59,340 bases of DNA from assembly GCA_025699025.1 (NCBI GenBank), contig JAILWJ010000001.1, positions 201,148 through 260,487 of the forward strand. The letters run 5' to 3'. Shown here piece by piece: positions 1-59,340 of this stretch (position 1 is the first letter of the stretch; each line of letters starts with the position of its first letter). The notes beneath the pieces were generated by a model that saw only the letters and a list, made by a program, of their open reading frames with translations, was not told the DNA's origin and searched no databases. The position numbers were made by a program, and so were the translations under genes. The DNA is from Nitrosarchaeum sp. GTDB lineage: Archaea > Thermoproteota > Nitrososphaeria > Nitrososphaerales > Nitrosopumilaceae.

Positions 1-1352
1 TCAATGAATTTGCGCTCAAAACTCTCAACAAGATGGCCAAGGGGGGGATATTTGATCAAATTGGCGGCGGGTTTCACAGGTATTCCACTGATGCCAAATG
101 GCTTGTACCTCATTTTGAAAAGATGCTTTATGATAACGCGCTAATCCCTGTGAATTATGCTGAGGCCTATCAGATTACCAAGGATGAATTCTACCTGGAT
201 GTTCTCAAAAAGACGCTGGATTTTGTTTTGCGCGACATGACTTCCAGTGAGGGCGGGTTTTATTCTTCATACGATGCAGATTCTGAGGGAGTCGAAGGAA
301 AATTCTATGTGTGGAAAAAAAGCGAGATAAAACAAATTCTGGCTGATGATGCTGAACCGTTCTGCCTATTTTATGATGTGACTGATGGGGGAAACTGGGA
401 GGGAAACAACATTCTGTGTAACAATCTGCCTCTCTCCTCTGTCGCATTTAATTTTGGCATGAATGAGGAAAAAGTCCGGGACATTTTAGACTCGTGTGGA
501 AAAAAATTACTTGCAGAACGCTCAAAGCGAAAGCCCCCCGGACTGGATGACAAAATCCTGACCTCCTGGAATTCGCTTATGATAACTGCCTTTGCCAAAG
601 GTTACCGCGTAACTGGCGACCAAAGATACCTGGATGCTGCAGCAAACTGTGTCTCCTTTATAGAGAAACATCTTTTGTCTGGTGATAAATTGCTGCGAAC
701 CTACAAGAACAAGGTTGCCAAAATAGACGGTTATCTTGAGGACTACTCGTATTTTGTAAACGCCTTGCTTGATGTGTTTGAGATCAAGCCTGATCCGGAG
801 TACCTGTGCTTGGCAGAAAGGCTTGGCCAGTATTTGGTTGATCATTTCTGGGATGCTGCAAACAACAGCTTCTACATGACTTCTGATAACCATGAAAAAT
901 TAATTGTCAGGCCAAAGAGCAACTATGATCTTTCAATGCCTTCGGGCAACTCCGTGTCTGCCTCTGTGCTGCTGCGACTGTACCATCTCACTCAAAAGAA
1001 CATCTTTCTTGAGATATCTGTCAAAATCATGGAATCGCAGGCGCAGATGGCAGCTGAGAACCCGTTTGGATTCGGATACCTCCTAAACACAATCTACACG
1101 TATCTGCAAAAGCCAGTTGAAATCACCATAATCAACGACGAAAACCCTCAAATCTGCAACTTGCTATACCAGAAATTCCTGCCTGAGGCAATGATGGTCA
1201 CCATCAAAAACAAGTCACATCTTGCCAGTCTGTCCCAGTTCCCATTTTTTGTAGGAAAGAATTTTGAAGACAAGACATCTGTTTTTGTCTGCAAGGATTT
1301 TACATGTTCATTGCCATTGTATACTGTTGATCAAGTCGAGTCTAGCCTCTAG
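1..1352 (+). CDS. YyaL/DUF255-type protein, 3' part (5' end outside window)
   Basis: The frame is open from the first base (codon phase begins at base 3), so the gene starts upstream and only about 450 residues are present. Near the left edge is the family signature GGGFHRYSTD...WLVPHFEKMLYD, typical of YyaL/spermatogenesis-associated protein 20 relatives. These have an N-terminal thioredoxin fold (lost here) followed by an alpha/alpha-barrel like N-acylglucosamine 2-epimerase; the visible part is that barrel. Conserved blocks include DDKILTSWN and SGNSVSA. The family's substrate is not settled. The 3' end overlaps the convergent gene 1342-1665 by 11 bp. Confidence 0.88.
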   Translation, partial: NEFALKTLNKMAKGGIFDQIGGGFHRYSTDAKWLVPHFEKMLYDNALIPVNYAEAYQITKDEFYLDVLKKTLDFVLRDMTSSEGGFYSSYDADSEGVEGKFYVWKKSEIKQILADDAEPFCLFYDVTDGGNWEGNNILCNNLPLSSVAFNFGMNEEKVRDILDSCGKKLLAERSKRKPPGLDDKILTSWNSLMITAFAKGYRVTGDQRYLDAAANCVSFIEKHLLSGDKLLRTYKNKVAKIDGYLEDYSYFVNALLDVFEIKPDPEYLCLAERLGQYLVDHFWDAANNSFYMTSDNHEKLIVRPKSNYDLSMPSGNSVSASVLLRLYHLTQKNIFLEISVKIMESQAQMAAENPFGFGYLLNTIYTYLQKPVEITIINDENPQICNLLYQKFLPEAMMVTIKNKSHLASLSQFPFFVGKNFEDKTSVFVCKDFTCSLPLYTVDQVESSL

Positions 1353-1665
1353 ATTTTAGATTGATCTCAATGGTGCTGCCGACCTGTGGCCTTCCCATGC
1401 TGGCATACCTTGATTTTGGCATTGCAATTGTGATCTGAGTTTGCTGGTACGACTTGATGTTGACTGTCGGCTGTGCTTGCAAAATCGCCTCCAGCAGCGG
1501 CATTACCTGCTCCTTTGTCTCCGAGTCCAGCCTCTTTGAGACGTTGTCTATGATCATCTGCTTTTGAGATATTGGCTCAGTTGAAACGTTTTCCACAAGT
1601 GTCAGTTGAACTATCTGCCCGTTATCCACAAGCTGGGTGATCTTGAATTCATTTGTATCTGACAA
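1342..1665 (-). CDS. conserved hypothetical protein, 107 aa
   Basis: I do not recognise this family. It is a soluble, charged 107-residue protein with no signal peptide, membrane segment or cysteine motif. The start is TTG; a TATA-like AAAGATAAATC lies about 30 nt upstream on the minus strand. It overlaps the convergent upstream gene by 11 bp and is followed upstream by a 30-aa membrane peptide gene on the same strand. Composition and codon use match its neighbours, so it is probably a real lineage-specific gene. Confidence 0.6.
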   Translation of the reverse strand: MSDTNEFKITQLVDNGQIVQLTLVENVSTEPISQKQMIIDNVSKRLDSETKEQVMPLLEAILQAQPTVNIKSYQQTQITIAMPKSRYASMGRPQVGSTIEINLKSRG

Positions 1666-1697
1666 TAATCTGATAGTCCTGTCTTGCTGATTTATCT

Positions 1698-1790
1698 TTA
1701 TTGTATGGCAAAATACAACGCTATTACTGCAGTGACAACAGCTGATGCCACACCCAGACCAAATATTATCTTGCTTCCGTCCACCTTCAT
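1698..1790 (-). CDS. 30-aa single-span membrane peptide
   Basis: ATG-initiated 30-residue ORF: a short basic start (MKVDGSK) followed by a hydrophobic span of about 20 residues (IIFGLGVASAVVTAVIALYF) and stop. An AT-rich TTTAATTTAA at about 1809-1818 sits 20-28 nt upstream, the right distance for a leaderless archaeal promoter. Too short for a domain call. It may be a small membrane protein; function unknown. Confidence 0.5.
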   Translation of the reverse strand: MKVDGSKIIFGLGVASAVVTAVIALYFAIQ

Positions 1791-1892
1791 GACAGTACTA
1801 GTCTGAAATTAAATTAAACTGTACTGTTGGGTGGAATTTTGCCACTGATGATTCATTCGTAATTGTTTTAATATAAAATGGTCCATCATTGG

Positions 1893-1984
1893 TATCGCAA
1901 CAATGCCATCACGTTTACAATGCTGCGATAATTCGACCGTGCCCTACGAAGAGTCCGGGAGAGTGTCTTTTGGCACTCTCCTAT
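1893..1984 (+). ncRNA. candidate structured RNA between convergent/divergent genes
   Basis: No ORF fits here, yet the stretch is more GC-rich than its surroundings and holds two perfect inverted repeats: TATCGCA/TGCGATA (1893-1899 with 1924-1930) and GGAGAGTG/CACTCTCC (1958-1965 with 1974-1981, 8-nt loop). A TATA-like TTTAATATAA at 1868-1877 lies about 20 nt before the first stem. The second hairpin also overlaps the stop codon of the minus-strand gene 1981-2289, so it could instead be that gene's terminator. Direction is inferred only from the TATA element. Confidence 0.35.
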
Positions 1985-2289
1985 GATTTTACCTGATCTT
2001 TTTCCTGCTTTGGTGATTCTAAGATGGATTTTTTGATCAATGCCGCGCGGCCCTTGACAATCTTGTTAAACTCCCTGATGTCTTCTAATCCTGGAACCAG
2101 TTGCTGATTCTGATATGCCTGCAAAAATCCAGAATAGACGCATCCTGTAATTATCCCAAACGCCGTGTCTGCCACCGACTCTATCTCCGGTACAAAATTT
2201 TCTGCGATTTGTTTGTAAGACTCTGATTCACTAATGTAATAATCGATCAAACTATCTATGAATTCTTTATTTTCTTTTGAGATTGCCAT
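1981..2289 (-). CDS. conserved hypothetical protein, 102 aa
   Basis: Small acidic, mostly helical protein with a central segment AFGIITGCVYSGFLQAYQ that is only mildly hydrophobic. No recognisable domain or motif. ATG start. Its stop codon overlaps a perfect 8-bp hairpin (1958-1981) that may end its transcript. Divergently oriented to 2363-2818 with a 73-bp shared promoter region. Confidence 0.6.
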   Translation of the reverse strand: MAISKENKEFIDSLIDYYISESESYKQIAENFVPEIESVADTAFGIITGCVYSGFLQAYQNQQLVPGLEDIREFNKIVKGRAALIKKSILESPKQEKDQVKS

Positions 2290-2362
2290 GTTTTTTTCAC
2301 TCTTGCTTATTATTTAATTTCATCAGTAACCTGTTTATTTATTCATGTTCTACGCGTAACTG

Positions 2363-2818
2363 ATGTGGAAGCTTGACTTTGATGACGGGTTCTTTAGGAT
2401 ATACGATTCTAAAAAGATGGTGGCCGGGTATTTTGATCCTGACTATGGTGACATACACCCAAAAGAAAACTCTGAAGAAATCATCTCTGCCATGCTAAAA
2501 AACCATGACAAGATCCCAGGCGGGTTTCTCATGGTGCCGCTCGTAAAGTTTGGTCTGTTTGATACTGATCTAAGTGTAAACCTCTCTGAGGTGGAATCAC
2601 AGATTGACAGGGTGAAAGCACACCTCACCAAATGGAATGATTTTGTCTCCCAGACAAACAGCCACGCCAATTTTGTTGGAATCTCCCATACAGATCAAGA
2701 CATGCTTACAATCACATTTCCAGTAAAGTTTTCCAAACCCACACCTCTGGACAAAAATGAAATCATCAAAGAGATTGGGCCTACTTTGGACCTGTTGCAG
2801 AAATCAAGTTTGCTGTGA
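2363..2818 (+). CDS. conserved hypothetical protein, 151 aa
   Basis: Soluble 151-residue protein beginning MWKLDFDDGFFRIYD. No known domain recognised. A TATA-like TTTATTTATT at 2335-2344 is about 25 nt before the ATG, which supports a leaderless transcript and this start. The last 38 bp overlap the convergent gene 2781-3539. Confidence 0.6.
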   Translation: MWKLDFDDGFFRIYDSKKMVAGYFDPDYGDIHPKENSEEIISAMLKNHDKIPGGFLMVPLVKFGLFDTDLSVNLSEVESQIDRVKAHLTKWNDFVSQTNSHANFVGISHTDQDMLTITFPVKFSKPTPLDKNEIIKEIGPTLDLLQKSSLL

Positions 2819-3539
2819 TCCTGCCTGAAAACCTTGTTATTCCGATGTATGCTGACAAAGATCCACCGAGCAAAACAAGCGAGCCGACTGGAAATTCTGG
2901 CACTGCCGCATATTCCTCAGACTCTGCCACCAGCGAATAATCCTCAATACCAGTTGTCTGCGTCTTGTCTGGAACGGTAAGAAGGAAAAATGCCTGCTCG
3001 TCTGTCCTGAGATAATCTGGCTCAGGATGAACCCGTGACACTGCTGCAACGTTGCCTTCCTTGTCATACAGCGTGGCAATGACTGCAACTGTATTTGCCG
3101 TGATGTCGCCGTTGTTTGCCACCGTCCCTGTAATCATCAGGTTGTTGAGCTGGTCTCTTGACATCTTTGATGATGTGATGCCTATCTCCTGGCTTTTTGG
3201 CGCACTTACCTTGTAGCTGACATCTAGGGAGTATGTCTTTACCTTCTTTGATTCAGAGTCTGTGAGAATAAAGTCAAATGGCCCTTTCATTGTGGGCATT
3301 ACCGTGTTTACCAGCGATGTTGTCTCCTTTATGCCGATGACATGATTGTCTGCATCGTACAAAGTTGCACGAATGCTGATCTGACTTAGAGGTGCGCTGA
3401 GGTTGTTTTGAATCTCTCCCACAATGTGCAATGAACCGTCATCTCCGATGTATCTTTGATCATTTTGGATAAGCACGTCTGCAAATGCCAAAGGTGCAGA
3501 CCCTGCCATGGCAAAGACAATCGCAAAAACAATCTTCAC
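2781..3539 (-). CDS. exported FxLYD-repeat protein with PEF-type C-terminal anchor
   Basis: 252 residues. An N-terminal signal peptide (hydrophobic IVFAIVFAMAGSAPLAFA) is followed by two beta-rich repeats with the FxLYD-like cores ISIRATLYDADNH and VAVIATLYDKEGN. The C-terminus has PEFPVGSLVLLGG, a hydrophobic span, then a basic tail. That tripartite tail resembles the PEF/PEFG sorting signals processed by archaeosortase-like enzymes. The protein is therefore probably displayed at the cell surface. Partner and ligand are unknown. Confidence 0.7.
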   Translation of the reverse strand: MKIVFAIVFAMAGSAPLAFADVLIQNDQRYIGDDGSLHIVGEIQNNLSAPLSQISIRATLYDADNHVIGIKETTSLVNTVMPTMKGPFDFILTDSESKKVKTYSLDVSYKVSAPKSQEIGITSSKMSRDQLNNLMITGTVANNGDITANTVAVIATLYDKEGNVAAVSRVHPEPDYLRTDEQAFFLLTVPDKTQTTGIEDYSLVAESEEYAAVPEFPVGSLVLLGGSLSAYIGITRFSGRITANLISATGPK

Positions 3540-3578
3540 AAGACTATATCTCGCATATCTTTAAAGAAGTTTGCCATG

Positions 3579-4268
3579 TTATGGTAGGTGATCTTCCTTC
3601 CACTTTTCTGCCTCGTTCATGCAGTTAAACCAACTGACTTCTATCTCGTTTGAGTCAAACCCGCCAGACTCGTTTCTAAATTCCTCGTCACACTCTTTTT
3701 TCATGTTCTCTGATAATTGGATGACCCTTTGCGTCATGCTTTTCTCTGGCGCTTGGAACTTCTTTGACTCGTCATAGTTTTGCACGCCTGTCTTGGCAGA
3801 ATAAAACTCCACCAGCCCCAACATCTCGTACTCTAATGACTCCTGCAACTGGGCATCTGATCTTATCTTTGCTGCCTTGTCGCCGCTTTTCATCCACTCT
3901 ATAAAGTAATAGTCGCTCTCCAGCTGCATCTCCGATGATATCTTTAGCAATTCCACTGAGCTTTTGAACATCTCAGGAGGCTCCAGTTTGTCATACTTTG
4001 CAATGATCTCTCTGAATTCTCTCAGGTGCTCCTCATAGTATTCCAGCAGTTCCTCTTTTGTCATGTCTCCTTCCTCCCATCTTGTTTTTTCAGAGTAGAA
4101 CTTTGTCTGTAGCTGTTTTATCTCGTCTTGAATCTGCTCTAGCTCTATGCCAAACCTTAGCCCTTTTTGCTTGGTCTGCTCTAGGTTGTAATTGTATGCC
4201 ACAATTGCAGATATGATGATGGCTGCAATTGCCACTATGACGATGTTTTGCTTCTTATTTTTTTTCAA
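3579..4268 (-). CDS. membrane-anchored coiled-coil hypothetical protein
   Basis: 229 residues with one N-terminal membrane span (IVIVAIAAIIISAIVAYNY) preceded by a lysine-rich stretch, then a long, charged helical region likely to form coiled coils outside the membrane. The start is TTG, 2 nt after the stop codon of the upstream gene 4271-4558, so the two are co-transcribed. Two cysteines near the C-terminus. Family not recognised. Confidence 0.6.
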   Translation of the reverse strand: MKKNKKQNIVIVAIAAIIISAIVAYNYNLEQTKQKGLRFGIELEQIQDEIKQLQTKFYSEKTRWEEGDMTKEELLEYYEEHLREFREIIAKYDKLEPPEMFKSSVELLKISSEMQLESDYYFIEWMKSGDKAAKIRSDAQLQESLEYEMLGLVEFYSAKTGVQNYDESKKFQAPEKSMTQRVIQLSENMKKECDEEFRNESGGFDSNEIEVSWFNCMNEAEKWKEDHLP

Positions 4269-4270
4269 AA

Positions 4271-4558
4271 CTAATCTGTATACTCGCCTTCGGCATCTAA
4301 CTTTAGTTCAATGGTCATTACTGTCCCGCTTATGAAGGACTCATTTCTGATAGTCCTTACCCTTGCCACATCTAGATGGTATGGCCAAATCTCCACGACA
4401 ATTGCTCCTACCTTGACGTTGTCTGGAGCGTCTGTTAATACAATGTCTTCTTTTTTCACACCGTGTAATTCTAACTGATGGACAGCATGTTCCACCAATG
4501 GCTCAGGGTTGTTGTGGTTTATTGCCCACACTGTCCCTTCATACTCTATTTTTTCCAT
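4271..4558 (-). CDS. conserved hypothetical protein, 95 aa
   Basis: Soluble 95-residue protein starting MEKIEYEGTVWAI, predicted to be beta-rich from its alternating pattern. No recognised domain. First gene of a two-gene unit with the membrane-anchored protein at 3579-4268; the spacing is 2 nt, which suggests a shared function that cannot be named from sequence. Confidence 0.58.
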   Translation of the reverse strand: MEKIEYEGTVWAINHNNPEPLVEHAVHQLELHGVKKEDIVLTDAPDNVKVGAIVVEIWPYHLDVARVRTIRNESFISGTVMTIELKLDAEGEYTD

Positions 4559-4653
4559 TCAATGAAAACCTGAACTGTCTCATATAACAATTATGCGTGT
4601 TTCATATCGAATTTTTATTAATCAATAAGCAATTTGTTAAAAAATGTGGTTAT

Positions 4654-5235
4654 TCATGCCAACCCAATTTGTTGCATGAACGTTTGGTTGTCCCAAAACA
4701 AATACTCTTCAATCATTACTCCGTTCTTCCAGTGGCCTACTGTACACATAGTCAATTTGAATGCCTTTCCAGTTGGTTCAATTACTGAGCCATCAGGCAA
4801 TGACATTGGTTCTGTGAATGTTCCCTCCATAATTCCGACTACGGCAGTCCATTCTCCGGATGCAATCTTGATTGGGTGTTCGTGGATACGTGTATCTGGA
4901 GCATAACCGAACATTGCATCCAAATCTTCTATGTGTCTTGGAAGTCCTACCGTTTTACTACCGTCAGGCCAATATACTATGATGTCTTCTGAGTGGCTTT
5001 CTTTGAAACCATCCCAGTCTTGATTTGTAAACATAACAAAGTCCAGCTCATCAAACGTCTCAAGATGCTGCATAGCAAGACGTTCTGCAGCTTTGTAATT
5101 CTCTAATTCTGTTTGCATGCTTGTTGTCATCTCAGGTTGAAATGAGGATTGAAAGATTGTATAGCCCGCTCCTAAACCAACCAAAAACGTTACTACGGCA
5201 ATTCCTATTACTGTTGATTGATTTGCCATTGTCAA
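4654..5235 (-). CDS. membrane-anchored SnoaL-like protein
   Basis: 193 residues. Residues about 7-28 form a signal anchor (VIGIAVVTFLVGLGAGYTIF). The rest fits a SnoaL/NTF2-like fold: a helix with FTNQDWDGFKESHSEDIIVYWPDG, then strands ending in GKAFKLTMCTVGHWKNGVMIEEYLFWDN, as in ester-cyclase-like family members. It probably binds a small molecule outside the membrane; its substrate is not evident. Confidence 0.68.
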   Translation of the reverse strand: MTMANQSTVIGIAVVTFLVGLGAGYTIFQSSFQPEMTTSMQTELENYKAAERLAMQHLETFDELDFVMFTNQDWDGFKESHSEDIIVYWPDGSKTVGLPRHIEDLDAMFGYAPDTRIHEHPIKIASGEWTAVVGIMEGTFTEPMSLPDGSVIEPTGKAFKLTMCTVGHWKNGVMIEEYLFWDNQTFMQQIGLA

Positions 5236-5378
5236 AAATGTGTCATTATTTTAATTAAATTTTGTCATTGGCAAAACAAAAATTAATGCAGTCTACTCTG
5301 GTCCGAAATTGTGACAAGCATTGCAACTACTTTTCAACCATGCATCGTAAATATATTGATGATTTACAATTGTGAATT

Positions 5379-6233
5379 GTGGGATCATTTCAAATCGAAC
5401 CAAGTGCCAAAATAGATTCAGTTCATCTCAATGTCTGCAATATTGATCAATCCTTGCAGTTTTACAAGTCTTTTCTAGGTTTCAAAATTGTAAAAAATAA
5501 ATCTTCATCAGTATTTCTTTCTCCTGACGGAAAACCTCCTTATCTGATTGCACTTACTGAAACAATGACAAAAAACCCAAATACAAAAAATGCTGGGTTG
5601 TATCATTTTGCAGTACTTCTCCCACAACGAAAAGATTTGGCAAACTTTTTGTCTCATTTATTACAACATGGGGATGATGTCAGGATTGATGGTTTTTCAG
5701 ATCATTTGGTTTCAGAGGCAATTTACATAAGAGATCCTAATGATATAGGAATAGAGATCTATTGTGATAGGAAAAAATCCGCATGGGAGTGGGACAATGG
5801 TCAGGTGCGTATGACTCTTGATCCGCTTGACATTAAAGGATTACAAAATGACGCAACACAATCGTGGGATGGATTTCCTACTGGTACAACAATAGGCCAT
5901 GTACATTTACATGTGTCTGATCTTGCAGAGGTAAAAAAATTTTATTCGGAAATTCTTGGGTTCAAAAATACCGCTAGCATGAAAGGAGCATTATTTTTTG
6001 CCGCAGGCGATTACCATCACCATATTGCAACAAATACATGGCTTGGAAAGGATGTCCAGCCTGCAAATTCCCATCTTGCAGGATTGGATTACTTTACAAT
6101 AAAAATTTCACATGACATGCTTAATGATTTGATAAAAAAACTAAATGAACATAATGTGCCTCTTACTAGATTGGAGGATAACTCAATAAGCATTTTTGAT
6201 CAAGACAAAATATCTATTCATTTCATTTCATAA
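5379..6233 (+). CDS. two-domain VOC (glyoxalase/extradiol dioxygenase-like) protein
   Basis: 284 residues made of two vicinal-oxygen-chelate halves. The first has IDSVHLNVCNIDQSLQFYKSFLGF and ends with RDPNDIGIEIYCDR; the second starts IGHVHLHVSDLAEVKKFYSEILGF and includes the metal-ligand-like HHHIATNTWLG. The layout is that of CatE-like catechol 2,3-dioxygenases, but the substrate is unproven. GTG start; TATA-like AAATATATT at 5349-5357 is about 25 nt upstream, supporting a leaderless mRNA. Confidence 0.78.
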   Translation: MGSFQIEPSAKIDSVHLNVCNIDQSLQFYKSFLGFKIVKNKSSSVFLSPDGKPPYLIALTETMTKNPNTKNAGLYHFAVLLPQRKDLANFLSHLLQHGDDVRIDGFSDHLVSEAIYIRDPNDIGIEIYCDRKKSAWEWDNGQVRMTLDPLDIKGLQNDATQSWDGFPTGTTIGHVHLHVSDLAEVKKFYSEILGFKNTASMKGALFFAAGDYHHHIATNTWLGKDVQPANSHLAGLDYFTIKISHDMLNDLIKKLNEHNVPLTRLEDNSISIFDQDKISIHFIS

Positions 6234-6383
6234 TCATGTCTGTTATACACTATTGCTGCAGGTGTTTTCTTATTAAAAATACGGATTATGTCTGTTTGTA
6301 TTATGTTCTATTGTTTGATTTTCCCAAACCTGCCTGCATACTCATGCTATCTATTAATACCAGAATCATATGGGTGAGCTGTC

Positions 6384-7316
6384 TTGGAACTTGAACTGCT
6401 CTGGATTTCATTTACAGTGATTGTAGTCACTGGCATAACTATTGACCTGTTCTCAGATCACTTTCATAGGTTCTTCAAGAAAGCAAAAACTGCAAAAGAC
6501 AGCTTTCGTCTTGAAATAATTTGGACTGCTGTCTGGATTTCTGTCGGCATTGGCTTTGCAATTCCCATCTATTATGCGCTAGGCGAAACCAAGACAATAG
6601 AATATGTCACTGCATACGCCCTAGAAAAGTCGCTCAGTGTGGATAACCTGATGGTGTTTATCCTGATTTTTACATCCCTTGGAATCTCCCACGTCCTGCA
6701 GCACCGCGTCCTGATGTGGGGGATAATAGGAGCCATTTTTATGAGAATCGGGTTCATTCTCGCAGGCGTCTCCCTTTTAGAATCATTTCACTGGATGATC
6801 TATGTTCTTGGTGCCGTCTTGCTGTTTACCAGCATCAGGATGATAATGAAAAAAGAGAAAGAGAAAATCGACATAGAGCGCACATTCTCAGTCCGATTTC
6901 TAAGAAAGTTCATCCCAATTGACATCTCTGAGAACCATTCAAGCTTTATTGTAAAAAAGAATGGCAAGCGATATGCCACCATACTTCTTGTCGCACTCTT
7001 TTCAGTTGAAATGACTGATCTTGTGTTTGCATTGGACTCAATCCCAGCTGTCTTGGCAATCACTAATGACATATTCATTGTTGTCACCTCAAACATATTT
7101 GCCGTGCTGGGGCTCCGAAGCCTCTATTTTGTCATAGGTCGCGGAATCGAGAAACTGGTATATCTGAAATATGGCCTTACCTTGCTGCTTGGCTTTATTG
7201 GAGTAAAGATGCTTATTTCAGAGTTTTACAAAATCGACATAGTCCATTCACTCATTGTGATTCTGGCTGTACTGGGATTGACCATAGGGTTCTCGTTGAT
7301 GAAAAACAGAAAATAG
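6384..7316 (+). CDS. TerC family integral membrane protein
   Basis: 310 residues with about eight membrane spans. The family motifs are present: LEKSLSVDNLMVF and the charged membrane motif VEMTDLVFALDSIPAVLAIT with conserved acidic residues. TerC-like proteins are linked to metal homeostasis (often manganese) or to handling of metals during secretion. The start is TTG; an in-frame stop at 6375 excludes anything longer, and a GGTGAG Shine-Dalgarno-like run lies about 7 nt upstream. An ATG at 6370 is out of frame. Confidence 0.88.
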   Translation: MELELLWISFTVIVVTGITIDLFSDHFHRFFKKAKTAKDSFRLEIIWTAVWISVGIGFAIPIYYALGETKTIEYVTAYALEKSLSVDNLMVFILIFTSLGISHVLQHRVLMWGIIGAIFMRIGFILAGVSLLESFHWMIYVLGAVLLFTSIRMIMKKEKEKIDIERTFSVRFLRKFIPIDISENHSSFIVKKNGKRYATILLVALFSVEMTDLVFALDSIPAVLAITNDIFIVVTSNIFAVLGLRSLYFVIGRGIEKLVYLKYGLTLLLGFIGVKMLISEFYKIDIVHSLIVILAVLGLTIGFSLMKNRK

Positions 7317-7335
7317 ATTGTGCCTGCAATGCGCC

Positions 7336-7569
7336 TTACTGTTGATTTATCACATTTAGGGTCATTGTACTTACAACCCTGCTCAGCTTTCTGATTGTCG
7401 CGACTGCTTTTTCAAAAGCGTCTTGATCCTGGGTCTGAACCTCGGCAATCACATCATATGCTCCAAAAGTAAGGTATGCATTTTTTACATCTTCCATGTG
7501 CTTTAATTCCTCGACGATGTACTCTTCTGCACCTAAATCACAATTTAATAAAATGAATCCCTTGTTCAT
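7336..7569 (-). CDS. stand-alone Lrp/AsnC ligand-binding (RAM) domain protein
   Basis: 77 residues matching only the C-terminal effector-binding RAM domain of Lrp/AsnC regulators (GFILLNCDLGAEEYIVEELK ... GAYDVIAEV). There is no helix-turn-helix. Such stand-alone RAM proteins bind amino acids or partner with full-length regulators. TATA-like ATTTTAAG about 24 nt before the ATG. A second, related RAM protein is encoded at 30547-30792. Confidence 0.82.
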   Translation of the reverse strand: MNKGFILLNCDLGAEEYIVEELKHMEDVKNAYLTFGAYDVIAEVQTQDQDAFEKAVATIRKLSRVVSTMTLNVINQQ

Positions 7570-7616
7570 CAGATTTTCTTAAAATGATATTCTTTTGCTA
7601 TTCTTTAAGTCTTGCA

Positions 7617-8930
7617 CTACCATCTGCTGCGGCCGCCATAGCTGTTCCTTCCGCCACGGTCACCGTATCTTTTTCTTCCGCCCCGTCTGTCGTCTCTGGG
7701 ATCTGATCTTTCAGTCCTTCCATATCCTCCTGAACGAGAGCCTCTAGAATAACCTCCTGACTGTCCTCCGTATCTTCTTGACGGCACCTGTCTTTTTAGT
7801 GGGTCTGGAATCGAAATCTCTATTCCCATCTCTTTGTTCAAGTCGATAAGATCCACCTTGATTTGGCGCTTGATTAGGTTCCAGTCTCCTACTGATGAAT
7901 ATGATACAAATGTGATTGCCCTGCCTTTTGCACCTGCTCTTGCGGTCCTTCCGATTCTGTGAAAGTATGCCATCTCCTGGTTTGGAACGTCATAGTTGAT
8001 TACAAGCTCGACTTTTGGCACGTCTATTCCCCTCGATGCCACGTCTGTTGCAACAAGAATGTCTGCCTTACCGCTTCTGAATTTTGACATTGATTGTTCC
8101 CTTCTGTGCTGAGACATGTCGCCCTCTATTGCAACTGCGTCAAACTTTTCCTGATGCAGAAACTTTGCGACATCCCTGGTTCTGTATTTTGTGGAACAAA
8201 ATACGACGCACTGCCCTTTTGTTTGTTTTACAAAGTCTATTAGATACTTGAGCTTGTCTCTGTCCTTGATTACAAGGTATGACTGCTCGATTCCCTCTCC
8301 GCTGAGGTCGTCTGCGTCAAGCAGGAACTGTTTTGGGTTTTTCAAATATTCCTCGGACAGGCGCAGGATCTCAGTAGGCATTGTAGCTGAAAACAAAGAC
8401 ATGACCCTGTTTTCTGGTGCTAAATCCAAGATAAATTGAATGTCATCGATAAATCCCATGTCCAGCATCGTGTCTGCCTCGTCCAAAACGATATGGGTGA
8501 TATCCCTTAGTTCTATTGATCCTCTCTTGAGGTGGTCTATTAGTCTGCCCGGAGTTGCAACTACAATCTCCACTCCTCTGTCCAGTGCATCAAGCTGCAG
8601 TCCCATTCCCTGGCCGCCGTAAACAGTAGCTATTCTAACACCTGTGTATTTTCCGTGTTTTTTCATCTCATCTGAAATCTGCATGGCCAGTTCCCTTGTT
8701 GGTGCCATGACCAGTCCTTGGATTCCCTTCTTTGGCTGAATCTCCTGGAGCATTGACAATGAAAACGCTGCAGTTTTTCCAGAGCCTGTATGTGCCTGAC
8801 CTACTACGTCTCGTCCTGTAAGCAAAACCGGTATTACAGCTTCTTGAATTGGAAAAGCCTCTTTGAATCCCAGTTCATCCAGCGCTTTTAGCAATTCTTC
8901 TTTTAATCCTAGATCTTTAAATTGTGTCAT
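7617..8930 (-). CDS. DEAD-box ATP-dependent RNA helicase with RGG-like tail
   Basis: 437 residues with the full DEAD-box set: AHTGSGKT (motif I), PTRELA (Ia), LDEADTMLDMGF (II), SAT (III), DVASRGIDVP and HRIGRTARAG (V/VI). The last 60 or so residues are rich in Arg, Gly, Tyr and Ser (repeated RGG/GGR/GGY), an RNA-binding tail seen in cold-adapted or RNP-remodelling helicases. It should unwind short RNA duplexes, for instance in rRNA maturation or at low temperature. Confidence 0.93.
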   Translation of the reverse strand: MTQFKDLGLKEELLKALDELGFKEAFPIQEAVIPVLLTGRDVVGQAHTGSGKTAAFSLSMLQEIQPKKGIQGLVMAPTRELAMQISDEMKKHGKYTGVRIATVYGGQGMGLQLDALDRGVEIVVATPGRLIDHLKRGSIELRDITHIVLDEADTMLDMGFIDDIQFILDLAPENRVMSLFSATMPTEILRLSEEYLKNPKQFLLDADDLSGEGIEQSYLVIKDRDKLKYLIDFVKQTKGQCVVFCSTKYRTRDVAKFLHQEKFDAVAIEGDMSQHRREQSMSKFRSGKADILVATDVASRGIDVPKVELVINYDVPNQEMAYFHRIGRTARAGAKGRAITFVSYSSVGDWNLIKRQIKVDLIDLNKEMGIEISIPDPLKRQVPSRRYGGQSGGYSRGSRSGGYGRTERSDPRDDRRGGRKRYGDRGGRNSYGGRSRW

Positions 8931-9025
8931 TTTTATTCTTCTCTAAAGCAACGACGAAAAAGCTCATTGCCCACTCGTCATTATTCCGATATTGACAATC
9001 ACATTTTAGGTCTAATAAACGCTTG

Positions 9026-9835
9026 TTATTTTTTCAATGCATTTAGTTGCAAGTCCAACACTTTCTGGAAGTTCTCAAACGGCTGCGCTCCTTTCAACTC
9101 CACAAAACCCAATTCCTCATTTCCGATGAAAAATCCGGGCGTTCCTGAAACTCCGTACTCCCTTCCATCATCAAGATCCTTTCTTATCTCGTCGATGTAC
9201 TTGCCAGTATTCAAGCACACATCAAACTGCTCTTGATTCAATTCTATCTCTTTTGCATACTGGCCAAACACTGCTACTGCATCTGGTGTTTCTAACTGAT
9301 TCCATTGGTTTTGGTTTTCAAACAGCTTGTCGTGGTATTCCCAGTACTTTCCCTGCTCGTCGGCACACTCTGCTGCAGCCGCTGCCGGGATGGCATTTGG
9401 GTGTATGCCTTGTATTGGGAAATCTCTGTACACTAATTTTGCCTTTCCTGCATCTATGTAATTTTCTAAGAGCAGCGGTAGTGTCTGGATGTGGAATCTT
9501 GCACAGAATGGGCATTGAAAGTCTGAAAACTCTATGATTGTAATCGGAGCATCATCGTTTCCTCTTACCGGATCGTCATCTGCTGATATCTTGGCTGGCT
9601 GTTTTTGTTGGCTTGATGGAAGCTGGTTTTGGAGCATTTTTAGCTCCAATTTTGCCATTGCGTCACTCAGGTCTTTTTGGGTTATCTGGTTGGAATCTAA
9701 ATCTGACACATAAGACCCTGCAAAAAAAGCAGCCACTCCGACTGCTGCTATCAATCCTATGATCAAACCATTGAAACTTGATTTTTTGACATGAATCTCA
9801 TCCTCTTTCTTTTCAGAGATGTCATCTGACTCCAT
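9026..9835 (-). CDS. membrane-anchored DsbA-like thiol-disulfide oxidoreductase
   Basis: About 269 residues. After a charged N-terminus comes one membrane span (LIIGLIAAVGVAAFFAGSYV), then a thioredoxin-fold DsbA domain with FSDFQCPFCARFH (CPFC active site) and the cis-proline region GVSGTPGFFIGN. It likely forms or shuffles disulfides outside the membrane. A TTG 42 nt upstream (9877) is possible, but TATA-like TTAAGTATA at 9858-9866 lies 23-31 nt before the ATG at 9835, so I prefer that start. The tRNA-Thr gene ends just upstream on the same strand. Confidence 0.87.
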   Translation of the reverse strand: MESDDISEKKEDEIHVKKSSFNGLIIGLIAAVGVAAFFAGSYVSDLDSNQITQKDLSDAMAKLELKMLQNQLPSSQQKQPAKISADDDPVRGNDDAPITIIEFSDFQCPFCARFHIQTLPLLLENYIDAGKAKLVYRDFPIQGIHPNAIPAAAAAECADEQGKYWEYHDKLFENQNQWNQLETPDAVAVFGQYAKEIELNQEQFDVCLNTGKYIDEIRKDLDDGREYGVSGTPGFFIGNEELGFVELKGAQPFENFQKVLDLQLNALKK

Positions 9836-9893
9836 TAGGACACTTTCCAATCTGTGTATACTTAATCGTATTGCCAAATTATGTGAAGAGTAA

Positions 9894-9968
9894 AGCCAAT
9901 GGCGGGATCTGAACCCACGACCTTTCGCTTACAAGGCGAATGCTCTAGCCAGGCTGAGCTACATTGGC
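9894..9968 (-). tRNA. tRNA-Thr (anticodon TGT)
   Basis: A 75-nt cloverleaf with no intron. The acceptor stem is GCCAATG/CATTGGC, the D stem GCTC/GAGC, the anticodon stem TTCGC/GCGAA with loop CTTGTAA, so positions 34-36 read TGT. The variable loop is AGGTC and the T stem GTGGG/CCCGC. The discriminator base is T. CCA is not encoded. Confidence 0.95.
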
Positions 9969-10076
9969 ACGAACTAAAATGATTTTTTTGAAGCTTTAAA
10001 ATGTTACCAGAAGAAATTTTCAAAACCAACTTCAAAAAAAGACTTGAAAAACACCTCAAATACCTGTCAGTTTATA

Positions 10077-10331
10077 ATGTCAAATTGTAAAACACCACTG
10101 ATGAGGCATCTCAGTCGTTTCAAGATTAGAGTTTTGATGCTTATGTTCTATGGAACCGGTATTGTTGGAATGGCTGTGGGTCTTACGATTGCTCCTATTT
10201 ATGGACAATCTGTCATGATTACTTTTTTGGGCGTGGTTAACTTTGGACTGGGTGCATTTTTCACATACCTGTTTCTCACACAAAAGCCCGACTTACCTGA
10301 TAAAAGAAAGAAAAAGCGTAAGGACAACTAG
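10077..10331 (+). CDS. small two-span membrane protein
   Basis: About 84 residues with two hydrophobic spans (VLMLMFYGTGIVGMAVGLTI and VMITFLGVVNFGLGAFFTYL) and a strongly basic C-terminus (KRKKKRKDN). No family recognised. The start is uncertain: TTG at 10044, ATG at 10077 or ATG at 10101 are all in frame; a TTTATAAT at 10071-10078 would best suit the last as a leaderless start. The 3' end overlaps the convergent gene 10293-10841 by 39 bp. Confidence 0.58.
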   Translation: MSNCKTPLMRHLSRFKIRVLMLMFYGTGIVGMAVGLTIAPIYGQSVMITFLGVVNFGLGAFFTYLFLTQKPDLPDKRKKKRKDN

Positions 10332-10841
10332 GATGTTTGTTGCAAAATGCATTGCATACGAGTGGTTGATTCCTTTTCTGTCATAGATGTACTTGAACAG
10401 AAATCCTATCGGAATCAAAATTAACGCCATGTGGATCTTGACTCCCATGGCAATGTGGATTACTGCCCACACTATGACCATCTTTTTTGATCTTCTAAAG
10501 TACAACTCCTCAACATAATTGATGTGAATAAACATGTATACTAAAAGCGGGACAAAAGGGACTATCCCCCACAGCCCCTGGTCTGCAAATGGGCCAAAAG
10601 CAATGTTGTATCCCAGCCAGCTCCAGTTCAAGACCGGAATGGTTTCTACAAAATCGTACGCAAAAATGACATACGCAAATAATATGCCAAAAGCAATCGG
10701 CGCATATTTTACAGAGTTTATTCCCGCCCTGAGATCCTTTATTCTCTTTTTTGTTTCTTTGATGAGTAGAAGGGATGCCCCTACAGTCAGAACATAATAC
10801 CCTATGATGAAACCATCTGACTGGAAAAACTCTTCTATCAT
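10293..10841 (-). CDS. CPBP-like intramembrane protease family protein
   Basis: 182 residues with about five membrane spans. In the C-terminal half VEELYFRR fits the EExxxR motif of CPBP (CAAX protease/bacteriocin-processing) enzymes, WAVIH matches the second His-bearing motif with V in place of F, and HFATN fits HxxxN. All three motifs fall in predicted spans in the right order. The N-terminal half is unlike the best-known members, so the call is moderate; no substrate can be inferred. Confidence 0.55.
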   Translation of the reverse strand: MIEEFFQSDGFIIGYYVLTVGASLLLIKETKKRIKDLRAGINSVKYAPIAFGILFAYVIFAYDFVETIPVLNWSWLGYNIAFGPFADQGLWGIVPFVPLLVYMFIHINYVEELYFRRSKKMVIVWAVIHIAMGVKIHMALILIPIGFLFKYIYDRKGINHSYAMHFATNILVVLTLFLSFIR

Positions 10842-10948
10842 ATTTGGGTCAGAATTGTATTGTACTAAAATCTAGTGATTGAGTTCTATGTTGACACTGA
10901 TGCAAACTTGGCATTTCCTAATCAAAGTATAAATACCAAAACTCTTTC

Positions 10949-11512
10949 ATGAAAAAAGAATTGCTTGATTTAGTTGCAAAAAAACTATTCCTTACAAAAG
11001 GAAAAGGCGTTCACGAAGACAGACTGACAAGTTTTGAATATGCTCTAAGGGATGCAGGCATTGCAGGCACCAACATTGTTTTGATTTCAAGCATCTTTCC
11101 GCCAAATGCCAAACTTATTTCAAGAAACGAGGGCCTCAAACAAATCAAGCCAGGACAGATTCTCTTTTGTATCTACTCTAAAAACCAAACCAATGAGCCA
11201 CACCGACTGTGTTCTGCCTCTGTGGGAATTGCAAGGCCTAAAGACATTAACCGTTATGGATATCTTTCTGAATACGAGTCATTTGGACAAAATGAAAGGC
11301 AGTCCGGCGACTATGCTGAGGATATTGCAGCACAAATGCTTGCCTCCTCTCTGGGGATTCCTTTTGATATTGACAAAAGCTGGGATGAAAAGAGGCAACA
11401 ATGGACCATCTCCGGACAAATATACAAGACTCAAAACATCACCCAGTCCACCAAAGGCGACAAAGATGGTAAATGGACTACTGTCTTTGCAGCAGCCGTG
11501 CTTTTGGTATAA
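10949..11512 (+). CDS. pdaD: pyruvoyl-dependent arginine decarboxylase
   Basis: 187 residues, typical of archaeal PvlArgDC. The enzyme turns arginine into agmatine, the first step of archaeal polyamine synthesis. The family's self-cleavage site is seen as LISSIFPPNAK, with Ser47-Ser48 as the expected pair that splits into a beta chain and a pyruvoyl-capped alpha chain. Conserved GQILFCIYSK, ASVGIARP and YAEDIA blocks are present. It ends 3 bp before the convergent gene 11516-12673. Confidence 0.93.
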   Translation: MKKELLDLVAKKLFLTKGKGVHEDRLTSFEYALRDAGIAGTNIVLISSIFPPNAKLISRNEGLKQIKPGQILFCIYSKNQTNEPHRLCSASVGIARPKDINRYGYLSEYESFGQNERQSGDYAEDIAAQMLASSLGIPFDIDKSWDEKRQQWTISGQIYKTQNITQSTKGDKDGKWTTVFAAAVLLV

Positions 11513-11515
11513 AGA

Positions 11516-12673
11516 CTACTTCCTGTACCCTTTCAAATAAAACGCTGCAGCAGCTATTGCCACAACTGCAATTATGATTACAATTATGATTGATTCATCA
11601 AATGCATTCTCTGTGGTCTTTGGCGCTTCCAGCTGGCTTCCACCAAGGGAAAATCCCAGCCTGTCTGATTTCACTGATGTCGTGTCTCCGAATATGTACT
11701 TGCCTTGAATCCTGATTCCTTGCTCTGGATCAAATACCCAGCCAGGCTTTGTCACATCTGTGGGAATCCTTTCATCCCCGACTAGCTGTGTTGGGACGAT
11801 GCCTCCTCTGACGTCTGATACGTTTGTCTCCTTAGGTGACAGTACCACCACTTGCAGCAGTGAGTTTAGCGGGTAAAACCCTACTGAAAAGTATTCTGAT
11901 CTTTTCAGCTCGCCTGTTTTTAGAAATTCCAAGGGACTGATTTTGTCTACTGATGCTGCTGTTTGCGGATAGTCTACAGACAGTCTTAGCTGGAGCAGCG
12001 ATTTGTCCTCAGTGGGAATTATTGAGAATGTCATTTTTGCATTCTCTTGCGTTGACAGGTCTCTTGCCACCTCGTAAAACCCACCTGAATCTCTGATTAC
12101 TTTTGGAATCAAGATTGCGGCTGTTTTTTCATACATTGATGACGTGTCCTCCATTGGCATTGTGTATACAGCAGAGACTGTCCCTTTTCCTGAAATGACC
12201 CCTGATGTGTCCAGTGCAATTCTTGACTGATCATCTGTGTGGATAAACGTTGAATGAAGCTCTGCATCCGTGTCAAAAACTTGGTTGATCTCATCGATGA
12301 ACTGCTCTGCTACCCTCAAGGTTGTATTCTGAATCTGCAGGAAATTCTTGTCTGCAGGATCCCTTTTCACATTTATCATGATGCATGATTCATTGTGCAC
12401 TCCCAGGATGCACTGATCCTGGTTTGTCACAGTTATTGATGATATTCTTCCATCTTCTCTGATTCGCTCCTCTAGTTCTGCAGGGATTTTTATCTCCTGG
12501 ATGCTGGTACTTTGCAATGTTATGGATGCCGTGACGTTTTGTGATATACTCTTGTCAACTATCACCTGGGCAATCTCCTGAAATGTTGCAAGGCCCATTT
12601 CTTGTGAAAATGCGTGGCCGATTGGAATGATCATCAGGGCTGAAATTGCAAATACGACTAACAATCCCCTCAT
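11516..12673 (-). CDS. exported hypothetical protein with C-terminal membrane anchor
   Basis: 385 residues: N-terminal signal peptide (LLVVFAISALMIIPIGHAFS), a long beta-rich extracellular region, and a C-terminal span (SIIIVIIIAVVAIAAAAFYL) followed by a short basic tail KGYRK. This is a type I surface protein layout. One cysteine pair region (QCILGVHNESCIM) might form a disulfide. No named domain recognised; likely a lineage-specific envelope protein. Confidence 0.65.
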   Translation of the reverse strand: MRGLLVVFAISALMIIPIGHAFSQEMGLATFQEIAQVIVDKSISQNVTASITLQSTSIQEIKIPAELEERIREDGRISSITVTNQDQCILGVHNESCIMINVKRDPADKNFLQIQNTTLRVAEQFIDEINQVFDTDAELHSTFIHTDDQSRIALDTSGVISGKGTVSAVYTMPMEDTSSMYEKTAAILIPKVIRDSGGFYEVARDLSTQENAKMTFSIIPTEDKSLLQLRLSVDYPQTAASVDKISPLEFLKTGELKRSEYFSVGFYPLNSLLQVVVLSPKETNVSDVRGGIVPTQLVGDERIPTDVTKPGWVFDPEQGIRIQGKYIFGDTTSVKSDRLGFSLGGSQLEAPKTTENAFDESIIIVIIIAVVAIAAAAFYLKGYRK

Positions 12674-12806
12674 AGTTTGTTACCTTGACGTGAAATTATT
12701 AAATTTACTCTTGGTATTGCTTGAGTTTTCCTGCAAAATCAAATATTTTTTCAATCTCAAAATATCTATTTACTAATATTGGAGAATCCTGTGATATGTT
12801 GTTAAA

Positions 12807-13373
12807 ATGGCATTGATTCCTTTTCTTGCTGAAATTTTTCAGGATCCCATCTTCTCAATATCTGCTGTTCTTGGCGCATTTGGCATCGGTGTCTTTCAGG
12901 GCATTATTCTGGGTCGTGCTATTTTGTTACGATTTCCACGTCTTCAAAATCACGTAAAGACTGTATCTGTCTCTCTTTTTGTGCTGTTTTTGATCAATGC
13001 CCTTCTTAGCGTCCCGCGTTTTGCATCTTCTGAAAAAATTGAACTGTCTGCAATACTCCAGACTGGCAATCCTGGCGAACTTGCCTCATTGCTCTTTCTC
13101 CTCTTTGGCGTGAGTACTGGATTTTTGACCGTACTTGCAATCTCTATTACCATAATGACATTTGTTTTGCTGAAATTCACACACATGCATGGCGCTGTAA
13201 AATGGTTTGTCTTCTTTTTTAGCGCATTTATTTTGGCGCTTACCGGAATTAGCAGATTCACAGATCTGACGCCAAGTACGTTTGAGGTGTTTCTGTATTT
13301 TCTGTACCAGTTGGGAATAACCATCGGGGTTCTTGCTGGCTCCATTAGGAAGATCAGGCCAAAGAGACGATAA
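12807..13373 (+). CDS. integral membrane protein, about five spans
   Basis: 188 residues that are almost wholly hydrophobic, with about five membrane segments and a basic C-terminus (RKIRPKRR). ATG start. I do not recognise the family. It is followed by a GC-rich hairpin at 13442-13473. Confidence 0.58.
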   Translation: MALIPFLAEIFQDPIFSISAVLGAFGIGVFQGIILGRAILLRFPRLQNHVKTVSVSLFVLFLINALLSVPRFASSEKIELSAILQTGNPGELASLLFLLFGVSTGFLTVLAISITIMTFVLLKFTHMHGAVKWFVFFFSAFILALTGISRFTDLTPSTFEVFLYFLYQLGITIGVLAGSIRKIRPKRR

Positions 13374-13407
13374 TTTCAAAGGTTTAAATCTGATATTCTC
13401 TGGTTTT

Positions 13408-13480
13408 ATTTGACATCGAATTCAAACCGTTCGGGGAACAAGCCGGCAGTCCGTGCGTTGGACTGTCGGCCCCATTATAT
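13408..13480 (+). ncRNA. candidate structured RNA (or strong terminator hairpin)
   Basis: Between convergent genes lies a GC-rich element with an 11-bp stem GCCGGCAGTCC/GGACTGTCGGC (13442-13452 with 13460-13470, one G-T pair, 7-nt loop GTGCGTT), extended by GGG/CCC across an AACAA bulge (13433-13436 with 13471-13473). A TATA-like TTTAAATC at 13383-13390 is about 25 nt before the proposed 5' end, and an AT-rich run follows. It may be an independent small RNA or a bidirectional terminator for the two flanking genes. Confidence 0.4.
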
Positions 13481-13490
13481 TATTAAAAAT

Positions 13491-15263
13491 CTAGTTTAGT
13501 GCTGCCAGTGTCTTAACTTGGCTGCTGATGTAATCAAAACCTTCCTGCCAAAATTTGGAGGAGCCGATGTCAAAACCGTATTCTGCTAATAATCTCTCAG
13601 GCTTTTGTGAGCCGCCTGCTGCAAGAATGTCAATGTATGACGGAACAAAGTCGCTGCCTTCCTTTTTGTACCTTTGAAACAGTGAAAGCGCAAGCAGGTT
13701 GCCAAACGAGTACGCATAGCAATAAAACGGCGAGTGGTAAAAGTGCGGAATGCAATTCCATTCTATTGCAAAGTCATCTGAAACGCTCACCGAATTTCCA
13801 AACTGCTCTTTGAGGTTTTGCAGGTATGTGTCTGATATCTCGTCTATGGTGGTCCCGTTTCCAATTTGCTCGTGAGCATCTATCTCAAAAATCGTGAAAA
13901 ACGACTGCCTCATGATGGTCGCATACAAATCGTCAATTTTTTCTGAAAGCATTATCTTTTTCTCATTGTCTAAAATTTTGTCTGATATGTTGTCATACAG
14001 CAGCAACTCTGAAAAAGTCGAAGCAGTTTCTGCCAATGGGAGCGGGGCGTCCTGAACAAGAATTGACCTGTCCTGTGCCGCCTGGCTATGAACTGCGTGG
14101 CCTAGTTCGTGGGCAAGTGTAAAAACATCCCTTGCCTTTCCTGTAAAATTGACTAGCACATATGGTGTGATCTTTGGGGTTAGCGTGCTACAGAATGCAC
14201 CGTCTCTCTTTCCGGCTCTGATTGCCGAATCTATATGGTTTTGATCAAAGACTTTTTTTGCAAACTCTCTTAACTTTGGGCTAAATTTGCCCAGTGACTC
14301 AAAGACCAGCCTTACTGATTTGTCATACTGGTAGTTTTTTTCCTTGATGTTTGCTGCGGCAGGTGCATACAGATCATATCGGCGCAGCTTTTTCATTTTT
14401 AGCATTTTTGCTTTTTGTAAAAAGAATTTTTGAAATACCGGGGAGTTTTTTCTACATACCGCAAGGAGTGATTCGATGGTTTTGTCATCCACGTCGTTGC
14501 CTATGTTTCTCATTGATATTGGCGACTTGTGTCCTCTGATCTCTATTCCCTCGTTTTTCCAATTTAGGACAATGTTCTGATAAATCTCCCCTGTGACTCC
14601 CTTGTTTTGAAAATATTTTGTCAGGATTGTCTTGTATGCCGTTTCCCTGACTCTTGGGTTTGTACTGCGCACGAAATTTGTCACCTCTTCTCTTGTCATC
14701 TTTTTTGTCTTGTTGCCTACTTTCATCTTGTACTCGTATGCATTTGTGATCTTGTCATACAGTTTCACAAGGGCCGAAATTCCTGTGACATCCAACGTGT
14801 TGATTATCCGCTCTTCTGGCTCGCTTAGCGAATACCTTGCAACCAGTCTCTTGTGGTTTAGGTATTCAGAAAGCTCACCTGCCTCCTTGATCAGCCTCTT
14901 GGCATTTTTGTCATCCACCTGGGTCTTCCACCATAAATCAAAAAACAGAACCCTGTTGGATATTTCAGAGCCTAGCTTTGACATCTTTGTCATTAATGAT
15001 GTTGCCTCATCAGACTGGGTGTTTGCAGAATATGCCAGCGATGCATATCCGCCAATCCTGCTCATCTTTTCAGAAATCTCTTCCAAACTGTGCAGTATTG
15101 ACATGAATTTTTTTGATGGCATCTTTGGGTCCAGCGTTGCCTTTATTCTTTCAAATTTCCTTGCAGCAGCTTCCAGATCTCTTATCTGCTTTTGAAATGC
15201 CTGACTTTTTGGATCTTTTGTAAGCTCGGACAGATCCCATCTTCCCAGCTTGTACTCTGACAT
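13491..15263 (-). CDS. pepF: oligoendopeptidase F (M3 metallopeptidase)
   Basis: 590 residues, the usual size for PepF. The zinc site LAHELGHAVHS (HExxH) is present, with the third ligand in PLAETASTFSE about 25 residues on. The N-terminal helical half (oligopeptidase F N-domain) precedes the catalytic half. A cytosolic enzyme that cuts short peptides released by the proteasome or other proteases. ATG start. Confidence 0.93.
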   Translation of the reverse strand: MSEYKLGRWDLSELTKDPKSQAFQKQIRDLEAAARKFERIKATLDPKMPSKKFMSILHSLEEISEKMSRIGGYASLAYSANTQSDEATSLMTKMSKLGSEISNRVLFFDLWWKTQVDDKNAKRLIKEAGELSEYLNHKRLVARYSLSEPEERIINTLDVTGISALVKLYDKITNAYEYKMKVGNKTKKMTREEVTNFVRSTNPRVRETAYKTILTKYFQNKGVTGEIYQNIVLNWKNEGIEIRGHKSPISMRNIGNDVDDKTIESLLAVCRKNSPVFQKFFLQKAKMLKMKKLRRYDLYAPAAANIKEKNYQYDKSVRLVFESLGKFSPKLREFAKKVFDQNHIDSAIRAGKRDGAFCSTLTPKITPYVLVNFTGKARDVFTLAHELGHAVHSQAAQDRSILVQDAPLPLAETASTFSELLLYDNISDKILDNEKKIMLSEKIDDLYATIMRQSFFTIFEIDAHEQIGNGTTIDEISDTYLQNLKEQFGNSVSVSDDFAIEWNCIPHFYHSPFYCYAYSFGNLLALSLFQRYKKEGSDFVPSYIDILAAGGSQKPERLLAEYGFDIGSSKFWQEGFDYISSQVKTLAALN

Positions 15264-15343
15264 CGAATTAAGCTGATTTGTGACTATTAAAAAATGAATC
15301 TGGAATCTGTCTTGTCTTTGTTGCTTGCAATTCTGATTCTATG

Positions 15344-15601
15344 TCAATAATATTCCTCATGTATGTAGCACCATTTCCATGGGTCTTTGTGCATTGCAAC
15401 CATGACTGGGTGCCCAGTTTCTTTGAAATGCCTTGTTGCATGTTTTCCAACAGACGAGTCACAGCATCCAACATGCCCGCAAGTAAGGCACATTCTTAAC
15501 GCCACAGCTGGAAGGTGTTCTCTTTCACACTCTTCGCATCCCTTTGTGTTTGGCGATGTGTTTTTACCCTCTTGTGAAAAATGCTCGCACTGTTTTGGCA
15601 T
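15344..15601 (-). CDS. UBP-type zinc finger protein
   Basis: 85 residues that form a single ZnF-UBP domain: Cys/His ligands in CEHF, CEEC, MCLTCGHVGCCDS, HATRHFKETGHPV. In eukaryotes this domain binds the free C-terminal Gly-Gly of ubiquitin. Here it stands alone, without a peptidase domain, in an archaeon. Possible ligands are small archaeal modifier proteins or other C-terminal tails. It is 31 nt downstream of the pyrophosphatase gene on the same strand. Confidence 0.88.
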   Translation of the reverse strand: MPKQCEHFSQEGKNTSPNTKGCEECEREHLPAVALRMCLTCGHVGCCDSSVGKHATRHFKETGHPVMVAMHKDPWKWCYIHEEYY

Positions 15602-15632
15602 GACGGATTCTGAAGATTACCAAATGTAAGTT

Positions 15633-16172
15633 TTAATATTTTTTCAGCGTCTCTTTGTATCTCTTTATTGATTCTACAATCACTTCTTTGGACTCTTTTG
15701 CTGACTTCCACCCCAGTATCTCTACCTTCTTGCCTTCCAAATCCTTGTACACTTGGAAAAAATGTGCAATCTCCGAACGATAATGATCCTCAATGCTTGT
15801 GATATCCACGGTATGGAGATACCTTGGATCATTTGTAGATACACAGATGATCTTGTCATCCAGCTTCCCGTCGTCTTTCATCTGAAGCAGTCCTATTGGT
15901 CTTGCCTCGATTAGTATCCCCGGATATGTGGGGTTTGTCACCAGCACAAGTGCGTCCAACGGGTCCCCGTCTTCTGATAGTGTCTGAGGAACAATCCCGT
16001 AATCTCCGGGATAATGAAACGGGGAAAACAAAACCCTGTCAAGCTTCATCATGTTGTGCTTTTTGTCGTATTCGTATTTGTTCATGGAGCCTTTTGGTAT
16101 CTCAACTATCACGTTTATTATTTCTGGAATGTCTGTGCCGGATTCTATGTCGTGCCAAAAGTTCTTACTCAT
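15633..16172 (-). CDS. ppa: inorganic pyrophosphatase (family I)
   Basis: 179 residues with the soluble family I signature DGDPLDALVL and upstream substrate-site residues in IPKGSMNKYEYD and SPFHYPGDYGIVP. It hydrolyses pyrophosphate from biosynthetic reactions in the cytosol using Mg2+. Length and motif order are complete. ATG start. Confidence 0.95.
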   Translation of the reverse strand: MSKNFWHDIESGTDIPEIINVIVEIPKGSMNKYEYDKKHNMMKLDRVLFSPFHYPGDYGIVPQTLSEDGDPLDALVLVTNPTYPGILIEARPIGLLQMKDDGKLDDKIICVSTNDPRYLHTVDITSIEDHYRSEIAHFFQVYKDLEGKKVEILGWKSAKESKEVIVESIKRYKETLKKY

Positions 16173-16229
16173 TTTATAGATCCTTTCACAATCTTGTCTG
16201 TATATGAATTCTGTGAAAAATAAAAGAGT

Positions 16230-16679
16230 TTAGAGGGTCTCGTCTTGGTTGTGAATCACTTTGAAAATCTTTACGGTGTATTGACCTTCAAATATGTTTA
16301 CGACCTCTCCTGTGACATTGTCCACGTTTCTAACTCTGAACTTGTATTCGTATGACCCGTCTCCCTTTGCATCGACCTGAGCCACGTGCACCGGATCCTC
16401 TCCCTTGAAGAACTGGATGATTATCGGGTATCTTTCTACATAGTCTGATGCCCCTCCTCTCACTGTTCCCCACGGCAGTGTGTTGTCTTCTGGCACTGTC
16501 ATCGTGGTGACAATCTTTTGCAGACTAATCTCCTCGTTGATTGGCGTAATTGTTGATGTGTTCTCTGGAGTCTGTGTCTCTGCAACTGCCTCTGATGAAA
16601 ACATCATGATTGCAACTGATGCGACAATTGCCAGAAAAAGCCCTGCTTTTGTATTCATTTTGACTTTATTTTGGACCAT
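16230..16679 (-). CDS. exported hypothetical protein, 149 aa
   Basis: Signal peptide (AGLFLAIVASVAIMMFSSEAVA) followed by a beta-rich domain of about 115 residues with no membrane anchor at the end. Family not recognised. Two ATG starts are possible: 16679, or 16658 (MNTKAG), which would suit a TATA-like TTTTTTAAAT lying about 29 nt upstream of it; I keep the longer one. Probably a secreted or loosely surface-bound protein. Confidence 0.6.
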   Translation of the reverse strand: MVQNKVKMNTKAGLFLAIVASVAIMMFSSEAVAETQTPENTSTITPINEEISLQKIVTTMTVPEDNTLPWGTVRGGASDYVERYPIIIQFFKGEDPVHVAQVDAKGDGSYEYKFRVRNVDNVTGEVVNIFEGQYTVKIFKVIHNQDETL

Positions 16680-16734
16680 GATTTAAAAAATTTATTATTA
16701 ATTCGTACATCATTTTGTCCACTTTGATCAGTTC

Positions 16735-16866
16735 CTACGGTAGTTCTTCTTCTAGATCAGAGCATGCCTTGTGAACCCATTTGTCGTTGGAATTTTTTAG
16801 AATCTCTTTTCCTACCTTGATCTCCTCTCCACACTCTACACATTTTCCATTAAATCTTGCCTTCAT
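16735..16866 (-). CDS. 43-aa zinc-ribbon-like protein
   Basis: ATG-initiated small ORF with a CVECGEEI knuckle near the N-terminus and a second pair WVHKAC, giving a CxxC...HxxC zinc-site pattern. The spacing resembles treble-clef or PARP-type mini zinc fingers found alone in archaea. An AT-rich TTAAAATTAG lies 25-35 nt upstream on the minus strand. Codon use fits a real gene; function unknown. Confidence 0.62.
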   Translation of the reverse strand: MKARFNGKCVECGEEIKVGKEILKNSNDKWVHKACSDLEEELP

Positions 16867-17016
16867 GCCGACCTCTTGGACTCTATCTAATTTTAACTAA
16901 GTTCTTTTGCATGGCTTTATTTTGCGATTTGAGGGACTAGTTGCTCCAAATTTGATAAAATCACTGTCTTTCTCTGAATCATCTTTTTGATTCAAACCAT
17001 GCCAAAAGCCTGCCAA

Positions 17017-17418
17017 CTAGATTTTGCTTGCAGATATCAGGTTTACAATGTCAGTTGATGTAATGATGCCAACTATTTTTTCATTTTCTGATACTGCCAG
17101 CTTTCTAATCTTTAGTGATGACATCATCTCTGCCGCTTTTAGTACGGGCTGGTCAGCTGGAATTGTCTTGAGTGGATATGATGCAACTTTGTCCACTGTA
17201 GTCTCAAGTGGTACCTTGTTTGCAGCAATTTTTATGGCAAAATCTCTGTCTGTGATGATTCCTGCCGGAACCGAGTCTTTTTTGACTAGGATTGCACCGA
17301 CTCCCTGCTCCATCATTTTTGAAATCTGGAATAATGTTGTGGACGGATCTGCAGAAATAAGCTGTTTTGTCATTAGGTCTTTTACGTGAATCTCTGAAAG
17401 TGATTTTCCTAAATCCAT
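17017..17418 (-). CDS. tandem CBS-domain protein
   Basis: 133 residues consisting of two CBS domains (VKDLMTKQLISADPSTT ... GIITDRDFAIK and VASYPLKTIPADQPVLK ... GIITSTDIVNLI). CBS pairs bind adenine nucleotides (AMP, ATP, SAM) and act as energy sensors. There is no fused effector domain, so it would act on a partner protein. Confidence 0.88.
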   Translation of the reverse strand: MDLGKSLSEIHVKDLMTKQLISADPSTTLFQISKMMEQGVGAILVKKDSVPAGIITDRDFAIKIAANKVPLETTVDKVASYPLKTIPADQPVLKAAEMMSSLKIRKLAVSENEKIVGIITSTDIVNLISASKI

Positions 17419-17645
17419 GGTGGTCTTTATCTCTAATTCTATTTAACCTTAGATGGGTTTTGTTTTTGAAATTTGGCTGTTTTTTTATCTGTCTGCAAAA
17501 TCTTATTCTGTGGATTTTCAAAAATCAATTTTGATTTTTTTATCCGATCAGATGATGTGAAAAAAATGACACAAAAATAACCATAATGAGTAAAAACTAT
17601 ACACTTGCAGGCTATAAGGCGAACCATCTTTACAAATTATTTAAC

Positions 17646-17759
17646 ATGGCTCAAGCTAAAAAATCTGCAGCAAAGAAAAAAGCACCAGCTAAGAAAGCTG
17701 CAGCAAAGAAAAAAGCACCAGCTAAGAAAGCTGCATCAAAATCCAAAGGAAAAAAATAA
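17646..17759 (+). CDS. lysine/alanine-rich histone-H1-tail-like mini-protein
   Basis: 37 residues built only of Met, Ala, Gln, Lys, Ser, Pro and Gly. Codons 7-17 and 18-28 form a tandem 33-bp repeat (32 of 33 bases identical) encoding an AAKKKAPAKKA-type unit. The composition matches the C-terminal tail of eukaryotic histone H1 and bacterial Hc1/AlgP-like proteins, so it likely coats DNA or RNA. A CTATAAGG element at about 17611-17618 is about 31 nt upstream, and a hairpin with a T-rich tail follows at 17802-17836. Confidence 0.72.
   Translation: MAQAKKSAAKKKAPAKKAAAKKKAPAKKAASKSKGKK
17664..17729 (+). repeat. 33-bp tandem repeat, two copies
   Basis: Two adjacent 33-bp units (17664-17696 and 17697-17729) differ at one base. 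They lie wholly inside the lysine-rich mini-gene and keep its frame, so copy number would change the protein length by 11 residues per unit. Confidence 0.9.
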
Positions 17760-17801
17760 AATAACTTCAATCCTGTTCTAGGACTCATTGTTCTAGATTG
17801 A

Positions 17802-17836
17802 GGAAACACATGTTTTCCTTTTCTTTTTATTTTTCA
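17802..17836 (+). terminator. hairpin plus T-tract terminator
   Basis: GGAAAC and GTTTTCC pair with a 4-nt loop and one bulged base at 17802-17818, directly followed by a T-rich run (TTTTCTTTTTATTTTT). It is 43 nt after the stop codon of the lysine-rich mini-gene and probably ends its transcript. Confidence 0.55.
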
Positions 17837-17896
17837 AATTGAACCAATTCGGGTTTTGCTAAAACCCTTCTTGGTCTATCCTAATTTACATGGGAG

Positions 17897-17988
17897 TGGA
17901 CCGGACGGGATTTGAACCCATGACCTTTGCGGGATTTCTCCTTACGCAGTGTGAGTGCGTCATCCAAACCAAACTAGACGACCGGTCC
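17897..17988 (-). tRNA. tRNA-Val (anticodon CAC) with variable-loop intron
   Basis: The 92-nt gene gives a normal 75-nt tRNA once 17 nt are removed: acceptor GGACCGG/CCGGTCC, anticodon stem ACGCA/TGCGT with loop CTCACAC (anticodon CAC), T stem ATGGG/CCCGT, discriminator A. Unspliced, the variable region would be 22 nt, which tRNA-Val never has. After removal of 17926-17942 the variable loop becomes AGGTC, identical to the tRNA-Thr in this window. CCA is not encoded. Confidence 0.92.
17926..17942 (-). other. 17-nt non-canonical tRNA intron (variable loop, after nt 44)
   Basis: A bulge-helix-bulge is formed: central 4-bp helix TGCG/CGCA (exon with intron), 3-nt bulges TAA and AAG, and an inner hairpin GGA-GAAA-TCC. 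Cleavage after the second base of each bulge removes 17 nt. The central helix uses anticodon-stem bases 39-42, so the precursor must refold after splicing. Non-canonical intron positions are known in Crenarchaeota and Thaumarchaeota; the splicing enzyme is the tRNA endonuclease. Confidence 0.85.
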
Positions 17989-18071
17989 AAATAGTTGTTA
18001 AAACAGGGACTATTTTGCCTTTAGGATTTTGTATATCATGATAACCCTGATCTTTTCTACTCTCTTTTCAG

Positions 18072-18329
18072 ATGTCTTTCATGTCGCTGCAAGAGTTTGA
18101 TGCCCTTGTTGGCAGAATGCAGTTGGCCTTTGAATATGCTCTGAATCTGGGACAGCCAATAGGGGCAGCAAAAGTTTTGTTTCAGATGAACGAGCAGCTG
18201 CCCGATGATCTGCAGCTCTCTTTGGATGACATTGATGATGAGAATGCAGTCAAGTCATTTATCTCCGAATACAAACCAAAAATAAAATCTGCCATAGTTG
18301 AGTATAGACAAAGATTGATGAACTATTGA
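18072..18329 (+). CDS. conserved hypothetical protein, 85 aa
   Basis: Small helical, acidic protein with no known domain. ATG start; a second ATG three codons later is possible. Converges with the eL40 gene, leaving 9 bp between stop codons. Confidence 0.6.
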   Translation: MSFMSLQEFDALVGRMQLAFEYALNLGQPIGAAKVLFQMNEQLPDDLQLSLDDIDDENAVKSFISEYKPKIKSAIVEYRQRLMNY

Positions 18330-18338
18330 AATCTAGTT

Positions 18339-18506
18339 CTACTTTTTAACTCCCAAGTTCCTGTTCTTTAGTCTCAGGTATGGGTTTCTGCACTTTCTGC
18401 ATCTTGTTGCGCCAATGTCGTTTCTGCACCCGCAATTAAAGCAAACTTTCATGACAAGACGTGCATGTTGAGCAATGCGTTTCTTTTCCGGGTCTGTGAT
18501 TGGCAT
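18339..18506 (-). CDS. rpl40e: large-subunit ribosomal protein eL40
   Basis: 55-residue ORF starting MPITDPEKKRIAQHAR and bearing the C4 zinc motif CFNCGCRND ... CRKCRNPYLR, which is the archaeal/eukaryotic L40e signature. In eukaryotes the same protein is made as a ubiquitin fusion; here it is free. It sits next to sucD without clear co-transcription. Confidence 0.95.
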   Translation of the reverse strand: MPITDPEKKRIAQHARLVMKVCFNCGCRNDIGATRCRKCRNPYLRLKNRNLGVKK

Positions 18507-18537
18507 TTAGTTAACTCCTTATTCTCTCTCTTTTATT

Positions 18538-19455
18538 CTAATCGGATTCCTGCATCTTTCCTGCTAGTAAGACAGGTACCTCTGCAGGTCTTTTTGCCAC
18601 TGGTATGTTTGCCTTGTTAAACATTGAAACCTTTGACTCTGCTGAGCCATAAGTCCCCATTACTATTGCACCTGCATGACCCATCCTCTTTTCCTTGGGT
18701 GCGGCACGCCCTGCAATGTATGCTACAGTTGGTTTGTTAAATTTGCTGTCGATTATTCTTTGAGCCAAAATCTCCTCCGAGTCCCCTCCAATCTCGCCGA
18801 CTACTACCATTCCCTCCAAATCTGGAATATCTTTTACCATGTCAAACGCATCAATCATCCTTGTCCCGTTGATTGGATCTCCGCCAATTCCTATTGTGAT
18901 TGACTGCCCGAATCCTGCCCGGGTCAACGCATCTGAAATCTCATAAAGCAGCGTTCCGCTCTTTGAGAGCACTGCAATCTTTCCTGCCTTAAACGGGGTT
19001 GGCGGCATGATTCCAATTTTTATCAGCTCTGGAATCATGATTCCTGGCGTGTTTGGGCCTATTATCACTGCCCCTTTCTGGTTTGCCATCTCCAACACCT
19101 CCATGGTGTCCCTTACTGGAACATGCTCTGGGATTGCAACTAGCAGCTTGATTCCTGCCTCGAGTGCTTCTTTTGCCGCACCCAGGAAGAATTTTGCTGG
19201 GACAAAAACTATTGAAATCTTTGCACCAGTTGCATCCACTGCCTCTTTCACGGTGTTGTAAATCGGTACACTGTCTTCAAACTTCTGACCTCCCTTTCCC
19301 GGGGTCACTCCTGCTACCACATTGGTTCCGTATGCAATCATGTTCTTTGCATGCAGTGAACCGTATGCACCTGTGATGCCTTGCACTATGACTCCTTTCT
19401 TCTTGTAATCTGGATCTCCTTGCTTTCCTTTTAGAATATCAAAAATGTCAATCAT
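18538..19455 (-). CDS. sucD: succinyl-CoA ligase alpha subunit
   Basis: 305 residues. N-terminal CoA-binding Rossmann domain (GITGAYGSLHAKNMIAYGT) and ligase domain with the phospho-histidine loop MGHAGAIVMGTYG. Pairs with SucC to interconvert succinyl-CoA and succinate with ADP/ATP. Its ATG overlaps the sucC stop by 4 bp. In this lineage it feeds the TCA arm and links to carbon-fixation intermediates. Confidence 0.94.
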   Translation of the reverse strand: MIDIFDILKGKQGDPDYKKKGVIVQGITGAYGSLHAKNMIAYGTNVVAGVTPGKGGQKFEDSVPIYNTVKEAVDATGAKISIVFVPAKFFLGAAKEALEAGIKLLVAIPEHVPVRDTMEVLEMANQKGAVIIGPNTPGIMIPELIKIGIMPPTPFKAGKIAVLSKSGTLLYEISDALTRAGFGQSITIGIGGDPINGTRMIDAFDMVKDIPDLEGMVVVGEIGGDSEEILAQRIIDSKFNKPTVAYIAGRAAPKEKRMGHAGAIVMGTYGSAESKVSMFNKANIPVAKRPAEVPVLLAGKMQESD

Positions 19456-20558
19456 TTCTTTACTCCCATGACTGCAGAGTTTATTGCCTCTTCTACTGAA
19501 TCAAAAATTTTTGTTCTGGAGCCTTGAAGCATTTCCCTTGCCTTGTCTGACTCTGTTCCCTTTAGCCTTGAAAATACAGGCAAGTCAATCAAATTATTTT
19601 CATATGCCTTTAGAAATGCCTCTGCCACCACTGTCGTCTTTACAATTCCTCCATACAGATTCACAAGAATCCCTTTGACTCTGCTCATCTTGCTAATCAA
19701 TGTCAATGCTTCATACACTGACTCTGTTGTTGCGCCGCCTCCAACATCCAAGAAACATGCAGGCTTGCCCCCGTTGTCTGATAGCATGTCCAGTGTGGAC
19801 ATTACAAGGCCTGCGCCGTTTCCTACAACTGCAATATCACCGTCAAGCTCCACCAGTGAAAAGCCGCTCTTCTCAGCCCTTTCTTCAATCTCTGTCTTCT
19901 CTTGGTATTTTTGAAGCTCCGGGTGTCTAAAGTTACTGTTGTCATCTGTTACAAACTTGCCATCAAGTGCCATCAGGGAATCATCCTGCATTATTGCAAG
20001 AGGGTTGATTTCTGCAAGTTCTGCCTCTTTCTCAACTGTCAGTTTTGATAGTTTTTTTAAAATGTCTACAAAGTCGTCTGCTGACCTACCTTCTAGCTTC
20101 ATCTCTTTTGCAACCTGTCTTGCCACCTCTTCTGAGACTTTGCCGAGTCCGACCTCTTTGATAATCTGATTTTTGACTGACTCTATCTCCACTCCTCCCT
20201 CTGCTGATGCAATGATGGTATAGCATCTCTTGGAGCGATTCAAAAACAGTGACAGATACAATTCCTTTTTAATGTCTGCCATCTTTTCAAGCAATATTGC
20301 CCTTGCCTTTTCTCCTTTGATTGTAAGCCCCAGTACCTGGGGAAATTTTAACTCAAACTCGTCATCATTTTGGCATTTTTGTATGCCTCCTGCCTTTCCT
20401 CTTCCGCCAACTGGCACCTGGATTTTAATTACAAAAGGATATCCCAACTCTCTTGCCATCTTTCTGCCTTCCTCGATTGTGGTGCATGACTTGCTTGGAA
20501 GCAGATTTATCCCATATTCTCTGAAAAGTTCTTTAGCTTGGAATTCTAGCAGACGCAT
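19452..20558 (-). CDS. sucC: succinyl-CoA ligase beta subunit
   Basis: 368 residues with an ATP-grasp domain (PFVIKIQVPVGGRGKAGGI) and the ligase CoA domain (LDVGGGATTESVYEAL, VNLYGGIVKTTVVA). First gene of the sucCD operon, 4-bp overlap with sucD. ATG start at 20558. Confidence 0.94.
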   Translation of the reverse strand: MRLLEFQAKELFREYGINLLPSKSCTTIEEGRKMARELGYPFVIKIQVPVGGRGKAGGIQKCQNDDEFELKFPQVLGLTIKGEKARAILLEKMADIKKELYLSLFLNRSKRCYTIIASAEGGVEIESVKNQIIKEVGLGKVSEEVARQVAKEMKLEGRSADDFVDILKKLSKLTVEKEAELAEINPLAIMQDDSLMALDGKFVTDDNSNFRHPELQKYQEKTEIEERAEKSGFSLVELDGDIAVVGNGAGLVMSTLDMLSDNGGKPACFLDVGGGATTESVYEALTLISKMSRVKGILVNLYGGIVKTTVVAEAFLKAYENNLIDLPVFSRLKGTESDKAREMLQGSRTKIFDSVEEAINSAVMGVKK

Positions 20559-20597
20559 GCAAAAATCTTGAAAATTACGGTCTTTATTAACTATGAG

Positions 20598-20936
20598 TTA
20601 CCTTAACTGCTCTTCAAGAAAATCAATCATCTGCAAAAAGCGATCTCTACTCTTTCTCAATAATTCTTGTGGAAACTCGTCAATGGTAAATACAAACTGC
20701 TGATGAAAGCTTGGCACCAACACTCCGCCTGATGTCACCAGCTGCTCGATGACATAGTCTTTGGTTAGCGTGCAAACAATCTCCTCATAAGATTCCTCTT
20801 CTTCTTCCAGTGTCTGTCTGTATAGCACAATCGGCCTGTTTGTCTTGGCAACAATGTCTGATCCTTTTTTTAGCAGATCTGTTAGCTGCTGAATCTGCCA
20901 AGAGTCAAGACTGATCTGTTTTACCATGTTTTTCAT
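20598..20936 (-). CDS. conserved hypothetical protein, 112 aa
   Basis: Soluble, acidic protein; helical N-terminus and a run of glutamates (LEEEEESYEE). No recognised domain. It lies 39 nt upstream of sucC on the same strand, so it might be co-transcribed, though it could equally use its own promoter. Confidence 0.6.
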   Translation of the reverse strand: MKNMVKQISLDSWQIQQLTDLLKKGSDIVAKTNRPIVLYRQTLEEEEESYEEIVCTLTKDYVIEQLVTSGGVLVPSFHQQFVFTIDEFPQELLRKSRDRFLQMIDFLEEQLR

Positions 20937-21024
20937 ATGTGTATTTTCTATTTATTATGCCTGTTTAGCTAAAAGCTAGCTATATTGTTGATTTTTAATT
21001 AAAAGAAAAGAATGTGGCTTGGCA

Positions 21025-21612
21025 TCAAGCCATATCAAGTGCTCTGGAATGTTTTCTGGTGTGTGGTCTTTCCCCAGAATACTTTCTTCTCATGTGCCCT
21101 GACGGTCTTCCGTAGATTAACTCAAGGAACCATGATTCATGCTCAATCTCTTCAGCTAGGATGTCTTTTGCAATATCATACGTTGCAGGATCCTTGCCTA
21201 TTGTCATCTTGCAAATCTTGTCCCAGTTGACAATTGCACCTTGTTCTGCTTTGAGGCATTTTTCCAAGATTGCTTTGTGATCCGTTGGATTTGCTGGCAA
21301 TTGCAAAAATTCACATCCGGACATTTTGATGAACTCTGTTGCATCGTTTGGAAGCTTGCCTCCCAACTGGTAGATTCTCTCAAGGCATGATTCAAAGTGG
21401 CTAAGATCCTCCAACCTTGCATCTTCAATTATTCCCTTTAGCCCCTCTCCGTCCAGACCGGTGCAGTGTGCCCTCAAATTGGTAAAGTAGTAGTATGCTG
21501 TAAACTCTACTGATGCGTTGTAAATTAGGAGTTTTTTCAACTCCTCAACGTCAACACCGTTTTGTTTTAGGACGTTGATTCCAACTACGTGCGGGACTTT
21601 TTCTTCTGACAT
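21025..21612 (-). CDS. Dps-like ferritin-fold protein (DPSL type)
   Basis: About 195 residues with a four-helix ferritin fold. Likely di-iron ligands are seen in SVEFTAYYYF, EDLSHFE, AEQGAIVNWDK and EEIEHESWF; several cysteines lie nearby (CTG, SCLE, GCEF, KCLK), as in the thioferritin/DPSL branch. It would oxidise and store iron and protect DNA from peroxide. The frame extends to 21744, but the upstream part is Pro/Arg-rich and overlaps a hairpin; TATA-like TTTTTATTA about 30 nt before ATG 21612 supports the shorter start. Confidence 0.85.
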   Translation of the reverse strand: MSEEKVPHVVGINVLKQNGVDVEELKKLLIYNASVEFTAYYYFTNLRAHCTGLDGEGLKGIIEDARLEDLSHFESCLERIYQLGGKLPNDATEFIKMSGCEFLQLPANPTDHKAILEKCLKAEQGAIVNWDKICKMTIGKDPATYDIAKDILAEEIEHESWFLELIYGRPSGHMRRKYSGERPHTRKHSRALDMA

Positions 21613-21671
21613 TGTCCTTGTGAGCCTGCCATTGTAATAAAAATATTGCATCACAATTGGAAATCTAAATT

Positions 21672-21727
21672 CCAGAGGAGACGGTGGGGATGTCGGTTGG
21701 GGAGCCCAACTCCGTTTTCTCCTCTGG
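21672..21727 (-). ncRNA. candidate structured RNA / long hairpin upstream of the Dps-like gene
   Basis: A 9-bp perfect stem CCAGAGGAG/CTCCTCTGG (21672-21680 with 21719-21727) continues, past a 3-nt T bulge, into ACGG/CCGT (21681-21684 with 21712-21715) and encloses a second hairpin GTTGGG-GAG-CCCAAC (21696-21710). GC content is far above the surroundings. On the minus strand an ACTTTTTATC (21761-21770) sits about 25 nt before a plausible 5' end. It could be an independent RNA, the ileS terminator, or a 5' control element. Confidence 0.42.
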
Positions 21728-21805
21728 ATGGGTGTTTGAAACAATACTGGTTGTCAGTTAGATAAAAAGTAAGTTTGCACTGCACCTATTCCAAAAGTCT
21801 GGAAT

Positions 21806-24800
21806 CTATTCCACTGAGATTCTTATTTTTTGGCCATCAATGTCGTCGTCTTTGTATTCTTTGCAGGACTGCTCAAAGTTCACTTTTTTCACTCTCACTA
21901 AAAATGCAAGGTCGTCGGATTTTTCCTTTATCATTTCCAGCGACTCGTCATCCAAATCAAGAATTGATGCGACACCCAGTATGTCTGTGGGGTTGTAGCC
22001 TCTCTCTTTTCTTAGTGTTTGCAGTCTTCTTGCAATATCTTTGATCAATCCCCTTGCCATCATCTCTTTGTTTCTAGTAGTTGAGATGAACACAATGTAG
22101 TTGTCCCTTTTTGAAACTGCAAATCCTTCAGATGCGTCAAAATCAATTACAAAGTCTTCAGTGTCAAGGGAAATTTCTTCTCCATCAACATCAAAATTAT
22201 ATTTTGAATCTTTTTCCAGCTCCGAGATGATCTTTTGAGGATCTGTTTCTGAGAACATGCTTACTATCTTGCTCATGTATTGCTTTGCCTTTGGACCTAT
22301 TCTCTTTCTTTCCAGTTCTACAACTGCCTTTACTGGCAATCCCTTGCTGCGCAACTCTGTTATCTGCTCAAGACCGCTTTCTTTTTTGATCTCTTTTACT
22401 GTGATCTTCTCTACGTTTAGCTGAGACATCAACAACTCTGAAAGTGACTCGAGTTTCTGCTTTTGACCTTCTCTTAGACAAATCAGCGCTTCTGTGAGAG
22501 GCCATCTTCTCTTCAGCTTTCCTTTCATTCTGGCAGCTGCTGCAACAGACACAACGTCTTTCATGATGTCAAATGATTCCTCGACCTGTTCATCCACTGC
22601 AGACTCTTGGTACTCTGGCCATCTCTCAAGAAGTATGCTCTTCTTTGCATCAAATACAGTCTGGTACAGGTATTCGCTAGTAAATGGGCACAGTGGGTGT
22701 ATTAAAACATCCAGCGTCTTGAGCACCTCGTTTAGAACCGCAAAGATTGCCAGCCTTCTGTTCCTTTTGGAATCGTCCTCGTCCCACAACTCCCCCCTCG
22801 TAATTGGTATGTAGACCTGGCTGAGGTTGTTTATTATAAAATCATCAATTGCCTTTGCTGCCTCGTGAAATCTGCAGACTTGGTTTCTCTCTGTGATTTT
22901 TTGGATAAGTTTCTGCAGCTTTGATAGCAACCATACATCAGGCGATGTCAAAAGCGAGTTTTCCTTTGCCCATGCAACTGTCTTTGATGAGTCAAAGTTG
23001 TCGTATTCGCTGTTTTGCTTGAAATACAGATGCAAGTTAAATAACGTGTTTACCACTTGGTATGGTCTTGACATCAACTCCTCGGTGCTAAAACTAAGTG
23101 GTTCTATGGGGCTTGCCTTCCAAATAAAGTAAAACCTTACCAAGTCTACCGGATATCTTTCCAACAGTTCCCAGCCATCAATCACGTTTCCCAGACTCTT
23201 GCTCATCTTTCCTCCCTTCTCGTCAAGAACATGGCCCTGAAACAGAAATGACTTGTATGGTGGAACAGGGCCGTTATTTAGTATGACATTTTCAATCAAC
23301 AGTGTGTATGCCCACCCTCTTGTCTGATCAATACCTTCTGTGAAAAACGGTGCAGGTATGCCTTTGTAGTACTCATCATCAGACAGCGAGGAGTATGGCG
23401 CAGCACCGCTGTTGTGCCACGTATCTAACACATATTCCTCTCTTTTTGTTTTGTCGCTGCTGCAATGTCTGCACCTGACTGCAATCTTGTCAATCCAGGG
23501 ACGATGCAACTCAAAATCTGGACCGTCTGGCAAATCTACTGCAAACTCGACGATCTCTTTTCTTGTAAAGAACCAATTCTGTTTCCCGCACTCGTTGCAA
23601 ATCCAGACGGGTAGTGGGCAGCCCCAGAATCTTTCCCTGGAAATACACCATGGGTGCCTTTCTTTGATGATTCCTAAGAATCTGTTTTTTGGCTGCTCGA
23701 AAAAATACTCTACGCTCTCGGCTGCATTGATTGCCTTGTCTTCTAGTCTGTCAAGTTTGTAAAACCATCCTTTTCTTGCAAGCCATACAATTGGATGATG
23801 GGATCTCCAGCAAAGCGGATACTTGTGCTTTATCTTGCCTATCTTCACCAGGGCGTTTTTTTCTTTGAGATCCTCTACAATTATCTTGTCGGCATCCCTG
23901 ACAAACATACCCTCGTATTTTCCTGCTTGTGGCGTAAACCTGACTTGATCATTTATGGGGTTGAATACTTTGACTCTTCTTTTGTTTGCAATACTAATGT
24001 CCTCTTCGCCGTTTGCAGGGGATAGGTGGACCAGCCCGCTTCCCGTGGTGGCATCTACAAACTCTTCTGCCACTGCAACATGAAAATTTGCATCCTTTGA
24101 ACATTCTTCCAGTCCTGGAATCAAATTCAAAAGCGGATGGATGTACTTCTTTCCCTCAAATTCTTTGCCCTTGACAGTTTTTTCAATTTTGTATTCTTCT
24201 ATTTTTAATTCCTGAGCAAATTCCTCCAACCTGGTTTTGCCTACTACCCACGTCTCGTTTTCCACTCTGACATACTGGTAGTCTTCTTCTGGTTGGAATC
24301 CTACCATTGCATCTGTTACAAGTGTAAATGGCATTGTAGTCCACACAATCAAAAAAGCATCTTCGTCTCTTAGCTTTACTTTGTAGTACAGTGACGGGTC
24401 TTTTACTTCCTCATACCCTTGGTTGACTTCTGCATGGCTCAGGGATGTCTGGCAGCTTGGGCAATATGCAATTACGGTAAAGTCTTCTTCTAAGATCCCA
24501 TTCGCGTGCGCTTTTTTTAACACCTGCCATTCTCTTTCAATGTATTCATCTCGAAAAGTCCAATATGCTTTTTCATGGTTAAATGACATGCCAAGCAAGC
24601 TGTCAACTTCTACCCATTTCAAATTGAATCTCTTGACTAGCTTTTTACACTCCTCGACAAGTTTTTCTATCCCTACCTTCTCGACAACCTCTGACTTTCC
24701 TCCTGTAACGCCGAGCTCTTTTTCTGCCTGCAGTTCCACTGGGAGTCCCTGTGTGTCCCATCCTCCATTGAATGTGATTTTTTTTCCTTGCAGCGTATTG

Positions 24801-25003
24801 AACCGATACCACAAATCTTTGATGACCCTGCCTCTCAAATGTCCCGCATGGGGAATTCCGTTCATTGTGGGGGGGCCTTCTATGAACATGATCCTCTCAG
24901 GCTTGTCTGATTCAAAGATCAACTTTTCGACATCAATTGACTTTGTGTACTCTCTTACCTGCTTTTCAATTGCTTTTGCGTCAAATTTTGAGGATAATTC
25001 CAT
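21806..25003 (-). CDS. ileS: isoleucyl-tRNA synthetase
   Basis: About 1065 residues, the usual size for the archaeal/eukaryotic-type enzyme. HIGH-like PTMNGIPHAGHLRGRV and KMSKSLGN active-site motifs are intact, with the CP1 editing domain between them and an anticodon-binding and C-terminal extension after. It charges tRNA-Ile with isoleucine. I choose ATG 25003 over the adjacent TTG; TATA-like CTTTATAATG about 28 nt upstream supports a leaderless start. Confidence 0.96.
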   Translation of the reverse strand: MELSSKFDAKAIEKQVREYTKSIDVEKLIFESDKPERIMFIEGPPTMNGIPHAGHLRGRVIKDLWYRFNTLQGKKITFNGGWDTQGLPVELQAEKELGVTGGKSEVVEKVGIEKLVEECKKLVKRFNLKWVEVDSLLGMSFNHEKAYWTFRDEYIEREWQVLKKAHANGILEEDFTVIAYCPSCQTSLSHAEVNQGYEEVKDPSLYYKVKLRDEDAFLIVWTTMPFTLVTDAMVGFQPEEDYQYVRVENETWVVGKTRLEEFAQELKIEEYKIEKTVKGKEFEGKKYIHPLLNLIPGLEECSKDANFHVAVAEEFVDATTGSGLVHLSPANGEEDISIANKRRVKVFNPINDQVRFTPQAGKYEGMFVRDADKIIVEDLKEKNALVKIGKIKHKYPLCWRSHHPIVWLARKGWFYKLDRLEDKAINAAESVEYFFEQPKNRFLGIIKERHPWCISRERFWGCPLPVWICNECGKQNWFFTRKEIVEFAVDLPDGPDFELHRPWIDKIAVRCRHCSSDKTKREEYVLDTWHNSGAAPYSSLSDDEYYKGIPAPFFTEGIDQTRGWAYTLLIENVILNNGPVPPYKSFLFQGHVLDEKGGKMSKSLGNVIDGWELLERYPVDLVRFYFIWKASPIEPLSFSTEELMSRPYQVVNTLFNLHLYFKQNSEYDNFDSSKTVAWAKENSLLTSPDVWLLSKLQKLIQKITERNQVCRFHEAAKAIDDFIINNLSQVYIPITRGELWDEDDSKRNRRLAIFAVLNEVLKTLDVLIHPLCPFTSEYLYQTVFDAKKSILLERWPEYQESAVDEQVEESFDIMKDVVSVAAAARMKGKLKRRWPLTEALICLREGQKQKLESLSELLMSQLNVEKITVKEIKKESGLEQITELRSKGLPVKAVVELERKRIGPKAKQYMSKIVSMFSETDPQKIISELEKDSKYNFDVDGEEISLDTEDFVIDFDASEGFAVSKRDNYIVFISTTRNKEMMARGLIKDIARRLQTLRKERGYNPTDILGVASILDLDDESLEMIKEKSDDLAFLVRVKKVNFEQSCKEYKDDDIDGQKIRISVE

Positions 25004-25094
25004 CAAGGTTTGTGTGTTGATGTGGCATTATAAAGCTAAATTGATTTTTTGTGCCTTTAGCAATTCTATTAATCTATTGATTTGAATCAAACTC

Positions 25095-25232
25095 ATGTTT
25101 AACTTTGACAAGGTTCAGGAAGGAATGGTAAAGTCGTATGCACAAAACACAAAGAAGTTTTATGAGCATCTGGAGACATGTGATGAATGCCAATCAAAAC
25201 TGGCAAAAATTTGGAAACATGCATTTGAGTAA
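25095..25232 (+). CDS. 45-aa CxxC-containing small protein
   Basis: ATG-initiated small ORF ending TAA; an acidic/basic helical protein with a single CDEC knuckle near its middle (LETCDECQSKLAKIW). A single CxxC could bind metal as a dimer or act in redox chemistry. It lies between ileS and purD, reading toward purD with a 61-bp gap. Function unknown. Confidence 0.6.
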   Translation: MFNFDKVQEGMVKSYAQNTKKFYEHLETCDECQSKLAKIWKHAFE

Positions 25233-25265
25233 GATTCTGTTTTGACTCAAATGCAATACTTTGGA

Positions 25266-25274
25266 TTATATATT
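25266..25274 (+). promoter_or_regulatory. TATA box of purD
   Basis: TTATATATT centred 24 nt before the GTG at 25294; its position decides between the two possible purD starts. Confidence 0.6.
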
Positions 25275-25293
25275 TGAGGAAAAGAGATTTTTT

Positions 25294-26556
25294 GTGGTAA
25301 ACATTCTCGTGATTGGCTCTGGCGGACGAGAACACGCATTGTCATGGAAGTTATCACAGAGCTCCAAAGTCGATAAGGTGTTTACTGCACCTGGAAATGG
25401 CGGCACTGAAAATAATGTCCCTATTAATGTCAATGATTTTGACTCTCTTGTCGAGTTTGCCAAAAAAAATAATTGTTTTACCGTAGTCGGACCCGAGGCT
25501 CCACTAGCTGATGGAATCGTTGACATGTTTGCCAAGTCAAATCTCAAAATCTTTGGCCCTTCAAAAGATGCAGCACAGCTAGAGTCCAGCAAAATCTGGG
25601 CAAAAAACTTCATGCAACGAAACGGAATACCTACTGCGAGGTTTCAGATATTTGATGATCCAAAAAAGGCAGAGGATTACATCCACTCTCTTGATTATAA
25701 TGTTGTAGTAAAGGCAGATGGTCTGGCAGCTGGAAAAGGCGTGATCGTCTGCGATAGCAAGGATGAGGCGATTGCTGCAATCCATACTATTCTGACCAAA
25801 AAAGCATTTGGTGATGCAGGAGACCGCATCATTATTGAGGAGCGGATTGACGGAATTGAGGCGTCCTACATTGCACTATCTGACGGGAATGTGGCTGTCC
25901 CGATGGCATCCAGTCAGGATCACAAGAGGGTTTTTGATGGTGATAATGGGCCAAACACCGGTGGCATGGGTGCATACTCCCCAACTCCAATCATAACTGA
26001 TGATCTTGCAAAAACAATCCAGGAAAAGATCATCAACAAGACCATTGATTCTATGAGAAAAGAAGGAATTGAGTTCAAAGGATTTCTTTATGCCGGAATT
26101 ATGATCAGAGATAACCTCCCTTATGTTCTGGAGTATAATGTGAGGATGGGGGATCCTGAATGCCAGCCCATCACAATGAGGATGGACTTTGACTTGTATG
26201 ATTATTTTGCAGCAAGCGTTGATGGCACCTTGTCTTCATTGCCTGCACCATCATGGAAACGCCAGTATGCTGTGTGCATTGTCTTGGCCTCTGAAGGCTA
26301 TCCTGAATCATATCCAAAAAATGAAGAGATTTCTGGATTGGATATAGTCTCTGATGGCGCATATGTCTTTCATGCGGGAACAAAAAAAGAGAATGAAAAA
26401 GTTCTTTCAAGCGGAGGCCGTGTTTTGGGCGTTACTGCCCTTGGTGACTCTTTGTCCTCTGCAATCTCAAATGCATATGCCATGGCCGAAAAGATTTCCT
26501 GGCCACACAAGTTTTGCAGAACCGATATTGGCAAAAAAGGCCTATCTTACCTTTGA
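25294..26556 (+). CDS. purD: phosphoribosylamine-glycine ligase (GAR synthetase)
   Basis: About 420 residues. Second step of purine synthesis: phosphoribosylamine plus glycine and ATP to GAR. N-terminal NILVIGSGGREHALSWKL, then an ATP-grasp fold with VKADGLAAGKGV, GGMGAYSPTP and RMGDPECQP. The frame opens at 25261, but GTG 25294 gives the canonical N-terminus and sits at the right distance from a TATA box. Its 3' end overlaps the convergent cyclo-ligase gene by 15 bp. Confidence 0.95.
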   Translation: MVNILVIGSGGREHALSWKLSQSSKVDKVFTAPGNGGTENNVPINVNDFDSLVEFAKKNNCFTVVGPEAPLADGIVDMFAKSNLKIFGPSKDAAQLESSKIWAKNFMQRNGIPTARFQIFDDPKKAEDYIHSLDYNVVVKADGLAAGKGVIVCDSKDEAIAAIHTILTKKAFGDAGDRIIIEERIDGIEASYIALSDGNVAVPMASSQDHKRVFDGDNGPNTGGMGAYSPTPIITDDLAKTIQEKIINKTIDSMRKEGIEFKGFLYAGIMIRDNLPYVLEYNVRMGDPECQPITMRMDFDLYDYFAASVDGTLSSLPAPSWKRQYAVCIVLASEGYPESYPKNEEISGLDIVSDGAYVFHAGTKKENEKVLSSGGRVLGVTALGDSLSSAISNAYAMAEKISWPHKFCRTDIGKKGLSYL

Positions 26557-27111
26557 TGATTCCAAAGTTCTATCCTCTGTGACAATCCAATCAATTAGAA
26601 CGTCGTGTTCTGATTTTGGGATGTTTCTTATGATCTGTTTTTCCAGAGTAAGTGCAATTGTCACTGTTTTGTTTTTTGCTAGAAATCTGTCATAATACCC
26701 GTGTCCATATCCTAGCCTGACTCCTTTGGGTGAGATGCCTACTGTTGGAACCAGTATCACATCAAGACTGTTGTCTACTGGGCAGTCCTGGCGTGGCTCC
26801 ATTATGTCAAAACTGCCCCTCTCCAGACTTGAAAAATCATCAATCCTTCTAAATTCCATCTCAGAACCGGTCACTCTTGGTAGGTACATCTCCTTTCCAC
26901 TGCTGAGAACTTCCTGAATGATGTCCTGCGTTGGAATTTCACTTCCTATGGAATAGTATGCACCTATCTTCTGGGCATCCTTGAATGGTCTGATCTTTTT
27001 TAGTCTCTTTAGAATTTGCTTGCTTGCAATGTTCATCAGATCAAAAGACGTGTTGTCTCTTTTTTCCAAAAACAGTTTTCTAAGTGATGATTTCTGTGAA
27101 TTATCTTCCAA
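26542..27111 (-). CDS. 5-formyltetrahydrofolate cyclo-ligase
   Basis: 189 residues with the family signature VRLGYGHGYYDRFL and substrate-site SLRKLFLEKRD near the N-terminus. It returns 5-formyl-folate to 5,10-methenyl-folate using ATP. Its start overlaps the 3' end of folD by 11 bp, so both folate genes are co-transcribed, in a block with purD and purN. Confidence 0.92.
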   Translation of the reverse strand: MEDNSQKSSLRKLFLEKRDNTSFDLMNIASKQILKRLKKIRPFKDAQKIGAYYSIGSEIPTQDIIQEVLSSGKEMYLPRVTGSEMEFRRIDDFSSLERGSFDIMEPRQDCPVDNSLDVILVPTVGISPKGVRLGYGHGYYDRFLAKNKTVTIALTLEKQIIRNIPKSEHDVLIDWIVTEDRTLESSKVR

Positions 27112-27964
27112 TTTGACTACTCAAAGATGCCGCAGTTACCGTGTTTTTTAATAGCATTGCAACTGTCATTGGTCCTACTCCTCCAGGAACTGGAGTTGCA
27201 TAAGATGCCTTTTGGATTATCTGATCATAATCTGAATCGCCTACGAGTTTTTCTTGAAATCTTGAAATTGCCACGTCTATTACCACTGCTCCCTCTTTAA
27301 TCATGTCCGGTGTTAATATGAACCTGCTTCTGTCCCCCACTGCGGTAATTACAATGTCTGCTGATTGGCATAACTCCTTTAGATTTTTTGTCTTTGAATG
27401 GCATGTAGTGACTGTGGCATTTTTTTCTAAAAGCAGGTGATACAATGGCTTGCCTACAAGGTTGCTTCTGTTGATTAGCACGACGTTCTTTCCTTCTAGA
27501 TCAATATTGTAATACTCAAACATCTCCATCACCCCTGACGGAGTGCATGCAACAAGTGCTGCCTTTTTCATTGCGAGCAGACCTGCATTGTGGGGAGTCA
27601 GTCCGTCCACATCTTTGAGAGGCGATATCCTGGATGTGGTTGTGAATTCATCCAACTGGTCAGGCAGCGGAAGCTGGACTAGGATGCCGTGAACCGATTT
27701 GTCGTTGTTTAGATTCTCAATAATCTCATTTAGTTGAATTTGTGTAGTGCCTGCATCCAACTTGTGATCTTTTGTGGAAATGCCTACCTCTTTGCAAGCC
27801 TGGTGCTTGTTTTTCACATATGTGGCAGATGCGGGATTGTCCCCCACAAGTATCGTGGCAAGACACGGGTTGATTCCTTGGGATTTTAATTCCTCTACTG
27901 CTCTTTTTACTCTGTCTTTTACTGTCTGGGCAATTTCTTTTCCATCTATCTTGATGCCTGCCAT
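27101..27964 (-). CDS. folD: bifunctional methylenetetrahydrofolate dehydrogenase/cyclohydrolase
   Basis: 287 residues. Catalytic TYVKNKHQACKEVGI (with the Tyr-Lys pair), the Rossmann motif INRSNLVGKPLYHLL, and the C-terminal PVPGGVGPMTVAMLLKNT are all present. It supplies formyl groups for purine synthesis, consistent with neighbouring purD and purN. First gene of the folD-cyclo-ligase unit. Confidence 0.95.
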   Translation of the reverse strand: MAGIKIDGKEIAQTVKDRVKRAVEELKSQGINPCLATILVGDNPASATYVKNKHQACKEVGISTKDHKLDAGTTQIQLNEIIENLNNDKSVHGILVQLPLPDQLDEFTTTSRISPLKDVDGLTPHNAGLLAMKKAALVACTPSGVMEMFEYYNIDLEGKNVVLINRSNLVGKPLYHLLLEKNATVTTCHSKTKNLKELCQSADIVITAVGDRSRFILTPDMIKEGAVVIDVAISRFQEKLVGDSDYDQIIQKASYATPVPGGVGPMTVAMLLKNTVTAASLSSQIGR

Positions 27965-28054
27965 GCTGTGATTCTGACTGGTTGATATTTAATTCTTGGA
28001 ATTTTGCATGATAATATCAGAAAGGAAATTAAATGGCGCTTTTTCAATCACTGC

Positions 28055-28339
28055 ATGTTTGTAATGATTGCAGACGTTAAACTCAAGGACGGCGCTGAGG
28101 ATGATTTTAAAACATGGTTTTCAGAATCAAACAAAGTCCTATCAAAATTTCCCGGTTTTGTATCTAGGAGGTTTCTAAAGTCTCCTGATGGAAGCTGCAG
28201 AATAATTGTAGAGCATGAAAGCAAAGAGACATTTGTCAAAATGCACCAGAGCCCTGAACACGAAAAACTCCATCCCAAAGGGCACTCCTTTATGAGCGAA
28301 GATCCAACAAGAAAGACATACACAGTAGTCGCTGAGTGA
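28055..28339 (+). CDS. antibiotic-biosynthesis-monooxygenase (ABM) fold protein
   Basis: About 94 residues; ferredoxin-like ABM domain with IADVKLKDGAEDDFKTWF at the start and GFVSRRFLKSPDG plus a conserved His-rich end (SPEHEKLHPKGH). These cofactor-free proteins oxidise or degrade quinones, haem or signalling molecules. The frame opens at 28004, but the AT-rich AATTAAATGG at about 28026 fits ATG 28055. It ends 1 bp before the cupin gene. Confidence 0.72.
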   Translation: MFVMIADVKLKDGAEDDFKTWFSESNKVLSKFPGFVSRRFLKSPDGSCRIIVEHESKETFVKMHQSPEHEKLHPKGHSFMSEDPTRKTYTVVAE

Positions 28340-28340
28340 C

Positions 28341-28661
28341 TTGAAGCTCGATTTTGATTTAGCACAATATGTGGAAAAAATCAAGAGCAGCAGTTCTTAT
28401 TTTCATACTTTTATCAACAGGGACAGTCTTGCCGCAGGCGTTCTAGTCTTACAGCCAGGAGAGGAAGACACACAAACCCCACATGAGAGCGATGAGGTGT
28501 ATTATGTGATTTCAGGTGACGGGTTTTTGAGAATCAAAGACAAGGACTATGTTGTATCAAAAGACAAGTTGTTTTTTGTGGCAAAGGGTGCCGCGCACTA
28601 TTTTCATGGCAACACTGAAGAACTCAGGGTCTTGTATTTTTTTGGCGGGCCTGATTCCTAG
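28341..28661 (+). CDS. small cupin-domain protein
   Basis: 106 residues forming one cupin barrel: motif 1 PHESDEVYYVISGDG and motif 2 around LFFVAKGAAHYFHG with metal-binding His/Glu. TTG start, 1 nt after the stop of the ABM gene, so translation is coupled. Substrate unknown; pairing with an ABM protein suggests work on the same aromatic or quinone-like compound. Confidence 0.78.
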   Translation: MKLDFDLAQYVEKIKSSSSYFHTFINRDSLAAGVLVLQPGEEDTQTPHESDEVYYVISGDGFLRIKDKDYVVSKDKLFFVAKGAAHYFHGNTEELRVLYFFGGPDS

Positions 28662-29275
28662 ATTATTACTGCCCTTCTTCCAGACACTTTGATCCTTTTT
28701 TCTGCAAACAGTCTTACAGCTTTTGCATATGTCTGGTGCTCTTTTGCTAGGATTCTCTTTGATAGCGACTCTTCAGTGTCTGAATCCTTTATCTTTACAA
28801 CTGCCTGCAAAATTATGGGTCCCGTGTCAACACCTGAATCAACGAAATGGACAGTGCATCCTGAATATTTTGCACCGTAATCCAATGCTTGTCTTTGGGC
28901 ATCAAGACCTGGAAACGAGGGAAGCAGTGCCGGATGTATGTTGATGATTCTGTTTCTGTATCGTTCTACGAATTCTGGGCTGATGATTCTCATAAATCCT
29001 GCAAGACACACCAATCCGTTTTGTGGGGTCACCTTGTGTCTTGTTAGTGCGTCTATGATTTTTTTGTCATACTCCCATCTACTGCCTTTGAATTCCCTGC
29101 TTTCAATCACTTCTGTTTTTATTCCGAATTTCTGGGCAATCTTTAACCCTCTTGCATCTGCTTTGTTTGAAATAACTATTGCCGGTTTTATTGGGATTTT
29201 GTTTCTCTTAATTGACTTTAGGATAGCTTCCATGTTGCTCCCGCGACCTGAAATTAAAATTCCTAGATTTAGCAA
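28658..29275 (-). CDS. purN: phosphoribosylglycinamide formyltransferase
   Basis: 205 residues with the N-terminal LGILISGRGSNMEAIL, the formyl-transfer site VCLAGFMRIISPEFVERY and NIHPALLPSFPG with the catalytic Asn/His, and SGCTVHFVDSGVDTGPII. It adds the formyl group to GAR, the step after PurD. TTG start; shares a divergent promoter region with the gene at 29331. Confidence 0.95.
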   Translation of the reverse strand: MLNLGILISGRGSNMEAILKSIKRNKIPIKPAIVISNKADARGLKIAQKFGIKTEVIESREFKGSRWEYDKKIIDALTRHKVTPQNGLVCLAGFMRIISPEFVERYRNRIINIHPALLPSFPGLDAQRQALDYGAKYSGCTVHFVDSGVDTGPIILQAVVKIKDSDTEESLSKRILAKEHQTYAKAVRLFAEKRIKVSGRRAVII

Positions 29276-29300
29276 CTAGTCAATAGTAGATCAAACCTGC

Positions 29301-29310
29301 AATTTATATC
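29301..29310. promoter_or_regulatory. TATA element shared by two divergent genes
   Basis: AATTTATATC reads as a TATA box both ways: about 25 nt before the TTG at 29331 (plus strand) and about 31 nt before the purN TTG at 29275 (minus strand). Only 55 bp separate the two start codons, so one element probably serves both. Confidence 0.45.
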
Positions 29311-29330
29311 AAATCTATCTTTTTTGTCCC

Positions 29331-30314
29331 TTGTTGCCTCGCCTTGTCAGGATGACTAAGAATGGTATCTTGTGCCAGACAAACGGAAGACGTGTCTACC
29401 TTGATCCAAAAAACACCGATGATACTGGAATAAATTTTGTATCTCATGCCCATTCTGATCATCTCCCTTCAAAGAACGGAGGAACCATCCTTGCATCCCT
29501 TGAGACAAGCGAGATTGCAAATCTTAGGGGTTTTAAGATGCAAAACCACGTCCAAAATCTGGATAGTTTTTCTCTGATTGACAGCGGACATATTTTGGGT
29601 GCAAAGGGGTTGCTCTTTGATGATATTTTTTATACTGGCGATATCTGTACGCGAGATCGCGGGTTTCTAAAAGGTGCCAAAATCCCAAAATGCAAGACAC
29701 TGATTACAGAGTGCACGTTTGGGTTGCCTGAATTTGTTTTTCCAAAAATCGAAGATACTCAAAAACATGTCAATGAATTAATTTCTGATCTTTATGGAAA
29801 AGGAATTCCTGTAATCTTGATGGGCTATCAGCTGGGAAAAGCCCAGACGCTTACTCAAATCTTTGGCCATTGGGGTCCTCTGTACTTTCATGATTCAGTA
29901 AAACAGATGAATTTGCTGCATCAAAAATTTGGCATATCCCTAAATGACGGAATTGGACACACTGAGGCTCAAAGAAGTGGCCTGCTTGATAAGAAGCCGT
30001 GGGTGATGATAGCCCCGATGATGTCCTCCAAGAGTGCGTTTCTTCAGGAAATGAAGTCAAAATACAATGCAGTCACAGTTGGATTTAGTGGTTGGGCCCA
30101 ATCGCCACGATTTGCATTTGGGAGAAGAACCGACTATTCAATTCCGATGAGTGATCACTGTGACTTTAATGAACTAGTTGACATGGTTGTAAAGTCCGGT
30201 GCGGAACAAGTTTACACAATTCACGGATTTGTTGAAGAGTTTGCAGAGCATCTTAGGAAAATGGGGATCAGTGCACAACCACTGCGTGAAGATTCTTTGG
30301 ATGATTTTATCTAG
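29331..30314 (+). CDS. metallo-beta-lactamase-fold exonuclease-like protein (mRNA 3'-end-processing family)
   Basis: 327 residues. The metal site HAHSDHLP is intact and followed by DSGHILGAKGLLFD, a GDICTRDRGF motif and, near the end, MSDHCDFNELVDMV with a final THGF-like motif (TIHGF). This pattern is the beta-CASP-related family that includes predicted exonucleases and 3'-end processing factors. It probably cuts RNA or DNA ends. Confidence 0.75.
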   Translation: MLPRLVRMTKNGILCQTNGRRVYLDPKNTDDTGINFVSHAHSDHLPSKNGGTILASLETSEIANLRGFKMQNHVQNLDSFSLIDSGHILGAKGLLFDDIFYTGDICTRDRGFLKGAKIPKCKTLITECTFGLPEFVFPKIEDTQKHVNELISDLYGKGIPVILMGYQLGKAQTLTQIFGHWGPLYFHDSVKQMNLLHQKFGISLNDGIGHTEAQRSGLLDKKPWVMIAPMMSSKSAFLQEMKSKYNAVTVGFSGWAQSPRFAFGRRTDYSIPMSDHCDFNELVDMVVKSGAEQVYTIHGFVEEFAEHLRKMGISAQPLREDSLDDFI

Positions 30315-30546
30315 TTGCAAACCTGCTGCATTCGCAATCTGATACCAGGCATGTCTCTGTGTTCCTTATGTGATCATGCGAAAAGTGTCTACACTTTACA
30401 TTTTTACAGATTCTTCTTTGCGCCTCTCTGGTTACGACTGCCTGCGCAATGGCGTTGGCTTTTTCTTTGGAATACCCCTTTTTGTCCATATAGTAATGGA
30501 CAATTCTGTTGTAAAGTAATTCTGGTTTGAACTGTTTTTCTAGCAA
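30307..30546 (-). CDS. conserved hypothetical Cys/His-rich protein, 79 aa
   Basis: N-terminal helical part, then a C-terminal cluster of candidate zinc ligands (CKNVKCRHFSHDH ... CLVSDCECSRF). Starts immediately after the stop codon of the RAM protein gene 30547-30792, so both are co-transcribed. Family not recognised. Confidence 0.65.
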   Translation of the reverse strand: MLEKQFKPELLYNRIVHYYMDKKGYSKEKANAIAQAVVTREAQRRICKNVKCRHFSHDHIRNTETCLVSDCECSRFATR

Positions 30547-30792
30547 CTATTTTCCGCCCTGTGAAGGGATGTAGTGCAATGATATCGTCGAGCGAATTTT
30601 TGGGATTTTTCTAATTTTACTGGTGATTATCGTATCTAATTCATCTTTAGACTTGGATTCAACCTTGCAAAAAATATCATAAATTCCATATGTCCCTCTG
30701 ACCTCTTTTACCTCTGAGATCTTCATGATTTCCTTGATGATGGCCTCCTCTGACCCCAGGTCGCATTGTATCAGGATATATGCAATTTCCAT
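30547..30792 (-). CDS. stand-alone Lrp/AsnC RAM domain protein
   Basis: 81 residues with the effector domain only (AYILIQCDLGSEEAIIKEIM ... GIYDIFCKVE), no DNA-binding part; related to the protein at 7336-7569. Middle gene of a three-gene unit with a Cys-rich peptide upstream (2-nt gap) and the Cys/His-rich 79-aa protein downstream (no gap). Confidence 0.82.
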   Translation of the reverse strand: MEIAYILIQCDLGSEEAIIKEIMKISEVKEVRGTYGIYDIFCKVESKSKDELDTIITSKIRKIPKIRSTISLHYIPSQGGK

Positions 30793-30794
30793 AG

Positions 30795-30890
30795 TTATGC
30801 TCCAATGTTTCCCCTTCTATGTTTTACTCTCTTGTGACATCCACAACCGCATGAAGGTACATCACATTTGCTTTCATACATTTTTACCAT
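30795..30890 (-). CDS. 31-aa cysteine-rich peptide
   Basis: ATG-initiated peptide with CDVPSCGCGCH at its centre and a basic tail (KRVKHRRGN). Four Cys and one His within 11 residues could hold one zinc or copper ion. The stop codon is 2 nt before the RAM protein start, so the small ORF heads a tight operon, which is the main reason to accept it. Confidence 0.58.
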   Translation of the reverse strand: MVKMYESKCDVPSCGCGCHKRVKHRRGNIGA

Positions 30891-31038
30891 GGTTCTATTA
30901 TGATTTTCTGCTATTTCAAACACTCTTGCTTTTGGCTGATAATTTGTTTGATTTTACATCTGAATTTTGGATAATTTTCAAAATCCTGTCCTTGTTTCTG
31001 ACTATTCAGTTATTAAGTGCCAAGTTCCTAATATCTTC

Positions 31039-31152
31039 ATGTGTGAAACATTGGATGAAATCCATTCTGCCCAGATGGCTATGGTTATCGCAAGACTTAG
31101 AAAGCAAAAAGCACAACCTGAAGAGCAGCAATTCCTTACCTGCTCGGCATAG
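31039..31152 (+). CDS. possible 37-aa protein
   Basis: ATG-initiated ORF (MCETLDEIHSAQMAMVIARL...) with an amphipathic helix and terminal Cys. GTTATTAAGT at about 31009-31018 is about 25 nt upstream, at leaderless-promoter distance. The longer frame reading through here has no other support. Tentative. Confidence 0.4.
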   Translation: MCETLDEIHSAQMAMVIARLRKQKAQPEEQQFLTCSA

Positions 31153-31238
31153 ATCTCAAAATATTTCATAAATTATTAAATACAGAAGATGAAGCCAAAT
31201 ACCGCATACTTCAAATATCCTGCATTCAAACAATACTA

Positions 31239-32042
31239 GTGCTAAAAATATTCCTGTTTTCTCTGATTATGATTTCTATCTTACCGATGCTTGCATTTGC
31301 GGCCCCATCACTAGAGTTATCCTCCCATAGTACCAGCATCAATCAGTCTGACAGCTTTTTGGTCTTTGGCAAAGTTATGGGGGTTACTTCCTACTCTACC
31401 GTCAATCTCTCACTAGTCGCGCCTGATGATGAACTTATCTATTCATTTAATGTGGACTTTGACAAGGAGGGAAACTTCAAGCGCTTAATCCATCCTCCGA
31501 TTTCAAGCTTCAAATCTGGTGAATACACAATAATTGCAACTCATGCTCAGGTTTCACAGCCTGCAAAACTAACTTTCACAGTAATTGGTAAAGACATTCC
31601 CCATGGAATTATCAAAGACACCATGCCCACTCCTCAGGACAAAACTGACTCTGACATGTATATTGTTGCCAATGCGGTAGAGGGCGACACTGAAATCAGT
31701 ATCGTTGGAAAAACGTTCTGGTCTGACCGAGACATTACTTTGCAAGTCTCTTCACCAAATGGAAATCTGATTACTGTTGCCCAAGTCACACCTTTGTCAA
31801 ATGGAGATTTTTCTGCCACCATCAAGATTGGTGGTCCAATGTGGAAAGAAGATGGGCTGTACACCGTGACTGCATACCAAGGTGATAATTCTGAGCTAAA
31901 AGATTCCGTCCAAGTTGATATTGCAAATGGTGTCGTGGTACCCGAATTTGGCTCCATTGCCGCAATGATTCTGGCAGTCTCTATAATCTCTCTGATTGTA
32001 TTTTCAGCAAAATCTAGACTGAGTCTTGCCCCTAGACTCTGA
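31239..32042 (+). CDS. exported surface protein with PEFG-type C-terminal sorting tail
   Basis: 267 residues: signal peptide (FLFSLIMISILPMLAFAAPS), two beta-sandwich-like regions with repeated YTI/YTV edge strands, then VVPEFGSIAAMILAVSII and a basic tail, the thaumarchaeal PEFG sorting signal. It is expected to be anchored to the surface by an archaeosortase-type enzyme. GTG start with a TATA-like TCAAATATCC about 25 nt upstream. Confidence 0.78.
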   Translation: MLKIFLFSLIMISILPMLAFAAPSLELSSHSTSINQSDSFLVFGKVMGVTSYSTVNLSLVAPDDELIYSFNVDFDKEGNFKRLIHPPISSFKSGEYTIIATHAQVSQPAKLTFTVIGKDIPHGIIKDTMPTPQDKTDSDMYIVANAVEGDTEISIVGKTFWSDRDITLQVSSPNGNLITVAQVTPLSNGDFSATIKIGGPMWKEDGLYTVTAYQGDNSELKDSVQVDIANGVVVPEFGSIAAMILAVSIISLIVFSAKSRLSLAPRL

Positions 32043-32045
32043 AAT

Positions 32046-33323
32046 TTATCTCAAGACTATTCCAATATCCATCAGGTTTGAATGTGTGAATCCTGTTTTT
32101 ATGTTGCTTTTCTTTTTTTGAAAAAACCTGCCAGAGTCGCTATTTTTTAAAAACTCTTTTACCAACCCGTCTTCAACTTTGAAATTCTCTGTAATTGCCC
32201 CGGCAAAATACGTATTTCCATCTATCCCGTCTGTGCCCATTGCCGCAATGACTAACTTTTTCTGATTCTGGGTATTTTTTAAAATTCTTAAAACCATCTC
32301 ATGATTTCTTCCTCCCATCCCCTTTCCTAAAACCTGGACTGTCGTTTCTCCGCCAAAAATCAAGCATTCGTTTGACTCTTTTGGAATTTCTTTGATTATT
32401 TTTTTAACTGCATCCTTTATGTCTCCAAACACTTGGATTGTTTTTGGCAAGTATCCCAACTCTGTTGATTTGTCTTTCATGGCTTTTAGGCAATCCATGT
32501 TGTTGGCAATGATGTAGTTTGGAATCTTGGGCTCTTTTGGCGTTTCTGCAATCTCCCCTTTCAATCCCTGCTCGATTCTATTCCAAACTTCTGGGGGAAT
32601 TTTCCTTTTCAGGTTGTATTTTTGGATGATCCTCTCTGCATCACCAAACGTGGTATCATCCATGAATGTGGTCCCTGACGCAATTGCCGACAAATCATCT
32701 CCTTCCACATCTGACATTACAAGCCCTATCCCCTGGCATTTCATGTTCTCTATCAGTCTGCCACCTTTGATCTTTGACAGGTGTTTTCTGATGCTGTTGA
32801 ACTCTTGTATCGTCGCACCTGATTTTAGGAGCAGGTTTGTGACGTGAATTTTGTCATCCAGTGTTATGTTGTCAGGTATTGCCATTAATGCGGAACCTCC
32901 TCCTGAAACCAGAAAAATTACAAACTCGTCGGACTTTCTATTCTCCACAAATTTCAGCACCTCTTTGGCTGCCTTGACGCTTGTCTGATCCGGTTTTGGA
33001 TGCCCTGAATTGAAAATTTGGAATTTCTTACTCTTGATTCTTGATTTTGAGCCCTTTGGTATTACAATTATTCCGCTTTTTATTGGGATTATTTTGTTGA
33101 CTGCCTTTGTCATCGTATCTCCTGCCTTCCCAAAGGCAACTGTGTATACATTTGAAAATTTGTCCAACTCTATTTTCTTCCCACCTATTTTGATCATAGT
33201 GGGTGTGACAAATCTTGACATGATGTATTCTGGATCTGCTGCCTCTAGTCCTGATTCTAAAATCTCCAGACACTGTTTTTTCTTCTCTGATGTTGCCAAT
33301 TCATCATAGTTTTGAATAAACAT
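32046..33323 (-). CDS. glycerate 2-kinase (GckA/MOFRL family)
   Basis: About 425 residues: N-terminal DUF4147-type Rossmann domain with FLVSGGGSALMAIP, and C-terminal MOFRL domain with GGETTVQVLGKGMGGRNHE and AAMGTDGIDG. It makes 2-phosphoglycerate from glycerate. The frame opens with GTG at 33338, but ATG 33323 is about 28 nt from TATA-like ATTATTATAT and is preferred. Confidence 0.9.
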   Translation of the reverse strand: MFIQNYDELATSEKKKQCLEILESGLEAADPEYIMSRFVTPTMIKIGGKKIELDKFSNVYTVAFGKAGDTMTKAVNKIIPIKSGIIVIPKGSKSRIKSKKFQIFNSGHPKPDQTSVKAAKEVLKFVENRKSDEFVIFLVSGGGSALMAIPDNITLDDKIHVTNLLLKSGATIQEFNSIRKHLSKIKGGRLIENMKCQGIGLVMSDVEGDDLSAIASGTTFMDDTTFGDAERIIQKYNLKRKIPPEVWNRIEQGLKGEIAETPKEPKIPNYIIANNMDCLKAMKDKSTELGYLPKTIQVFGDIKDAVKKIIKEIPKESNECLIFGGETTVQVLGKGMGGRNHEMVLRILKNTQNQKKLVIAAMGTDGIDGNTYFAGAITENFKVEDGLVKEFLKNSDSGRFFQKKKSNIKTGFTHSNLMDIGIVLR

Positions 33324-33375
33324 GTGTACTGTTATCACTGATAGATATAATAATAATCAATGATGCCTTTGATTT

Positions 33376-34320
33376 ATGCACACAGTACGCATTCCAAAAG
33401 TTATCAACTTTGGAGAAAATGCACTTGGTGAAACAGAGTATCCTAAAAACGCCCTGATTGTTACAACAGTTCCACCTGAGCTGTCTGACAAATGGATTGC
33501 AAAAATGGGAATAAAGGATTACATGCTGTATGATCAAGTAAAACCTGAACCATCAATTGAAGATGTCAATACTGTGATTTCACAATTCAAAGACAAAAAC
33601 CCATCAGTCTTAATTGGCCTTGGTGGCGGAAGTTCGATGGATGTAGTAAAGTATGCTGCACCTGAGATGAAAAAAGAGAAGATCCTGATTCCAACGACCT
33701 TTGGAACTGGAGCTGAAATGACAACGTATTGTGTCTTGAAGTTTGATGGAAAGAAAAAACTGCTGCGAGAAGACAGATTTTTAGCTGATATGGCTGTTGT
33801 GGATTCTTACTTTATGGATGGAACTCCAGAACAAGTCATCAAAAACTCTGTCTGTGATGCATGTGCTCAAGCTACCGAAGGCTATGACAGCAAATTAGGT
33901 AATGACTTGACTCGAACATTGTGCAAACAAGCATTTGAAATTCTCTATGATGCAATAATGAATGACAAGCCAGAAAACTATCCATATGGTTCCATGTTGT
34001 CTGGTATGGGATTTGGAAACTGCTCCACTACACTTGGACATGCTTTGTCATACGTATTTTCAAATGAAGGGGTGCCTCATGGGTATTCTTTGTCTTCCTG
34101 CACTACGGTTGCACACAAACACAACAAATCAATTTTCTATGATAGATTCAAAGAATGCATGGAAAAATTAGGATTTGACAAACTAGATCTCAAAGCAGAT
34201 GTTTCTGAAGCCGCTGACGTTGTTATGACTGACAGAGGTCACTTGGATCCCAATCCGATTCCAATAACCAAAGAAGATGTCATAAAATGCCTCAACGACA
34301 TCAAAGCAGGTAATTTGTAA
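33376..34320 (+). CDS. iron-containing alcohol dehydrogenase family protein
   Basis: 314 residues. NAD(P)-binding LIGLGGGSSMDVVKYAA, PTTFGTGAEMT, and metal-site residues in CDACAQATEGYDS and GHALSYVFSNEGVPHG. It is short for the family (often about 380), mainly at the C-terminus. In Nitrosopumilus a related Fe-ADH is a candidate succinic/malonic semialdehyde reductase of the 3-hydroxypropionate/4-hydroxybutyrate cycle; I infer the same possibility here. Divergent from the glycerate kinase gene across a shared AT-rich element. Confidence 0.85.
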   Translation: MHTVRIPKVINFGENALGETEYPKNALIVTTVPPELSDKWIAKMGIKDYMLYDQVKPEPSIEDVNTVISQFKDKNPSVLIGLGGGSSMDVVKYAAPEMKKEKILIPTTFGTGAEMTTYCVLKFDGKKKLLREDRFLADMAVVDSYFMDGTPEQVIKNSVCDACAQATEGYDSKLGNDLTRTLCKQAFEILYDAIMNDKPENYPYGSMLSGMGFGNCSTTLGHALSYVFSNEGVPHGYSLSSCTTVAHKHNKSIFYDRFKECMEKLGFDKLDLKADVSEAADVVMTDRGHLDPNPIPITKEDVIKCLNDIKAGNL

Positions 34321-34420
34321 AAAATCCGTATATTTTTTACATTTTTTCTATTTTCTTGAAATTTAGCGAAAAAGGCACTGTGAACTAAACTTTTTATTCT
34401 GACAATTTCTCGTAAATTAT

Positions 34421-35521
34421 ATGATTGAGAAGAAGCTGAAATTTGGTATTCAAAACGGATTAAATGTTGCACGTGCTGGTTATACCGAAGATCAGATTCT
34501 TACTGCTTGCATGCTTGCTGATAAAACAGGATATGATTCAATTTTCTACATGGATCACACTAATGTGCCTCAGTGGAAAAACGCCATAGTGTTGGATCCC
34601 TGGGTGATGCTTTCTGCAATTGCAGCTGTTACAAATAATGTGGAATTGGGAACCTGTGTTACTGATGCTATTCGAAGACATCCATCAAACATTGCACTTG
34701 CTGCCATCACTCTTGACAGGGTTTCAAAAGGCAGAGCCATACTGGGCATTGGTGCAGGTGAAGCCCAAAACCTAAAGGAATTTTGCATTCCATTTGAGAA
34801 ACCTGTTTCAAAATGGGAGGAACAAATTGAGGTCATCAAGACACTGTATCGTTCTACTCCTGACAACACTGTGGATTATGAGGGCAAATATTACAAGTTA
34901 GAGGGGGCGTGTTTACAAGCACCACCAATCAGAAAACCGCATCCGCCAACGTACATGGCATCTGGCGGTAAGAGGACTTTGGAATTGACCGGAAAACTAG
35001 GTGAGGGATGGCTGCCTATTGGCTATACTCCTGAGCTGTTTGAAGACCATAAAAAACAGATTGAGGCATCAATGGCCAAACACAACAGAACCCAGGAAGA
35101 TAAGGATAACTTCCAAATGGCACTTGACATTGACGTATACTTTTCAGATGACGCCGAAGAGTCTTGGGCAAAGATGAAAGAAGCAGTAAAAGTCAGCCTC
35201 TTCAAACCCGAAGTGCTTCGAGTTCACGGGCTAAAAGAAATCGAGGGGTTTGATTTTGTCAAATACTTTACAGAGTATTCCATGTCTAACCAAGACTGGA
35301 TTGTAAAGATGAGAGAGGCTGCAACCAAGATTCCAGACAAGATTGCGCGCTCGTCTACTGCCATTGGTACTCCTGAAGACATCATTCCTACATTTGAAAG
35401 ATTCATGAAAGCAGGCGTTAACCACTTTGTGATCCGATTTTGGGGCAAGAACTATTTTGGCTCTATTGACAAATTTGCAAGCCATGTGATGCCATACCTT
35501 AGAGAACAGGCAAACAAGTAA
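34421..35521 (+). CDS. LLM-class F420-dependent oxidoreductase
   Basis: 366 residues of the luciferase-like TIM barrel family, close to Mer (methylenetetrahydromethanopterin reductase): FGIQNGLN start, VELGTCVTDAIRRHPSNIA and GIGAGEAQNLKEF. The true substrate is not known; ammonia-oxidising archaea make F420, so cofactor use fits. ATG start, own promoter likely. Confidence 0.85.
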   Translation: MIEKKLKFGIQNGLNVARAGYTEDQILTACMLADKTGYDSIFYMDHTNVPQWKNAIVLDPWVMLSAIAAVTNNVELGTCVTDAIRRHPSNIALAAITLDRVSKGRAILGIGAGEAQNLKEFCIPFEKPVSKWEEQIEVIKTLYRSTPDNTVDYEGKYYKLEGACLQAPPIRKPHPPTYMASGGKRTLELTGKLGEGWLPIGYTPELFEDHKKQIEASMAKHNRTQEDKDNFQMALDIDVYFSDDAEESWAKMKEAVKVSLFKPEVLRVHGLKEIEGFDFVKYFTEYSMSNQDWIVKMREAATKIPDKIARSSTAIGTPEDIIPTFERFMKAGVNHFVIRFWGKNYFGSIDKFASHVMPYLREQANK

Positions 35522-35575
35522 CTTTAGGCCAACTCCTGTAGAAAATAATTTACCCTACCATATTTAGATGATAAT

Positions 35576-35806
35576 ATGGATGATGACCTGCCCGAATCAG
35601 TCAAAGAATGTATGAAAATCTTAGATGACTGTGTAGATTTCTTGTCTGATCTTGAGCATGACTTGGATGATGAAAAAGAGGACGAACTTGCCACTGATTT
35701 GAAGCTGCATCAACTATATGACATGACTGAGGATGTTGCAGAATCTGCCAAAATCAAACGGGCTGAATCCAATTTGATGCGACGCCAAGTCGGAGACACT
35801 CTGTAG
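35576..35806 (+). CDS. conserved hypothetical acidic protein, 76 aa
   Basis: Strongly acidic helical protein (MDDDLPESVKECMKIL ... HDLDDEKEDE) with no recognised domain. ATG start with AT-rich sequence upstream. The 3' end is 1 bp from the convergent gene 35808-36236. Confidence 0.6.
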   Translation: MDDDLPESVKECMKILDDCVDFLSDLEHDLDDEKEDELATDLKLHQLYDMTEDVAESAKIKRAESNLMRRQVGDTL

Positions 35807-35807
35807 T

Positions 35808-36236
35808 CTACGATTTATGTGGCCTTCGCTTGCTCTGTGCTCTTGTAAATAATTTGACCTGTCTTTTCTTTTTTTGTTTTTCAATCCGACGTCTTGTTCT
35901 TTCAGCAGACTTTGATTCTCCCTGAATGACTTTGACTCTGCTGCCATCTTTTAGCATGATTGTTTTTCCTTTAAACCTGTATTCCATGTCTCTGCACTTG
36001 ATGTAGTATTTCTTTATGCAATAGAAGATTCTCTTGTTGTCTCCTTTCATCTCAGATACGTCCTTTGATTTTTTTAGCTCATTGATGATATTCCTTAGCA
36101 GTCCCTTGTCAATGTCTGTGATTCTGTGAAGCTCTCTAAACCAGATAAATTTTGACTGCGACCCCCACTCTTCTAACACTTCTAATATTTTTTCAGTTGC
36201 CTCTTCTTTTTCATTGATTGTCATTTGGCTATCCAT
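35808..36236 (-). CDS. small winged-helix-like basic protein
   Basis: 142 residues from ATG 36236. The central part (KILEVLEEWG ... RELHRITDIDKGLLRNII ... RIFYCIKKYY) has the helix-helix-strand pattern of a winged helix; the last 60 residues are Lys/Arg-rich. A nucleic-acid-binding role is likely but unproven. The frame runs on to 36344, but ATG 36236 overlaps the stop of the upstream gene by 8 bp, the normal sign of a coupled pair. Confidence 0.6.
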   Translation of the reverse strand: MDSQMTINEKEEATEKILEVLEEWGSQSKFIWFRELHRITDIDKGLLRNIINELKKSKDVSEMKGDNKRIFYCIKKYYIKCRDMEYRFKGKTIMLKDGSRVKVIQGESKSAERTRRRIEKQKKKRQVKLFTRAQSKRRPHKS

Positions 36237-36516
36237 GTGGTTTCCTGTCTCTTGGGGATTTATCTCTTGATTTTGTTCTCTCTTTTGGTCGTGATCTTGC
36301 CACCTTTGTTGCCTGCTTTTGGTTCTTTTCCATCTCTTTTGCAATCAAATCTATCCGTCTGATGATTTTTGGCTGCTCATCTGAATTTGCTTTTAGCAGT
36401 TCTTTTCTCAATTTTTTTATCTGGCCGGTGTACCTTGCAAAATCACTTTTTAATTCATCAAGATAATCATTCACGGTATTTTTCTGACCGTCTTGTATTT
36501 TAGTAATTTTTGCCAT
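36229..36516 (-). CDS. basic coiled-coil hypothetical protein
   Basis: 95 residues from ATG 36516: an N-terminal and central helical, coiled-coil-like stretch (DELKSDFARYTGQIKKLRKE) and a Lys/Arg-rich end (RSRPKERTKSRDKSPRDRK). Cotranscribed with the winged-helix-like protein downstream (8-bp overlap). Possibly nucleic-acid-associated. Confidence 0.55.
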   Translation of the reverse strand: MAKITKIQDGQKNTVNDYLDELKSDFARYTGQIKKLRKELLKANSDEQPKIIRRIDLIAKEMEKNQKQATKVARSRPKERTKSRDKSPRDRKPHG

Positions 36517-36552
36517 GTATGGATTTATAATATTATTTGTACGAATCATGTT

Positions 36553-37185
36553 GTGCAGCTAACTGGAATACTTCAAATCAAGTCCTATGATAAAATCAAG
36601 GAATTTCTACATCAGGAACATGTTGGACGAATATCCAGCATTGATGAGCATGGATATCCGCAGATTATTCCAATGAATTTTGTATTTCTGGATGATGCAG
36701 TGTATATGCATTCACATGTGCGAGGCGAGAAACTGGATAACATCAAACGAAATGACAAGGTGGGATTTGAGGTTGACAGGGAATTGGAGTTTCTACCATC
36801 TTATTTTGAGGATCCAAAAAATGCATCGCTGGCAGATACGCTATATGTCAGCATTGTAATCAAAGGCACTGCCTCCATTGTTACAGACAGGGAAGAAAAG
36901 ACAATGGCACTAAATGGGCTGATGAAAAAATATCAACCAGAAGGAATGTATGATCCTATTGAGCAGAGCATGCGCGTTTTAGACGGTGTTGCCATAATCA
37001 AAATAGTTCCAAAAACATTGCAGGGCAAGTACAAAATCGGGCAACACATGCATCCTGCAGACAGGATGGAACTGGCAAAAAAGATCTTAGAGCGAAACTC
37101 TCCTACTGCAAAAGAGACTCTCAAAGTCATGGGGTTTGAAATTACTGACAACGGATTAAAGATGGTCAGAGATCCTGTGTGGTAA
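36553..37185 (+). CDS. pyridoxamine 5'-phosphate oxidase-like flavin-binding protein
   Basis: About 210 residues with an FMN-binding split barrel: HVGRISSIDEHGYPQIIPMNFV, YMHSHVRGEKLDNI and KVGFEVD. Such proteins bind FMN, F420 or haem; substrate unknown. The open frame begins at 36493, but GTG 36553 is 25 nt from the TATA box TTTATAATA (36524-36532) and is the likely start. Confidence 0.82.
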   Translation: MQLTGILQIKSYDKIKEFLHQEHVGRISSIDEHGYPQIIPMNFVFLDDAVYMHSHVRGEKLDNIKRNDKVGFEVDRELEFLPSYFEDPKNASLADTLYVSIVIKGTASIVTDREEKTMALNGLMKKYQPEGMYDPIEQSMRVLDGVAIIKIVPKTLQGKYKIGQHMHPADRMELAKKILERNSPTAKETLKVMGFEITDNGLKMVRDPVW

Positions 37186-37237
37186 TTTACTATGAAATCA
37201 CCATTGCTTTAAATTCAGTTTGACGGGATCGTAACTG

Positions 37238-39190
37238 TTGCAACAAATCCATAAATTTGAACTTGTATCTGACTTCAAGCCTACGGGGGACCAGCCCCAA
37301 GCAATTGACAAGCTTGTAGACGGAGTGCAAAAATCAAAAGTACAGACACTTTTGGGTGTGACTGGGAGCGGCAAAACATTTTCTGTTGCAAATGTCATTG
37401 CGCGAACAGGAAAAAACACCCTTGTAATCTCTCACAACAAGACTCTGGCAGCTCAGCTATACTCGGAACTAAAACAATTCTTTCCAAAAAACAATGTCGG
37501 GTATTTTGTGTCGTATTATGATTATTACCAGCCCGAGAGCTATCTTCCTCAGACTGATACATACATTGAAAAAGACACTCAAATCAACGAGAAGATCGAA
37601 AAGCTCCGACTTGAAGCTACTGCGATGCTCTTGTCCGGTGAACCTACCATCATTGTTTCTACAGTCTCGTGCATTTACTCTTTGGGAAATCCTCAAGATT
37701 GGGAAGACTTGGCAATATCGCTCAGTGTTGGCGATGAAATCAAGCGAACCGGTCTTATCAAAAAGTTTGTTGATGCAAGGTACGAAAGAAATGACACCGA
37801 AGTCGCACCGGGAAACTTTAGGGTCAAAGGGGACACCATAGACATTATACCTGCATACTCTGAGGACGTGGTCAGAATCTCCATGTTTGGAGATGAGATT
37901 GAAAAAATACTTTTGCTTGACCATGTATCACTAAAAGAAAAACGCAGCATATCTCAAATGAAGATTTTTCCCGCAAAACACTACCTTATTGCAAAGGATG
38001 TCCGAGAAAGGGCCATTCAATCAATCAAAGAGGAGCTTGATTCCAGACTGCCTGAACTAAATGAGCTGGAAAGGCAAAGACTTGAAATGAGAACAAAATT
38101 TGATCTGGAGATGATTGAAGAGCTTGGGTACTGTTCTGGAATTGAGAATTACTCTAGACATTTTGACGGACGCAAACCTGGGGAAAAAGCGTTTTGCCTG
38201 ATGGATTTTTTTGGCAAGGATTACTTGTTAGTCATTGACGAATCCCATGTGACACTGCCTCAACTTCATGGCATGTACAAGGGAGACTATTCCAGAAAAA
38301 AAGAACTTGTTACATATGGCTTTAGGCTGCCAAGTGCATATGACAACCGCCCCCTAAAATTTGAGGAATTTGAAAGCTATATCAAAAACACTCTATTTGT
38401 TTCGGCAACTCCAGGGGAATATGAGAGAAAAACATCCTCTCAAATAGTTGAACAGTTGGTAAGGCCTACTGGCCTGCTTGATCCCCTGGTGGAGGTACGA
38501 CCCACAAGCAATCAGATGGATGATTTGGTTGCGGAGATTAACAAGCGAGCATCAAACAACGAGCGTGTTCTGGTCACGACCCTGACAAAAAGAATGGCCG
38601 AAGACCTGGCCGAATACCTCTCCAAGAAGCAGGTACGCGTGCGTTACATGCACTCTGAAATCGAAGGATTGCAAAGGACTGAATTAATCCGACAGCTGCG
38701 CCTTGGTGAGTTTGATGTTCTTGTTGGGATAAACCTTCTCAGGGAGGGACTTGACATACCTGAGGTCTCACTTGTTGCTATCTTGGATGCTGACAAGGAA
38801 GGGTTTCTGAGAAACTTTACCAGTCTGATTCAAACGTTTGGAAGGGCTGCTCGAAACGTCAACGGTTACGTCATAATGTACGCTGATCATATGACAATGT
38901 CTATGAAAAATGCACTTGAAGAAACAAAAAGGCGTCGGCAAAAGCAGATCATATACAACAAGGAACACCACATCACTCCCCAGACAATCATCAAGTCTGT
39001 TCCAGAACAGGTCACATCTTTGGATGACTCGAAGCTAAAATCTTCACACGACCTTGCCTCTGACATAATTGACTTGGAGGCGCAAATGAAGATATACTCT
39101 GATGATCTGGATTTTGAGCGAGCCATAGAGTGCAGAGATAGGATAAAAAGACTAGAAAAGGAGATCAAATTAAAAGATGCAAGAAAATAA
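37238..39190 (+). CDS. uvrB: excinuclease ABC subunit B
   Basis: 650 residues. Walker A GVTGSGKTFSVAN, the damage-probing beta-hairpin YDYYQPESYLPQTDTY, DESH-like VIDESHVTLPQ, helicase motifs including GINLLREGLDIPEV, and a C-terminal UVR domain (DFERAIECRDRIKRLE). It verifies damage loaded by UvrA. TTG start. Overlaps uvrA by 14 bp; operon order is B-A-C. Confidence 0.96.
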   Translation: MQQIHKFELVSDFKPTGDQPQAIDKLVDGVQKSKVQTLLGVTGSGKTFSVANVIARTGKNTLVISHNKTLAAQLYSELKQFFPKNNVGYFVSYYDYYQPESYLPQTDTYIEKDTQINEKIEKLRLEATAMLLSGEPTIIVSTVSCIYSLGNPQDWEDLAISLSVGDEIKRTGLIKKFVDARYERNDTEVAPGNFRVKGDTIDIIPAYSEDVVRISMFGDEIEKILLLDHVSLKEKRSISQMKIFPAKHYLIAKDVRERAIQSIKEELDSRLPELNELERQRLEMRTKFDLEMIEELGYCSGIENYSRHFDGRKPGEKAFCLMDFFGKDYLLVIDESHVTLPQLHGMYKGDYSRKKELVTYGFRLPSAYDNRPLKFEEFESYIKNTLFVSATPGEYERKTSSQIVEQLVRPTGLLDPLVEVRPTSNQMDDLVAEINKRASNNERVLVTTLTKRMAEDLAEYLSKKQVRVRYMHSEIEGLQRTELIRQLRLGEFDVLVGINLLREGLDIPEVSLVAILDADKEGFLRNFTSLIQTFGRAARNVNGYVIMYADHMTMSMKNALEETKRRRQKQIIYNKEHHITPQTIIKSVPEQVTSLDDSKLKSSHDLASDIIDLEAQMKIYSDDLDFERAIECRDRIKRLEKEIKLKDARK

Positions 39191-41996
39191 GCTAAAAATT
39201 CGCGGCGCCCGACATCACAATCTAAAAAATATCGACATTGACATCCCAAAAAACAATCTTGTCGTAATCAGCGGGCTGTCAGGTTCTGGTAAATCCACTT
39301 TGGCATTTGATACAATTTATGCTGAAGGCCAGAGACGCTATGTTGAATCTCTTTCTGCATATGCAAGGCAGTTTCTTGAAATGATGGACAAGCCTGACGT
39401 GGACTCGATTGAGGGTTTGTCTCCTGCCATTTCCATTCAGCAAAAAACGACCAGCAAAAATCCGCGCTCCACAGTCGGAACCACGACTGAAATTTATGAT
39501 TATTTGAGATTGCTATTTGCCAGAATCGGAATTCCATACTGTACAAACTGCGGGAGAAAGATATCAAGTCAGTCAGTTGAGACCATCTGCGACTCTGTTC
39601 TCAAAGATTTTAGTGGGCAGAAAATTCTGGTCTTGTCTCCTATAATCCAGCGAAAGAAAGGAACTTATGAAAAACTCTTTGAGCAGATAAAAAAAGACGG
39701 CTACTCTAGAATACGCCTCAATGGCGATATCTTGAGCCTGGATGAGGAAATCCCTCCACTTGATAGGCAAAAGTGGCACAACATTGAGATTGTAGTTGAT
39801 AGAATACAAACTGAAAAATCTGAGCGCTCTAGGCTGTTTGAGGCAATTCAAACAGCGATAAAGGCATCCAAAGGGGACGTCATGATTTCATCAGAAACAT
39901 CTGAGAAGATATTTTCTCAAAACAATGCATGTCCTTATTGTGGGTTGACCATTGGCGAGTTGGAGCCTAGGACGTTTTCTTTCAACTCCCCGTTTGGCAT
40001 GTGCAAGACCTGTAATGGTCTTGGAGTGAAAATGGAGTTTGATGCCGACCTGGTAATCCCTGATAAAACTAAATCAATACTTGATGGTGCAATAGTCCCA
40101 TGGAGTGGCAGGTTTTCCTCATTTAGAAGGCAGGCACTGCGGGCGGTAGGCAAAAAATTTGGATTTGATCTGATGACTCCTATTGAAAAAATAAAATCCG
40201 ATCATCTGAAAATTATTTTGCATGGCAGCGACGATCTGATTGACTTTCGATACCGTTCAAAATCCGGAGACTCTTCATGGCAGTACACTGATGCGTTTGA
40301 GGGCGTACTGGAAAACCTTCAACGTGTTTTCATGGAGACTGATTCAGAATCAAAACGTGAGTGGCTAAAACAATTCATGAGGGATACTCCGTGCAATACA
40401 TGCAATGGCAAAAAGCTAAAACCCGAGTCACTGGCTGTTAAAATCAACGACAAGGGAATCATGGATGTGTGTGACATGTCAATAGATAATTGCTATGATT
40501 TCTTTTCAAACCTGAAGCTTTCTGAAAACGAGCAGTACATCGCACGTGATGTCTTAAAGGAAATTAAAGAACGGCTGGAGTTTTTGATGAACGTGGGCTT
40601 GAACTACCTCGCACTTAATCGGCTAAGCTCCACCTTATCTGGTGGTGAATCCCAACGAATACGTCTGGCTACCCAAATTGGCTCAAACCTGACTGGCGTG
40701 TTGTATGTGCTTGATGAGCCTACCATTGGGCTGCATCAGCGTGATAACGAACGTTTGATAAAAACGCTAACAAAGCTACGAAATCTTGGAAATACTGTCA
40801 TTGTGGTGGAGCATGACGAGGAAGTAATACGAAATTCAGATTGGATTGTGGACCTGGGTCCTGGAGCAGGAGTGCATGGCGGAAACGTAGTGTTTGAGGG
40901 TACGGTGGAAAAGATTCTAAATGGACACAAGTCTGTCACTGGCGCTTATCTGAAAGACAACTCGCTGATCCAACTGGAAAACAAGCAGAGAAACAACTAC
41001 GGCTCCCTTTTGATCAAAGGGGCATCTGAAAACAACCTGAAAAACATTGACGTTGAAATTCCGTTGGGTCTTTTTGTAGCTGTTACTGGAGTGTCAGGTT
41101 CTGGCAAATCTACGCTGATAAATGACATTCTTCTAAAGGCGTTGGAAAATCACTTTTACAAATCAAACACCAAACCTGGCAGTCATAAAGAAATTCTGGG
41201 TCTTGAAAATATTGATAAAGTGATTGCCATTGACCAGTCGCCTATAGGCAGAACCCCGCGTTCAAATCCTGCAACATACATCGGCGCCTTTACTCCGATT
41301 CGGGAGTTGTATGCAAACACAGAACTGTCAAAAGAAAGAGGCTATGCGCCAGGGCAATTCTCATTTAATGTCGCAGATGGCAGGTGCTTTGCATGTGATG
41401 GTGACGGTGTCAAGCAAATTGAAATGCAGTTTCTATCTGATGTATATGTAAAATGCGATGAATGTAAAGGAAAAAGATACAATTCTGAAACTCTGAGCGT
41501 TCTGTACAAGGGCAAAAACATCTCTGATATCTTGGACATGACTGCATATGAGGCGCTGGAATTTTTTGAGAATGTGCCTGCCATCAAAAGAAAACTCCAG
41601 ACAATCTCTGATGTCGGATTGGGCTACATCAAACTAGGACAATCATCCACAACTCTTTCTGGCGGGGAGGCTCAACGGGTAAAGCTTGCATCTGAGTTGT
41701 CAAAACGAGGTACAGGAAAAACTCTGTATATTTTAGATGAGCCTACAACGGGATTGCATTTTGCTGACGTGCAGAAATTGCTTGACGTTTTAAACAGACT
41801 TGTAAATCTGGGAAACACGGTTGTAGTCATTGAGCACAACATGGATGTGATCAAAAATGCCGACTGGCTGATAGACCTTGGCCCTGAGGGTGGCGACGAA
41901 GGTGGAACTGTTGTTGCATCAGGCAGCCCTGAACAGGTATCAAAATCACCTGGTAGCTATACTGGCAAGTACCTGAAAAAACTGTTGAAAAAATGA
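39177..41996 (+). CDS. uvrA: excinuclease ABC subunit A
   Basis: 939 residues. Two ABC ATPase modules (GLSGSGKSTLAFDTI and GVSGSGKSTLINDI; signature LSGGESQRIRLATQ and LSGGEAQRVKLASEL) and Cys-rich zinc modules (CPYCGLTIGE...CKTCNGLG; CFACDGDGVK...CDECKGKR). Finds bulky DNA lesions. Sits between uvrB and uvrC with overlaps of 14 and 4 bp. Confidence 0.97.
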   Translation: MQENKLKIRGARHHNLKNIDIDIPKNNLVVISGLSGSGKSTLAFDTIYAEGQRRYVESLSAYARQFLEMMDKPDVDSIEGLSPAISIQQKTTSKNPRSTVGTTTEIYDYLRLLFARIGIPYCTNCGRKISSQSVETICDSVLKDFSGQKILVLSPIIQRKKGTYEKLFEQIKKDGYSRIRLNGDILSLDEEIPPLDRQKWHNIEIVVDRIQTEKSERSRLFEAIQTAIKASKGDVMISSETSEKIFSQNNACPYCGLTIGELEPRTFSFNSPFGMCKTCNGLGVKMEFDADLVIPDKTKSILDGAIVPWSGRFSSFRRQALRAVGKKFGFDLMTPIEKIKSDHLKIILHGSDDLIDFRYRSKSGDSSWQYTDAFEGVLENLQRVFMETDSESKREWLKQFMRDTPCNTCNGKKLKPESLAVKINDKGIMDVCDMSIDNCYDFFSNLKLSENEQYIARDVLKEIKERLEFLMNVGLNYLALNRLSSTLSGGESQRIRLATQIGSNLTGVLYVLDEPTIGLHQRDNERLIKTLTKLRNLGNTVIVVEHDEEVIRNSDWIVDLGPGAGVHGGNVVFEGTVEKILNGHKSVTGAYLKDNSLIQLENKQRNNYGSLLIKGASENNLKNIDVEIPLGLFVAVTGVSGSGKSTLINDILLKALENHFYKSNTKPGSHKEILGLENIDKVIAIDQSPIGRTPRSNPATYIGAFTPIRELYANTELSKERGYAPGQFSFNVADGRCFACDGDGVKQIEMQFLSDVYVKCDECKGKRYNSETLSVLYKGKNISDILDMTAYEALEFFENVPAIKRKLQTISDVGLGYIKLGQSSTTLSGGEAQRVKLASELSKRGTGKTLYILDEPTTGLHFADVQKLLDVLNRLVNLGNTVVVIEHNMDVIKNADWLIDLGPEGGDEGGTVVASGSPEQVSKSPGSYTGKYLKKLLKK

Positions 41997-43579
41997 CTTT
42001 TGATATTTCCTCAATAAAGATTCCGTCAAATCCCGGAATCTATCTAATGAAAGACTCAGATAAAAAAATCATCTACATTGGAAAAGCAAAAAATCTAAAA
42101 AACCGCATCAGGTCGTATTTTCTAAAAAACCAAAATTACAAAACTCAGAAACTAGTTGAGAATATCGCTGACATTGAGTTTGTCTTGACTGACAATGAGA
42201 GTGAGGCGTTTCTTTTAGAGTCAAACATGATAAAAAAATACAGGCCTCGCTTTAACATCGAACTAAAGGATCAGCAGCGTTACACATATCTCCGTATTAC
42301 CGATGAAAAGTATCCGCGACTCCTTGTTGCGCGACGAACACGTGATGGGAAATTTCTTGGACAGGGGAGGTTTTTTGGCCCGTTCACACAGGGGAGCTCA
42401 AAATTGCTGACCATCGGAACCCTGAGAAAAGCATTTCAAATCAGGATATGCAAGACACTTCCAAAAAAAGTGTGCTTGGAGTACCATCTGGGCAATTGTG
42501 AAGGACCATGCGAGTTCAAAGAAGCACAAGACCGGTATTCTGAACATGTCAAGTCCCTTGAGGATGTCCTAAAAGGCAAGGATCAAACAAAAGTTTTTTC
42601 ACAAAAGCTAGAAGACGAGATGAAACATGCTGCGCAATTACAGCAGTTTGAGCGTGCCAAAGATATACGCGACACCTTGATTCGTTTGGGTAGCCTGCAA
42701 ACAAAGCAGAAGATGGAATATATCAAAAACTCTGATGAGGAATACTTTGGAATGGGTGAGCAGAACCAAACAGTCACTGTGATGACTTTTAGGATGATTA
42801 ATGGCGTTATCCGTGACAGTGATAGGTTCTTTTTTGATCTAGTCGGGGACAACTCCTTTTCAAACTTTCTTTACCAGTACTACTCCACACACAAAACTCC
42901 TCGATTCATCTATGTAAGCCATTTGCCTGACAATGCGGAACTCTTGGAGTCATTACTGTCTGAACAGGCAGGATTTGGTGTTGAAATTCAACGCCCTCAA
43001 AAAGGAAAGAAAAAAGACATCATTAGTTTAATTCTAAAAAACATCTCTTTGATCCACTCGCAAGGCGGGAATCCTGGCTTGGCAAAATTAAAGGAGATTC
43101 TTGGCTTGCCCAAAATTCCAGCCATCATTGAATGCTTTGACATATCAAACCATGGGGAAGACTTTGCAGTCGGCTCCATGTCTAGGTTTGTCAACGGGGT
43201 GCCGCACAAGTCTGGCTATCGTAAATTCAAGATCAAAACCGTCTCTGGCAGGGATGACTTTGCAATGATAGGTGAGGTGATAAAAAGAAGATACTATCGC
43301 CTGCTTGAAGACGCATCTGAATTGCCTGATCTTATTTTGATTGATGGTGGCAAGGGTCAGCTGAATGCAGCACTTTCATCACTGCGCTCACTTGGAGTCA
43401 AGATACCCTGCGTATCCTTGGCAAAAGAGAACGAGGAGGTATTTGTTCCGCACCAAAAAAACCCTGTTATAATTCCCAAAGATGATGACGCCCTGAAAAT
43501 TTTACAGCATGCTAGAGACGAAACACATCGTTTTGGCGTTGCATACAACCGGGCAATAAGAAAGAGTCAGATCAAATAA
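41993..43579 (+). CDS. uvrC: excinuclease ABC subunit C
   Basis: 528 residues. N-terminal GIY-YIG nuclease (GIYLMKDSDKKIIYIGKAKNL), a UVR segment (QLQQFERAKDIRDTL), and an RNase H-like half (ECFDISNHGEDFAVGSM ... LILIDGGKGQLNAA). It makes the two incisions. It lacks the usual C-terminal (HhH)2 module: bacterial UvrC is about 600 residues and this one stops early, as the short length and last residues show. 4-bp overlap with uvrA. Confidence 0.95.
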   Translation: MTFDISSIKIPSNPGIYLMKDSDKKIIYIGKAKNLKNRIRSYFLKNQNYKTQKLVENIADIEFVLTDNESEAFLLESNMIKKYRPRFNIELKDQQRYTYLRITDEKYPRLLVARRTRDGKFLGQGRFFGPFTQGSSKLLTIGTLRKAFQIRICKTLPKKVCLEYHLGNCEGPCEFKEAQDRYSEHVKSLEDVLKGKDQTKVFSQKLEDEMKHAAQLQQFERAKDIRDTLIRLGSLQTKQKMEYIKNSDEEYFGMGEQNQTVTVMTFRMINGVIRDSDRFFFDLVGDNSFSNFLYQYYSTHKTPRFIYVSHLPDNAELLESLLSEQAGFGVEIQRPQKGKKKDIISLILKNISLIHSQGGNPGLAKLKEILGLPKIPAIIECFDISNHGEDFAVGSMSRFVNGVPHKSGYRKFKIKTVSGRDDFAMIGEVIKRRYYRLLEDASELPDLILIDGGKGQLNAALSSLRSLGVKIPCVSLAKENEEVFVPHQKNPVIIPKDDDALKILQHARDETHRFGVAYNRAIRKSQIK

Positions 43580-43598
43580 GAAAAAAGAAAAGTTGGTT

Positions 43599-44879
43599 TT
43601 AGTTCACTTGAACGTCGCCAATCATCCATGGATGAACCATGCAGAAGTAGTCATAGCTTCCTGCTTGCTCAAATGTGTGTGCAAATTGTTTGCCTCCCAT
43701 GAGTAAGCTGCTATCAAATACACCCGAGGGTCCGTCTGCTGGACTTCCACTTGTTACTGTGTGTGCTGCCGTGTCTGCATTATTCCACTCTACAGTATCT
43801 CCTGCATTGATTGAGACTGATGCTGGAATGTAGCATTCATTGGTTTCTTCACATCCTGGAACTGCTGTTCCTGATGGAATCTCGACAGTTACTGTCTTTG
43901 GACCAGAAGGTTTAGGTGTGGTTGTTGTTTCTGCAACCTTCATGTCTTCTTTCAATTCGACAGTCTTTCCTGCAGTTGCTGTTGCACTTACAGAATAACT
44001 TACAGTAAATTCAGTTGGGTTCATTGTGTGAACTGCTAATGCATTGCCTGAAAATTCCCATGACCCCATTGCATTTTTTGGATCGACTAGTGTCAATTCA
44101 AAAATTGTCTCACCGTCTGGAGTCCAAGTCTTTGTTGGTTTTTCATCAGCTCCGACTGGCCCTCTTAGTGAGACTAGTTGAATGTTTTCAGAAGCAGAGT
44201 ATGAAAGAATTCCTGAATATACTTCACTTGATGGTGCTAGTAGCACTGCAAGTTGGTGTGATTCGTGACCCATTCCCGGATCCTGTGCTGACTGTGTTGT
44301 ACCAGTCATTACCGTCTCCGACATTGGTTTTTCTTTATAGTCTACTTTGTAATCAACTATGAATGGTGTGGTTTTCATTGTGTGTACTGCTAATGCATTA
44401 CCGGCAAATTTCCATTCGCCTTTTGCATTCTTTGGATCAACAAATGTTAATGCAAACTTTGTCTCACCGTCTGGAGTCCAAATTGCTTGTCCTCTGTCTT
44501 CTCCCTCTGCTAATGGACCATGTAATGTGACTAGTTGTATTGGCTCAGATGCATCATAACTGAGTGTACCTGAATATACTTTGTCACTTGGTGCCAAAAT
44601 GATTACAAGTTGATGGGTCTCATGGCCCATACCGGGATCTTGCTCTGATGTGAGTCTGTCCCAACCTGCCTTCATTGGTTTTGCAGGATCTTCTTTGACT
44701 TTGTTTGCAATGTCTGCAAACGGATCTGTTTGAGTTTTTGGCTCAACTGTACCTGAAGATACTGGAGTGGCGACAACTGGACCGGCATCTTGGACTGCGC
44801 CCATATAGAATGCAAATCCTACGCCGACAGCTACAATTGCGATTGAAAATGCAATTGCAGCTTTGTCTATACCTGCCAT
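43599..44879 (-). CDS. membrane-anchored cupredoxin with duplicated domain
   Basis: About 426 residues: N-terminal anchor (AIAFSIAIVAVGVGFAFYM), two related repeats of about 100 residues (each begins DPGMGHE and has YSG.LSY, WTPDGET, LAVHTM), then a plastocyanin-like domain with likely type 1 copper ligands His373, Cys413, His416 and Met419 (AAHTV, YFCMVHPWM). It probably carries electrons outside the membrane, a role that copper proteins play in ammonia oxidisers. ATG 44879 is preferred because TATA-like CTTTATTTATTG is about 28 nt upstream. Confidence 0.88.
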   Translation of the reverse strand: MAGIDKAAIAFSIAIVAVGVGFAFYMGAVQDAGPVVATPVSSGTVEPKTQTDPFADIANKVKEDPAKPMKAGWDRLTSEQDPGMGHETHQLVIILAPSDKVYSGTLSYDASEPIQLVTLHGPLAEGEDRGQAIWTPDGETKFALTFVDPKNAKGEWKFAGNALAVHTMKTTPFIVDYKVDYKEKPMSETVMTGTTQSAQDPGMGHESHQLAVLLAPSSEVYSGILSYSASENIQLVSLRGPVGADEKPTKTWTPDGETIFELTLVDPKNAMGSWEFSGNALAVHTMNPTEFTVSYSVSATATAGKTVELKEDMKVAETTTTPKPSGPKTVTVEIPSGTAVPGCEETNECYIPASVSINAGDTVEWNNADTAAHTVTSGSPADGPSGVFDSSLLMGGKQFAHTFEQAGSYDYFCMVHPWMIGDVQVN

Positions 44880-45123
44880 TTGATCTAACAAAAAATGGAC
44901 AATAAATAAAGCTAATCAATTATGCTGCATGTTTTATTATATTTTTTTTATATTCTGTACATATTTTTGCCAATTTTTGTGTTGATCGCGTAAAATGATT
45001 CTGGATGTGGTCAATCAAATTGAACATGTCTTTCTTTTATGATTCTATGTCCTAGCAGATTTACACACTGCATTGGAGCTGTCACCAAGTAACAAATCGT
45101 TTTTGGTCTTAAGCTCCTTTGCA

Positions 45124-45504
45124 TTACATTATTTTTTTGGCAAGGTTTTCATTTGTTGAAATTAATTCGTATCTGACTTTTAGATTTCTTTGTGCTATCA
45201 GCTGCTTGATGAACTTGGTTCTTTTCTTGATAAATTCATCATGTGCTTCTTTGTCAGATTCCAGATGCCCGTACATTGAAGAGTCGTCTAATTTTATGAT
45301 CACACTGTCTTCGTTTTTTATCACGAATGTGCCAATGCCCCAAAATAATCCGACATGCAGTGCAATGTACTTTGATTGAACTGTGCTTACCTTGTCCATG
45401 TATATCTGCGGGTGTTCCCTACTTTGATTTATGATCAAATCCTTTGTCTGAATTGACCATGCGATTTTTTTGGTCGTGCCATCTGAGTAGAAAACATGTT
45501 CCAA
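45124..45504 (-). CDS. conserved hypothetical protein, 126 aa
   Basis: Soluble, no signal peptide or recognised domain; mixed alpha/beta with a Lys-rich C-terminal helix. The 244-bp stretch between it and the cupredoxin gene contains no convincing gene; a 35-codon ORF there is noted separately. Confidence 0.55.
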   Translation of the reverse strand: MEHVFYSDGTTKKIAWSIQTKDLIINQSREHPQIYMDKVSTVQSKYIALHVGLFWGIGTFVIKNEDSVIIKLDDSSMYGHLESDKEAHDEFIKKRTKFIKQLIAQRNLKVRYELISTNENLAKKIM

Positions 45505-45580
45505 TTGTCAATCAAAAAGGGGTTTTTTGTTAATATAATTTGAATCCCCCACTTATGATCAAAGATTGAAAGGGGTACAT

Positions 45581-45787
45581 ATGCTTGAATCCCACGCGTT
45601 CTTTTCCAAGATGGTAGATGAGCTGGTTGAATTTTCAGAGTATGATCCTGAATTGGCAGATGGTATAAGGTGGCTTGATGATCAGGCACAGAAGAAAGGC
45701 ATCACGTTTTATGATATGGTCTTTGAAGTGCTGTACAAGCATGATGTAAATTCCAAAGCCAAGGAATGGCTAAACACTAGAAATTAA
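45581..45787 (+). CDS. small acidic protein next to citrate synthase, 68 aa
   Basis: 68 residues from ATG 45581, with an SD-like GAAAGGGG 5-6 nt before. Contains KKGITFYDMVFEVLYKHD, matching GVSFYDVFVNSKSLVN in the protein at 47071-47268; the two flank citrate synthase. No known domain. The frame also allows TTG 45566. Its stop is directly adjacent to the gltA stop (convergent). Confidence 0.6.
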   Translation: MLESHAFFSKMVDELVEFSEYDPELADGIRWLDDQAQKKGITFYDMVFEVLYKHDVNSKAKEWLNTRN

Positions 45788-46951
45788 TTATTTTCTTAAA
45801 TCAAGAGGTTTGTATTCGCATCCCTCAGGCCCGCAATATTTTCCTACATAGGATGCCTTGGGTCTGTACAGTGCGGGTTTTGGCGCGGCTTCTGCAAACT
45901 TTTCTTCGATGATGTGTGCTGCCCATCCTACAACTCTTGATATTGCAAATATCGGTGTGTTTAGATCAACTGGAATTTTTAGCATATAGTAAATTGATGC
46001 GCTATACAAATCGACGTTGGGATAAATGTCGCGACCTTTCTGTTTTTTCATCTCTGCAATTGTTACTGTCTCTACTTTCTCAGTCATTGCAAACCATGGC
46101 TCTCCTGTTTTTTCGGCAAGCTTTCTTGACAGTTCTTTGAGCACCTGTGCCCTTGGGTCGTATGTTTTGTACACTGCATGCCCCATTCCCATTATCCTCT
46201 GACCTTTTGCTATTTGCTCCTTGATCCATGGCTCTACCTTGTCAATGGTTTCAATCTCTAGCAGCATCTTCATTACCTCGGTGTTTGCCCCTCCGTGCAA
46301 TTCCCCACTCAGTGCCCCTATTGCAGCACTTGATGCTGAATACATGTGTGCCCTTGTTGATGCTACCTGTCTTGCAGTAAATGTGGATGCATTAAATGTG
46401 TGATCTGCATGCAGTATCAAACACACGTCAAATATCTTCTCAACCTCAGGATCTGGTCTTTCTCCGGACATCATGTAAAGAAAGTTGGCTGCATGACCCA
46501 GCGATGGATCGGGATCGACAATCTCCAGACCGTCTCTGATTCTTTGCCAGCTTGCAATGATGGTTGGTATCTTTGCTATCAGGTTTATTGCTCTGTCATA
46601 ACTTGCGTTTTTGTCTGAAAACTCTTCATCATAATAGCCTGCAAGGGCTGCCACAAATGCCTGGAGCATGTCCATGGGGTCTGCATCCTTTCTCCAGTTT
46701 CCCATGTTTTTCTGCATCTGTTTGGGGATGTATCTTGCATCGACTAATTTGGCATTAAACTCTGAAAGCTGGTCCTTGGTTGGAAGCTCATCATAAAGCA
46801 GCAGATATGCTGTCTCTTCAAAATTGGAATTTTTTGTAAGATCTAAAATGTCATAACCACGATAAATCAGCTTGCCTTTTTCTCCATCTATGTTGGAAAT
46901 TCTCGTATCTGCAACCTCGATTCCTCGCAGACCGATGTTTTTTGTCTCCAT
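45788..46951 (-). CDS. gltA: citrate synthase
   Basis: 387 residues, the archaeal/Gram-positive short type. The catalytic histidines are in SGELHGGANTEVM and GMGHAVYKTYDPRA, and an aspartate downstream in PVDLNTPIFAIS follows the family pattern. Condenses acetyl-CoA and oxaloacetate. ATG start. Confidence 0.95.
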   Translation of the reverse strand: METKNIGLRGIEVADTRISNIDGEKGKLIYRGYDILDLTKNSNFEETAYLLLYDELPTKDQLSEFNAKLVDARYIPKQMQKNMGNWRKDADPMDMLQAFVAALAGYYDEEFSDKNASYDRAINLIAKIPTIIASWQRIRDGLEIVDPDPSLGHAANFLYMMSGERPDPEVEKIFDVCLILHADHTFNASTFTARQVASTRAHMYSASSAAIGALSGELHGGANTEVMKMLLEIETIDKVEPWIKEQIAKGQRIMGMGHAVYKTYDPRAQVLKELSRKLAEKTGEPWFAMTEKVETVTIAEMKKQKGRDIYPNVDLYSASIYYMLKIPVDLNTPIFAISRVVGWAAHIIEEKFAEAAPKPALYRPKASYVGKYCGPEGCEYKPLDLRK

Positions 46952-47070
46952 ATTGAGCCTAATTGTAATCTTCTATTATATTTTCTCCAGAAATACTGTG
47001 TGTGAAATTTAGTATTTTGTCTAATCTAACAACTCTGGGTCATAAATGAGAATTTTTAGTCTAAAATTAA

Positions 47071-47268
47071 ATGACTCCCTCTGAACGAGAACTGTTGGAA
47101 AAACTTGATCAAATGATCATGAATGCATCTGATGAGGAACTCAAAAAAATACAGGAAGTTGATATTCAAACGCAACTGGACGGTGTGTCTTTTTATGATG
47201 TGTTTGTAAACTCCAAATCACTAGTAAATCAAAGCATCAAACAAGAAACTCGAGAATCTAGGAAATAA
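47071..47268 (+). CDS. small protein next to citrate synthase, 65 aa
   Basis: 65-residue acidic/basic helical protein with a GVSFYDVFV core similar to the protein at 45581-45787. No recognised domain. ATG start, divergent from gltA. Confidence 0.58.
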   Translation: MTPSERELLEKLDQMIMNASDEELKKIQEVDIQTQLDGVSFYDVFVNSKSLVNQSIKQETRESRK

Positions 47269-47311
47269 CTCATTTTGGTTTAAATGAGGGCTGGTACTTT
47301 TGTCGACCATC

Positions 47312-48376
47312 ATGGTGGTATCAAAAACTAAGAAAGTTTCTAAACCCCGAACTTCTGCCAAAAAAACCACAAAAAAACCACCTGCAAAAAACACCTCCAA
47401 GAGAACAAAGGTAGTTTGCATTTCTCACAAAGAAGATGCAGATGGAATTAGCTCTGCGGCACTAATTAGACAGGCATTTGGCGGCGATTCAGTTTTGGTA
47501 GACTATCCTGGACAAATGGAGGCTATCCAGCAGGTTGCATCTGATGAAAAACTAAAATCGCTGTACATCTGCGATTTGGGTCTTAGTAAGAAAAATCAGG
47601 ACGAATTTGTTGATTTGATGACAAAGCTAAGAAAAAACAAGGTATCTGTAACCTATATTGATCATCATGACATTGACCCGAAAATTGTCAAGGACCTGCA
47701 GAAAATCAAAGTAAAACTAATTCACGATATCAACGAGTGCACTACAGTACAGGTCTATGACAGCTTCAAATCTAAATTATCTGATCATTCTACGTTCATC
47801 GCTGCATGTGCTGCAATTACTGATTATATGGAAGACAGGCCAATTGGCTCCAAACTGCTCCAAATCTATGATCGACAATTCGCACTAATTAGCGCAACCG
47901 TGCTTACTTACAATATAGTAGGACATCAAAAGGACCCTGACTATTTACTGTATCTTGTCGAGGAGTTGGCCGAATCAAAATTTCCACATGAAATCCCTAA
48001 CACTTTTGAATTTGCACAAATCCAAGTCTCAAAACTTGCTCAAATGATTGCCAAAGTAAAACAAGGATTGAAGACCATGAAAAACATTGGCTACATGGAG
48101 ATTACCGATGCTGGGGCAAGTGGCGCTGTCAATTTTGTACTTGGATTATCTGGAAAAGACGTAGGCGTTGCATACAAAGAAAGAGTGGACCATGGAATCT
48201 ATGCTGTGTCCGTTAGAGGCTCTAGAAACTGCAGCATCCATTTGGGAAAAATTGTAAATGTTCTGGCAACTGACCTTGGAGGTTCCGGTGGCGGACATGA
48301 CAAAGCTTGCGGTGCCGTAATTCCAAAACCTAAAATCAAAAAATTCCTTACAGAATTTAACAAAAAACTAAACTAG
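47312..48376 (+). CDS. DHH/DHHA1 phosphoesterase (RecJ-like)
   Basis: About 354 residues. A Lys-rich N-terminal tail precedes SHKEDADGISSAALIR (DxD metal site), YIDHHDIDP (DHH motif) and, at the end, GGSGGGHDKACG of DHHA1. Members act as nucleases (RecJ/GAN) or nanoRNase/cyclic-dinucleotide phosphodiesterases; GGSGGGHDKACG favours the latter or an archaeal GAN-type nuclease, not resolved here. ATG 47312 fits the TATA spacing (GGTTTAAATG) better than TTG 47300. Confidence 0.85.
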   Translation: MVVSKTKKVSKPRTSAKKTTKKPPAKNTSKRTKVVCISHKEDADGISSAALIRQAFGGDSVLVDYPGQMEAIQQVASDEKLKSLYICDLGLSKKNQDEFVDLMTKLRKNKVSVTYIDHHDIDPKIVKDLQKIKVKLIHDINECTTVQVYDSFKSKLSDHSTFIAACAAITDYMEDRPIGSKLLQIYDRQFALISATVLTYNIVGHQKDPDYLLYLVEELAESKFPHEIPNTFEFAQIQVSKLAQMIAKVKQGLKTMKNIGYMEITDAGASGAVNFVLGLSGKDVGVAYKERVDHGIYAVSVRGSRNCSIHLGKIVNVLATDLGGSGGGHDKACGAVIPKPKIKKFLTEFNKKLN

Positions 48377-48379
48377 AAG

Positions 48380-48832
48380 TCATTCGGTCTCGACAACTGC
48401 ATCAATCTCAGTCATTGAATTTAGTGGCAGACTTGCAACTCCCACTGCAATTCTGGAGTGCTTTCCCTTCTCTCCAAATATCTCAAAAAACAAGTCTGAT
48501 GCCGGATTGATAACTTTGGGCTGTTGGGAAAAACCTGGTTCGGAATTTACAAACCCTGATAATCTTACTATCTTTGTTATCTTGTCTAAATCCCCCAATT
48601 CGCTTTTGAGTTGTGCAAGAATGTTTATTGCACACATTCTGGCTGATTTCTGAGCCGTCTCTATGTTGCCATCTGACACTTTGCCTGTGTATACTACCTT
48701 GTCATCCTCTATTGGGATTTGTCCTGACACAAAAAGCAGATTTCCTGTTCTGACAACGGGTACATAAGATCCTGCTGGGGTTGGGGGATTTGGAAGTTTG
48801 ATTCCCAACGATTCTATTCTTTCATTAATCAC
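48380..48832 (-). CDS. RidA family protein
   Basis: 150 residues with the RidA/YjgF pattern: NLLFVSGQIP and late SRIAVGVASLPLNSMTEIDAV. The usual catalytic-site arginine is in HSRIAVG. These proteins hydrolyse reactive enamines or act as stress chaperones. GTG start; stop is 4 bp from that of the convergent DHH gene. Confidence 0.85.
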   Translation of the reverse strand: MINERIESLGIKLPNPPTPAGSYVPVVRTGNLLFVSGQIPIEDDKVVYTGKVSDGNIETAQKSARMCAINILAQLKSELGDLDKITKIVRLSGFVNSEPGFSQQPKVINPASDLFFEIFGEKGKHSRIAVGVASLPLNSMTEIDAVVETE

Positions 48833-48857
48833 GGTGACTGTGGGTTACTGGCAGATT

Positions 48858-50018
48858 TTAGTTTTTAGATATCTTGATGTGTACCTTCTCTCCTTTGCTT
48901 GACTGATTTTGGTACACCATTCTAGTTCTATATCCCTGTTTTTGAAGACACTCATCTAGGATTGAAACCCATGGTAAAGAGTGCCCGCTGTTTAATTTTG
49001 ACTCGATAGTGATGTTTTTTGTGTTTGCGTCAAAATTCACATGCCCTGAACACATTATTTGCAATGTGGCATCCATGATTTCTATGATCTCATCTAGTGA
49101 TTTTGGTTTTAGGTTTATACCGTTTTTTTCTAAAAGTTTTAGCATTTCATGTTCTGGTTTTTTTGAAACTATTGATGAATTCAGTATGTGTTGTAATCCC
49201 TCCTCGCTAACTATGCGGATTATTTTGTAAATCTCTTGCGCCTCTGTCTTTGTCATGTCTGCCAGAGACTCTGTTCTCATCGAGTTTTTCCATATGCTTG
49301 CAAATACTTTGCTTTGATTGACTCCCAAGATATCTGTCGAGGAAAAAATTGCCCCCTTTCCGTTATCGCTATTTACAATTAGCACTTCTGTTTCATCAAA
49401 TATGAACAAATTTTGTATGGTATCCGATGCTCTGATTTTTACACCGTCTGGAATTGCTCTGTATGTTTCAGAACAAATTTGAGATGATGGGATCAACAGT
49501 TTTACTTCCAAATTTTTTCGAATTACTGATCTGATCTGCTCTTTGCATTCGGCAAGTAGTCCCAATCCCCACTGATCTGCCATTATGTTAATTGATGACT
49601 TTGAACCGTCAATCATTGTTTTTAGTTGCTCTAATACGTTGTTTGCATTGAGGTGAAAGTATCTTTTTTCCTCAGAACCTCTGGCCTTCCTGCTTTCCTC
49701 GCTGGCTTTTTTCAGATTTGATACCAAGCTGTTCATTGCGTTTACCTTGTTAATCTGTTCATGAATAATCGAATCAAATGCATCTTCGGGCGCTATTGCC
49801 GTACACATAATGGGTTTGCTTTTTGAAATTATTGCCAGTTTCTTTTTTTCCAACTTTAGCAATGTTGGGTAGATTTTGGTCCTGGGCAGGTCCGAGTAAT
49901 ACGCAAGCTCGCCTGCAGAGATGGTTCCTTTGGAAATTAGGGATACATATGCCTGAGCCTCATACTTGCTAAGGCCAAATTCCTCAAGACTTACAGTTAG
50001 TGCATTCTCATTGACCAT
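48858..50018 (-). CDS. TrmB-like transcriptional regulator
   Basis: 386 residues. N-terminal winged helix (EEFGLSKYEAQAYVSLISKG ... DLPRTKIYPTLLKLEKKKLA), a coiled-coil linker, a phospholipase-D-like effector region (LKTMIDGSKSSINIMADQWG) and a C-terminal domain of unknown role. TrmB family members sense sugars or other metabolites. A perfect palindrome at 50030-50042 lies just upstream, so it may control itself. Confidence 0.85.
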   Translation of the reverse strand: MVNENALTVSLEEFGLSKYEAQAYVSLISKGTISAGELAYYSDLPRTKIYPTLLKLEKKKLAIISKSKPIMCTAIAPEDAFDSIIHEQINKVNAMNSLVSNLKKASEESRKARGSEEKRYFHLNANNVLEQLKTMIDGSKSSINIMADQWGLGLLAECKEQIRSVIRKNLEVKLLIPSSQICSETYRAIPDGVKIRASDTIQNLFIFDETEVLIVNSDNGKGAIFSSTDILGVNQSKVFASIWKNSMRTESLADMTKTEAQEIYKIIRIVSEEGLQHILNSSIVSKKPEHEMLKLLEKNGINLKPKSLDEIIEIMDATLQIMCSGHVNFDANTKNITIESKLNSGHSLPWVSILDECLQKQGYRTRMVYQNQSSKGEKVHIKISKN

Positions 50019-50029
50019 AACTCTACTGT

Positions 50030-50042
50030 CCTAATGATTAGG
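50030..50042. promoter_or_regulatory. perfect palindrome, candidate operator of the TrmB-like gene
   Basis: CCTAATGATTAGG, symmetric about the G at 50036, is 12 nt upstream of the ATG and abuts an AT-rich TATA-like element (50043-50052) on the minus strand. A protein bound here would block transcription start. Whether the neighbouring regulator binds it is inferred from position only. Confidence 0.4.
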
Positions 50043-50110
50043 TAAAATTGAAAGCTAAATTCCTTTACACAAATACTCAAAAAAAATCAAAATTGTATCT
50101 GCGGTATACT

Positions 50111-50124
50111 GTGACTGCAGTTAC
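50111..50124. promoter_or_regulatory. near-palindrome upstream of the cdv-like operon
   Basis: GTGACTGCAGTTAC pairs with itself at six of seven arm positions. It lies 46 nt before the first operon gene (ATG 50170) in the divergent region shared with the TrmB-like gene, a sensible place for a regulatory site. Confidence 0.3.
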
Positions 50125-50169
50125 TAAGAAATTTGTGACACCGTCCTGAAATACACAATTTAGAATCCA

Positions 50170-50730
50170 ATGCAAATGATGAGTAACTGTAGTTTTAGTG
50201 GAATAGAGTATGCAAATATTTCACAAAATGTGACAATTGTTCCAAGACTTGACTATTCTAATGACCTATTATGTAGAATAATTGGAATTTTAAAAAAGAA
50301 ACGAAGCGAAATTAGAAAAACAAATCGATTCATCTTAGCTGATTTTGACATGTCTGATAAGGTATGCCAAAGAGCACTTGAGGTGGAAAAGACAGTCGTA
50401 TTCTCAATTGAGATTCTCTCACAAATTCAAAAAAGGACAGGTATGATATCTGGCATAACCAGTATTCCTGAGATTTTGCCCTCTGCAATACCTATGATCA
50501 GAACCATCAGTGCACAGCTTTATGGTATCCTCCCTGAATGCAGCCAAAAACTCTCCGAATTGTCAGTACATCTTGGCAGTATCGTGTTGGACTCTGCCAC
50601 TCTTACCAAGGCAAGGTTTGATTTTAGCCTCTCTAATGAAGAATCATCGCTTCTGCTTGATGAAGTAAAGTTGATGGTAGACTCTAAAATTAGTAAGCAG
50701 TACCCTAATCTTGATTTTCTTAAAGCGTGA
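50170..50730 (+). CDS. ESCRT-III/CdvB-like protein
   Basis: 186 residues, predicted all-helical. The C-terminal part ESSLLLDEVKLMVDSKISKQ...PNLDFL resembles the last helices of CdvB/Snf7-family ESCRT-III subunits, and a basic N-terminal helix (ILKKKRSEIRKTNR) is in place. The main support is context: it starts a three-gene operon whose last gene is CdvC (Vps4), the ATPase that disassembles ESCRT-III filaments. The sequence is too divergent for a firm family call. Confidence 0.58.
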   Translation: MQMMSNCSFSGIEYANISQNVTIVPRLDYSNDLLCRIIGILKKKRSEIRKTNRFILADFDMSDKVCQRALEVEKTVVFSIEILSQIQKRTGMISGITSIPEILPSAIPMIRTISAQLYGILPECSQKLSELSVHLGSIVLDSATLTKARFDFSLSNEESSLLLDEVKLMVDSKISKQYPNLDFLKA

Positions 50731-51224
50731 ACTGTTTGAATATTTTAAACTCCAAGCGAGACTTTGCAACGGATATTGAGAAAACAAGATCCATTTCAGA
50801 CAAAATCGACAAAAAACTATCAAAATTTAAAATTCCCGATGACTCTAAGCTTGACAAACTCTCTTTTGAAGAATTGCAGGATTTGAACAGGATTCTGGGA
50901 CTGGCTGATTTTTTGCTGTGCAAATACGAGGAAAAAAAAGAGACACGCTCAATTCTGCAGAATTTTGTTTCCATAATAACCGAATCTGCAAAATCAATTG
51001 AAGGGCTGGATGATGAGATTGCAGAACTGATTGTATCCGCTGAGGATTCTATTAACAAAGTTAAAGACTTGCATACCAATATCTCTGAAAAATCTGATTT
51101 TACTGCTACAAAGTCCGGATCAAAGAACGAATCTGGTTCAATTAATTTAACTAATTTTGTTACAGAGATTAACACCTTAGAATACCAACAAAATCCTCAA
51201 GAGAAAACCGCACAAGTGATATAG
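50727..51224 (+). CDS. coiled-coil protein in the cdv-like operon
   Basis: 165 residues: a helical coiled-coil first part (LNSKRDFATDIEKTRSISDK ...) and a Ser/Asn-rich, low-complexity C-terminus. GTG start overlaps the previous stop by 4 bp, and the stop directly abuts the cdvC ATG, so all three genes are translated together. No domain recognised; it could be an ESCRT-III variant or an adaptor, as the context suggests. Confidence 0.58.
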   Translation: MNCLNILNSKRDFATDIEKTRSISDKIDKKLSKFKIPDDSKLDKLSFEELQDLNRILGLADFLLCKYEEKKETRSILQNFVSIITESAKSIEGLDDEIAELIVSAEDSINKVKDLHTNISEKSDFTATKSGSKNESGSINLTNFVTEINTLEYQQNPQEKTAQVI

Positions 51225-52418
51225 ATGAGTCTGGCCCCACAAGAATTAGAAAATAATGCAAGCAAATACGCCTCAGAGGCAATCAAGTTTGATTCTCAAG
51301 GGGCACGAGGGATGGCAATTGCCAACTATCAGCATGCAATTGATGCACTGGTAAAACTATTACAATTATACCCAACAAGCAAACTGAATCCGATTTACAA
51401 AGAGAGGTGCAATTCTTATCATAATAGAATCAAAGTACTGCAAGAGGCCCATGGGGTAGAGCCTGCAGTAGATCCAAAAGCATCTCCTGAAGAACAAAAA
51501 GCATCTGTTCAGAGACAGGAAGATGAAAATGACTTTGAAGAACTAGTAATGAAAGAAAAGCCAAACGTAAGTTGGTCGCAGGTCGTGGGTCTGGAAGATG
51601 CAAAAAGTGCATTACGTGAATCCATAGTTTATCCTACAAAGAGACCTGACCTGTTTCCGCTTGGATGGCCCAAAGGCATGTTGCTCTATGGCCCACCGGG
51701 AACAGGAAAAACAATGCTAGCTGCTGCCACTGCCAGCGAAATGGACGGTTATTTTATCAACGTAGATGCATCATCGATGATGAGCAAATGGCTTGGCGAG
51801 GCTGAAAAGAATGTTTCAAAATTATTTAGAATGGCAAGAAAATATGCCGAGAAAGAAGGCAAGCCTGTGATTTTGTTTGTTGATGAGGTGGATTCTCTGC
51901 TGGGTTCAAGAAGCAGCGAAGTCGGAGGCGAGATAAGAACTAAAAATCAATTCTTAACTGAAATGGATGGTGTTAATGGCAAAGGAAAAGATCTGATGAT
52001 GTATGTCATTGGTGCCACCAACAAACCATGGAGCCTTGATTGGCCTTTCCTTAGAAGATTCCAAAAAAGAATCTATGTCTCTCTTCCAACTCAGGAAGCA
52101 AGAGAAAGCCTGTTCCAGCAATATACTACTGATCTGAGATTGGACTCTAGAGTTAACTCAAAAGAACTAGCAAGAATGTTTGACGGATACAGTGCAAGTG
52201 ACATCAAAGATGTTTGTCAGGCCGCACATCTCAAGACCGTTCATGAGCTATTTGACTCGCCTGATTACCACGAACCAGTCGAAGGCGAAATCCAAAAACA
52301 ACCTAGGGAACTGACAACTTCGGACTTTAGAGACATCATGTCTAGAAGAAAACCAAGCGTCTCAATGGAAATGATCCGTGCATACCACAAGTGGAGCGAA
52401 GAATTCCGCGCATTATAG
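51225..52418 (+). CDS. cdvC: CdvC, Vps4-like AAA ATPase
   Basis: 397 residues. N-terminal MIT domain (three helices, residues about 1-80: SKYASEAIKFDSQGARGMAI ... YKERCNSYHNRI), a linker, then an AAA module with GPPGTGKTM (Walker A), ILFVDEVDSLLG (Walker B), sensor/arginine-finger region PFLRRFQKRIYVS, and a Vps4 C-terminal helix. It pulls apart CdvB/ESCRT-III filaments during cell division. Last gene of the operon. Confidence 0.95.
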   Translation: MSLAPQELENNASKYASEAIKFDSQGARGMAIANYQHAIDALVKLLQLYPTSKLNPIYKERCNSYHNRIKVLQEAHGVEPAVDPKASPEEQKASVQRQEDENDFEELVMKEKPNVSWSQVVGLEDAKSALRESIVYPTKRPDLFPLGWPKGMLLYGPPGTGKTMLAAATASEMDGYFINVDASSMMSKWLGEAEKNVSKLFRMARKYAEKEGKPVILFVDEVDSLLGSRSSEVGGEIRTKNQFLTEMDGVNGKGKDLMMYVIGATNKPWSLDWPFLRRFQKRIYVSLPTQEARESLFQQYTTDLRLDSRVNSKELARMFDGYSASDIKDVCQAAHLKTVHELFDSPDYHEPVEGEIQKQPRELTTSDFRDIMSRRKPSVSMEMIRAYHKWSEEFRAL

Positions 52419-52472
52419 AACTGGATGTTCTTTTTTTAGCGATCACACTTCAAAAAACTTAAATCCACAATA

Positions 52473-52489
52473 CCTCGAACTTGTCGAGG
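52473..52489 (+). promoter_or_regulatory. hairpin around the carA start codon
   Basis: CCTCGA and TCGAGG (52473-52478, 52484-52489) form a 6-bp stem with a 5-nt loop that holds the TTG start at 52481-52483. It could modulate start-site access or act as an operator; it may also be chance. Confidence 0.3.
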
Positions 52490-53653
52490 GTCACAATAAC
52501 TACAAAGAAATCCAACTACGCAAACAAGTTTGGAAAGCTGATTTTTGATGATGGCACCGTTCTTGATGGGATGGGCTTTGGCTATCCCACTGTAGCTTTT
52601 GGCGAAATCGTCTTTAATACCGGAATGGTGGGATACAACGAAACCCTGACAGATCCATCCTATAGTGGTCAGATTCTTACACTGACATATCCTCTTGTTG
52701 GAAATTATGGCGTGCCTGACCCTTCCTCAAAAGACAAAGATGGCATATCACAGTATTTTGAATCAGATAAAATCCAAGCCCGTGGTTTGGTCGTTCATGA
52801 ATTATCCCTGACTGCCAGCCATTGGAACCTGTCTATGACTTTGGATGAGTGGATGTACAATGAACGGGTTCCTGGAATATCCGGAATCGATACACGGGAA
52901 CTGACAAAGAAGCTACGAACCAGTGGCGTGATGATGGCAGCCCTTGCCGTTTCTGACTCTGAGATTGATGTTGATAAAGTAAAAAAACAGCTAGCATCTG
53001 TACCGCACTACAACTCTGAGCAATTCATGGATCTTGTTTCCACGAAAGAAGAAAAAATCTATGGTTCTGAAGAAAAATCTGTAGTTGTAATTGACACTGG
53101 TGCCAAAAATGCAATTCTCCGAAATATCCGTGAACTTGGCTACAAAGTAATCAAACTACCATGGAATACTACATTTGAAAAAATTCTTTCTTACAATCCA
53201 AAAGGCGTTGTTATTAGCAATGGGCCTGGGGATCCGCAGAATTGCTCTGATACAATTGAAACTGCAAAAAAATTGATTGAAGAAAACATTCCGACACTTG
53301 GAATTTGTCTGGGTGCCCAAATAATCGGATTGGCAGGAAATACTGAAACTTACAAACTAAAATATGGTCATAGAGGACAAAACAAACCTTGTGTTAATTT
53401 AGAAAATAATCAGGTGTATGTCACTAGTCAGAATCATGGCTATGGGATTACTCCTGAATCTCTAAGCAAATCTGAATTTGATTTATGGTTTACAAACGCA
53501 GACGACAAGACAGTGGAGGGAATCAAACACAAAAAACAAAATTGTGTTGCAGTGCAGTTTCATCCTGAAGCTTCACCTGGCCCATACGACTGTAAATTCG
53601 TCTTTGAAGAGCTCAAGCACCTTATGGAGGAAGGAAAGTCTGCCAAAAAATGA
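52481..53653 (+). CDS. carA: carbamoyl-phosphate synthase small subunit (glutaminase)
   Basis: 390 residues. N-terminal CPSase small-chain domain (GFGYPTVAFGEIVFNTGMVG) and class I glutaminase domain with the nucleophile Cys276 in LGICLGAQIIGLA and His/Glu in VQFHPEASPGPYD. It supplies ammonia to CarB for arginine and pyrimidine synthesis. TTG start. Overlaps the start of carB by 14 bp. Confidence 0.94.
   Translation: MSRVTITTKKSNYANKFGKLIFDDGTVLDGMGFGYPTVAFGEIVFNTGMVGYNETLTDPSYSGQILTLTYPLVGNYGVPDPSSKDKDGISQYFESDKIQARGLVVHELSLTASHWNLSMTLDEWMYNERVPGISGIDTRELTKKLRTSGVMMAALAVSDSEIDVDKVKKQLASVPHYNSEQFMDLVSTKEEKIYGSEEKSVVVIDTGAKNAILRNIRELGYKVIKLPWNTTFEKILSYNPKGVVISNGPGDPQNCSDTIETAKKLIEENIPTLGICLGAQIIGLAGNTETYKLKYGHRGQNKPCVNLENNQVYVTSQNHGYGITPESLSKSEFDLWFTNADDKTVEGIKHKKQNCVAVQFHPEASPGPYDCKFVFEELKHLMEEGKSAKK
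53626..53634 (+). promoter_or_regulatory. strong Shine-Dalgarno of carB
   Basis: GGAGGAAGG inside the end of carA is 5-9 nt before the CTG at 53640. No ATG, GTG or TTG lies in frame between it and the conserved CarB N-terminus, so it decides the start. Confidence 0.6.
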
Positions 53654-56600
53654 GTCGATAAAAAAAATTCTTGTACTTGGTAGTGGGGCAATAAAAATCG
53701 GAGAAGCCGGCGAGAGTCGCTAAAACGACCGTCAATTTGACTACTCCGGAAGCCAATGCCTCAAAGCAATACACGAAGATGGACTGAAAAGTGTCTTAAT
53801 CAACCCAAACATTGCCACTATTCAGACTGACACTAGGTTTGCCAACCAAGTGTATCTACTTCCAGTAACGCCCGAGTATGTGGAATCAATTATCGAAAAA
53901 GAAAGGCCTGATGGAATCATGCTTGCATACGGGGGCCAGACCGCGCTAAACTGCGGAATCAAACTGGCAGAGGCAGACATACTTCAAAAGTATGGCGTCA
54001 AAGTTCTAGGCACTCAGATTCCAGGAATTCAGCGTACCGAGGACCGACAACTATTCAAGGACTCGATGAATGAATGTGGCGTCCCTGTGCTGAAAAGCAA
54101 GACTGTTAGAAATTTTGAAGATGCAAAAATCATTGCCAGCGAGTTGGGATACCCCGTAATTGTAAGGGTGGCTTATACTCTGGGCGGGAAGGGTGGCGGA
54201 GTCGCATTTAATGAAATTGAACTCCATGAAATCGTAGAACGAGGGCTAAAGGCCAGTCTTGTAGGCCAAGTACTCATTGAAGAATACATCGGACATTGGA
54301 AACAAATCGAGTATGAAGTAATGCAGGACTATGGCGGAAACAACGTAATCGTATGTAACATGGAAAATGTATTGGCCATGAAAGTTCACACTGGAGACAA
54401 CATCGTTGTTGCCCCATCTCAAACCATTGACAATCACGAATATCACATGCTTCGTTCTGCTGCATTGCGTGCAACAAAGCATGTGGGCATTGTGGGCGAA
54501 TGCAATATCCAATACGCACTAGAGCCAGAATCTGATAGGTATGTTGCAATTGAAATCAATCCTAGACTGTCCCGTTCATCCGCACTTGCAAGTAAAGCCA
54601 CGGGGTATCCGCTTGCATACATGTCTGCAAAAATTGGGCTGGGTTATGATCTGTCTGAACTTGTAAATAGAATCACTAAAAGCACAACTGCCTGCTTTGA
54701 ACCATCACTTGATTATGTGGTGACCAAACATCCAAGATGGGACTTTGCAAAATTTGAGCTTGTAAACAGAAAACTTGGCCCCACCATGAAATCCGTTGGA
54801 GAGGTAATGGCCGTTGGTAGAACCTTTGAGGAATCACTCCAAAAATCAATCCGAATGCTGGATATTGGAAATGACGGCTTGGTCCTTAACCGTCAGACAG
54901 GAAAATCTTACACTGAGGAAGAAATTGAAAGCAAGCTGTCCCGCCCTGATGATCAAATACTGTATAATGTGACAATTGCACTAAAGATGGGAATCTCTGT
55001 TGAGAGAATCTACAAACTGTCTGCAATTGATCCGTGGTTTATTGAGAAAATTCAAAACATCGTAAATGTGGAAGAAAAGCTAAAAAAATCTGAGTTAGAC
55101 AAGGCATTGCTCTGGGAGGCAAAAAAGATGGGCTTTTCAGACAAGCAAATTGCCCGCGCAAAAGACAAAACCCCTGACCAGATACGTGACTTGAGAAAAA
55201 AACACGGCGTGCTGCCTTCCGTTAAGCAAATAGACACGCTTGCAGCAGAATGGCCTGCCGTAACAAACTATCTCTATCTGACTTATGGTGGAAACTCTCA
55301 TGATGTTGAAATTGCACCCGAAGACAAGGGAATAATCGTGGTTGGCGCCGGACCGTACCGCATTGGAAGCAGCGTCGAATTTGATTGGGGCACTGTCAAT
55401 ATGGTTTGGGGCCTTCAAGAAAACGGGGAAAAAAATGTCTCTGTTGTAAACTGTAATCCTGAAACGGTTTCCACTGACTATGACATATGTACGCGACTAT
55501 ACTTTGAAGAACTAACCCAGGAAAGAATTCTAGATATTGCAGACTTTGAGCATCCAAAAGGAATCATAACTTGTGTCGGCGGACAGACTGCAAACAACCT
55601 TACTCCCGGCCTTGCAGAGCATGGAATCAACATTATGGGAACAAGTGCACATGATGTTGACAGGGCAGAAGACCGCTCAAAGTTTAGCGCAGAGCTTGAC
55701 AAGTTGCATATCAAGCAACCCCGCTGGCAGGCCTTTTCAAATCTAAGTGAGGCAAAAACCTTTGCTCAGGAAGTTGGGTTCCCTGTCATTGTCAGGCCTT
55801 CATATGTTCTCTCAGGGGCCGCAATGAAAGTTGTCTGGTCACAAGATGAACTAAAGACATACATCAAAGAGGCAACAGATGTTTCCCCGGATCATCCTGT
55901 TGTGATTTCCAAATTCATGTTAAACTCCCTTGAGGTGGACGTGGATGGAATTTGTAATGGCAAAGACGTCATCATCGGTGCAATCGTTGAGCATATTGAC
56001 AGTGCCGGAGTGCACTCAGGTGATGCAATGATGTGCATACCTCCTTGGCGTCTTAGCAATAAAATTATTGAAACAATCACTGAATACACAAAAAAGATTG
56101 CAACAACATTTAATGTTAAAGGACCGTTTAATTTGCAATTTCTAATTCACGATGATCATGTCTATGTGATTGAGTTGAATATCAGGGCATCACGTTCTAT
56201 GCCGTTTGTATCAAAGCTTGTAAAGCTTAACTTGATTGCGCTTGCCGCAAAGGCGATTCTGGGAAAGCCGCTTCCAAAAATACCTGAAAACAAGTGGCAG
56301 AAAATTCCAAACTTTGGAATCAAAGTACCTCAATTCTCTTTTATGCAATTGGATGGCGCAGATATTGCACTGGGTGTGGAGATGCAATCCACCGGTGAGG
56401 CAGCGTGTTTTGGAAGCAGTTTCTTTGATGCGCTTGCAAAGGGATTGACTTCTGTAGGATATAACTTGCCGTCAAGTGGCTCTGCCCTTGTGACTGTGGG
56501 TGGTGCACAAAACAAGGAAAAGCTACTCCAAACAATTGCAAGACTCAAAAATCTTGGGTTTAAGATCCTGGCAACAGAGCACACTGCAGAATTCTTCCAA

Positions 56601-56903
56601 GAAAAAATCGGTGAGGTTCAGGTAGTCCATAAAATCTCAGAGCCTCAAAGAAAACCAAACATCGCTGACTTGCTCTACGAGCGAAAAATTGATTTTATCA
56701 TAAACATTCCAAGCACTTCTACACTTGAAAAGTATGTTGGAATGCTAGATGACGAATACCAAATCCGAAGGAAATCATTAGAGCTTGGAATTCCGGTATT
56801 GACCACAATCGAATTGGCAGAATCATTTGTCAAGACATTGGAATGGCTCAAAGATAATGAGACTACCAAAGATCCAATAGAACCATATGACAAGATAGAA
56901 TGA
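53640..56903 (+). CDS. carB: carbamoyl-phosphate synthase large subunit, split by a 21-nt intron-like insert
   Basis: Makes carbamoyl phosphate from ammonia, bicarbonate and 2 ATP. The product (about 1080 residues when the insert is removed) has both ATP-grasp halves, a central oligomerisation domain and a C-terminal MGS-like regulatory domain. The start is CTG 53640 (LPKNESIKKILVLGSG) behind GGAGG; the ATG overlapping the carA stop (53650) is out of frame and hits a stop after three codons. After GEAGE the frame is broken by 21 nt with a TAA, then resumes FDYSGSQ. No other damage exists in 3 kb and codon use is normal, so the gene is not decaying. Gene callers would mark this as a pseudogene or start it at 53850. 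Confidence 0.92.
53715..53735 (+). other. 21-nt bulge-helix-bulge intron in carB (candidate)
   Basis: Bases 53715-53735 carry an in-frame TAA (53721-53723). Central helix GGCG/CGTC (53709-53712 with 53730-53733, one G-U pair), 3-nt bulges AGA (53713-53715) and AAT (53734-53736), inner hairpin GTCG-CTAAAA-CGAC (53716-53729). Cleavage after the second base of each bulge, the known rule, joins GGCGAG to TTTGAC and restores GEFDYSG with no extra residue. A possible outer helix CGGAG/CTCCG (53699-53703 with 53744-53748) lies further out across an internal loop. Confidence 0.82.
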
Positions 56904-56920
56904 GTGTTTTTGATTTCTTT

Positions 56921-57673
56921 TTACAGAACTTGACTAATCATTGATTCATCCCCGATGATTGTCCCATCAAGTGTGACAATCCTTGCCGACGATATGTCTT
57001 TTATTTTTTCAACGATTGGCGAGATTGACTTTTTATATTTTCTTTTACGAGTCGCGTAAAAATATTTGTTAAATGAAGGCATGATGGTTATTTCTATTTC
57101 TCCGGATTTGTTTGGGAATATGTTTTCTTTGCTGGTTTTTAGTGAAATCCATACTCTTTGACCGTTTAGAACCGACTCCTCATCAAAAAACACTGGATGC
57201 ACGTGTCCCATTACGATTTTATCTACATGTGAAAAATTTTCAGAAGGCATTGTATGTCCATGCGTTAGCAGTATGTTGTCTTGCACCATCCCTGTGGAGC
57301 TGATCATCGAAACTTCATCTGGCACAAGTCTTGCGATATTTGCATCGTGGTTTCCCGGAATCAATACTATATGGCATTTTTTCTTTATCTCTTCAAAAAA
57401 CAATGGCACTTCATCCCATTCGTTTCTTGAGATACTCTTGATGCTTGATTTGATGTCCCCCAGAAGTATGAGTGAATCCGGTCTTTCAGAATCTATGATT
57501 TCGGATATTTCGGCAATTGTCTCGTTAATTGACGAATTGCGCCCTATGAAAATCTCATTTGTTGCTAGGCTGGTTTCAAACCCTATGTGCATGTCTGTTG
57601 CAATGACGCTTTTCTCTGCTCCTTCCAAAACAAGTGCCGGCTTTGATGGTACTATCCTAAGGTGTGACATCAA
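56921..57673 (-). CDS. calcineurin-like metallophosphoesterase
   Basis: 250 residues with the metal-site motifs DMHIG, LILLGDIKSS, LIPGNHDA, LTHGH and GHVHPVF in order. A soluble hydrolase related to archaeal UDP-2,3-diacylglucosamine-hydrolase-like or ligase-associated phosphoesterases; substrate unknown. Convergent with carB. Confidence 0.88.
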   Translation of the reverse strand: MMSHLRIVPSKPALVLEGAEKSVIATDMHIGFETSLATNEIFIGRNSSINETIAEISEIIDSERPDSLILLGDIKSSIKSISRNEWDEVPLFFEEIKKKCHIVLIPGNHDANIARLVPDEVSMISSTGMVQDNILLTHGHTMPSENFSHVDKIVMGHVHPVFFDEESVLNGQRVWISLKTSKENIFPNKSGEIEITIMPSFNKYFYATRKRKYKKSISPIVEKIKDISSARIVTLDGTIIGDESMISQVL

Positions 57674-57704
57674 AGATATACGCTAGGCTTTGGATTAAAC
57701 CCTT

Positions 57705-58007
57705 GTGAGTAAGACGTCTGAAAAAATCGAGTCTGTTGTTTCGCAAGGCCGTGTCAAATTGCACATTTTTGAGCCAAGCAAAAGAAAAATCTGGACTGTG
57801 GTTGGAATGGGTGAGGAGCACTGGCTAGATCCTGATTTGGACTATTGCTCTTGCCCCGGATATTATTTTGGCAAGCTAAACAAAAAACAAGGATGCTATC
57901 ACCTGGAAGCTGCAATCGTTGCAAAAAAAGAAAATAAATTTGAAACCATCTCCTTTTTGGATGAAGAATATGCAGATTTTGTTGCTGGTCTGATATCTGA
58001 TTTGTAG
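57705..58007 (+). CDS. SWIM zinc-finger protein
   Basis: 100 residues with YCSCPGYYFGKLNKKQGCYHL, which fits the SWIM pattern CxC...CxH. SWIM domains bind DNA or proteins; in archaea and eukaryotes they occur with Rad51-paralog (Shu-type) partners. GTG start; 32 bp from the divergent phosphoesterase gene. Confidence 0.82.
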   Translation: MSKTSEKIESVVSQGRVKLHIFEPSKRKIWTVVGMGEEHWLDPDLDYCSCPGYYFGKLNKKQGCYHLEAAIVAKKENKFETISFLDEEYADFVAGLISDL

Positions 58008-58052
58008 TGATTGATTCGAATTGTTAATAACATGAAATACTGTATCATATCT

Positions 58053-58304
58053 ATGGATGAAAATCAAATAAATGAAGAGATAGAAAAAATTGCAAATTTA
58101 ATGGTCCATGATAATCTGTCATACGATGAGCAAGACTTGGAAAAATTAGAAAAATACAAAGATCAAATAAAGTCCGATTGTACTATTGGGGATGAGGATG
58201 CAATGAAATTAGTTTATGAGACATTGCTTTATAGAAAATTAAAAAATTCTGATTCTGATGATCCTCTTCAAAAAGGAGATCAGTTTGGTGCCGGATTCAG
58301 CTAG
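58053..58304 (+). CDS. conserved hypothetical acidic protein, 83 aa
   Basis: Highly charged helical protein (DENQINEEIEKIANLM ...). ATG 58053 is about 28 nt from TATA-like GTTAATAA and is preferred to the earlier in-frame start at 58011. No domain recognised. Confidence 0.58.
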   Translation: MDENQINEEIEKIANLMVHDNLSYDEQDLEKLEKYKDQIKSDCTIGDEDAMKLVYETLLYRKLKNSDSDDPLQKGDQFGAGFS

Positions 58305-58305
58305 C

Positions 58306-58605
58306 CTATCCTAGTGGGACTGTGTCGATATCTTCTTTTGACACGCCTTTCCAAAGACCGATCATTCCTTCCGGTTCTACTTGCTCGACTTTGGTGATCT
58401 GTTGAATCTTTATGTGATCCGGGTTTGGAGGCATCCAAAGCATTGCCATGTAGTCTCCGATGTTTCCCACCTTGGTTGGTAATGCCATGGTGACTTTTTC
58501 CTTTGAAAATCCTTTTGAGACTAGTGCATTTACTGCTTTTTCTCGAAGATCCATTTTTCCGTGTAGGAAAAGATAGACATCTTTCTGAGTATCAATTTCT
58601 GCCAT
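58306..58605 (-). CDS. conserved hypothetical protein, 99 aa
   Basis: Soluble protein with a central MALPTKVGNIGDYMAMLWMP stretch and no recognised domain. ATG start. Its stop is 1 bp from the stop of the convergent gene 58053-58304. Confidence 0.58.
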   Translation of the reverse strand: MAEIDTQKDVYLFLHGKMDLREKAVNALVSKGFSKEKVTMALPTKVGNIGDYMAMLWMPPNPDHIKIQQITKVEQVEPEGMIGLWKGVSKEDIDTVPLG

Positions 58606-58694
58606 GAATAATTTGATTTTTTAAACTAAATCAATCTTTCCTGACTTCAAACCTGCCAAAAAGGGTTAAATTAGTAGGCACGAAATTTTCTATT

Positions 58695-58988
58695 GTGAAG
58701 ATCTTCACTGTGGGAAGCAAATCTTTTGTAACTAGTTTTCAACTAGCTGGCGTTCCGGGAATTATTTCTGAAACCCCCCAAAAGGCATTGGATGAAATCA
58801 AACGACTAACTGGCGATTCTGATGTGGGTCTGATTCTTGTAAGTGATGATATCTCCGAACCAATCAATGACGAACTAACTGCACTGCGTGCAGAAAAATC
58901 GACTCTCGTTTTTGCGTTGCCTGCAGCTGGAAGTGAAAAATCCGAAGTGGATTACCGCGTAATGCTCAAAAAGATTCTCGGCGTATAG
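58695..58988 (+). CDS. atpF: A-type ATP synthase subunit F
   Basis: 97 residues with the subunit F pattern: MKIFTVGSKSFVTSFQLAGV and VGLILVSDDISEPI, ending in DYRVMLKKILGV. Part of the rotor stalk of the archaeal ATP synthase. GTG start. It is alone here; the rest of the synthase operon is not in view. Confidence 0.88.
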   Translation: MKIFTVGSKSFVTSFQLAGVPGIISETPQKALDEIKRLTGDSDVGLILVSDDISEPINDELTALRAEKSTLVFALPAAGSEKSEVDYRVMLKKILGV

Positions 58989-59029
58989 CTCATTTAATCT
59001 ACTTATATCCTGAACTCTCAAGCCATATC

Positions 59030-59340
59030 ATGAAGACTGCTTTTGTCAAAGAGCCATCTGTTATTTCAATTACTGAAACTGAAAAACCTGTTTTGAATTC
59101 AGGCGATGTCCTTGTGCAAATGCATGCATGCGGAATATGCGGCTCGGATCTGGAAAAAGTTTTTGGACATTACGGGCAGCCATCTATGAGGCTGGGACAT
59201 GAACCATCAGGAGTCATCGTTGATGTTGGCCATGGCGTAACTGGTTTTAAAAAAGGCGATAGGGTGTTTACACATCACCATGTGCCCTGTTATGATTGTC
59301 ATTTGTGCAATCATGGAAATGAAACCATGTGTCAAAAGTA
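59030..59340 (+). CDS. zinc-dependent alcohol dehydrogenase (3' truncated by window)
   Basis: The first 103 codons of a medium-chain dehydrogenase: the N-terminal GroES-like domain with catalytic zinc site ACGICGSDLEKV and GHEPSGVIVDVG, and the structural zinc site starting CYDCHLCNHGNETMC. ATG start with TATA-like CTTATATCC about 24 nt upstream. Runs off the window end. Confidence 0.9.
   Translation, partial: MKTAFVKEPSVISITETEKPVLNSGDVLVQMHACGICGSDLEKVFGHYGQPSMRLGHEPSGVIVDVGHGVTGFKKGDRVFTHHHVPCYDCHLCNHGNETMCQK

Follow-up and report, generated by a model that had tools for sequence, protein, structure and literature searches.

Short introns defined by a bulge–helix–bulge (BHB) motif and lying outside the canonical 37/38 site are well documented in archaeal tRNA genes. 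The program tRNAscan-SE 2.0 includes a Thaumarchaeota-specific BHB model, with 107 noncanonical tRNA introns reported in that phylum (PMC8450103), and the same source gives 71 introns in 46 genes for Pyrobaculum calidifontis (PMC8450103). Thaumarchaeota possess splicing endonucleases of the α2β2 type (PMC4090602), an arrangement associated with a broad substrate range (PMC6379350). The window analysed here, the whole 59,340-nucleotide stretch of DNA from Nitrosarchaeum sp., an archaeon of the ammonia-oxidising type, contains a tRNA-Val(CAC) gene with a 17-nt insert, which is almost certainly a noncanonical archaeal BHB tRNA intron at position 44/45, presumably spliced by the known pathway. It occurs in most of the family Nitrosopumilaceae, is a member of an already well-described class, and is less unusual than a previous reading made from the sequence alone had implied; a literature search found the class and no paper naming the exact tRNA-Val 44/45 intron, for which an entry in a tRNA database is likely.

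The tRNA-Val(CAC) gene occupies positions 17897..17988 on the minus strand, which reads GGACCGGUCGUCUAGUUUGGUUUGGAUGACGCACUCACACUGCGUAAGGAGAAAUCCCGCAAAGGUCAUGGGUUCAAAUCCCGUCCGGUCCA from 17988 to 17897, and specifies a 92-nt precursor in which CCA is not encoded; the neighbours include genes for both subunits of a CoA ligase and for isoleucyl-tRNA synthetase (IleRS). The 5′ exon (17943..17988, minus strand), made up of the acceptor 5′ strand, the D arm, the anticodon arm and nt 44, is delimited by the splice prediction from BHB geometry and by uninterrupted orthologues. The 17-nt intron, AGGAGAAAUCCCGCAAA, corresponds to precursor nt 47–63 and to window positions 17942..17926 (17926..17942, minus strand), and is defined by BHB geometry, by orthologous inserts of 17–24 nt and by its precise absence in the genera g4, g8 and g9. 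The 3′ exon (17897..17925, minus strand), comprising G45–C48, the T arm, the acceptor 3′ strand and the discriminator A, follows from the Rfam alignment and the splice prediction. The anticodon loop, CUCACAC, is uninterrupted, the insert being located between nt 44 and 45 and not at 37/38. Its removal is predicted to give a 75-nt tRNA with stems of 7, 4, 5 and 5 bp and a 5-nt variable loop, AGGUC, the same in length and arrangement as the uninterrupted orthologues. Moving both cut sites by 1 nt leads to an identical product, since both sides end in A, and the boundaries at nt 47–63 were chosen because of the BHB geometry. The sequence-only reading of a tRNA-Val(CAC) with a 17-nt intron in the variable loop thus holds in its coordinates, anticodon, size and boundaries, and the strand, which it left unstated, is the minus strand; its claims that a normal cloverleaf forms only without 17926–17942 and that the site is noncanonical, after nt 44, are likewise borne out, by the four stems and 5-nt variable loop of the 75-nt product and by BHB cut positions that join nt 44 to nt 45.

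The insert and its flank, UGCG-UAA-[GGA-GAAA-UCC]-CGCA-AAG, form a strict BHB with two 3-nt bulges and a 4-bp helix between them, enclosing a 3-bp inner hairpin, GGA-GAAA-UCC. The 5′ strand of the central helix is UGCG (17945..17948, minus strand), which is also nt 39–42 of the anticodon stem, and its 3′ strand is the intronic CGCA (17928..17931, minus strand), both assigned from the sequence and by comparison with orthologues. The 5′ bulge, UAA (17942..17944, minus strand), and the 3′ bulge, AAG (17925..17927, minus strand), have predicted cuts at UA^A and AA^G, that is, after the second base of each, releasing an intron of exactly 17 nt. Of 200,000 random 17-mers matched in composition, 319 gave this geometry. 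Because UGCG also belongs to the anticodon stem, the precursor and the spliced tRNA represent alternative ways of folding. The proposed competition between central helix and anticodon stem is real: nt 39–42 serve in both helices, and the energy model places the two arrangements close together, at −26.8 and −25.2 kcal/mol. The BHB central helix is present in the unconstrained minimum-energy fold of the precursor; the outer exon helix, of only 2 bp (A-U and C-G), finds no favour in the energy model, a point against the intron reading. The motif is as first described, with its TGCG/CGCA central helix and GAAA-capped inner hairpin, and the GAAA cap is not kept in relatives.

In the proposed pathway, UGCG, as the 3′ half of the stem of the anticodon arm, would pair in the precursor with intronic CGCA to form the strict 3-4-3 BHB. 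A heteromeric endonuclease composed of a catalytic α and a structural β chain would cleave each bulge behind its second base, RtcB would join the exons, and UGCG would re-pair to give the normal anticodon stem. Both the cutting and joining steps and what becomes of the excised 17 nt are presumed by analogy with the known pathway, and the precise absence of the insert in relatives lends indirect support to exact excision. The genome (1.7 Mb in 4 contigs, 99.99% complete) encodes RtcB (PF01139) and two tRNA-splicing endonuclease paralogues of family PF01974. The α-like paralogue (the L043 ORF) has the catalytic Tyr/His/Lys pattern and finds its best matches among crenarchaeal-type α chains, and the β-like paralogue (the L044 ORF) lacks the active-site His. 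Judged by their sequences, the endonuclease genes correspond to the α2β2 arrangement, with one catalytic and one non-catalytic EndA paralogue, and assembly into a heterotetramer would be expected from the family and from published work (PMC4090602). Two copies of the family were found in 23 of the 24 relatives checked, including the intronless g9.

A pattern extending from the anticodon loop to the T loop was used to scan 400 genomes of the class. Among the matches listed, family members outside g9 contain inserts of 17–24 nt at the same site, and the g9 gene is uninterrupted (CUCACAC-UGCGG-AGGUC). A further check found the intron in g2, g5, g7, g20 and g22, with g4 and g8 intronless, and the outgroup families have precisely intronless orthologues; in the intronless orthologues a normal 5-nt variable loop lies exactly at the predicted junction. 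Of 76 named loci around orthologous IleRS genes (Nitrosopumilus, Nitrosarchaeum and other Nitrosopumilaceae), 56 hold the tRNA gene, and all 56 genes carry the intron.

The comparison set consisted of 59 intron sequences, 55 of them distinct, which are related, so that counts do not represent independent events. In all 55 distinct introns the central helix has an invariant core of three pairs, GCG/CGC, and both 3-nt bulges are retained in every one, the 5′ bulge as TAA or TAT (55/55) and the 3′ bulge as AAG, AGG or ATG (55/55). The outermost central pair is A-T instead of T-A in some of the 59 introns and G-T or A-C in three; it is non-pairing in a single orthologue (G296, an A-C mismatch), which counts against the intron reading. 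Pairs 1–3 of the inner helix are paired in every intron through G-C and A-T alternatives, compared with 40% in shuffled sequences. The inner hairpins covary, from G-C to A-U, with loops that vary in sequence and length, and the intron is kept with this covariation in more than 10 genera. At nt 43, the intronless Val(CAC) genes of g4, g8 and g9 (G015, G040 and G159) have G, and intron-bearing members have U43, which is the first base of the 5′ bulge; the intron thus seems to limit which base the exon can have there.

In a tree built from the IleRS of 27 genomes, the intronless g4 and g8 group together (support 88/93) and g9 stands apart, within an otherwise intron-bearing family whose outgroup families are intronless; intron presence and absence require three changes on this tree, in agreement with a single gain and two losses. 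The most likely history, reconstructed from these sequences, is that the intron was acquired once, at the base of the Nitrosopumilaceae, and that two or more lineages later lost it precisely; the count of losses is not firm, because support for the g4–g8 grouping is moderate and single-gene trees can mislead. Inserts also occur farther afield. A tRNA-Val(CAC) gene in a genome of the same order and another family (G136, L092:1980-2065) has a 13-nt insert with a BHB fit at 43/44 and a shifted central helix, CAGC/GCUG, which could be a slid intron or have an independent origin, and a more distant genome (G348) has an insert near the same site; both inserts may be independent or shifted. The orthologue set cleanly illustrates a tRNA intron that was acquired a single time, drifted in its loop and its length with the splicing signal kept, and disappeared scarlessly on two or more occasions.

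The intron itself is probably without a cellular function. That it is kept for a role, such as blocking mobile-element integration or aiding precursor modification, is compatible with a noncanonical intron at 44/45 and is an unlikely addition to it. Long retention in the family speaks for such a role, as does a published proposal, reviewed in PMC4090602, that tRNA genes serving as integration sites are shielded by their introns, whereas the precise losses in at least two lineages speak against it. Thaumarchaeal elements also enter intron-containing tRNA genes, nearly always in the 3′ part (PMC6563490), which the intron of tRNA-Val(CAC) leaves intact, and because loop sequence and length vary freely, only the splicing signal is conserved. 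Slightly less probable again is that family-wide retention reflects selection on the precursor rather than simple persistence, for example through a folding checkpoint in which no anticodon stem exists until splicing is done.

Retention of the extra 17 nt as a long variable arm, which would make this a class-II-like tRNA-Val, is very improbable. In its favour, both ARAGORN and Rfam model a long variable region and the insert holds a short hairpin, but conservation falls on the BHB bulges and on the central helix formed with the anticodon stem, neither of which a variable arm needs. The normal loops of intronless orthologues sit at the predicted junction, and the other two valine tRNAs of the genome, Val(TAC) and Val(GAC), have no intron and normal variable loops; the comparison of intron-bearing with intronless orthologues led to the rejection of a retained arm. 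The same comparison rejects, as having a negligible chance of being correct, a decaying pseudogene with a random insertion: its tRNA score is below that of most tRNAs of the genome, but the exons, arms and BHB are intact, the intron is conserved and covarying across genera, and this is the sole Val(CAC) gene found. A second intact tRNA-Val(CAC) gene, named beforehand as an observation that would count against the intron, was sought throughout the 99.99%-complete genome and is absent from the Rfam and ARAGORN matches; the inventory, based on an Rfam tRNA search of the genome together with ARAGORN, contains a single gene for each of Val(CAC), Val(TAC) and Val(GAC).

For annotation, the noncanonical intron at 44/45 matters mainly in that it must be taken out to write the mature tRNA, which generic finders display with a long variable loop. 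Standard finders had been expected to mis-score or miss the gene, and the first expectation is the one that stands. The Rfam tRNA model RF00005 aligns to the locus with an insertion in the variable region and a score of 48.9 bits, against 59.4 bits for the intronless g9 orthologues, and ARAGORN models the intron as a long variable loop; both nevertheless detect the gene and assign the right anticodon, ARAGORN calling it tRNA-Val(CAC).

Other tRNA genes of the genome (G000) also appear to be interrupted. Those for tRNA-Met, tRNA-Tyr, tRNA-Leu(CAA) and tRNA-Ser(GGA) (L033, L034, L037 and L039) are found by ARAGORN only with introns allowed, and the Leu(CAA) gene holds AGGAAATCCC, close to the Val intron hairpin AGGAGAAATCCC. 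Three weak Rfam tRNA matches (L040:1-401, L041:1-401 and L042:1-351) are missed by ARAGORN. Inspected by eye, the first is a candidate tRNA-Gln(CTG) with introns in the D region and at 37/38, the second a candidate initiator-type tRNA-Met with a D-arm BHB intron, AGCC-AGA-CTATTTAG-GGCT-AGG, and the third a candidate tRNA-Arg(CCT) with a D-loop intron; these putative genes are ones that a generic finder would really miss.

Among known systems, the closest are the noncanonical tRNA introns of Thaumarchaeota (PMC8450103), which share the short BHB insert outside 37/38, the two-paralogue endonuclease and the same phylum-level class, and from which no distinguishing feature of the Val(CAC) intron was found. 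The noncanonical introns of Thermoproteales, such as those of Pyrobaculum, are alike in their BHB, scattered positions and heteromeric endonuclease, and differ in belonging to another clade, whose genomes contain many more introns. Canonical archaeal tRNA introns at 37/38 have the BHB motif and the presumed enzymes in common with the Val(CAC) intron, whereas the latter is positioned at 44/45 and uses the 3′ strand of the anticodon stem for its central helix.
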